A stretch of DNA of 23,731 bases from a virus, in the IMG/VR virus record IMGVR_UViG_3300020578_003265, positions 1 through 23,731 of that record; one strand, written 5' to 3'. The position numbers and the translations under genes were made by a program. The notes under the pieces were generated by a model. It saw nothing but the letters and a program-made list of their open reading frames with translations, was not told the origin of the DNA and made no database searches. Below, piece after piece: positions 1 through 23,731 of the stretch; positions within the stretch are counted from its first letter, which is position 1, and each line of letters starts with the position of its first letter.

Positions 1-1457
1 GAGGCGATGTGAAACCAGTTGCGAATGCCCGCGCTTATCTGCTCCGTCCAAGTCGCTCCCGAATTTGTCGAAGTATAGATTGCGCCACCAAATAATGCAG
101 CGCACAGTCTTGTTCCGTTTGCCGACGATGCAACTGTGACGCGAGAGCCAATCGGAATTTGATTTGGCACTCGCGCCGTCCAGGTTACCCCCGAATCTGT
201 CGAAGTGTAAATCTGGCCCAAAACTCCCTCGTCTTGTCCCGCAGTAGCCGCTATAAGCTTGGTTCCGTCAGCAGATGAGGCAACAGAAATCCATGGTCGA
301 TCAGCATCTGTTATTCGTGCTGTCCAGGTCACGCCTGAATCCGTCGAAGTGTAAATCTTGCCGTCACCCACCACTGCCACAAGCCGTGAGCCGTCTGACG
401 ACGAGGCGACACCTATCCAAGGCCGTGAGCTTTCTCTTTCCGTCCAAGTCACCCCCGAATCTGTCGAGGTGTAAATTTGGCCTGCATACACCACCGCGCA
501 AAGCTTCGAGCCGTCCGCTGACGAAGCAACGGCACTCCACTGGCGGTTGCTTTCTCTCGCCGTCCACGTCACTCCCGAGTCTGTTGAGGTGTGGATTTGC
601 TCCCCATAAGTTAATGCAACTATTTTTGAACCGTCCGAAGACGAAGCAATTTCCTTCCAAACGCGGTTTTGTTCTCGCGCTGTCCAGGTTACGCCCGAAT
701 CTGTCGAAGTAAAAATCTGGCCGCTTTGTACTGCGGCAACAAGTTTCGTGCCGTCAGACGAAGATGCAACCGCCACCCAGTTCCGGTTGCTTTCGCGGGC
801 TGTCCACGATAAATCGGTTACCTCCCCATCGCCCGCAGCGTTGACAAGTTCGTAACCAGTCTCGTCAGCTTTCACGGCCAGCAATTTGCCGCCCGCGCCT
901 GTCAAACTTAGCTCTGCCAGCGAGGTAAGCTCTGCGTCGAGCGGCTGCTTGGTCGCCAATAGACCAAGAAGCAGGCTTTCGTCAACATCTTCGGGCAAGC
1001 TGGCTTCCGTGGTCAAAACCTCGTTGCTGATGGTAATTGGAGCTTGGAAAGTGAACTGCTCCTCGCCTGCGCCTTGGATTAACTCAACTTCAAAGGTCTG
1101 GCTGATTTCGTCGCCCGTGGCGGCATCAAGCGCAGCCACCATTTGCTCGGTGAAGATGTTAAGGACTCCTTCAAAACAGTAGTCGTCGTTATTCCAAGTC
1201 AGCGATTGCGCGGCCAAAATATCCCCACCGGGATCGCCAATGCCGACGCGACAAGAGTAGCCTTCTAGCTCCTCAATCTCCGCTGGCGATCCCAACCCGC
1301 CGTTAGGCGTGGGCGAGAGGAAGAAAATTCTTAGCGACAACTTCGATTCCCTAAACCCCTTCGGCAGTTGGTAGGACGATAGGTTTTTCTCTGACTGAAC
1401 GAAAGCCCCGGTCTGATTGGAGGGGCGAAGATTAATGTAAAGGTCGCGTGAGGCCAT
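1..1457 (-). CDS. Tail fibre / receptor-binding protein with Asp-box repeats (3' end missing)
   Basis: The frame is open from an ATG at 1457 to the window edge, giving 485 codons with no stop, so the gene is incomplete at its C-terminus. Residues 1 to about 150 form a non-repetitive beta-rich region that probably attaches to the tail. A short segment near 180-200 (LTGAGGKLLAVKADETGYEL) resembles the linker often seen in phage fibres before the distal domain. From about residue 215 there are repeats of the form W-T-A-R-E ... V-A-S-S-x-D-G-x-K ... I-Y-T-S-T-D-S-G-V-T-W. STDSGVTW matches the Asp-box (BNR) consensus S-x-D-x-G-x-T-W, which is typical of sialidase-like beta-propellers. Six copies are seen. 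The gene is last in the tail block, after the tip genes, as expected for a fibre. Receptor binding is inferred; an enzymatic role cannot be excluded because the end is missing. Confidence 0.8.
   Translation of the reverse strand, partial: MASRDLYINLRPSNQTGAFVQSEKNLSSYQLPKGFRESKLSLRIFFLSPTPNGGLGSPAEIEELEGYSCRVGIGDPGGDILAAQSLTWNNDDYCFEGVLNIFTEQMVAALDAATGDEISQTFEVELIQGAGEEQFTFQAPITISNEVLTTEASLPEDVDESLLLGLLATKQPLDAELTSLAELSLTGAGGKLLAVKADETGYELVNAAGDGEVTDLSWTARESNRNWVAVASSSDGTKLVAAVQSGQIFTSTDSGVTWTAREQNRVWKEIASSSDGSKIVALTYGEQIHTSTDSGVTWTARESNRQWSAVASSADGSKLCAVVYAGQIYTSTDSGVTWTERESSRPWIGVASSSDGSRLVAVVGDGKIYTSTDSGVTWTARITDADRPWISVASSADGTKLIAATAGQDEGVLGQIYTSTDSGVTWTARVPNQIPIGSRVTVASSANGTRLCAALFGGAIYTSTNSGATWTEQISAGIRNWFHIA
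45..710 (-). repeat. In-frame Asp-box repeats of the tail fibre gene
   Basis: Six copies of a ~30-bp segment encoding Y/F-T-S-T-D-S-G-V-T-W-T lie at about 680, 561, 441, 321, 179 and 45. The first intervals are exactly 120 bp (40 residues). The last two widen to about 142 and 135 bp through small in-frame insertions. The copy at 45-74 has Asp replaced by Asn (STNSGATW). The DNA copies differ mainly at third codon positions, so this is a conserved protein repeat rather than a recent DNA duplication. More copies may lie beyond the left edge. Confidence 0.85.
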
Positions 1458-1469
1458 AATGTTAAAGAA

Positions 1470-2273
1470 TTAAATTCTTGGATAGGAAAAGCCAGAGGCG
1501 CGATGGATTCCCGCTTCGTCGTCTAGCACAGTCTCCCAACCGTTGACTTGTGCTTCAGAAACCCACTTGCGAGCGTCAATGTTTAAGTCAATATAAATTC
1601 CGCCATCGCCTACGTTTTCCAGCAAAGCAACATGGATCGTCGAAGGATTAGCCGGATCCCAACCGCCGCCCAAATTTACCGCAGGCACGATGTAAGGAGG
1701 CCACACAACTTCCAACAGTGGCGACTGATTCAAGGGCGTTTCTCGCGGCAAACCGGTCATAGAATCAGTGGTCAAATAAACATCTCTTGCAGGCGCGTAA
1801 ATCAGTCGTAAACGGCTTTGCATCCCACCAGCAAATCCGTCCACGCTTCTAAAATCAGGATAGGTGGTGGTTCGCATCAAATAATCTTGCGTGAACCAAT
1901 ACAGCCAAGCCGGATCATGCGGTGTGCCTTGCCCAGTGCTGTAAGCTGAAATGATTGCGGCGTCGTATTCGTGATATCCGGACACATTAAGATCGGGCGG
2001 TTTCATCACTGAAACGACTTCGCCGTTGTAAAGCTCTACCGTCAAACTGTTTGGCTCGACGGAAAGCACCTGCCCAAAACTTATCTCAGAGCCGCCGCCG
2101 CCGCCGCTTGCTTTTCTAGGCAAACGCACCGAACGAACCACTCCGCGAGTCGTGTGTTGCACGGTTTCGCCGGGTGAACTTATCGGGCGAAGGGAGTTGA
2201 TGGCATCCGTCAACCGGTCAAACTCCTGGCCGATTTTGCCGCCGAAAATAGATTTGGTGAGCGGGAAGTTCAT
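1470..2273 (-). CDS. Tail-tip region protein, unrecognised (267 aa)
   Basis: I do not recognise the family. The start is set at the ATG at 2273 (MNFPLTKSIFGG) because it overlaps the previous stop as TGATG, the coupling used across this operon. The open frame continues upstream to 2384, but that part reads as a shadow of the preceding gene. The N-terminal ~40 residues look helical, followed by a GGGGG linker at about residues 58-62 encoded by a GCC-type trinucleotide run. The rest is beta-rich, with aromatic patches (PAWLYWF, VVWPPYIVP). It lies between the tape-measure-linked 240-aa gene and the fibre, so a baseplate, adaptor or fibre-anchoring role is likely but inferred from position only. 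Confidence 0.6.
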   Translation of the reverse strand: MNFPLTKSIFGGKIGQEFDRLTDAINSLRPISSPGETVQHTTRGVVRSVRLPRKASGGGGGSEISFGQVLSVEPNSLTVELYNGEVVSVMKPPDLNVSGYHEYDAAIISAYSTGQGTPHDPAWLYWFTQDYLMRTTTYPDFRSVDGFAGGMQSRLRLIYAPARDVYLTTDSMTGLPRETPLNQSPLLEVVWPPYIVPAVNLGGGWDPANPSTIHVALLENVGDGGIYIDLNIDARKWVSEAQVNGWETVLDDEAGIHRASGFSYPRI

Positions 2274-2995
2274 CACGCTATGCGCTCGTATATGGGCGAG
2301 ATGCGGTCGCCATGCCACCACTCTTGCTCCAGCGACCACTTGCCGTTGCTTTGCTGCTGCTTGGTTCCGTTGCGGGCCAGCCACTCGCCGCCTGCTGGCA
2401 TTTCGGATTGCACGCCTGCTGGTGGGGCAAAGGCCGCAATTAACTGAGCGCGGGAATAGACCTTGTTGGCCGAGGCCAGAAAAGTGTACGCCGAGTCAAA
2501 GGCAGAGATAACCCGCGTGCGACGGAGGACAATATTCGAGATAGCAAAAGAGGTTTTTCCGGTGTTGATTAGATCAACAAACGCGACGCCTTCCGTCGAG
2601 GTAACAAACGTGAGCAATGTTTCCCGAGTCATGTCACCGGCCATAAACATCTGAATCGCAGTTTTCTCTCCGCTGGCAAGGTCGTCAAAATAATCGCTTT
2701 CTAGGACGCTTTGCTCGAGTTCGTTAGATTGTACCGACCAAGTAGTAATGATTTGCGGCTCCGCAGAACTTGAAGCTCCGTCTTGCGCGTTGGCATAAGA
2801 CACTTCAACCACCGCCAGCGGCCCTTCGTCGGGGATAATCCGAATGTTTGAACCGTCGATTAACAGCGTCGGCACAAACGCATTGACCGCTTCTTTTGTG
2901 CCGCGAAAACGCCGCGTCGTTTTCCAGCCGTCGCGCACGCTCCACACGCGCTCGGCCTCTAGCTCGACCACTTGATTGTCGCCGATTGAAATCAT
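2273..2995 (-). CDS. Tail-tip / distal-tail position protein, unrecognised (240 aa)
   Basis: The 240-residue protein starts with MISIGDNQVVELEAERVW. Its start overlaps the tape measure stop by 4 bp (2992-2995) and its stop overlaps the next start by 1 bp, so it is translated as part of the tail operon. The composition is mixed alpha/beta with many Val, Thr and Ser, and there is no signal peptide or membrane segment. The first gene after the tape measure normally encodes the distal tail protein or an equivalent hub component, which makes that the most likely role. No diagnostic motif was seen, so the assignment rests on gene order. Confidence 0.6.
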   Translation of the reverse strand: MISIGDNQVVELEAERVWSVRDGWKTTRRFRGTKEAVNAFVPTLLIDGSNIRIIPDEGPLAVVEVSYANAQDGASSSAEPQIITTWSVQSNELEQSVLESDYFDDLASGEKTAIQMFMAGDMTRETLLTFVTSTEGVAFVDLINTGKTSFAISNIVLRRTRVISAFDSAYTFLASANKVYSRAQLIAAFAPPAGVQSEMPAGGEWLARNGTKQQQSNGKWSLEQEWWHGDRISPIYERIA

Positions 2996-4383
2996 GTGAG
3001 TACGCCAGCGGTTTGCGTGCTGGCTAGTGCGGATTGCGCTCCGAATTTCGCAGTGTCTTTGGTATTCTTGGCGATCTCTTTGAGGAGATTCTCACCGGCT
3101 GGCTGCGCGGATTTTCCAAATGAAAAGCCGATGCGTTCCAAACTGTTGACCAGCGGATCGGCAACCTTGAAGCTGGCCGCAACTTCTGTTTCGGGTTTTT
3201 CCGGTTTTAGTTGAGCCTCGGCGTCGAGCAGTTTTTGCTTGGCCTCTAGCATTGCCACATTCTCCATGGTGCTATCTCGGCCTGCTGCTTCTGCTCCCAG
3301 AAAATTTGCCTCTGCCCCCATGAACCTGGCTCTCAGCTTGAGTATCTTTTCCTCCAGCTTGAGGCGTCGTTCAGCTTCGGGCAAAGCTCGGTCTTCTTTG
3401 TCCGCCACGGCGTCGCGGAGCTTCTGAATCTTCTCCTTGCCTCGCGCAATGGCGGCGGCGTTGTCGGGCGCGGCGTTTTGTGCGGCACTGCGGGCGGCCC
3501 GTGCCTCTGCCTGAGCGCGCCTTTGATCTTCGCGCTGTTGCGTCATTGCAACGCTAGTTTCGTTTGGCTCGGTGAACTGCCGGTAAAGCTCGCTCCAGCT
3601 CGCCGTCGGGTTAAATGGGTTTTCACGTACAACTTTTGAAAGTTTGGAAAGGTCGAGCGTGGCAAGCTGAGAACCAAGGATGCGAATGGCAAAAATCGCG
3701 TCGTCGGCCATTTCGGACAAAAAGACAATTGCAGGCGCAAGAGCTGATCGGAGCGTCATCGCCAGCGCACTCAGTTTGTCGCCCGACTCGTCAATGGCTG
3801 CAATGTCATCCGCTGAGATGATGGGCGCATCTGCGCCGGTTCCCTCCAATCCGGCCTTGAAGGTTGGAATAAGCGCACCCGCGCCGCCGCCGCCAACGTC
3901 ACGCAACGCAGGCAGTAGTGATTGTGCGTTTCCGGCTTGCACGGTGCGGCCAATGATCTTGATCAACTCATCCAGCCGTCGATTTTTTAGGTCGTCCATC
4001 GAAACGCCTAGGCGAGCAAATGATTCGACCATTTTCTCGTTGCCTTCCAAAGCTTCCTCGCGGGCAACAGAAAGTTTTTCTAAAAAGCCGGTCATGGTTT
4101 CAAGGTTTGTTCCCGAAAGTCGCGCAGCGTAGTCCATCCTTTGAAGCTCGTCGGTGGATATGCCAAGTCGGTCGCTCAAATCTGTGATTTGACCGGCGTA
4201 GTTTAGGACTGCCTTGCCCGCCGTCACCACCGCCGCCACAGAAAACGCTCTTGCTAGTTGCCCTTTAAGTTCTGAGCTAATGCTTTTGCCCAGCCCCTTG
4301 GCGGCTGACTCTGCCTGCTTGACGCCCGCTTGAAAGCCGGACGAGTCCAAGCCCAACCGCGCTAAAATGGACATGAAGGCCAT
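2992..4383 (-). CDS. Tape measure protein
   Basis: This 463-residue protein sets tail length and is later ejected with the DNA in related phages. The N-terminus (MSILARLGLDSSGFQAGVKQ, then AESAAKGLGKSI) is the typical tape-measure start, and the next ~150 residues hold a hydrophobic Ala/Val-rich stretch (FSVAAVVTAGKAVLNYAG) and long helices. Residues ~280-390 are charged, Ala/Glu/Arg-rich coiled coil (repeated EARAARSAAQ and EEKILKLRARF types). The position after a tail-chaperone-like gene and before the tip genes fits. At about 1.5 angstrom per residue the tail would be near 70 nm, shorter than lambda (853 residues). No lysozyme or peptidase domain is evident. Confidence 0.85.
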   Translation of the reverse strand: MAFMSILARLGLDSSGFQAGVKQAESAAKGLGKSISSELKGQLARAFSVAAVVTAGKAVLNYAGQITDLSDRLGISTDELQRMDYAARLSGTNLETMTGFLEKLSVAREEALEGNEKMVESFARLGVSMDDLKNRRLDELIKIIGRTVQAGNAQSLLPALRDVGGGGAGALIPTFKAGLEGTGADAPIISADDIAAIDESGDKLSALAMTLRSALAPAIVFLSEMADDAIFAIRILGSQLATLDLSKLSKVVRENPFNPTASWSELYRQFTEPNETSVAMTQQREDQRRAQAEARAARSAAQNAAPDNAAAIARGKEKIQKLRDAVADKEDRALPEAERRLKLEEKILKLRARFMGAEANFLGAEAAGRDSTMENVAMLEAKQKLLDAEAQLKPEKPETEVAASFKVADPLVNSLERIGFSFGKSAQPAGENLLKEIAKNTKDTAKFGAQSALASTQTAGVLT

Positions 4384-4384
4384 G

Positions 4385-5002
4385 CTAGTTTAGGCGGTTG
4401 TTGAGGCTATGCTCTAGCTCCACGAGTTTGGCACGCATGGCTTCGTCGTCGGTGGTGTCACAGATTTTACAGTTCCCCTCCATGGCGTGGCTGGTGAAAT
4501 AATCCCAGAGGCACAAGCCCCAAGGCCGGTCAAGCAGTTCGGCCTCAGAAAAATTCAGCTTGGTCATCAAATAAACCTTAACGGTTTGCACCAGCGGAAC
4601 GTGCAAGGGATCGTTGCTTTTCTTGTCTTGCGGCACAGAGAAGATGGGGAACGAACTGCCAGCGCGGATGTACTCAACGAACTGCTCTGCGGCTTGCGCT
4701 GGGGAAAAACCAAGCTCCGGTTTGCGCCCGCCCCACCAATAACGGGGCTGCAAACTGCGTTGCCACTTGCCGACCAGACTTGGCAGCTTGGGATTGTCCA
4801 TGTCGCGCAGGGCTTCAGCGTAAGTTTGCGAGCAAATGACAATCCCTTGGATTACATCTTCCAATGCCGGACGACCGCCCATTACAAAGGCGTTTTCAAA
4901 GCGCGACAGCAACAGAACGTGGCCGAGCGAATAAGGGCGAAGCCGAATGCCCAAGACGCTGACCGGGGTTGGTATCGCGGCCAAATAAAAGTCCGCGCCC
5001 AT
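4385..5002 (-). CDS. Putative tail assembly chaperone-position protein (205 aa)
   Basis: The frame is open from a TTG at 5011, but the ATG at 5002 (MGADFYLAAIPTPVSVLGIRLRPYSLGHVLLL) is the better start because the intervening codons lie directly against the previous stop at 5012. The protein is mostly helical with a Trp-rich middle (WWGGRKPEL) and a CKIC pair near the C-terminus. It lies between the tail tube gene and the tape measure gene, where lambda has the frameshift-linked G/GT chaperones. The stop at 4385 is followed after 1 nt by the tape measure ATG. No second overlapping frame or clear slippery heptamer was found, so if it is the chaperone it lacks the usual frameshifted extension. 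The role is inferred from position. Confidence 0.6.
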   Translation of the reverse strand: MGADFYLAAIPTPVSVLGIRLRPYSLGHVLLLSRFENAFVMGGRPALEDVIQGIVICSQTYAEALRDMDNPKLPSLVGKWQRSLQPRYWWGGRKPELGFSPAQAAEQFVEYIRAGSSFPIFSVPQDKKSNDPLHVPLVQTVKVYLMTKLNFSEAELLDRPWGLCLWDYFTSHAMEGNCKICDTTDDEAMRAKLVELEHSLNNRLN

Positions 5003-5011
5003 TTGAAACAA

Positions 5012-5389
5012 TTAGGAGAGGTCGATGCCTTCCAACTTCTCTAGCGTAAGCGAAAATGACACCACGCCATCAACTCGCTCGTTGATCGATGCCGCCGTGA
5101 CCATGTAAGAGCTATTAGTCGAGGCCGCATGAGATCCTGCGACGGTAACGGTTGTGCCGATAGCGGGCAAAGTTGCAGCAGCGGTAGGCAGGATTTCAAC
5201 GGTTAGGGTAGTCTTGAAATTGTAATAGACCACGTTGACTACCTTGCCGTCCGCGCCTCGGTTGTCGGCACGCTCGGCCTCGTCGCTCCGCTGAATGCTC
5301 TGGACAATCCCTCCGACCACGCCCGTGCCGGTTACGGCTGCATCCGCGTGAATGCCCCAAGTAAGTGATGTGCCTTTTTGAACGCTCAT
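5012..5389 (-). CDS. Putative major tail tube protein
   Basis: This 125-residue, beta-rich protein is full of Thr, Val and Ala (for example VVNVVYYNFKTTLTVEIL and VVSFSLTLEKLEG), with almost no long helices. That is the expected make-up of a tail tube subunit. It sits between the tail terminator-like gene and the chaperone-like gene, the position of the tube gene in lambda-like phages. It is shorter than lambda gpV (246 aa) because it lacks an extra surface domain. A gap of 59 bp precedes it and holds a good promoter candidate with a consensus -35 element, consistent with the high copy number a tube protein needs. No Shine-Dalgarno sequence precedes the ATG. Confidence 0.65.
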   Translation of the reverse strand: MSVQKGTSLTWGIHADAAVTGTGVVGGIVQSIQRSDEAERADNRGADGKVVNVVYYNFKTTLTVEILPTAAATLPAIGTTVTVAGSHAASTNSSYMVTAASINERVDGVVSFSLTLEKLEGIDLS

Positions 5390-5412
5390 AAGATAGAATA
5401 AAGTTGCTTATC

Positions 5413-5440
5413 AGTATGCCTAATGCTTGCCCGTTGTCAA
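5413..5440 (-). promoter_or_regulatory. Candidate sigma70-type promoter for the tail tube gene
   Basis: On the minus strand TTGACA (5440-5435) is a perfect -35 element, followed by a 16-bp spacer and CATACT (5418-5413), a 4/6 match to TATAAT. Transcription would start near 5406, leaving a leader of ~17 nt before the ATG at 5389. It lies in one of the few intergenic gaps of the late operon. No experimental support is available. Confidence 0.4.
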
Positions 5441-5448
5441 CTAGGATT

Positions 5449-5880
5449 TTAGACTGACGCCGGACAGCACGTGACGCGGAACGAAGCAGAATTTACGTGC
5501 GAGTCGTCTTCCACGGATTGACCAAGCTGGCCGAACTCCACCATAAAAGCCTTGAAGTCGCTGATGGCCGCGCTCAAATCGGCGGCGGCGGTGTCGGTGG
5601 TGAGCGCGTCAAATACGGTGGCGCAGCGAAGTTCATGCTGCGCCGGGGTGCTATCGGATTTATTTGAGCGCACGCTCACAACCAGCTCGACTTGTTGAAT
5701 CCCAGTGAACTGCAAACCCTGCGGCGGGCTGGCCGAGGTCGCCTCACAAATCGCGCACGGCAGCGTGATCGCGTCGGTGTCGAGTCCAGTGAACACGGCG
5801 AGGCCGGTTGACGAGGCGGCGGAAGCGATAACGGCGGCGGCGGCTCGCTCGACCTTGGCTTGTACAGAGGAGAAGGGCAT
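5449..5880 (-). CDS. Putative tail terminator / minor tail protein U-like
   Basis: This is a 143-residue protein starting MPFSSVQAKVERAAAAVIAS. It has an N-terminal helix, a central beta-rich part (VELVVSVRSNKSD) and a helical segment (FDALTTDTAAADLSAAISDF), then a final strand. Size and layout agree with tail terminator proteins, which cap the tail tube and bind the head connector. Its place after the Z-like gene and before the tail tube gene is the same as U in lambda. The start at 5880 lies 2 bp after the preceding stop. The assignment comes mainly from gene order. Confidence 0.55.
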   Translation of the reverse strand: MPFSSVQAKVERAAAAVIASAASSTGLAVFTGLDTDAITLPCAICEATSASPPQGLQFTGIQQVELVVSVRSNKSDSTPAQHELRCATVFDALTTDTAAADLSAAISDFKAFMVEFGQLGQSVEDDSHVNSASFRVTCCPASV

Positions 5881-5882
5881 GG

Positions 5883-6545
5883 CTATTTGGTTGAGTTTTT
5901 GGGCGGGATAAATTTGTTGGCCGTCTTTTGCAGCTTGTCGGAGATGTATTTGGCCATGTCTTGCGTCTCCTCGTTAAATGCGCGTTGAGTTGCTGCGACC
6001 ATAAAAGCCTCAACTTTGGGCATTTTGCTTCGGTCTTTCGGAGTGGCGTTGTTTTCAATCTCAGCCGTTGGCGACAGGCTGTCTTGGGCGGGTTTAACGC
6101 GACCAACTGGACGCCCTTTGCGTCGTTCAACTGCTGAAGAACCGGCCAAACGGCGAATGGCTGGCAACCAGCCTGACCGGAAAAAGCCAGCCGAATTAAC
6201 TCTAGCCGTCACAAACGCTTGCAAAAGTTCGTTTAGGTTTTTGCTTGTTTCTAATTTTCCAAGCCGCCGCAGTTGAGCAACCAAAATGGCCCGCGCACGC
6301 GAGTTCTTTTGCACCACCAGCTTTTTCTTTTTGGTTGGCTTGCCGCGCTTGCCAATCACTGCTTCGTAGGATGCGCCAAGCTCGGCAGCAATTTTGGCTC
6401 GGTCTGCTTTGGGTGTGGCGGCATACGCTTTGAACGCTACGCCCCCGGCCTTTTTGTTAATGGCTTCGGCCAAAGTCTTTGAAGTCAGCGTCACATATTG
6501 TTTTAACGCCTGGTCAAATTGACGGGTGTCAAAAGTTATGCTCAT
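5883..6545 (-). CDS. Putative minor tail protein Z-like / tail completion protein
   Basis: A basic 220-residue protein starting MSITFDTRQFDQALKQYVTL. It has amphipathic N-terminal helices, then a very Lys/Arg-rich segment (KRGKPTKKKKLVVQKNSRAR), the motif FFRSGWLPAIRRL around residue 125, and a helical C-terminus. Proteins with an N-terminal 'F...ALK.YV..T.K...' helix and a later '..GF.R.GWL.AI' segment are common at this neck position in siphoviruses. The ATG overlaps the previous stop by 4 bp. Gene order (capsid joining genes, this gene, terminator, tube) matches lambda Z. A completion or neck role is likely, though not proven. Confidence 0.6.
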   Translation of the reverse strand: MSITFDTRQFDQALKQYVTLTSKTLAEAINKKAGGVAFKAYAATPKADRAKIAAELGASYEAVIGKRGKPTKKKKLVVQKNSRARAILVAQLRRLGKLETSKNLNELLQAFVTARVNSAGFFRSGWLPAIRRLAGSSAVERRKGRPVGRVKPAQDSLSPTAEIENNATPKDRSKMPKVEAFMVAATQRAFNEETQDMAKYISDKLQKTANKFIPPKNSTK

Positions 6546-6715
6546 CGACAGCGGGAAGGCGTTTCCAAAGGCGGAAAAACAGGCAGCAAATTTGTCGCGC
6601 AGCTAATTTTCAGCCGGGTCAGAGCCAAATCCAGCGGACGCAATTCTCGGCGATTGGCAAATCGAATTCGCGCCTTTAACGCTGCCAGTGCTGCCGCCTC
6701 GCGTGCGTAAGTCAT
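6542..6715 (-). CDS. Small protein in the head-tail joining region, unrecognised (57 aa)
   Basis: A short frame starts MTYAREAAALAALKARIRFANR. It is placed by its neighbours: the ATG at 6715 overlaps the preceding stop as ATGA, and its own TGA overlaps the ATG of the Z-like gene as ATGA. An upstream in-frame ATG at 6733 would overlap the previous gene by 22 bp and is less likely. The N-terminal half is an Ala/Arg-rich helix, and the rest is basic with Leu and Pro. The function is unknown, and it may be a connector accessory protein. The double overlap is the main evidence that it is a gene. Confidence 0.5.
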   Translation of the reverse strand: MTYAREAAALAALKARIRFANRRELRPLDLALTRLKISCATNLLPVFPPLETPSRCR

Positions 6716-7023
6716 CGGTTCGTCGCCACGCATTTGAGTCTGGCTTCGGTGTTAATCTGGCTCAGGTCGATTTGCTCGACCCGATAGGAGCGCGAGCGAT
6801 GCACCACAACGCTGCCTCGCGCTGGGGCTGGCGTGGGCAAATCCAAAACGCGAGCCGAGATCGTCACGTCGAAGTCGTCAAGAAACCCGCCCATGTCGTT
6901 TTTGCGGCCAGACGTGCGGAAGGTTACGGAACAAGGAATGGTGGCCGCGCCAAAGGTAAACGTCTCCCCAAGCTCGGCAAAGATGTAGCTCAGGTCGGCG
7001 TTTTGTTCACTGGCCAGGCTCAT
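6712..7023 (-). CDS. Putative head-tail joining protein
   Basis: A 103-residue beta-rich protein begins MSLASEQNADLSYIFAELGE. It has a pattern seen in small head-tail joining/stopper proteins: short N-terminal helix, then strands (TFTFGAATIPCSVTF, FDVTISARVLDLP) and a final 'GSVVVHRSRSYRVEQIDLSQ' region. It follows the major capsid gene and an AT-hook protein and precedes tail genes, the place of FII in lambda. Its ATG lies within the last 17 bp of the preceding gene in another frame. The role is inferred from size, fold type and order. Confidence 0.6.
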   Translation of the reverse strand: MSLASEQNADLSYIFAELGETFTFGAATIPCSVTFRTSGRKNDMGGFLDDFDVTISARVLDLPTPAPARGSVVVHRSRSYRVEQIDLSQINTEARLKCVATNR

Positions 7024-7273
7024 TTAATTTTGGTCTGCCCCGACGTTTGGGAGCAGTTACCGACGGCGCGTCTCCCACCACCGTTACCCGGCGTCGCCAC
7101 GGCAGCGGCGCACGAAGCATCATGATCTCAACCTCGCCCGATAAACCGTTAGCGGCGAGGGCAGCGTCGTCGTGGAAAATCGCGTCTGCCGTTGGCGTTT
7201 GTTTCTTGTCGCCTAAAAAAAGGACGGCCAGCTTGCCGCTGCCGTCCCGTGCTATAGTTGCTGCAATTTTCAT
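7007..7273 (-). CDS. Small protein with C-terminal AT-hook, capsid-adjacent (88 aa)
   Basis: The start is set at the ATG at 7273 (MKIAATIARDGSGKLAVLFLGDKK with a natural beta-strand N-terminus). An upstream ATG at 7309 would give 100 aa. The N-terminal ~55 residues look like a small beta-rich fold. The tail ends PKRRGRPK (about residues 75-82), a good match to the AT-hook core RGRP flanked by basic residues and proline, which binds the minor groove of AT-rich DNA in many proteins. It follows the major capsid gene, near the position of lambda FI. A DNA-contacting role in packaging or maturation is inferred. The stop overlaps the next gene by 17 bp. Confidence 0.6.
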   Translation of the reverse strand: MKIAATIARDGSGKLAVLFLGDKKQTPTADAIFHDDAALAANGLSGEVEIMMLRAPLPWRRRVTVVGDAPSVTAPKRRGRPKLNEPGQ

Positions 7274-7321
7274 TCGGATGGTGTCGTTACGTTGCCCATC
7301 CCGGCCCAATGTCAGGCAGGG

Positions 7322-8209
7322 TTATTCAGAGACGATGCGCTTGATGTTGCCAGCGACGCCCACGGCCACGCCGTAGATGATGCCGACTTCCATGCGGTAC
7401 TTGCGGTCATCCGCAGAATACCAGCGGCGGAACTGAAGCGAAAAACCAGACTCGGGATCGGTCACGGTCTCGATTTCGCCGGGGTAATTGGCAGGCGCGG
7501 CGGGCAAGCGGGTCGCAACCAGCAGACCTTGGTTAGTGCCGCACATACCGACGAGGTTTTCGGAGTTGCCGGGAATGTCCGTGTACTCGAAAACCGACAA
7601 GCCATGCACGCGAGGAATGCGGTTTTCCAAAATCACCGAGGGGCTACCGTAAGCGTAGGCTTGCTGCACCGAGGCGTCCTTGGCGAGGTTGGCGTAGTAC
7701 GATGGGTTGATAAGCAAAAACCGGCCATCTTGAGGCACGTTGCCAGAGGTCAGCGTGGCGGCGAGGTCGGCGCAGTCATCGGCGTCAAACGTGCCAGCCG
7801 CGCCAGTGAAGCCTGCCGCGCCAAAGTTGGCGTTGGTCACTAGAGCTAGTGCGCTGTCAATGATCGCGTTGGCGATGCCGTTGACGGCGGGCTTGATGAA
7901 GACCTCGTTGAGGTTGACGCTGCTTTTGCTCCACTCGCTGTCGCTAAAAGCGATGCGCGTGCCTTTGTAGTTCGACAGGCTGATAGTCTTGGCCGTGGTG
8001 GTCGCGTCCTGGTCTGCCGCCGCCGCCGTGAAATCCTGCGCGGTGGTCGCGGTGGCAACGCGAGTCGTCACGCTCTCACCCTGCGTGGCAACGTCAGAGG
8101 AAAAGTCGGTTGCCATCACGCTGCGCAGAAGCGGAAGCTTGGGCAGCAAAACGTCGAGGGACTGGGCCGCAATCGCGGCTAGATTTACACCATTGAGTGA
8201 ATTTGGCAT
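7322..8209 (-). CDS. Major capsid protein
   Basis: This 295-residue protein starts MPNSLNGVNLAAIAAQSLDVLLPKLPLLRSV. The layout suits an HK97-fold coat protein: helical N-arm, a 'QGESVTTRVATATTAQDF' strand region, a long spine-helix region (FIKPAVNGIANAIIDSALALV), 'DGRFLLINPSYYANLAKDASVQQA', and a beta-rich end with FQFRRWYSADDRKYRMEV-like sequence (here LQFRRWYSADDRKYRMEV) and a final GVAVGVAGNIKRI strand. Its position after protease and scaffold fits. It is shorter than lambda gpE (341 aa). No lambda gpD-like decoration gene lies before it. No Shine-Dalgarno sequence precedes the ATG, although the region upstream is A-rich. Confidence 0.85.
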   Translation of the reverse strand: MPNSLNGVNLAAIAAQSLDVLLPKLPLLRSVMATDFSSDVATQGESVTTRVATATTAQDFTAAAADQDATTTAKTISLSNYKGTRIAFSDSEWSKSSVNLNEVFIKPAVNGIANAIIDSALALVTNANFGAAGFTGAAGTFDADDCADLAATLTSGNVPQDGRFLLINPSYYANLAKDASVQQAYAYGSPSVILENRIPRVHGLSVFEYTDIPGNSENLVGMCGTNQGLLVATRLPAAPANYPGEIETVTDPESGFSLQFRRWYSADDRKYRMEVGIIYGVAVGVAGNIKRIVSE

Positions 8210-8230
8210 AGGTCAGTAGGTTTTTGTTTT

Positions 8231-8641
8231 TTACACTGAAAAATGTTTGCGGTGTTTCAGAAAGATGGCCCGTTTTCCGGCAGCGTCGGCTTTCGCATAA
8301 GCGGCCAGAATGTCGGCTTGGTTAGATTCGGTGGCCGTGGCAACCTGCAACGGCTTGGCAAGGCCGACGGAAGCGACTTGCTGCACGGCCAATGCCGCTG
8401 CGCGGGTTTCGACCTCGGCTTGAAAATCGCGGGCGGCGGTCTGCGCCTCGGCCAGTTTGGTCGCCAACTCGTTCCGCTCCTGCATGAGTGCGGCTTTTTC
8501 AGCGGCCAGCGCGACCATCTGGCCTTGCAGGTCGGCCAAGGCTTTGTTGCCTTCGGTAACGGCTTGCGAGCGTTCACCCGCCTCGGCGAAAGCCTTTTCC
8601 AAACTTGCCTTCAGGCTGGCAATTTCTTGTAAAGCTGTCAT
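8231..8641 (-). CDS. Putative scaffolding protein (coiled coil)
   Basis: A 136-residue protein is predicted to be nearly all coiled coil from residue 5 to about 90 (LKASLEKAFAEAGERSQAV ... EKAALMQERNELATKLAEAQ). A short C-terminal helical basic segment ends KRAIFLKHRKHFSV. Scaffolding proteins are typically helical with a basic C-terminus that binds the coat protein. The gene lies between the S49 protease and the major capsid protein. In lambda the scaffold Nu3 is nested in the C gene, whereas here it is separate. A coiled-coil capsid assembly role is the best reading. Confidence 0.65.
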   Translation of the reverse strand: MTALQEIASLKASLEKAFAEAGERSQAVTEGNKALADLQGQMVALAAEKAALMQERNELATKLAEAQTAARDFQAEVETRAAALAVQQVASVGLAKPLQVATATESNQADILAAYAKADAAGKRAIFLKHRKHFSV

Positions 8642-8653
8642 AAGTTACGCTAA

Positions 8654-8681
8654 GACATACTATAAGCCTGCCTTATGTCAA
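8654..8681 (-). promoter_or_regulatory. Weak candidate promoter before scaffold and capsid genes
   Basis: On the minus strand TTGACA (8681-8676) is a perfect -35 hexamer within the last codons of the protease gene. With a 16-bp spacer the -10 is TATGTC (8659-8654), a poor match; the overlapping TATAGT (8664-8659) has an unfavourable 11-bp spacing. It would yield a very short leader before the ATG at 8641. TTGACA here also encodes Leu-Thr of the protease, so chance is possible. Confidence 0.25.
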
Positions 8682-9497
8682 GTCTGCAAGCATTATTTTT
8701 TTTGCCCCCGCCAAATCGACCACCACGGCGTCGCTTAACTTGGCAAACGCTGATTCGTAACCCAGAAAAGTCTGGCCTTGCATAGAGTCCTCGGACACGC
8801 CAGGCCGGTTGCTTAGAACGTGCGACTTGAAAATTGCCGCCAGACTGTCAACCCGCTGCTGGATGTTGCTGGCTTGTTCGTCGCTGAGTGCGGTTCCGGG
8901 CACGCCCGCGCCCTTGTACTTGCCGGATCGGAAAACGCGCACGGCTAAACCCATCATTGAAGCCATCGCGCTTTGGTCAGTGTGCGCGACATAAACTCCA
9001 ATGCTGCCGACCTCGGCAGAGATTGTCGCGAAGATGGCTCGCGTTGGTGCAGCAAGCCAATAGGCGGCGGAACAGCACAGGCCAGCCGTGTAAGAGTAGA
9101 TTGGTTTCTTCTGCGCGGCTTCGGCGATGTAGCTGCCAAGCTCCGGCGTGCCAGTGACAAATCCGCCAGGGCTGTCAAAGTTGAGCAGCACGGCCCGCAC
9201 CTTGGGGTCGGCTAGAGCCGTCTCGATCTGCTCGCGGATTTTGCCCGTGTCAACGAAGCCAAACGCCGACGCAATCGCAGGGAGGCCAGTTGAGATTGTG
9301 CCTTTAATCGGCACGATTGCGATGCCGTCCTCGCCCACGGTCATTTGCGGCAGGCAGTCGCCGTAGATGTCGCAATCCTCGTCGTCGTCGTTGCTAAAAG
9401 AGTGCGGCACGCTTGCTTCAGAAACCTCGGCCACTTGCGCGGCCCAGCGTTTTGGGTCAATCAGCAAAACATCTTGCGAGGCGAGGGCAGCTTTCAT
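8673..9497 (-). CDS. Prohead protease, S49 (SppA/lambda gpC) family
   Basis: This 274-residue peptidase matures the procapsid in lambda-like phages. Visible family features are GIAIVPIKGTIS near residue 58, the strand-turn VRAVLLNFDSPGGFVTG (100-116), the nucleophile region GLCCSAAYW with Ser143, and RSGKYKGAG with Lys193/Lys195, one of which is the likely general base of the Ser-Lys dyad. An acidic N-terminal stretch (NDDDEDCDIYGD, 36-47) is unusual and may be a flexible spacer. The ATG overlaps the portal stop by 4 bp. The downstream scaffold is encoded separately rather than fused. Confidence 0.85.
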   Translation of the reverse strand: MKAALASQDVLLIDPKRWAAQVAEVSEASVPHSFSNDDDEDCDIYGDCLPQMTVGEDGIAIVPIKGTISTGLPAIASAFGFVDTGKIREQIETALADPKVRAVLLNFDSPGGFVTGTPELGSYIAEAAQKKPIYSYTAGLCCSAAYWLAAPTRAIFATISAEVGSIGVYVAHTDQSAMASMMGLAVRVFRSGKYKGAGVPGTALSDEQASNIQQRVDSLAAIFKSHVLSNRPGVSEDSMQGQTFLGYESAFAKLSDAVVVDLAGAKKIMLADLT

Positions 9498-10975
9498 TCG
9501 GATGGTTCGGGTTCAGTTATGGTTGACGGCGGGTTGGGGCTGCGTTGCTGCAAGAGCGACAGCGCGGCCTCGATGGTGACGCCGTGCCGAGCGGCGAGAG
9601 CTTTTGAGCGTGTGAGCAGGTCGTCGGCCTCGGCCTCCTGCTGGTCGCGCTCTTCCTCCCACCATTTGCCACGACGGGCGGCAATGTCTTTCATCGTCGT
9701 GAAGCCGAGCTTGTATTCCTCGCGGTCAACTTGGCTGGAATAGCCCTTGTCAGCGGTCATCTGTTCGGGCGTCTGGTGAGCAATTTTCCACCAGTCGGGA
9801 TTCTCTGGCAGTTCGCCCTCTTTAATAGCCTTGGCGATGCGCCACGCATCAATGCGCCTCGCCATGTATTGAGCCACGCACTGATATTCTGCGATGGTGC
9901 GTTGCGCGACTTCCATGACCATACGGAGCGACGCCCCGCCAATTTTGGTCGCGTCGTAAGTTAGCTCCACGGGCCAGTTGATCGCTTGCAATCCGTCGCG
10001 GGTGATTCGCTCCCAAAACTCCTGCGTGTTCTGCGATGGCCGCGAGCTTTCAGGGAACTCAATCTTGCTGCCGCTGTTGGCTCGGAAGATTCGCATCGTC
10101 GCGCCGTCGGTGCGTTCCTCATAAACCGAGCCGCCGTTGGCTCCGCTGCCGCTGGTAACTTCGTCCGCATCTAAATCCAAGCTGCCTTCCTCGGTGTGTT
10201 CGACCACGGCGAAGCTCGCTTCCTTCTTCAGCGCGAGCCGCAGGAACTCGAATGCTTGTTTCCGGTCTTGCCAGTCGCGGATTCCCGCCGCGATTTGCGA
10301 CGTGCCACGGGTTTGATCGGCAAAGTCTGGCCGATAATAAACCGCCAAATCTGCGGTGGAAACGTCGCGGGGCTGGCTGGCTCCGTCGTAAATCCGCCAG
10401 CCGATGACGCGGCCAAACGGGTTGAGGATGGCTCCATTGACTAGGAGGTTTCCGGCAAATGCCCCGTCTAACACTTCGCTGGCTTCGCCAACCGAGCCGA
10501 TGCGGTGCGCGGGGATTAGTTGGATTTGCGGATATTCGGACGACTCGCTGTGCGTGAGCAGAACGCCCACGTCGCCGTCGCGGATAATGCTGATAATCCC
10601 AACGCGCAGGACGTTTCGCCAGTCGTACATTCCACCCGACACGGTGCAGACCTTGTGCCACTCGTAGAGCAGGCTTTCGGCTCTCTCGCCCCAATCGCCC
10701 TGTGGCCGTCCATAATATTGGGGAATAAACGCATCGCCAATGGCCGTCGCTGCAATGGTGATGATGGCGTTTTGCAGCGGCGCGACGTTCGCGTAGAGAT
10801 ACCGGCCCAGGCTCATCAACTCCCGGTGGCCACTGCCAGCGATGGAGTTGTAATCAGCAGCAGCATTCCACACGCGAGGCGTGCGCGAATCCCAACGAGC
10901 CGAATCGTACAGCGTGTTGCCACGGGCGGCAGGCCGTCCGTACGCGTCCAGAATGCGAAAGGGTTTTGCAGCCAT
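9494..10975 (-). CDS. Portal protein, lambda gpB family
   Basis: A 493-residue protein of the length expected for lambda-type portals. Recognisable parts are an N-terminal region with RELMSLGRYLYANVAPLQNAI (about 52-72), the 'W..VLRVGIISIIRDGDVGVLL' segment (~118-140), IPAHRIGS, and a C-terminal half with 'INWPVELTYDATKIGGASLRMVMEVAQRTI'. It forms the dodecameric ring through which DNA is packaged and ejected. Its gene lies directly after the small connector gene (stop TAG at 10977, ATG at 10975) and overlaps the protease gene by 4 bp. The C-terminal tail is acidic. Confidence 0.9.
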   Translation of the reverse strand: MAAKPFRILDAYGRPAARGNTLYDSARWDSRTPRVWNAAADYNSIAGSGHRELMSLGRYLYANVAPLQNAIITIAATAIGDAFIPQYYGRPQGDWGERAESLLYEWHKVCTVSGGMYDWRNVLRVGIISIIRDGDVGVLLTHSESSEYPQIQLIPAHRIGSVGEASEVLDGAFAGNLLVNGAILNPFGRVIGWRIYDGASQPRDVSTADLAVYYRPDFADQTRGTSQIAAGIRDWQDRKQAFEFLRLALKKEASFAVVEHTEEGSLDLDADEVTSGSGANGGSVYEERTDGATMRIFRANSGSKIEFPESSRPSQNTQEFWERITRDGLQAINWPVELTYDATKIGGASLRMVMEVAQRTIAEYQCVAQYMARRIDAWRIAKAIKEGELPENPDWWKIAHQTPEQMTADKGYSSQVDREEYKLGFTTMKDIAARRGKWWEEERDQQEAEADDLLTRSKALAARHGVTIEAALSLLQQRSPNPPSTITEPEPSE

Positions 10976-10976
10976 G

Positions 10977-11225
10977 CTATCGGGAGTTAAACGTGCAAAC
11001 GGCGCGCGTTACGTGTGCGCCGTAGGTGTCGGGATCAATCTTTCGCAGGGCGTACCGGCATTCCTCCAAAACCTCTTTTACTGGCATGGCAAATTGCTTG
11101 CCCGTCGCGGTGTTGCCGCTGCTCCAGGTCATCAAGGTTTTGCCTTCCGTCACCAAAGCTCGCGCCTGAGTGCGGATTTCCAAAACCTGCGCTGCCGTAA
11201 AGTCGGCAAAAATTCCAGAAGCCAC
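10977..11225 (-). CDS. Small connector protein, gpW-position (82 aa)
   Basis: The frame begins with GTG at 11225 (MASGIFADFTAAQVLEIRTQ) and ends 2 bp before the portal ATG. It is 82 aa, mostly helical, with helices ARALVTEGKTLMTW and VKEVLEECRYALRKIDP. In lambda the equivalent slot between terminase and portal holds gpW (68 aa), a head completion protein; size and helix content agree but there is no clear sequence signature. There is no Shine-Dalgarno sequence, and a weak -10-like TATATG (11239-11234) lies ~8 nt before the GTG. It is the first minus-strand gene after the inverted plus-strand cassette. Confidence 0.6.
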   Translation of the reverse strand: MASGIFADFTAAQVLEIRTQARALVTEGKTLMTWSSGNTATGKQFAMPVKEVLEECRYALRKIDPDTYGAHVTRAVCTFNSR

Positions 11226-11233
11226 GGGTTGAC

Positions 11234-11261
11234 CATATATTAGCCGAACTTATTTTGCAAG
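11234..11261 (-). promoter_or_regulatory. Possible minus-strand promoter for connector/portal/capsid genes
   Basis: Minus strand CTTGCA (11261-11256), 16-bp spacer, TATATG (11239-11234). If active, the start point would lie at or near the GTG at 11225, giving a leaderless message. Its value is that the plus-strand cassette would otherwise lie between the terminase promoter and the head genes. Matches are partial, so confidence is low. Confidence 0.25.
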
Positions 11262-11309
11262 CCCTTTGGATTAGCTGCGCTTTAATCGTAAAAAAAGGCG
11301 ATTTACCTG

Positions 11310-11337
11310 TTGCAACGCAAGCGGCTTGCGCTATTGT
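11310..11337 (+). promoter_or_regulatory. Candidate promoter of the plus-strand cassette
   Basis: TTGCAA (11310-11315), a 16-bp spacer and TATTGT (11332-11337) resemble sigma70 -35 and -10 elements (4/6 matches each). The expected start point falls on or within 1-2 nt of the ATG at 11344, so the transcript would be leaderless. No Shine-Dalgarno sequence precedes that ATG, in agreement. The spacer is occupied by a perfect palindrome listed separately. Confidence 0.45.
11316..11330 (+). promoter_or_regulatory. Palindromic operator-like site within the promoter spacer
   Basis: CGCAAGC-G-GCTTGCG is a perfect inverted repeat with 7-bp arms and a 1-bp centre. It fills the space between the -35 and -10 elements, the classic place for a repressor to block RNA polymerase. 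Which protein binds is unknown. It could also be a chance palindrome. Confidence 0.4.
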
Positions 11338-11343
11338 TTAGCC

Positions 11344-11550
11344 ATGAAAACGAACAACGCAACGCTGGATTCACTGATTAACTGGGTTCGCTACGAAATG
11401 GCGAACGAAACGCCCCGCACGGAAATCGTCAAGATGGTGGCTGAAAGCCTCAAGAAATCCATCGGCGAGAAAATGCCGGAAGATATGTCAATTCGGCTCG
11501 CCGAATACGGCATCACCCAAGCGGAAAAAGAAATCTGCCAACTCCAATGA
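11344..11550 (+). CDS. First gene of inverted cassette, unrecognised (68 aa)
   Basis: The start is the ATG at 11344 (MKTNNATLDSLINWVRYEMA); an in-frame TTG at 11326 lies inside the promoter and is rejected. The protein is small and predicted almost all-helical, with three or four amphipathic helices (LDSLINWVRYEM, RTEIVKMVAESLKKSI, MSIRLAEYGITQAEKEI). There is no membrane segment or signal peptide. Its stop overlaps the next ATG as ATGA (11547-11550). It opposes the surrounding structural operon, so it is probably expressed separately. I cannot name a family. A small helical DNA- or protein-binding factor is possible but speculative. Confidence 0.6.
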   Translation: MKTNNATLDSLINWVRYEMANETPRTEIVKMVAESLKKSIGEKMPEDMSIRLAEYGITQAEKEICQLQ

Positions 11551-11921
11551 GTGACACTGCGAAGCAATACCTCGCCGCAATCGAGCGGCGGGGCAGATGC
11601 CCGCAAAAACAACAAACCAAAAACATGAACACACACACACACACACCCGGCCCTTGGCTGGCAAACGACGACGGCCTGGTCTGGTCGGATCACAACTCGC
11701 TCGGCAAGCAAAACGTCATTGGCGCATTTACTCAGGCGGACGCCGCGCTTATCGCCAGCGCACCGGAATTGCTTGAGCTTTGCAAAACGGTTTTGCGCCG
11801 ACTTGACCAAGAACACGGCGAGCGCATCGCAAAAGGCGAGTCGCGCCCCAGCTTTATCTGCGGAGCCATGCGCGGCGACCTTCGCGCTGCTATCGCCAAG
11901 GCGAAAGGAGGCGCGAAGTGA
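11547..11921 (+). CDS. HTPGPW / ADA.LIA.APELL-type phage protein with extra N-terminus (124 aa)
   Basis: The core from residue 27 (MNTHTHTPGPWLAN) to ADAALIASAPELLELCKTVL (about 64-83) matches a widespread small phage protein type that starts near 'HTPGPW' and contains 'ADA.LI..APELL..L'; its function is unknown. The upstream ATG at 11547 overlaps the preceding stop (ATGA) and adds ~26 residues, SDTAKQYLAAIERRGR..., which resemble the start of the next gene. An internal ATG at 11625 would give the usual short form. An (AC)9 run encodes THTHT right after that internal start. The stop overlaps the next GTG (11918-11921). Confidence 0.65.
   Translation: MSDTAKQYLAAIERRGRCPQKQQTKNMNTHTHTPGPWLANDDGLVWSDHNSLGKQNVIGAFTQADAALIASAPELLELCKTVLRRLDQEHGERIAKGESRPSFICGAMRGDLRAAIAKAKGGAK
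11629..11646 (+). repeat. (AC)9 dinucleotide repeat in a coding region
   Basis: Nine AC units run just after the internal ATG at 11625 and encode alternating Thr and His. A dinucleotide run inside a gene can slip by 2 bp and shift the frame. Confidence 0.85.
11904..11911 (+). promoter_or_regulatory. Strong Shine-Dalgarno site for the third cassette gene
   Basis: AAAGGAGG lies 6 nt before the GTG at 11918, near-perfect complementarity to the 16S rRNA end. It decides the GTG as the start. It is one of only two strong ribosome-binding sites noticed in the window. Confidence 0.75.
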
Positions 11922-12112
11922 ATTCGCTGGTTAAACAATATCTTGCGTTCATCGGCGCACGTGGCGGCAAGGCCGGGACGGGCAAGGCCAAGGCCAGGAC
12001 AAGCGAACAAGCTCGCAAGGCCGCGCTCGCGGGCGTGGCCAAGCGGCGGGCTAAGGCGCAGGCTTTAGCTCATAATCCTTCGCCGCCGTCGGCAGAATCG
12101 CGCCCCGGCTGA
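11918..12112 (+). CDS. Small basic KQYLAxI-type protein (64 aa)
   Basis: GTG start at 11918, supported by a strong Shine-Dalgarno site and a GTGA overlap with the preceding stop. The sequence MNSLVKQYLAFIGARGGKAG is followed by a Lys/Arg/Ala-rich helix (SEQARKAALAGVAKRRAKAQ). Small proteins with a 'YLA.IG.RGGKA' start and a basic Ala-rich helix are common in phages and bacterial genomes, without assigned function; nucleic-acid binding is plausible from charge alone. The last 62 bp overlap the 3' end of the large terminase gene on the other strand, a convergent overlap. Confidence 0.6.
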   Translation: MNSLVKQYLAFIGARGGKAGTGKAKARTSEQARKAALAGVAKRRAKAQALAHNPSPPSAESRPG

Positions 12113-13892
12113 ACGCGCTGGCATCCATCGCCACTAGTGCCATCAGCAAGCAGTCGCCGTAGTGATTGTTGCCCGAGTCGCGCCAACGCCAGACGGTGTT
12201 GCCCCGGCTTCCCTTTTCAGGTTCGCGCCGTTCGTCTTGGATCTCTGCTATAAAGTCGCTGCCCACGTCGGCGGGCAGTTCAAAAAGCGGCCCCTTGCCT
12301 TTGAGTGCGAACAGGTAAAGCCGCCCCTTGTAGCTTTCGTTTGACCACTCAATTCTGGTCACGCCTTTTGTGGCTGCGCCCTTTGTGCCGATAAACGGAT
12401 CAACCGAACTTACCCGAAACGGGCGGTGTACGATTCGTTTGCTTGCGTTCTTGTGAGCAAAACCGTCCTGTGCGCTGCCGCGCATAGCCAGCCAGTTCCA
12501 ACGCACGCACTCGCGGAGGATTTCGGTCTGCCGGTTGCCGTCGGCAGAGTCGATGAACACGCCGCGATTGGCGACTCCTTTGGCCGTTTGCAAGGCGCGG
12601 AGGTCGTCAAAGTGCGATAGCCGCCCGTAGTCCACAACGCGAAGCTCGCCGCCCTCGCGCAGTTGGCAGAGGGTGAACCGCAAGTGATCTTTTTGCACGT
12701 CCACGGTGACAATGCGCGTGACCCGTCGCTGGTCGTTTGCTGGCCAAAATTCGCCGCGATTGTATTTGCCACAGAGTCTGCGGATTTCGTTCTCGTCCGC
12801 CACGTCGCCAATGAGCAGCCACGGTTCGCCAAGGGTTTCGCGCACGAAGCTTTTAAGCGGCTCCATCTCGCCGGATTCGGCGCGTTCTTTCGCTGCGAGG
12901 AATTCGCACACGATGTCGTCCCACTTGACCCAAAGGGAATACGCGGCCCACCAGTGGAAAGACTGGACGCCTGGCTCTGGCGTCGGGTTGCGATCATAAC
13001 GCTCCAGGGTTTGCAGCAGCTTGAATTGCTCACTCTGGTAAATGTTTGCTTCGCACGACTCGCACTGATAGCGCAAGGTCTTTCTAAGCTCGGCCCAGTT
13101 CCAACGCCCGCTCGGGCGCGTGGTGTCGTTAGTGTCCCACACCAGCCCGCCCTTGTCTCTGGCTTCGGGAAAAACCACCGACTTCTCGCGGCCAAAGCGA
13201 AACGGCTGGCGGTGTCCACAGTGCGGGCAAGCCCAGTGAAAAAATGTCTGCGTGCCTTGTTCCCATTGCGCGTGAACGGTTTCGCCTGCGTTCATCGGCG
13301 TCGATATAACAACGGTCTTTGAGTGGCTGTATGATCGAACGCGCTTGCCGACCTTCTCAAAGCTGGACGGAGGCCAATCGCTAACTTCGTCGCAAACCAG
13401 CCAGCGCACGGGCGTTGACTTAAGTTTCGAGGGCGAGTTTGCCCCGCGAAAGTAGACTGGCATGGACGTGAACCGGACGAGGTTAAGCGTCTTGCCTGAG
13501 CGTTCGGCGGGCATTCGTGAAGCGACCTCCGGTATTCGCTCCAGCAATGGCATCAACCTCGCTTTTGTGAATTCGTCGCAAGCCTCCTCGCTGGCCATGA
13601 CCCAGAACATCGGCCCAGGAGCTTCGCAGATTGCCCACGCAGCAAAGACCATCAGGGTCTGCGTCTTCCCCGCCTGAGCCGATACCATTAGGACGACTTT
13701 GCGCGTGCGGCGGTCTTGCAACGCATCAAAAACGGGTCGCACCATTGGCGAAACGTCGGTGCGGTATGGCCCCTCGATTTGGGAAAGGCCGGTCAAATCA
13801 ATTTTGGCCTCGGCCCACTGCCACAGCGACAGTTCGGAAGGCGGGGTCAACCAGTCCGCCATCATGCCGTCTAATTTTTCGAGGCCGGTCAT
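12051..13892 (-). CDS. Terminase large subunit, GpA family
   Basis: This 613-residue ATPase/nuclease cuts and packages DNA. Visible motifs: adenine-binding 'FDALQDRRTRKVVLMVSAQ' region, Walker A SAQAGKT (71-77), Walker B WLVCDEV with Asp168-Glu169, and STPM (197-200). It has two Cys pairs, CPHC (222-225) and CESC (277-280), as seen in many GpA terminases, and nuclease acidic residues in TVDVQ (Asp398) and VFIDSADG (Asp448), then 'NNHYGDCLLMALVAMDAS' near the C-terminus. Length is close to lambda gpA (641). The ATG overlaps the small subunit stop by 4 bp. Family membership suggests cos-type or related cleavage. Confidence 0.92.
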   Translation of the reverse strand: MTGLEKLDGMMADWLTPPSELSLWQWAEAKIDLTGLSQIEGPYRTDVSPMVRPVFDALQDRRTRKVVLMVSAQAGKTQTLMVFAAWAICEAPGPMFWVMASEEACDEFTKARLMPLLERIPEVASRMPAERSGKTLNLVRFTSMPVYFRGANSPSKLKSTPVRWLVCDEVSDWPPSSFEKVGKRVRSYSHSKTVVISTPMNAGETVHAQWEQGTQTFFHWACPHCGHRQPFRFGREKSVVFPEARDKGGLVWDTNDTTRPSGRWNWAELRKTLRYQCESCEANIYQSEQFKLLQTLERYDRNPTPEPGVQSFHWWAAYSLWVKWDDIVCEFLAAKERAESGEMEPLKSFVRETLGEPWLLIGDVADENEIRRLCGKYNRGEFWPANDQRRVTRIVTVDVQKDHLRFTLCQLREGGELRVVDYGRLSHFDDLRALQTAKGVANRGVFIDSADGNRQTEILRECVRWNWLAMRGSAQDGFAHKNASKRIVHRPFRVSSVDPFIGTKGAATKGVTRIEWSNESYKGRLYLFALKGKGPLFELPADVGSDFIAEIQDERREPEKGSRGNTVWRWRDSGNNHYGDCLLMALVAMDASAFSRGAILPTAAKDYELKPAP

Positions 13893-14404
13893 TTCGGTTT
13901 GGGAACGTGTGGCATACGCGAAATCTCCTTGAGCATCGCCCGCAGCCCGTCGTTGACCCGCCCCGCTACGAAGTCGCCCGGCTGGTTGTGGCAGATGGAC
14001 GCCAGCCCGTCGCCAAAGTTGGCAAGCCTCGCGGTAAAGGCGGTCAGCACCGAGCCCATCGTTGCCGAGATGGTGTCCACGTCAATCAGCTTGCCCTCCT
14101 TTTCGTCGGCTTCCATCTCGGCCAGCCGGGCCAGCCGTGCTTTGGCTTCGCGTTCGCGGAGCTTGGCGGCTTCTAGCGTGCCGCTGACTTTTTTTGCCCG
14201 TAACGACTCGACGTAACCGCGCACGCTGTCTGGCATGGGCCAAAATCCGTGCCGAGTTCCGCGCTTGATCACGCCAGCGTCGGCAAGCCTTGAAATTGCG
14301 CGAGGAGATAAACCCAGCATCGCGGCCAAATCGTTGGTTCCTATCTCGTTGACAGGCATGGACATGGGTTTCTTGATCATGTTAGGGCCACATTCGGCGC
14401 GCAT
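13889..14404 (-). CDS. Terminase small subunit, Nu1-like
   Basis: A 171-residue protein with an N-terminal helix-turn-helix (NDLAAMLGLSPRAISRLADAG, about 24-44) followed by a winged-type segment, then a long charged helix (LEAAKLREREAKARLARLAEM) and the 'EGKLIDVDTISATMGSVLTAF' motif typical of Nu1-type small terminases. It recognises the packaging site and recruits the large subunit. The start at 14404 lies 2 bp after the previous stop. In-frame ATGs at 14380 and further on would give slightly shorter proteins that still keep the HTH, so the exact start is uncertain. It overlaps the large subunit by 4 bp. Confidence 0.85.
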   Translation of the reverse strand: MRAECGPNMIKKPMSMPVNEIGTNDLAAMLGLSPRAISRLADAGVIKRGTRHGFWPMPDSVRGYVESLRAKKVSGTLEAAKLREREAKARLARLAEMEADEKEGKLIDVDTISATMGSVLTAFTARLANFGDGLASICHNQPGDFVAGRVNDGLRAMLKEISRMPHVPKPK

Positions 14405-14406
14405 CG

Positions 14407-14736
14407 TTACCCATTGGTAGTTCTAGGCATAAATAGATTTCCTACCGGGGGTGGTGATGATGCAAAGTCGGCAGAGACGGAGACGCCATCAACGGTTTTG
14501 CAGGAGACTTTGTATTCGGCGTCGTCAACCCAACCATCTGCGCCAAATACAATCTTAGCCCTGGCTAGATCGTACACGTGAACCGATGGCAAACCCTCGG
14601 TCAATGATGCGTGAGGGCAGACCATTTCAAACGGCTCACACCTGTCTTGGATAAAACAAGCCAGCAAATCTTGTGCGGCAATTATTTCGCGGCAACTAAC
14701 CAAGGCGTGTTCGTGTTTTCTGTTTTTTTTGTTCAT
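14407..14736 (-). CDS. First gene of the packaging operon, unrecognised (109 aa)
   Basis: The frame begins MNKKNRKHEHALVSCREIIA at 14736. It opens the packaging/morphogenesis operon right beside the non-coding control region and ends 2 bp before the small terminase. Lysine-rich N-terminus, helical middle (EIIAAQDLLACFIQDRCEP), then mixed beta (ARAKIVFGADGWVDDAEYKVSC). Four Cys occur without a clear metal-binding spacing. No homologue recognised and no Shine-Dalgarno sequence. The place next to terminase could mean a packaging or HNH-like accessory role, but no HNH motif is present. Existence is supported by length, spacing and coding-like composition. Confidence 0.5.
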   Translation of the reverse strand: MNKKNRKHEHALVSCREIIAAQDLLACFIQDRCEPFEMVCPHASLTEGLPSVHVYDLARAKIVFGADGWVDDAEYKVSCKTVDGVSVSADFASSPPPVGNLFMPRTTNG

Positions 14737-14747
14737 AGATAGATGGC

Positions 14748-14823
14748 GCGATACGTTCCCCGCCTACCGCACCAAGGGGGTGGGTGAGGTGGGTGGGGTG
14801 GTTGCAGGGTGGTGCGATACATT
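14748..14823 (+). repeat. Direct repeats GCGATAC[G/A]TT
   Basis: Two 10-mers, GCGATACGTT at 14748-14757 and GCGATACATT at 14814-14823, 66 bp apart, flank the G-rich segment. They could be binding sites for an initiator or the small terminase. Two copies are too few to be certain. Confidence 0.45.
14776..14798 (+). other. Putative G-quadruplex motif
   Basis: The plus strand has four G runs, G5 (14776-14780), G3 (14782-14784), G3 (14791-14793) and G4 (14795-14798), with loops of 1, 6 and 1 nt. This meets the canonical G3+N1-7 rule. Formation in vivo is untested. Confidence 0.65.
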
Positions 14824-14904
14824 GCGCGGGAGGGGTTGCAGACTGGTTCTTATTTCTCTATTTTATTTTATTTTATTGATACTATGCCAAAGTAGTCTGC
14901 AACC
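14800..14904. repeat. GGTTGCAG boxes, two direct and one inverted
   Basis: GGTTGCAG occurs at 14800-14807 and 14834-14841 on the plus strand, and inverted (CTGCAACC) at 14897-14904. The last two lie inside the arms of the 17-bp inverted repeat. A shared 8-mer in three positions suggests a protein-binding box. Confidence 0.45.
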
Positions 14905-14910
14905 CCTCCC
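14828..14910. repeat. Perfect 17-bp inverted repeat with AT-rich core
   Basis: Left arm GGGAGGGGTTGCAGACT (14828-14844) and right arm AGTCTGCAACCCCTCCC (14894-14910) are exact reverse complements. The 49-bp centre is AT-rich and contains tandem TTTTA-type pentamers (about 14860-14877). There is no U-run after either arm and the loop is long, so it is not an intrinsic terminator. It could be an origin unwinding element, a site for a dimeric or multimeric protein, or a packaging site. Confidence 0.8.
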
Positions 14911-14927
14911 CCTTGTTTTGCACATCG

Positions 14928-15043
14928 ACCCATGCTAACCCATGCTGACCCTGAGCTTTTGCAAGTCGTTGACACTGTATGCTTTGCAAATTTTTTTTGC
15001 GTGCGTTGCTTCATATCTCTTTGATTCCGTGTGGTTTGCAAAT
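14928..15043 (+). repeat. ACCCATGCT tandem repeat and TTTGCAAAT pair
   Basis: ACCCATGCTA (14928-14937) and ACCCATGCTG (14938-14947) are a 10-bp tandem pair followed by a third partial ACC. TTTGCAAAT, itself nearly palindromic, occurs at 14983-14991 and 15035-15043. These add to the density of repeated short words next to the helicase gene end. Confidence 0.5.
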
Positions 15044-15046
15044 CTT

Positions 15047-16396
15047 TTATGGCGGAACAATCTGCCACATCCGTTTGGCGTGCCTAGCCGTGTCAAACCT
15101 CTTAACCCTTGATGATTGCTTGCTGGCAAGTCGGCTCAGGTACACGCCCGCCGCATTGTTCCACGACAGCAGCTTGTCGGCTTGCCGTGAGAACTGAAAG
15201 TCGTTGGAGGTCAACTCCCTTTGCAACTCCTCTGCCGATCCTTCCCATGCTCCCGCTGCTGGCGTAGTAAACAACAAAGCGTCAACGTAAGTCAGCAGTT
15301 GAACCTCTGGGGCCATGCCGTTGATCTCCTCGACCAAGCTAATGTGCTGCCAGGTTTTGACGCCAAACCGGTCTTTGCTTTTGATTTGATCAGGCATCTC
15401 CCATTGGTTGAGCCAGTAGAGATACGCTGGCAACTCCATTGACAGACGACGGCGAAACTCTGCCCGCTGCTCGCCTGTCTCCGCTGGCATCGGCATTTGT
15501 GACCACCGGCACAAGAACAGGCTCACCTTGTCCGCAATCGAATCGTCCAGCGGCGGCAAGGTCATCAGGTTCTCCGGTTCGTCGTTAAGGGAAATTGTGA
15601 CGCGCCAGAACGGTTGCAGGATAATCGCCTCGCGCCCTTTGCCGTGCATCCGCTGGTCTGGGTTGACCGTGATCTCCTTCAATCGACAACCGAAATCCCG
15701 GCGAGCGGCCAGCGTGGTGAGCGGCTGATCGTCTTCCATCATTAGATGTTCGCCGTGGAACAAATCAGAATTGAACGGCGTCATCCCGCTCATGTACTGG
15801 TACGGCCTGCCCTTCCTGCCGCCCAAAATCTCGGTGATGAGTTCTTGCAACAGGCTTTTGCCGCACCCGCGAGGGCCAGCCAGCACAAGTGCCTGCCCCG
15901 GTTGATGCTTGCGCGTGCTTAAGGCAGTGTACGCAACCTTCATCCACCCGTGGAAATAGTCGCGCTGGTCAATTTCTTCGTGCAAAAACAACCCGGCCAG
16001 CAACGAACCAATGAGCGGCCAGTCGCCCGGTGCAGGCTCTATGAGCTTGGGCGGCGTGGTGACAAGTATCCGGTTGCCATTGCAATAGATAATTCCCGGC
16101 CAATAGCCCGCAAGCGGCCCCGCATAAGACACGTAGCTGGTTTCGTTGATCTGGCAAATGCGGCGATCCATGGGCGACAAGGGCGCACCCTCTGGCCGCT
16201 TGGAACTGTAACCATCGAGCGACAACCGCCGGTAAAGCTGCGTCAGGTTGCAGCGCATCCAGCTATCGTCGTTGAAGTAGTAGTAACAATCTTTTTGGGG
16301 ATCGTGGTAGATTTCCCTTGTTATGCCGCCCCCGGCAGCAATTTCGCCGGACATAACGGCAGCGGCTTGGCCCACACGGTTGATAATCTTTGGCAT
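15047..16396 (-). CDS. Superfamily 3 / D5-like replicative helicase
   Basis: This 449-residue ATPase likely unwinds DNA at the phage replication fork. The start is ATG 16396 (MPKIINRVGQAAAV), 1 bp after the primase stop; the longer open frame upstream is a shadow of the primase gene. Walker A is GPRGCGKS (174-181), Walker B HLMMEDD (217-223), and the SF3 motif C-like strand is RVTISLND ending at Asn271. The C-terminal third is a helical/winged region. The N-terminal ~120 residues have no primase catalytic motif and probably mediate contact with the separate Toprim protein. Layout resembles D5/DUF5906-type phage helicases. It ends next to the putative origin region. Confidence 0.8.
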   Translation of the reverse strand: MPKIINRVGQAAAVMSGEIAAGGGITREIYHDPQKDCYYYFNDDSWMRCNLTQLYRRLSLDGYSSKRPEGAPLSPMDRRICQINETSYVSYAGPLAGYWPGIIYCNGNRILVTTPPKLIEPAPGDWPLIGSLLAGLFLHEEIDQRDYFHGWMKVAYTALSTRKHQPGQALVLAGPRGCGKSLLQELITEILGGRKGRPYQYMSGMTPFNSDLFHGEHLMMEDDQPLTTLAARRDFGCRLKEITVNPDQRMHGKGREAIILQPFWRVTISLNDEPENLMTLPPLDDSIADKVSLFLCRWSQMPMPAETGEQRAEFRRRLSMELPAYLYWLNQWEMPDQIKSKDRFGVKTWQHISLVEEINGMAPEVQLLTYVDALLFTTPAAGAWEGSAEELQRELTSNDFQFSRQADKLLSWNNAAGVYLSRLASKQSSRVKRFDTARHAKRMWQIVPP

Positions 16397-16397
16397 A

Positions 16398-17426
16398 TTA
16401 AACAGGCATGATTTTGAAACTTGTGAACGGCCCCATCCGGTTCCACTCGTCCAGGTCTTTAGGCCAAGTGCCGTCGGCTCGTCGGTCATCGGAGAAATCG
16501 GCAATCTTAACGCTGGCGGCAAAAGGTTCCAGTTGCTCGCCCCACTTGGTTGCGCCCTTGAAGCCGGTCTTTTCAGCGTGAGCAAAAATGCAGACCCGTT
16601 TGCCAGCAAACAACGGCAAGGCGGAAGGGTCAATCGACGGCGAGGCAGACAGCATTGCCACGGGCGCACACGATACGTCGGTCTTCGTGTAATGACTGGC
16701 CTGCTCCCACAATATGACTTGGTGAGCCACCAGAAAGTCCGGCAACCCTTCCACCAACGCTATCGCGGGAAATTCTTTGGCCTCTGGCAATCCTAGCGGC
16801 CAGCTTTTTTGACTCCCCTTGACGCTGTGACTTTTGCGCTCAGGCAGCGGCCCCATTTTGGGAAACTTCTCGTTGTCAACCCGCCGAACCTCTAGCACCC
16901 GCCCGCTGGCGTCGGTTACGCCGTAGCACTTCCAATCTCGCCAGCGACCCGTCACCAAGACACCCCGGCTTGCGGCCCACCTTAAACCCTCAATGCCGCC
17001 GATCTCTCGGTAGAACAGAATCTCTTGCAAATCCTTTTGCGAAGCTGCGCTAAAGCCTTCCAGCGAGGGCGGATGCCTTTCCACTGGCGGCGACGGCTTG
17101 TACTCAACGACAGGAGCAACCGGGCGCGGCAGGATTATTTCGTTGCCCTTGTGTAACAAGTTGCCGCGCTCACCCGGCCACTTGGCCACCGTCTCCAGCA
17201 ATCGCAGCAACTCCTTCTCCTGCCACGGCGGAACGCACGTTGCATTCCACTGGCGAAAGACTCCCAAGGCAACTTGTGGCTCTAGGTCAAAACCCATAAC
17301 AACCGCTTTAGCCAGTCGCGCCGTCGTGCCGTTGCCATCCTGACCTTGAATCGCAGGCCCGCACTTGGCGAGATAGCTTGCCGCTTGATCCGCCGCCGTG
17401 CGTTCGGTTGTGCGTATGAGTTTCAT
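16398..17426 (-). CDS. Toprim-domain primase-like protein
   Basis: A 342-residue protein that overlaps the upstream methyltransferase by 4 bp and is followed by the SF3 helicase, giving a two-gene primase-helicase pair. Residues ~17-80 (YLAKCGPAIQGQDG ... RQWNATCVPPWQEKEL) resemble the helical PriCT-type module that accompanies phage and plasmid primases. The Toprim core starts at IALVEGLPDFL with Glu226. The second motif reads IFAHAEKTG (280-288), so the usual D-x-D is H-A-E. It ends with DLDEW (324-328), often seen as 'DLND' in relatives. No CHC2-type zinc finger is present. Primer synthesis is inferred. Confidence 0.7.
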   Translation of the reverse strand: MKLIRTTERTAADQAASYLAKCGPAIQGQDGNGTTARLAKAVVMGFDLEPQVALGVFRQWNATCVPPWQEKELLRLLETVAKWPGERGNLLHKGNEIILPRPVAPVVEYKPSPPVERHPPSLEGFSAASQKDLQEILFYREIGGIEGLRWAASRGVLVTGRWRDWKCYGVTDASGRVLEVRRVDNEKFPKMGPLPERKSHSVKGSQKSWPLGLPEAKEFPAIALVEGLPDFLVAHQVILWEQASHYTKTDVSCAPVAMLSASPSIDPSALPLFAGKRVCIFAHAEKTGFKGATKWGEQLEPFAASVKIADFSDDRRADGTWPKDLDEWNRMGPFTSFKIMPV

Positions 17427-18916
17427 GGTCTTTGAGATTTGCAGGCCTCAATCCGCTCACAAGCGGTTTGAAAATGGGCGGGGTCGCGCTCGATGCCGAT
17501 GAAGTTGAAGCCCTCGCGCAGCGCGGCAATGCCCGTGCTGCCGCTGCCCATGAACGGGTCAAGGACGATGCCGCCGGGCCGCGTGACTAACCGCACAAGG
17601 TAGCGCATGAGCGCGATGGGCTTGACGGTCGGGTGCGGGTTGCGCCAGCTTTCCTCGCCGACGCCAAACAGCGGAAGCGCGGACTTGGTATGGTTGCCAC
17701 GGTCTTCGCCCGACGCCTTCGCCGTGTAGAAGAATCGGGCGGCAGAACCGGAGTCGCCGTAGCCGACTGCTTCCCATTCCCTACCAGGTGTGAAACTCCC
17801 GCCTCGCTCCTTCCATGCGGTTGTTTCTGCTCTTTTGTATTTCTGCGGCCCCTTTGCGCTCGTCGCTGTCTGCGGAAACAACCCCACCACCTCGTCGCTG
17901 CCGTCGTGGATGAGGTTGGCGGGCCAGCGGCCTTTCTTCCAATCATCCGTGACGCTTCCAGTCATCCCGCTGGTGTTTTTCCATCCTTTGCTTTCATATT
18001 GCGGTCTGCCCGTAATCTCCCCGCTCGCATCCACCCTGCACCCATCCACGTTGATCGCCCCCGTGCCGTGCCGCAGCACATTCTCCGCAACCGTGCCGAC
18101 TAGCGGCTTGCGTGCGACGGTGATTGGCTCTAGCGCGGGCTTCAGCGCAGTCCCCCACCCGGCCCACTGCTTCGCGGCGTCGGTCGCGGGCGCGGTAATG
18201 TTGCGGTCTGCAAACTTCGTCCCGCCGTCCATGTCCCACCCACTCATGGCGTTCTTTTGCACCCCCACCACCTCGCGCTCGGCCCATGCGTCGCCCGGTT
18301 GGCCCTTGCGCCCGTTCAGCCGCCACACCTCGGCGTCCATCCTGTCGTCGAATCCGACCTGCGCCTTTAACCACAGCCATCGCTCCCATGTTGGAATCAC
18401 GGCATAATCCGCGTTGCGCTCTGTCCATGACTGAATCGGCTGGTTGGCAACGCCAAGAGCATCACACAACTGCCGCCGAGTGACACCTAGCGCATCCATT
18501 TGATCCGCCACCCATGCTGTCACTGCAACGCGGGGCGCGGCGTCCTCTTTTCGCATCCTGTCGATAGCCTTATCGACTGCCAAACTTTTGGGAAATCCCG
18601 AGCCATACACCCACGCGATCATGTCGCGGATCTCAAACCCGGCGTCTTCGATGTTCACCGCCATCCGGTGTTGTGTCCGTGTCCCGGCGAAGCTCAACAG
18701 GTGCGCCCCCGGCTTGGCCGCCGCCAGCACCAGCCGCCAAAGCTCAACGCTTGGCACGTCGTAATCCCAAGCCTTGCCCATGAACCGCAGGCCATACGGC
18801 GGGTCAGTCACCACGGCATCCACCGGCGCAAGCGTCGGCAGCACGTCCGCGCTGTCGCCGTGGTAGAGCGTGCATAGCGCGTTGCCGTGCCTAATGATGA
18901 CGGGTTGGTTGGACAT
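17423..18916 (-). CDS. Beta-class DNA methyltransferase (N6-adenine type likely)
   Basis: This 497-residue S-adenosylmethionine-dependent DNA methyltransferase starts at ATG 18916, which overlaps the preceding stop as TAATG; another ATG at 18940 would add 8 residues. Catalytic motif IV is TDPPYG (37-42), and the SAM-binding motif I, VLDPFMGSGST (451-461), comes later after HPTVKP, so motif order is beta class. DPPY favours N6-adenine. A phage-type middle (GWGTALKPALEPITVARKPL, GTGAINVDGCR, GRWPANLIHDGSDEV) is as in many phage enzymes. Residues ~138-180 hold an HTH-like insertion (GVTRRQLCDALGVANQPIQS). No cognate restriction enzyme is nearby, so protection from host restriction or a regulatory role is inferred. 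Confidence 0.85.
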   Translation of the reverse strand: MSNQPVIIRHGNALCTLYHGDSADVLPTLAPVDAVVTDPPYGLRFMGKAWDYDVPSVELWRLVLAAAKPGAHLLSFAGTRTQHRMAVNIEDAGFEIRDMIAWVYGSGFPKSLAVDKAIDRMRKEDAAPRVAVTAWVADQMDALGVTRRQLCDALGVANQPIQSWTERNADYAVIPTWERWLWLKAQVGFDDRMDAEVWRLNGRKGQPGDAWAEREVVGVQKNAMSGWDMDGGTKFADRNITAPATDAAKQWAGWGTALKPALEPITVARKPLVGTVAENVLRHGTGAINVDGCRVDASGEITGRPQYESKGWKNTSGMTGSVTDDWKKGRWPANLIHDGSDEVVGLFPQTATSAKGPQKYKRAETTAWKERGGSFTPGREWEAVGYGDSGSAARFFYTAKASGEDRGNHTKSALPLFGVGEESWRNPHPTVKPIALMRYLVRLVTRPGGIVLDPFMGSGSTGIAALREGFNFIGIERDPAHFQTACERIEACKSQRP

Positions 18917-19029
18917 TATGCCTGCCGCCTTCTCGACCATTGACCCACCCGCCCCAAGCCAGGTCGCCAGCCGTTGCGGACGGCCCGATCAATCTTGGCA
19001 ACGATCTTGCGAAGCTGTTTGCGGGTCAT
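18916..19029 (-). CDS. Tiny basic protein (37 aa), unrecognised
   Basis: The frame MTRKQLRKIVAKIDRAVRNG... ends SRRRQA and carries about a third Lys/Arg residues. It is supported by its joints: its ATG overlaps the preceding stop as ATGA and its TAA overlaps the methyltransferase ATG as TAATG. It may be a real small DNA/RNA-binding peptide or a translational coupler for the methyltransferase. Too short for a reliable coding test. Confidence 0.4.
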   Translation of the reverse strand: MTRKQLRKIVAKIDRAVRNGWRPGLGRVGQWSRRRQA

Positions 19030-19259
19030 AAAAAAGGCTCCGCACCGGCCATTACCGGGCGGAGTTTTGGCGGCTGTTTCCATACAGCAGCCTCGCAGCC
19101 ACTGGACGCATTATGCGCAACCGTCAAAGTCTCTGGGCCGCAATCAGGGCAAATCGTGTAGCTGACTCGGCAAGCCACCGGCAGGGCTATTTCGCTTTCC
19201 TTTCGCCATTGGCGATCTATGCAGCGGATCCGTCGGCAGCGCGGGCATTGCGTGGCCAT
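19026..19259 (-). CDS. Zinc-ribbon-like protein, apparent C-terminal half of a split gene (77 aa)
   Basis: The protein starts MATQCPRCRRIRCIDRQW and contains CPRC (5-8) and CPDC (about 36-39), spaced like a zinc ribbon, then a less conserved tail. Its ATG lies within a 37-bp tandem duplication. If one copy is removed, the frame joins perfectly to the upstream 57-aa membrane ORF and yields a single 124-aa protein, so this is probably the displaced C-terminal half. It may be made by reinitiation, since the upstream stop lies only 4 nt before its ATG. The specific function is unknown. Confidence 0.6.
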   Translation of the reverse strand: MATQCPRCRRIRCIDRQWRKESEIALPVACRVSYTICPDCGPETLTVAHNASSGCEAAVWKQPPKLRPVMAGAEPFL

Positions 19260-19317
19260 CAGATCAGGCAGCGTCGGGTTGGCATTGCGTGGCCATCAGA
19301 TCAGGCAGCGTCGGGTT
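19244..19317. repeat. Perfect 37-bp tandem duplication
   Basis: Positions 19244-19280 and 19281-19317 are identical 37-mers. 37 is not a multiple of 3, so the insertion shifts the reading frame of the minus-strand gene that spans it. Both copies carry the same ATG context (at 19296 and 19259). Identity of all 37 bases points to a recent event, or to an assembly error. Confidence 0.9.
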
Positions 19318-19437
19318 GGTGATCCGTCCGCGCTCAATCCCGCACTGCTGGTCGGTCACGCCATCGGCGCGTAACCAAAAGAAAAACAGCGTCAGCAGCA
19401 GCCCGCCGATGACTGCAATTAAGGTTTGGTCGCTCAT
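19264..19437 (-). CDS. Small membrane protein, apparent N-terminal half of a split gene (57 aa)
   Basis: The frame starts at ATG 19437 (MSDQTLIAVIGGLLLTLFFF), overlapping the helicase stop as ATGA. Residues ~6-22 form a strong transmembrane helix followed by WLRADG, so the N-terminus probably lies outside or acts as an uncleaved anchor. It continues through DQQCGIERGRITNPTLPDL into the first copy of the 37-bp duplication and ends there (MATQCQPDAA stop). Without the duplication it would read on into the CPRC zinc-ribbon sequence. It could still act alone as a short membrane peptide. Too short for the usual ORF cut-off. Confidence 0.55.
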   Translation of the reverse strand: MSDQTLIAVIGGLLLTLFFFWLRADGVTDQQCGIERGRITNPTLPDLMATQCQPDAA

Positions 19438-20657
19438 AAAACTGCTTCTTGGAATTTCAACGCTCGCGGGCAGACGGAGAGATAAGTCGGACTAGCCTTG
19501 AGCCATAAGCCTTCCAGCGACTTAACCCGACTTAGGGCGACGTATGCCTGCCCCGGCTCCAAAGCTGCGCGAATGTCGATGTAAGCCCCCGGTAGAGTCG
19601 TCCCTTGCGACTTGTGGATGGTCATTGCGTAAGCCACGCGCAACGGGATTTGCCACATCTTTTCAGAATTCCGAGCGCGTGGGTTAAGCTCCCATTCGTA
19701 GTCGTTCGCCAAAATTGTCTCCCCCTCATCCGTGGCCACGGTCACGCTGTTCGCGGTCATGCCGTCAACCCAGCCCGTCGTGCCGTTGACAAATCGCCCC
19801 TCGCTATCGTTGGCGGTAAACATCACCCGCGCCCCCAAACGCAACGCCAGACGCATCGGCGTGATGCTGTTTTTCTTAAACCATGCCCGCACTTTTTCGT
19901 TGTTTGTCGAAAACGTGGCCTCGTAAACAAACTCTGGCAGCGACAAGTCGTCCAGCATGGCAAAATTAACCCGGTCAACATCGCGGTTGTGCGTGCATAG
20001 GCGCGTCAACCTAGCGGGCGGAAACATCTTGACGCATTGCTCCAGGGTTTTGCTTGACCGAGCCGAAAGCCGCCCCCGCCGCACGTCGCTTAGGGTTTCC
20101 AGATACTTGAGGTCGGTTTGCCGCCAGATTTTTTGCAAGCGCACCGTGGTAAAATTTGCCTCCGTCCAAGATTGGCTCTCAAACGCCCAATCATACGGCT
20201 GCTGATCTCGGCGCACGGGCGGCAACTGCAAGAAGTCGCCAGTGGCGATTACTTGTATGCCACCAAAAGGCCGGTCATCGTCGCGGCAAAACTGCAGCCA
20301 GAAATTGATGAAATCCAAAACCCTCCCCGGCAGCATGGACACCTCGTCGATAACAAGCGTGCGGCATTCGCGGATCCGTTGCCTAGCGTTCCGTGTATAA
20401 GCTGCCGGGATTTTGCAAAGATACTTGGCAAAATCCAAAAACGATTCGTCGGGTTCGGGGCCAATCCCAATCCCAGCCCAGCGGTGAATGGTCATGCCGC
20501 CGACGTTGAGCGCAGCGATTCCGGTGGGCGCTACCACGTCAGCGTCACGACCTTCCCTTGCCATCCATTCGCGCAATACCGTGGATTTGCCCGTGCCTGC
20601 CTGTCCGGTCAGGAACACGTTTTTTCCGGCTGTTGCTAATGCGGCAAAGTCGCTCAT
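19434..20657 (-). CDS. Pif1/RecD-like SF1B DNA helicase
   Basis: A 407-residue ATP-dependent 5'-3' helicase. Motifs in order: Walker A GQAGTGKS (18-25), motif Ia VVAPTGIAAL then GMTIHRWAGI (41-63), Walker B LVIDEVSML (101-109), motif III GDFLQLPPVRR, and near the C-terminus the Pif1/RecD motifs MTIHKSQGTTLPGA and QAYVALSRVKSLEGLWL. All core motifs are intact. It is compact, like other phage-encoded copies (Dda/Pif1 type). It overlaps the methyltransferase upstream by 4 bp (20654-20657). Roles in replication restart, origin melting or recombination are expected from family. Confidence 0.88.
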   Translation of the reverse strand: MSDFAALATAGKNVFLTGQAGTGKSTVLREWMAREGRDADVVAPTGIAALNVGGMTIHRWAGIGIGPEPDESFLDFAKYLCKIPAAYTRNARQRIRECRTLVIDEVSMLPGRVLDFINFWLQFCRDDDRPFGGIQVIATGDFLQLPPVRRDQQPYDWAFESQSWTEANFTTVRLQKIWRQTDLKYLETLSDVRRGRLSARSSKTLEQCVKMFPPARLTRLCTHNRDVDRVNFAMLDDLSLPEFVYEATFSTNNEKVRAWFKKNSITPMRLALRLGARVMFTANDSEGRFVNGTTGWVDGMTANSVTVATDEGETILANDYEWELNPRARNSEKMWQIPLRVAYAMTIHKSQGTTLPGAYIDIRAALEPGQAYVALSRVKSLEGLWLKASPTYLSVCPRALKFQEAVL

Positions 20658-21871
20658 GCCAAAACTAATCCCAAGGTAACGTGGGTGCGCTTTTGGATTA
20701 AGGGAAGGTAGCCGCCATTGAGTTCACAAAGAGTGGCGTTGCGGCCAAGCTCCAGCGCGACGGCTCCCGTTGTCCCGCTGCCGCCGAACGGGTCAAGGAC
20801 GGTGCAGTGGATGGGTTCGCCCGCGTTGCACTCGCAGCCCGGTTGCCAGCCTACGGTGCGGGATGGCTCGGCATCGCCGCCGAGGTTCTTCTTACTCCCG
20901 CGTGGTTCAGATTGAGGCGATGAATATGCCTTTGCGGTGTAAGTCTCCCCAGTATCGCGCTTGCCATTGTAGGTGCTAGACTTCTCCACCACCCGCTCCC
21001 AAGGCGTGAGGCACTTTGGGCAGCAGCCCCGCGCACTCGTCCCGGCGAGGATGGCGCGGCGCGGGATCTCGGTCGGGAACGTCGCAAAGTGCGCCTCGCT
21101 GTAAGGCTCAGGGCCAAGCGACCAGACGTTGCGCTGGTTGCGAAATGATGGGCGAACATAAGCCGCGCCCTTTTCTGGTATCTGATTTCCAGACGGCTTC
21201 ACCCCTGCTCCTATCGCCTGACAACCAGAAAACCCGCCCACATCGCCAGCAGTATCGGCAGGCTCCTTCACCGCCTCTGCGTCATAGAAATACCGTTGGC
21301 TTTTCGCCAGCAGGAATATCGGCTCCCATGAGTTCGTCGGGCGGTCGGTCACGCTCTCGGGCATACAGGACTTCTTGTGCCACACGATGCAACTGCGCCA
21401 ATACCAGCCGTCCGCCTGCAACGCCAGCACCACACGCCACGGAATGCCGCACAAGTCTTTGGGTTTGCTCCCGGCAAATACAGGTGGACGCATGGCGGTG
21501 CCGTTAAGGTATTCCTGTTTGCCGCTGGCCGCATCGCCTGACTGGTCGCGCACGGTTGGGCCTCGGACAGTCTGCACGACTTGGGTTGTCCGTCCGCCAG
21601 AGGAGTAGCTATCACCAAGATTCAGCCACAGCGTCCCGCTATCGTGCAGGCATCGGCGCACTTCGCGGAACACCTCGACCATCGTCGCCACGAATTGCTC
21701 AGGCGTTTTCTCTTGGCCTATCTCCCGCGCCTTGTCGGGATGGTCTTTCGGCAGGTAGGAGCGCAAGCCCCAGTACGGCGGCGACGTGACGCAGCAATGC
21801 ACCGAGCCGTCCGGCACTTGGCACAGCACGTCACGGCAGTCGCCGTGCAGGGTTTGAACTCTTGGCGGCAT
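20654..21871 (-). CDS. Beta-class DNA methyltransferase (SPPYW type) with zinc-finger-like insert
   Basis: A 405-residue DNA methyltransferase. Motif IV TSPPYWGLR (29-37) comes first and SAM-binding motif I VLDPFGGSGTT (358-368) last, so it is beta class. SPPY is frequent in N4-cytosine enzymes, but N6-adenine cannot be excluded. Between them lie 'EVFREVRRCLHDSGTLWLNLGDSY' and 'RNQRNVWSLGPEPYSEAHFATFPTEIP', both typical for phage enzymes, then a Cys-rich insert (CCPKCLTPW around 280 and CECN...HC near 350) that could bind zinc. No restriction partner is adjacent. Start 21871 lies 5 nt after the exonuclease stop. Confidence 0.85.
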   Translation of the reverse strand: MPPRVQTLHGDCRDVLCQVPDGSVHCCVTSPPYWGLRSYLPKDHPDKAREIGQEKTPEQFVATMVEVFREVRRCLHDSGTLWLNLGDSYSSGGRTTQVVQTVRGPTVRDQSGDAASGKQEYLNGTAMRPPVFAGSKPKDLCGIPWRVVLALQADGWYWRSCIVWHKKSCMPESVTDRPTNSWEPIFLLAKSQRYFYDAEAVKEPADTAGDVGGFSGCQAIGAGVKPSGNQIPEKGAAYVRPSFRNQRNVWSLGPEPYSEAHFATFPTEIPRRAILAGTSARGCCPKCLTPWERVVEKSSTYNGKRDTGETYTAKAYSSPQSEPRGSKKNLGGDAEPSRTVGWQPGCECNAGEPIHCTVLDPFGGSGTTGAVALELGRNATLCELNGGYLPLIQKRTHVTLGLVLA

Positions 21872-21876
21872 TTCTT

Positions 21877-22509
21877 TTAACGCAAAAGGCGACCCGCCAG
21901 CGCAGCCGTGAGCGACAAGTCTTTAATCAGATACTCCGTGGCAGCGGCTCGGTCTGTTTGCCACAGGCGGGCAAAATCCGCGCCACTGCCGCTTTTCTCG
22001 CCCAGACCGAGGGCGCGGCAAATGCTGTCCAAGCTGCCCGACGCTTGCCGATCTCCCATCTGCCACACGTCGCGCAAATCAAGCAGCCAATCAGACCAGT
22101 ACCGGCCCTGCCTGATTGTTGATGGCACAGGAACCCCGTTGGCCCAAGACCGGCGCACCAAAAAGGGCAGGTCAAAGGTAAAGATGTTGAAGCCAACAAA
22201 CGTCGGACGGCGCGTGCCGCCTGCGGTGCGGAAATAATCCCACACCGAGGCGAGCAACGCAGCCTCGTCGTCATCGCTTATTATTTCCGCTGCCTGACTA
22301 AAATCCGGCATGAATCCCACGGCTAAAACCCGACCCGTGAGCGCAGACAGCGCGGCGTCCTCTTTCCATTTGACCTTTTTCCTGGCAATGTCCGCCGCAA
22401 TTTTGTCTGGATCTTTAAGGTTGGCCGCTGGCTCAAATTCGGGCATGAGCGCAACCAGCGTTGCGTCTGGCAGCGGCCCCGTCTCGATGTCAAATACGCA
22501 CGTGAGCAT
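21877..22509 (-). CDS. PolB-type DEDDy 3'-5' exonuclease
   Basis: 210 residues starting at ATG 22509, which overlaps the preceding stop as TAATG; the longer open frame upstream is a shadow. Exo I FDIET (Asp7, Glu9), Exo II GFNIFTFD (Asn108, Asp113) and Exo III YLIKD (Tyr193, Asp197) make a complete DEDDy active site. The protein has no polymerase domain, so it matches the stand-alone exonucleases related to the proofreading domain of family B polymerases. It could trim 3' ends during replication or recombination, and it sits with other DNA-processing genes. Confidence 0.82.
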   Translation of the reverse strand: MLTCVFDIETGPLPDATLVALMPEFEPAANLKDPDKIAADIARKKVKWKEDAALSALTGRVLAVGFMPDFSQAAEIISDDDEAALLASVWDYFRTAGGTRRPTFVGFNIFTFDLPFLVRRSWANGVPVPSTIRQGRYWSDWLLDLRDVWQMGDRQASGSLDSICRALGLGEKSGSGADFARLWQTDRAAATEYLIKDLSLTAALAGRLLR

Positions 22510-23108
22510 TAGAATGGCGCGTTGTCGCTTTGCTTGTCCAAAGCGAGTTCGATTGCCTTCATCAACCGTTGGTCGTCTGCCGATGGCTTGGAATTTTCCT
22601 TGGCCGTTGGCAACCAATGTGTGACCAAGCCTTGCAGATGTTCCGGCGTTAAATCGCGCAACGCCTGACCCTTGCACTTGCCTACGTGAACCTTGATGTC
22701 GCCATAGTTGCTGCCCGTGACGGCATCGGCTGGGCCTGCCTTGCGCTCGGCAACCGGCTCCTCCGTTGCCTTGTCCTCGGGCCTGACCGCACGCAGCCGG
22801 ATTCCTCCCTTTAGCTGGCCTGCATAGCTGATGGTCGGGTCTTGAAAAGCCACCATCTGCTTGCCTTGCCAGTCGTCTGTGTCGTCGCTTTTCAAAAGCT
22901 TCGCGGCCAGTTCGGTGTTGATGCGATTTAGCACCAGCGGCTTGGCCCACTCCTCCTCGAAGTGCATGACCCATTTCATGTCGCGGGGTTGGTTTTCCGG
23001 CGCGACGTTTTGCTGGTCGACGGTTTGCACGGTTAAAATCCGGCCCGCCTCGCCCAATTCGTGCTGGGTAAGGAACCGGCTATTCTTCATTTCTCCTATC
23101 TTTGGCAT
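22509..23108 (-). CDS. Unrecognised replication/recombination-block protein (199 aa)
   Basis: The start is ATG 23108 with a moderate AAGGA about 10 nt upstream. Residues ~1-110 look like a small domain (LGEAGRILTVQTVDQQNVA, WVMHFEEEWAKPLVLNRINT, DDWQGKQMVAFQDPTISYAG) of a type common near phage recombination genes. Residues ~125-199 (GDIKVHVGKCKGQALRDLTPEHLQGL) resemble a small 'G.yKG.tl.dl...YL.wl' module seen in exonuclease-associated and DUF3820-like proteins. A single-strand-binding or nuclease-cofactor role is possible but only an inference. It ends with a TAATG overlap with the exonuclease. Confidence 0.55.
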   Translation of the reverse strand: MPKIGEMKNSRFLTQHELGEAGRILTVQTVDQQNVAPENQPRDMKWVMHFEEEWAKPLVLNRINTELAAKLLKSDDTDDWQGKQMVAFQDPTISYAGQLKGGIRLRAVRPEDKATEEPVAERKAGPADAVTGSNYGDIKVHVGKCKGQALRDLTPEHLQGLVTHWLPTAKENSKPSADDQRLMKAIELALDKQSDNAPF

Positions 23109-23138
23109 ACTATGTTTTTCCTTTTTTTGCCGAAGTTT

Positions 23139-23684
23139 TCAGTCGGCTTGCTGTTCCGGCTCAGTGCCAGAAAGTGTCATGCGTCTCGCTAGGTGATTGG
23201 CTTGTGTGATGATTTCTCTCGCGCACCAGCACGCGCACTGCTCAACCCACAAGGCCGCTGACTCAGCGTTGTGGGCAAAAACCACCGTCAACTCGTAGCG
23301 AACCTCCAGCGCAGCCAAGGTCGCCATGACGCATTCCGGTTCGATCCGGCTGCGGTATTGGTGCGCGTTGATCTCGTCAGGGTTGCCCACCACCAGCAGC
23401 CGTTTGAATCGAAAGCCGCGCATCCGGTGTAGCTCGCGCTCAAATCGATTTCGCTCGACGCCAACGCAACAGGCCACCAAGTCGGCCACGCTTTTGCGCT
23501 CCACGCACATAAAGGTTTCGCCGCCCGCGAAGCTGTAATCGCCCGTGCTGAGTGAGCCGGTTTCCGACTCCAGGCGCGTAAACACGAGCGGCAGTTGTTC
23601 GCGGGTGTCCACTACGATGCGCGGCATCCGCCCGCTTAAATCCGGCAACTTGGTCTTGAGCGGTTGCAGCGCGGGCAGCTTCAC
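23139..23684 (-). CDS. ERCC4-type nuclease
   Basis: 181 residues starting with GTG at 23684, which overlaps the upstream stop as GTGA and has a strong AAGGAGG 6 nt before it. The catalytic core is easy to see: IVVDTREQLPLVF (Asp26), LSTGDYSFAG (Asp49), then VERKSVADLV (Glu62, Arg63, Lys64), and FKRLLVVGNPDEI. These make the ERCC4/XPF-type (PD-(D/E)XK-like) nuclease, which cuts branched or flap DNA in eukaryotic and archaeal relatives; phage copies are common in replication/recombination blocks. No helicase or HhH domain is fused. Confidence 0.85.
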   Translation of the reverse strand: MKLPALQPLKTKLPDLSGRMPRIVVDTREQLPLVFTRLESETGSLSTGDYSFAGGETFMCVERKSVADLVACCVGVERNRFERELHRMRGFRFKRLLVVGNPDEINAHQYRSRIEPECVMATLAALEVRYELTVVFAHNAESAALWVEQCACWCAREIITQANHLARRMTLSGTEPEQQAD

Positions 23685-23731
23685 TTTGTGCCTCCTTGCG
23701 CTTGGTATTGCGCGAGTAAGCTGGGCAAATG
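23681..23731 (-). CDS. C-terminal end of an upstream gene (truncated by window edge)
   Basis: Sixteen codons (HLPSLLAQYQAQGGTK) are open to the window edge and end with TGA at 23681-23683, which overlaps the GTG of the ERCC4 nuclease. The overlap and the reading frame carrying the Shine-Dalgarno site suggest a real gene whose body lies outside the window. No function can be given. Confidence 0.45.
   Translation of the reverse strand, partial: HLPSLLAQYQAQGGTK
23691..23697 (-). promoter_or_regulatory. Strong Shine-Dalgarno site for the ERCC4 nuclease
   Basis: Minus-strand AAGGAGG at 23697-23691, 6 nt before the GTG start at 23684. It fixes the start codon. Confidence 0.75.

Follow-up and report, generated by a model that had tools for sequence, protein, structure and literature searches.

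A perfect inverted repeat with a low-stability core, located 3' of an SF3 helicase gene: a putative phage replication origin close to the cos site

The window analysed here is a stretch of viral DNA of 23,731 nt, corresponding to the entire IMG/VR record IMGVR_UViG_3300020578_003265. Coding is on the - strand, apart from three overlapping ORFs of 74, 124 and 64 aa (11326–12112, + strand) located between a portal-side gene and the large terminase gene. At one end of the record a tail-fibre-like gene (3–1457, - strand) carries tandem IYTSTDSGVTWTAR repeats. The window has only one large non-coding gap, which spans 310 bp (14737–15046), the second largest measuring 100 bp. This gap is located 3' of a gene that, at the level of the predicted fold, encodes an SF3 helicase (15047–16396, - strand; probable start ATG 16396, 449 aa), which is itself preceded by a further gene (16398–17426, - strand). 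On the other side of the gap we found an ORF of 109 aa (14407–14736, - strand; 54% identical homologues in two relatives), followed by the small terminase gene (TerS, 13889–14380, - strand) and the large terminase gene (TerL, 12051–13892, - strand). A sequence-only reading of this locus had described an inverted repeat in the gap, between an SF3 helicase and the terminase, and had put forward two interpretations, a replication origin and a cos/packaging site. The description as the sole large gap was confirmed and both gene identities held up, SF3 by fold and the terminase by matches of TerS to phrog_57 and of TerL to a GpA-type profile. The repeat does not directly adjoin the terminase genes, however, since the 109-aa ORF and the cos site intervene.

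The arms of the repeat, given here on the + strand, are located at 14828–14844 (left, GGGAGGGGTTGCAGACT) and 14894–14910 (right, AGTCTGCAACCCCTCCC). In agreement with the earlier description they are exact reverse complements at 17 of 17 positions and enclose a core of 49 nt (14845–14893) with an A+T content of 78%. At spacings of up to 300 nt this is the longest perfect inverted repeat in the window; the runners-up have arms of 11 bp. We calculated that about 6e-4 repeats with arms of at least 17 bp and a spacer of up to 300 nt are expected by chance in the window, and a chance repeat was therefore rejected. In 200 first-order Markov simulations no such repeat occurred, the longest one reaching 16 bp on a single occasion. 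When the repeat region was folded as single-stranded DNA or as RNA it performed much better than shuffled sequences (z -5.4 and -4.8). A nearest-neighbour scan, in which relatives were compared as well, identified the core as the least stable duplex of the window, with the minimum for 30 bp of the 23.7 kb at 14851–14880 (5.0 SD) and for 50 bp at 14847–14896. The core is therefore a putative DNA-unwinding element, although a stability minimum alone is weak evidence because non-coding DNA is generally A+T-rich. The GC-skew analysis proposed by the sequence-only reading showed no clear flip at the repeat.

Size and terminal repeats would also fit the remnant of a small mobile element, similar to a MITE with terminal repeats of 17 bp. 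We consider such a remnant extremely unlikely: the borders lack a target-site duplication, the window contains no second copy, and 2.9 million viral contigs yielded just two exact single-arm matches. These two contigs, each with one 17-mer arm, could not be linked to the window by tblastn and were taken as chance matches.

Besides the two arms, the gap is rich in shorter repeats. The iteron-like core GGTTGCAG of the left arm is found in a third exact copy outside the inverted repeat (14800–14807, + strand; CTGCAACC on the - strand), and the region 3' of the helicase contains three exact copies of CTGCAACC altogether. More TTGCA/TGCAA sites, which are candidate iterons, lie at 14916–15051 and include an imperfect direct repeat of 34 nt (14966–14999 versus 15018–15051, 76%). 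Within the 310-bp gap TTGCA/TGCAA was counted 10 times compared to an expectation of 1.0, for a motif picked post hoc from the sequence. Within 400 nt 3' of the window helicase, repeats cluster with a z of 7.1, a value attained by none of 200 shuffles. Several short repeats flanking an A+T-rich region, the arrangement by which iteron origins are recognised, are present in the gap. We also noticed the sole G-quadruplex-type motif of the window (GGGGGTGGGTGAGGTGGGTGGGG, 14776–14798, + strand), located between the repeat and the 109-aa ORF, where the - strand is C-rich.

Near the right arm, and adjoined by TTTGCAAA repeats, lies the only DnaA-box-like site (TTWTNCACA) of the window (TTTTGCACA, 14916–14924, + strand). 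By our own estimate about 0.02 such sites are expected by chance in the gap. The site is a weak lead towards an origin with another initiator, in which host DnaA or a different phage protein would bind the gap and the helicase would be loaded later. We regard this variant as improbable, as the match to the DnaA box is a relaxed one and the corresponding region of the relatives contains no such site. Furthermore, SF3 helicases commonly bind their own origins, as is the case for P4 alpha, AAV Rep and papillomavirus E1.

The repeat is positioned 136 bp 3' of the helicase stop codon and would form a stem of 17 bp with a loop of 49 nt, which raises the question of a function in the transcript. An intrinsic terminator was rejected. 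The loop is long, the - strand has no T-run, and a scan for sigma-70 promoters and terminators found nothing. The sequence-only reading had likewise dismissed a terminator, which is reasonable given the loop and the transcribed strand. Its statement that the arms are not followed by a T-run applies to the coding (-) strand, but not to the + strand, where a weak run (CCTTGTTTT) follows the right arm. The chief rival to the origin reading is a different RNA element in the - strand transcript, i.e. a hairpin protecting the 3' end of the helicase mRNA, a cleavage site for RNase III, or a component of a Rho-dependent terminator that makes use of the C-rich stretch at 14776–14807. The stem itself would suit such an element, the - strand RNA of the gap is better folded than shuffled RNA (z -3.8 from 100 shuffles), and the RNA downstream is C-rich and G-poor, like many Rho sites. 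Against this stand the loop length and the lack of a T-run and of an intrinsic terminator, the failure to obtain a match in Rfam, and the mixed direct and inverted DNA repeats of the relatives described below. These are unlike in sequence and spacing and better fit protein binding sites. We therefore judge an RNA element to be unlikely.

For the helicase, a Pfam search with the window protein gave just a sub-threshold match to DUF5906, and all 20 members of the helicase family alignment match DUF5906. SF3 proteins were on top among the fold matches of the predicted structure (pLDDT 80), with NrS-1 at Z 20, the SaPI5 primase-helicase at Z 15, AAV Rep at Z 12 and papilloma E1 at Z 11; poxvirus D5 was found as well. 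The P4 origin-binding domain was absent among the fold matches listed. In the whole-protein model the order of helices and strands at residues 398–460 fits a C-terminal winged-helix-like domain, and the structural alignment with NrS-1 extends to residue 461. We propose the helicase as initiator. The gene upstream of it resembles a TOPRIM primase by eye (ALVEGLPDFLVAH...IFAHAE) and gave no family match in Pfam or PHROGs. One relative, L078, has a fused ORF of 691 aa that contains both a primase-like region and the helicase. Another locus, L035, shares PIF1 and TOPRIM-like genes with the window, and after the same TOPRIM-like gene (57% identical) an unrelated ATPase takes the place of the SF3 helicase (L035:13279–14901). 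From the sequence comparison this suggests an exchange of the helicase module.

A search with the whole helicase yielded no close relatives in viral contigs, genomes, plasmids or phages. Relatives were recovered by a core-domain search followed by a two-sequence alignment search, and where a gap follows the helicase in these relatives, it is usually packed with short repeats, direct as well as inverted. The repeat score had a median z of 6.8 in the gaps 3' of the helicase (n=10, window included), compared to 0.1 in 36 gaps elsewhere in these loci (p=1e-5), and long inverted repeats 3' of the helicase exceeded shuffles when the relatives were combined (Fisher p=5e-6, window left out). The p-values overstate independence, as several relatives are closely related to one another. 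The stability minimum of a locus, measured over 30 bp, is located 3' of the helicase in 8 of the 13 loci, a count that includes the window. The repeats themselves differ: we found iteron-like GGGTGAGGGT repeats in L085, L099, L100 and L111, GGGGGTGGGG repeats in L102, TGACGC repeats in L088, L089 and L096, GCGTAGGC and TTGACGC repeats in L078, and ATGACGGT repeats with arms of 20 bp in L112. In five relatives (L084, L088, L089, L096, L115) the order helicase, gap, GpA-type TerL is kept, with TerL located 1.1–3.5 kb further on. In one large group of relatives (L086–L114) the repeats are followed by non-coding DNA, a few hundred bp long, in which certain words (e.g. TCTATGTCGGTTTGGAAAATGGCCTAGGTATT) are conserved.

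The pattern is not uniform. Some helicase relatives (e.g. L088, L099, L115) have no long inverted repeat with a spacer of 20–130 nt, and L084 and L115 show weak clustering of repeats. Loci with a gene directly after the helicase showed no clustering in the next 400 nt; in several of them repeats can be seen by eye beyond that gene. Exact conservation of the arms was seen in no relative found, the terminase relatives carrying other replication genes and the helicase relatives being 33–42% identical overall. Among the latter, as judged from their sequences, the type of element is conserved and its sequence is not, as for initiator-origin pairs that change together.

The position of the genome ends was derived from relatives found via the large terminase (68–98% identity). 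Ten of them (L003, L004, L009, L010, L013, L014, L015, L016, L018, L019) have contig starts homologous to position 14411 of the window, reading GGTAACG or GGTTNNN, and L020 starts one base later. The contig G001 (32,309 bp; L025 and L003, IMGVR_UViG_3300020183_000288), which is classed as linear, carries the identical 12 bp GGTAACGATGTG at both ends. This is expected from filled-in cohesive ends of 12 nt, similar to lambda, and G001 is probably a complete cos genome. The shared contig starts together with the identical ends of G001 place cosN at 14400–14411 (GGTAACGATGCG, - strand). The window runs through the cos junction, which suggests that joined or concatemeric molecules went into its assembly. 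Taken at its longest, the small-terminase ORF would begin at 14404, inside cosN, and ATG 14380 is the likelier start. In three relatives (L003:33–1818, also L005 and L010) an extra stretch of about 1.7–1.9 kb, ParB-like by eye, is present between cos and the body of the small terminase; the window does not have it.

A cosQ-like conserved element (CCCGGTAGGAAATCTATTT, 14431–14449, - strand) is found 19 bp before cosN. The corresponding 19-mer pattern CCCGGYAAGGAATCTTTTT matched 21 viral contigs (L117–L136 among the loci). In the downstream direction, 15 of them have a GpA-type TerL at a distance of 0.6–2.5 kb, and G001 and L135 terminate exactly 31 bp past the element. We noticed that many phage contigs with little else in common carry the element ahead of GpA-type terminase genes. 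With its 12-nt cohesive end, upstream cosQ-like element and GpA/Nu1-type terminase genes, the cos site of the window fits the lambda type (cosQ-cosN-cosB), unlike the inverted repeat, which is not included in it and lies 417 bp off. A cos site at the repeat, the second proposal of the sequence-only reading, was therefore rejected. Genome ends mapping elsewhere were among the findings that this reading itself had named as speaking against it. Both the inverted repeat and the replication half of the window are missing from the terminase relatives examined.

The repeat might still belong to a more extended cos/packaging region, e.g. as additional binding sites for the small terminase, whose gene is next door; it is located within 420 bp of cosN, on the cosQ side. 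We consider this very unlikely. The TerS sites of lambda (cosB) lie across cosN from the side of the repeat, and G001 and G003 have a cos site without such a repeat. In addition, cosN and the cosQ-like element have already been placed at 14400–14449, and a lambda-type cos extends over just about 200 bp (PMC4669245).

The closest known system is the mapped origin of the Sulfolobus plasmid pRN1. Here a stem-loop of about 100 bp, with a stem of 21 nt and a loop of 58 nt, is located 3' of the primase/SF3-helicase gene orf904 (PMC4234260, PMC3869888). Two groups have shown that it is required for replication, while its sufficiency together with the replication operon and the importance of stem symmetry come from one group (PMC4234260, PMC3869888). 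Like pRN1, the window has a large stem-loop shortly 3' of an SF3 helicase gene, and with 17 nt and 49 nt the sizes of stem and loop are comparable. The pRN1 helicase has a C-terminal winged helix, with which the order of helices and strands in the window protein would be compatible. A loop of about 50–60 nt located 3' of a replication gene, which characterises this kind of element, is found in the window as well. The two differ in that the primase of pRN1 is a fused archaeo-eukaryotic one and iterons are lacking there, whereas the window has repeats around the stem and a separate, seemingly TOPRIM-like gene upstream. Moreover, pRN1 is a plasmid with a genetically mapped origin, whereas the window represents a phage known here from sequence alone.

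A similar arrangement is present in Bordetella phage BPP-1, in which we found a perfect inverted repeat of 22 bp with a 60-nt spacer between the primase-helicase and the TerS/TerL genes. The order is primase-helicase, a small opposite-strand gene, the repeat, an endonuclease gene, TerS and TerL. For BIP-1, an origin has been proposed at a large stem-loop located 3' of the replication protein (PMC4234260), and this stem-loop may differ from the BPP-1 repeat found here. The primase of BPP-1/BIP-1 differs from that of the window, and profile comparison detected no sequence relation between the BPP-1 and window helicases. In Gram-negative PICIs two sets of iterons flank an A+T-rich region beside pri-rep (PMC6092414). 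The window resembles P4 alpha/ori and the pri-rep-ori of PICIs and SaPIs in that a helicase-type initiator is accompanied by iterons on either side of an A+T-rich melting region (PMC6092414), all of these being predicted in our case, and the SaPI5 primase-helicase is a top-ranking fold match of the window helicase. However, these origins consist of arrays of short iterons, whereas the window has one long perfect inverted repeat, and the sequences differ.

We consider it likely that the repeat is the core of a phage replication origin of the SF3-helicase stem-loop/iteron kind, in which the initiator would bind the arms and the nearby TTGCA repeats, and the core would be the stretch that melts. 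This interpretation is favoured because the repeat exceeds chance and coincides with the stability minimum, the neighbouring gene has the SF3 helicase fold, comparable elements recur in relatives, and BPP-1 and pRN1 provide a parallel and a precedent. The origin half of the sequence-only reading is thus backed by the repeat clusters and easily melted DNA 3' of homologous SF3 helicases. In such an origin the SF3 helicase, possibly assisted by the TOPRIM-like protein encoded before it, would recognise the repeats both within and around the two arms, which are oriented towards one another on either side of the A+T-rich core. It would assemble at the repeat and melt the core, or stabilise the core as a stem-loop, and primers would be made on the exposed single strand. 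Once the cohesive ends have joined after infection, the origin, placed at the right end of the genome map, would be separated from the joined cos by about 420 bp.

The locus can be described as a putative origin with an unusually clear layout beside cos, of a kind of element that is already known. A more far-reaching idea, which we regard as doubtful, is that of a hybrid origin, combining a long stem-loop with iterons, within a conserved helicase-origin-cos-terminase block of many environmental phages. Replication and packaging would then start side by side and may be coordinated, and initiator and origin would be swapped as one cassette. The origin interpretation keeps apart two functions that are easily conflated from the raw sequence, as the repeat would be the origin whereas packaging belongs to a site 420 bp from it. 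If correct, it would provide an uncultured phage lineage with an origin that can be tested. It would also give a simple rule for finding origins in phages with such an initiator, namely to search immediately 3' of the SF3 helicase gene, in many cases shortly before cos.

Follow-up and report, generated by a model that had tools for sequence, protein, structure and literature searches.

The locus and its tandem duplication

The window analysed here is a complete virus record of 23,731 bases from a bacteriophage. On its minus strand, a PIF1-like helicase gene (19434..20657; Pfam PF05970, E 5.7e-29) is followed by two short open reading frames and then, downstream, by a DNA methylase gene of the N6_N4_Mtase family (17423..18940; Pfam PF01555, E 2.9e-28). 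The helicase stop codon overlaps the ATG of the first short frame (ATGA), which encodes 57 aa (19264..19437), corresponds to an N-terminal half with a transmembrane helix predicted on an intact relative, and terminates at the TGA at 19266-19264. The second frame encodes 77 aa (19026..19259), starts at the ATG at 19259-19257, carries a CPRC...CPDC pair of motifs and stops where the intact relatives do. The two are separated by TCTG, the stop-to-start gap of 4 nt that an earlier note on this DNA had described. A G+C-rich hairpin followed by TTTTTT, terminator-like in appearance, lies in the 3' end of the gene on the same strand (19038..19064; predicted energy -20.7 kcal/mol over a 42-nt stretch).

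Between the two halves lies an exact tandem duplication with a unit of 37 bp (19244..19319), for which Tandem Repeats Finder reports period 37, 2.1 copies and a 100% match. Compared directly, the stretches 19244-19282 and 19281-19319 do not differ at any of their 39 bp, and they have 2 bp in common at the join; the probability that they arose by chance is negligible (order 1e-18 under a uniform base model). The reading-frame positions and the arithmetic agree throughout with those in the earlier note, which had recognized the duplication by inspection of the letters. The microhomology at the duplication ends is the 2-bp CC, which is unremarkable: by hand calculation, at least 2 bp are expected at ~0.16 of random junctions. 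Neither the duplicated junction nor the window's 37-mer itself is matched exactly by any sequence in viral_contigs.

Since 37 is not divisible by three, the shifted frame reaches its TGA after 57 codons, the last five of which encode foreign residues contributed by the duplication, and a full-length anchored ribbon would no longer be made. Removing one copy leaves 412 - 37 = 375 bases, or 125 codons including the stop; this restored frame, also foreseen in the earlier note, equals the gene length in both relatives described below.

Intact relatives and the ancestral state

A search of 2.9 million viral contigs with the 77-aa protein returned two relatives as the sole matches (L002 and L003; IMG/VR 3300020183_000288 and 3300020200_000002), and repeat searches of the same collection with the intact protein and with two DNA patterns recovered only these two again. 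Homologues of the split gene were absent from genome_contigs, phages and plasmids, and the gene is an orphan. Both relatives have terminase, portal and capsid genes in common with the window, but they differ from it in having a single copy of the 37-mer and another upstream gene. In each, the single copy lies within an uninterrupted 124-aa frame (L002:4860-5234 and L003:4860-5234) whose start, stop, 3' end and 3' hairpin match the window gene. The earlier note had predicted an intact 124-aa homologue, and had named as the contrary outcome homologues encoded as a separate pair of genes or a failure to find any intact relative; the intact form is present in both relatives found among the viral contigs, and the contrary outcome did not occur among the homologues. 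These comparisons support an ancestral gene of one 124-aa frame whose split was caused by the duplication.

The 77-aa frame is 97% identical to L002 and 92% identical to L003, and the 57-aa frame 96% and 94% identical to the two over 52 aa. Relative to L002 the two halves show 5 and 6 synonymous and 2 and 2 nonsynonymous codon differences, the five overlap codons being counted in both halves. The corresponding Nei-Gojobori ratios, rough since the differences are few, are 0.20 and 0.13 against L002 and 0.14 and 0.24 against L003, with 0.17 between L002 and L003. Ratios of 0.13-0.24 in all comparisons indicate that the intact protein was probably under purifying selection. Set against the ~4% divergence between window and L002 over the gene, the duplication copies show 0 differences; being identical to each other and absent from both relatives, they mark the duplication as derived and young. 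Both halves are still open frames, as expected for a young event.

Homology to the relatives at this locus is limited to 19024-19437, from the ATG to just past the stop, with a separate short match at 18920-19029. The split gene and the next frame, of 38 aa, match the relatives boundary to boundary, and several hundred bases lie between them in the relatives. Judged by this pattern of matches, the region is mosaic gene by gene. Since homology is bounded at the gene ends and the upstream genes differ, the gene seems to travel as a cassette, forming the ATGA overlap with whichever gene precedes it and carrying the terminator-like hairpin in its last codons. The hairpin and T-run occur in L003 at 5195-5222 and in a second copy at 5784-5811; the second copy, matched with A or G permitted at one position, ends a sigma-70-region-4 gene. 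The hairpin CTCCGCCCGGTARTGGCCGGTGCGGAG with its T-run thus sits within the final codons of two genes that are unrelated to each other and encode a similar C-terminus (LRPVMAGAEPFL / LRPVVAGAEGLL), and this hairpin end is possibly a mobile gene-end cassette marking mosaic boundaries. Elsewhere in the window, an imperfect 120-bp repeat array (322-599; 2.3 copies, 75%) matches repeats of the relatives in differing registers.

Frame integrity and other tandem repeats

When the relatives' frames were compared with the window by tblastn, the portal, protease, capsid, tail and terminase genes showed no break, and among established genes the duplicated one alone was split. The sorting was by judgement, the other flagged rows being opposite-strand frames, cuts at record ends or mosaic boundaries, and longer upstream starts. 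That the shared conserved genes are free of frame breaks speaks against a record of poor quality overall. A second, smaller repeat is found at 14120-14137, where an exact 9-bp in-frame tandem duplication lies in a terminase small-subunit-like frame (13889-14404); its absence from the relatives G001, G002 and L052 implies that the lineage does acquire small tandem duplications. Exact tandem units of >30 bp are uncommon but not unique, occurring twice in a pool of 66 sequences totalling 641,757 bases, from which 9 overlapping loci had been dropped: the 37-bp unit of the window and a 43-bp unit in L017, a phage contig, at 7753-7843, whose length is likewise not a multiple of three.

Predicted protein features

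On the intact relative, AlphaFold confidently predicts a helix at residues 3-25 (block pLDDT 85-89), and the peak 19-residue hydropathy is 2.19, in keeping with the transmembrane helix that had been read from the first frame. Residues 26-124 have pLDDT < 50, with an alignment of 2 sequences. The cysteines C52, C55, C84 and C87 are invariant between the two intact relatives and are also found in the window frame. The zinc ribbon of the earlier note therefore holds as a conserved set of CPRC...CPDC pairs, at the level of a motif, with no confident AlphaFold model beyond the helix. We take the 124-aa protein to be membrane-anchored and probably zinc-binding.

The best family hint is a resemblance to the Lar family (PF14354), with E values of 0.043-0.13, the lowest for the window's half, and scores of 13-14.5 bits, below the gathering cut-off of 28.6. 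No NCBIfam family scored above cut-off for the protein, and the other family libraries gave sub-threshold matches only. We take the resemblance as a lead, not as membership; the accessible part of PMC3874165 touches on Ral with a reference only.

Start sites and an analogous arrangement in L008

The start of the 77-aa frame shows no Shine-Dalgarno-like pairing (0.4 kcal/mol, calculated with an E. coli-type anti-Shine-Dalgarno). The same is true of 6 of the 15 other window starts counted, the start of the 38-aa frame being left out, whose pairing energies are 0 or above, compared with a random-position median of -3.3. These starts, at 10975, 9497, 8209, 13892, 4383 and 5880, have energies of 0.1 to 1.3 and include those of several structural genes. 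The pattern suggests a host that is not reliant on Shine-Dalgarno motifs, and since other phage starts also lack the pairing, its absence at the 77-aa frame does not decide whether ribosomes re-initiate there. In the search for a host, relatives of the terminase were absent from genome_contigs and only distant in phages (~25% identity in the best 10 of 502 matches, all 502 being < 60%), and the window holds no tRNA.

In L008, downstream of a helicase 68% related to that of the window, a transmembrane frame of 54 aa (6463-6627), ~230 bases beyond the helicase, overlaps by GTGA a DnaJ-like CxxC frame of 57 aa (6624-6797), the two being separate genes at a similar place. L008 is alone in having a transmembrane frame adjoining a CxxC frame among the 15 helicase loci examined (of 43), and small CxxC frames also lie downstream of the helicase in L014, L015 and L018. 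We considered the L008 pair as a natural two-gene homologue and rejected it, as neither frame resembles the split-gene protein and no homology is detectable; the pair is analogous, not homologous, to the anchor and ribbon of the window.

Discussion

Combining the repeat structure, the intact relatives and the codon comparisons, our analysis points to a recent spontaneous 37-bp tandem duplication in an orphan phage gene, most likely yielding a null or nearly null allele, a reading to which we give a probability of roughly two in three. We propose that strand slippage or template switching, with the join at the CC microhomology, could have produced the duplication, and that the resulting frame shift would probably abolish the full-length 124-aa protein. 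Production of the soluble C-terminal part would require ribosomes to re-initiate at the ATG that lies 4 nt further on, or to use an independent start. An ordinary fresh frameshift is most likely; its serious rival is an assembly artefact. Among the options left side by side in the earlier note, a fresh mutation fits best and an artefact stays possible; its ancestral intact gene and derived split are borne out, and for the reversible switch that it also entertained there is no positive evidence.

Should the duplication be an artefact, contig ends overlapping by 37 bp would have been joined unmerged, and the real genome would carry the intact 124-aa gene. We judge this unlikely, if worth taking seriously: an unmerged overlap of that length would look identical in the record, and it would account for the exact copies, the frame-breaking length and the single copy in both relatives. 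The source is an IMG/VR-type virus contig, the mosaic region around the gene has close variants, and the 43-bp unit of L017, also not a multiple of three, is what artefacts would allow. However, the 76-bp array is shorter than an ordinary short read, the conserved shared genes show no further frame break, and the 9-bp in-frame duplication elsewhere in the window favors a natural process. On balance we consider it likely that the duplication is a real mutation.

A functional split, in which termination-reinitiation at TGA TCTG ATG would yield anchor and soluble ribbon as separate products, is improbable. Coupled re-initiation between the halves is geometrically possible, given the gap of 4 nt, and the want of Shine-Dalgarno pairing is no obstacle when six of the fifteen other starts share it. 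Both relatives keep the ATG as an internal methionine codon, but the protein sequence alone accounts for it. The separate, overlapping transmembrane and CxxC frames of L008, downstream of the same helicase, offer a parallel arrangement, though not a detectably homologous one, and the event is too young for any decay test.

Tandem duplication can turn a gene on and off, as in the pneumococcal capsule. A reversible slippage switch at the present site, a form of phase variation in which one and two copies alternate and are selected as such, is very improbable: although slippage can undo any exact tandem repeat, and the available part of a review (PMC13207564) describes reversible duplications with premature stops, the two-copy state is not recurrent in relatives, there being no second two-copy allele, a junction that matches 0 viral contigs and a single copy in both relatives, and the 2-bp microhomology is of a kind frequent at random ends. 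Reversion is a property of all tandem repeats and hence no evidence for a programmed switch. That the duplication is real and adaptive, giving a free ribbon and a free anchor by coupled re-initiation while slipping back measurably, and so a two-state accessory protein, we hold to be highly unlikely.

Returning to the spontaneous duplication, the locus shows plainly how a phage accessory gene looks soon after a tandem duplication has broken its frame, the nearest relatives still having intact alleles. If reads confirm the two copies, the site would lend itself to measuring, in natural populations of phages, how short tandem duplications revert; failing that, it amounts to an ordinary mutation or an assembly error. 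Annotators should record two genes here only with evidence that both are made.

Two known systems frame these results. The protein resembles Lar zinc ribbons (PF14354) in its CPxC ... CPxC spacing and C-terminal aromatic region, with a DNA methylase gene close downstream here, but the protein of the window and its relatives bears an N-terminal transmembrane helix, which Lar proteins are not known to have. For the duplication itself, the accessible part of PMC11960111 makes no mention of tandem duplication, and the closest comparison is with the microhomology-mediated tandem duplications of fission yeast ssp1, described as reversible and as introducing premature stops in the part of the review PMC13207564 available to us. 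In contrast to these, the duplication of the window lies in a phage and has a microhomology of 2 bp only, with no reversion or population mixture observed. The two nonetheless share exact head-to-tail copies, bases common to both ends at the join and a premature stop, and, like its yeast counterparts, the duplication described here is in principle reversible to a single copy.
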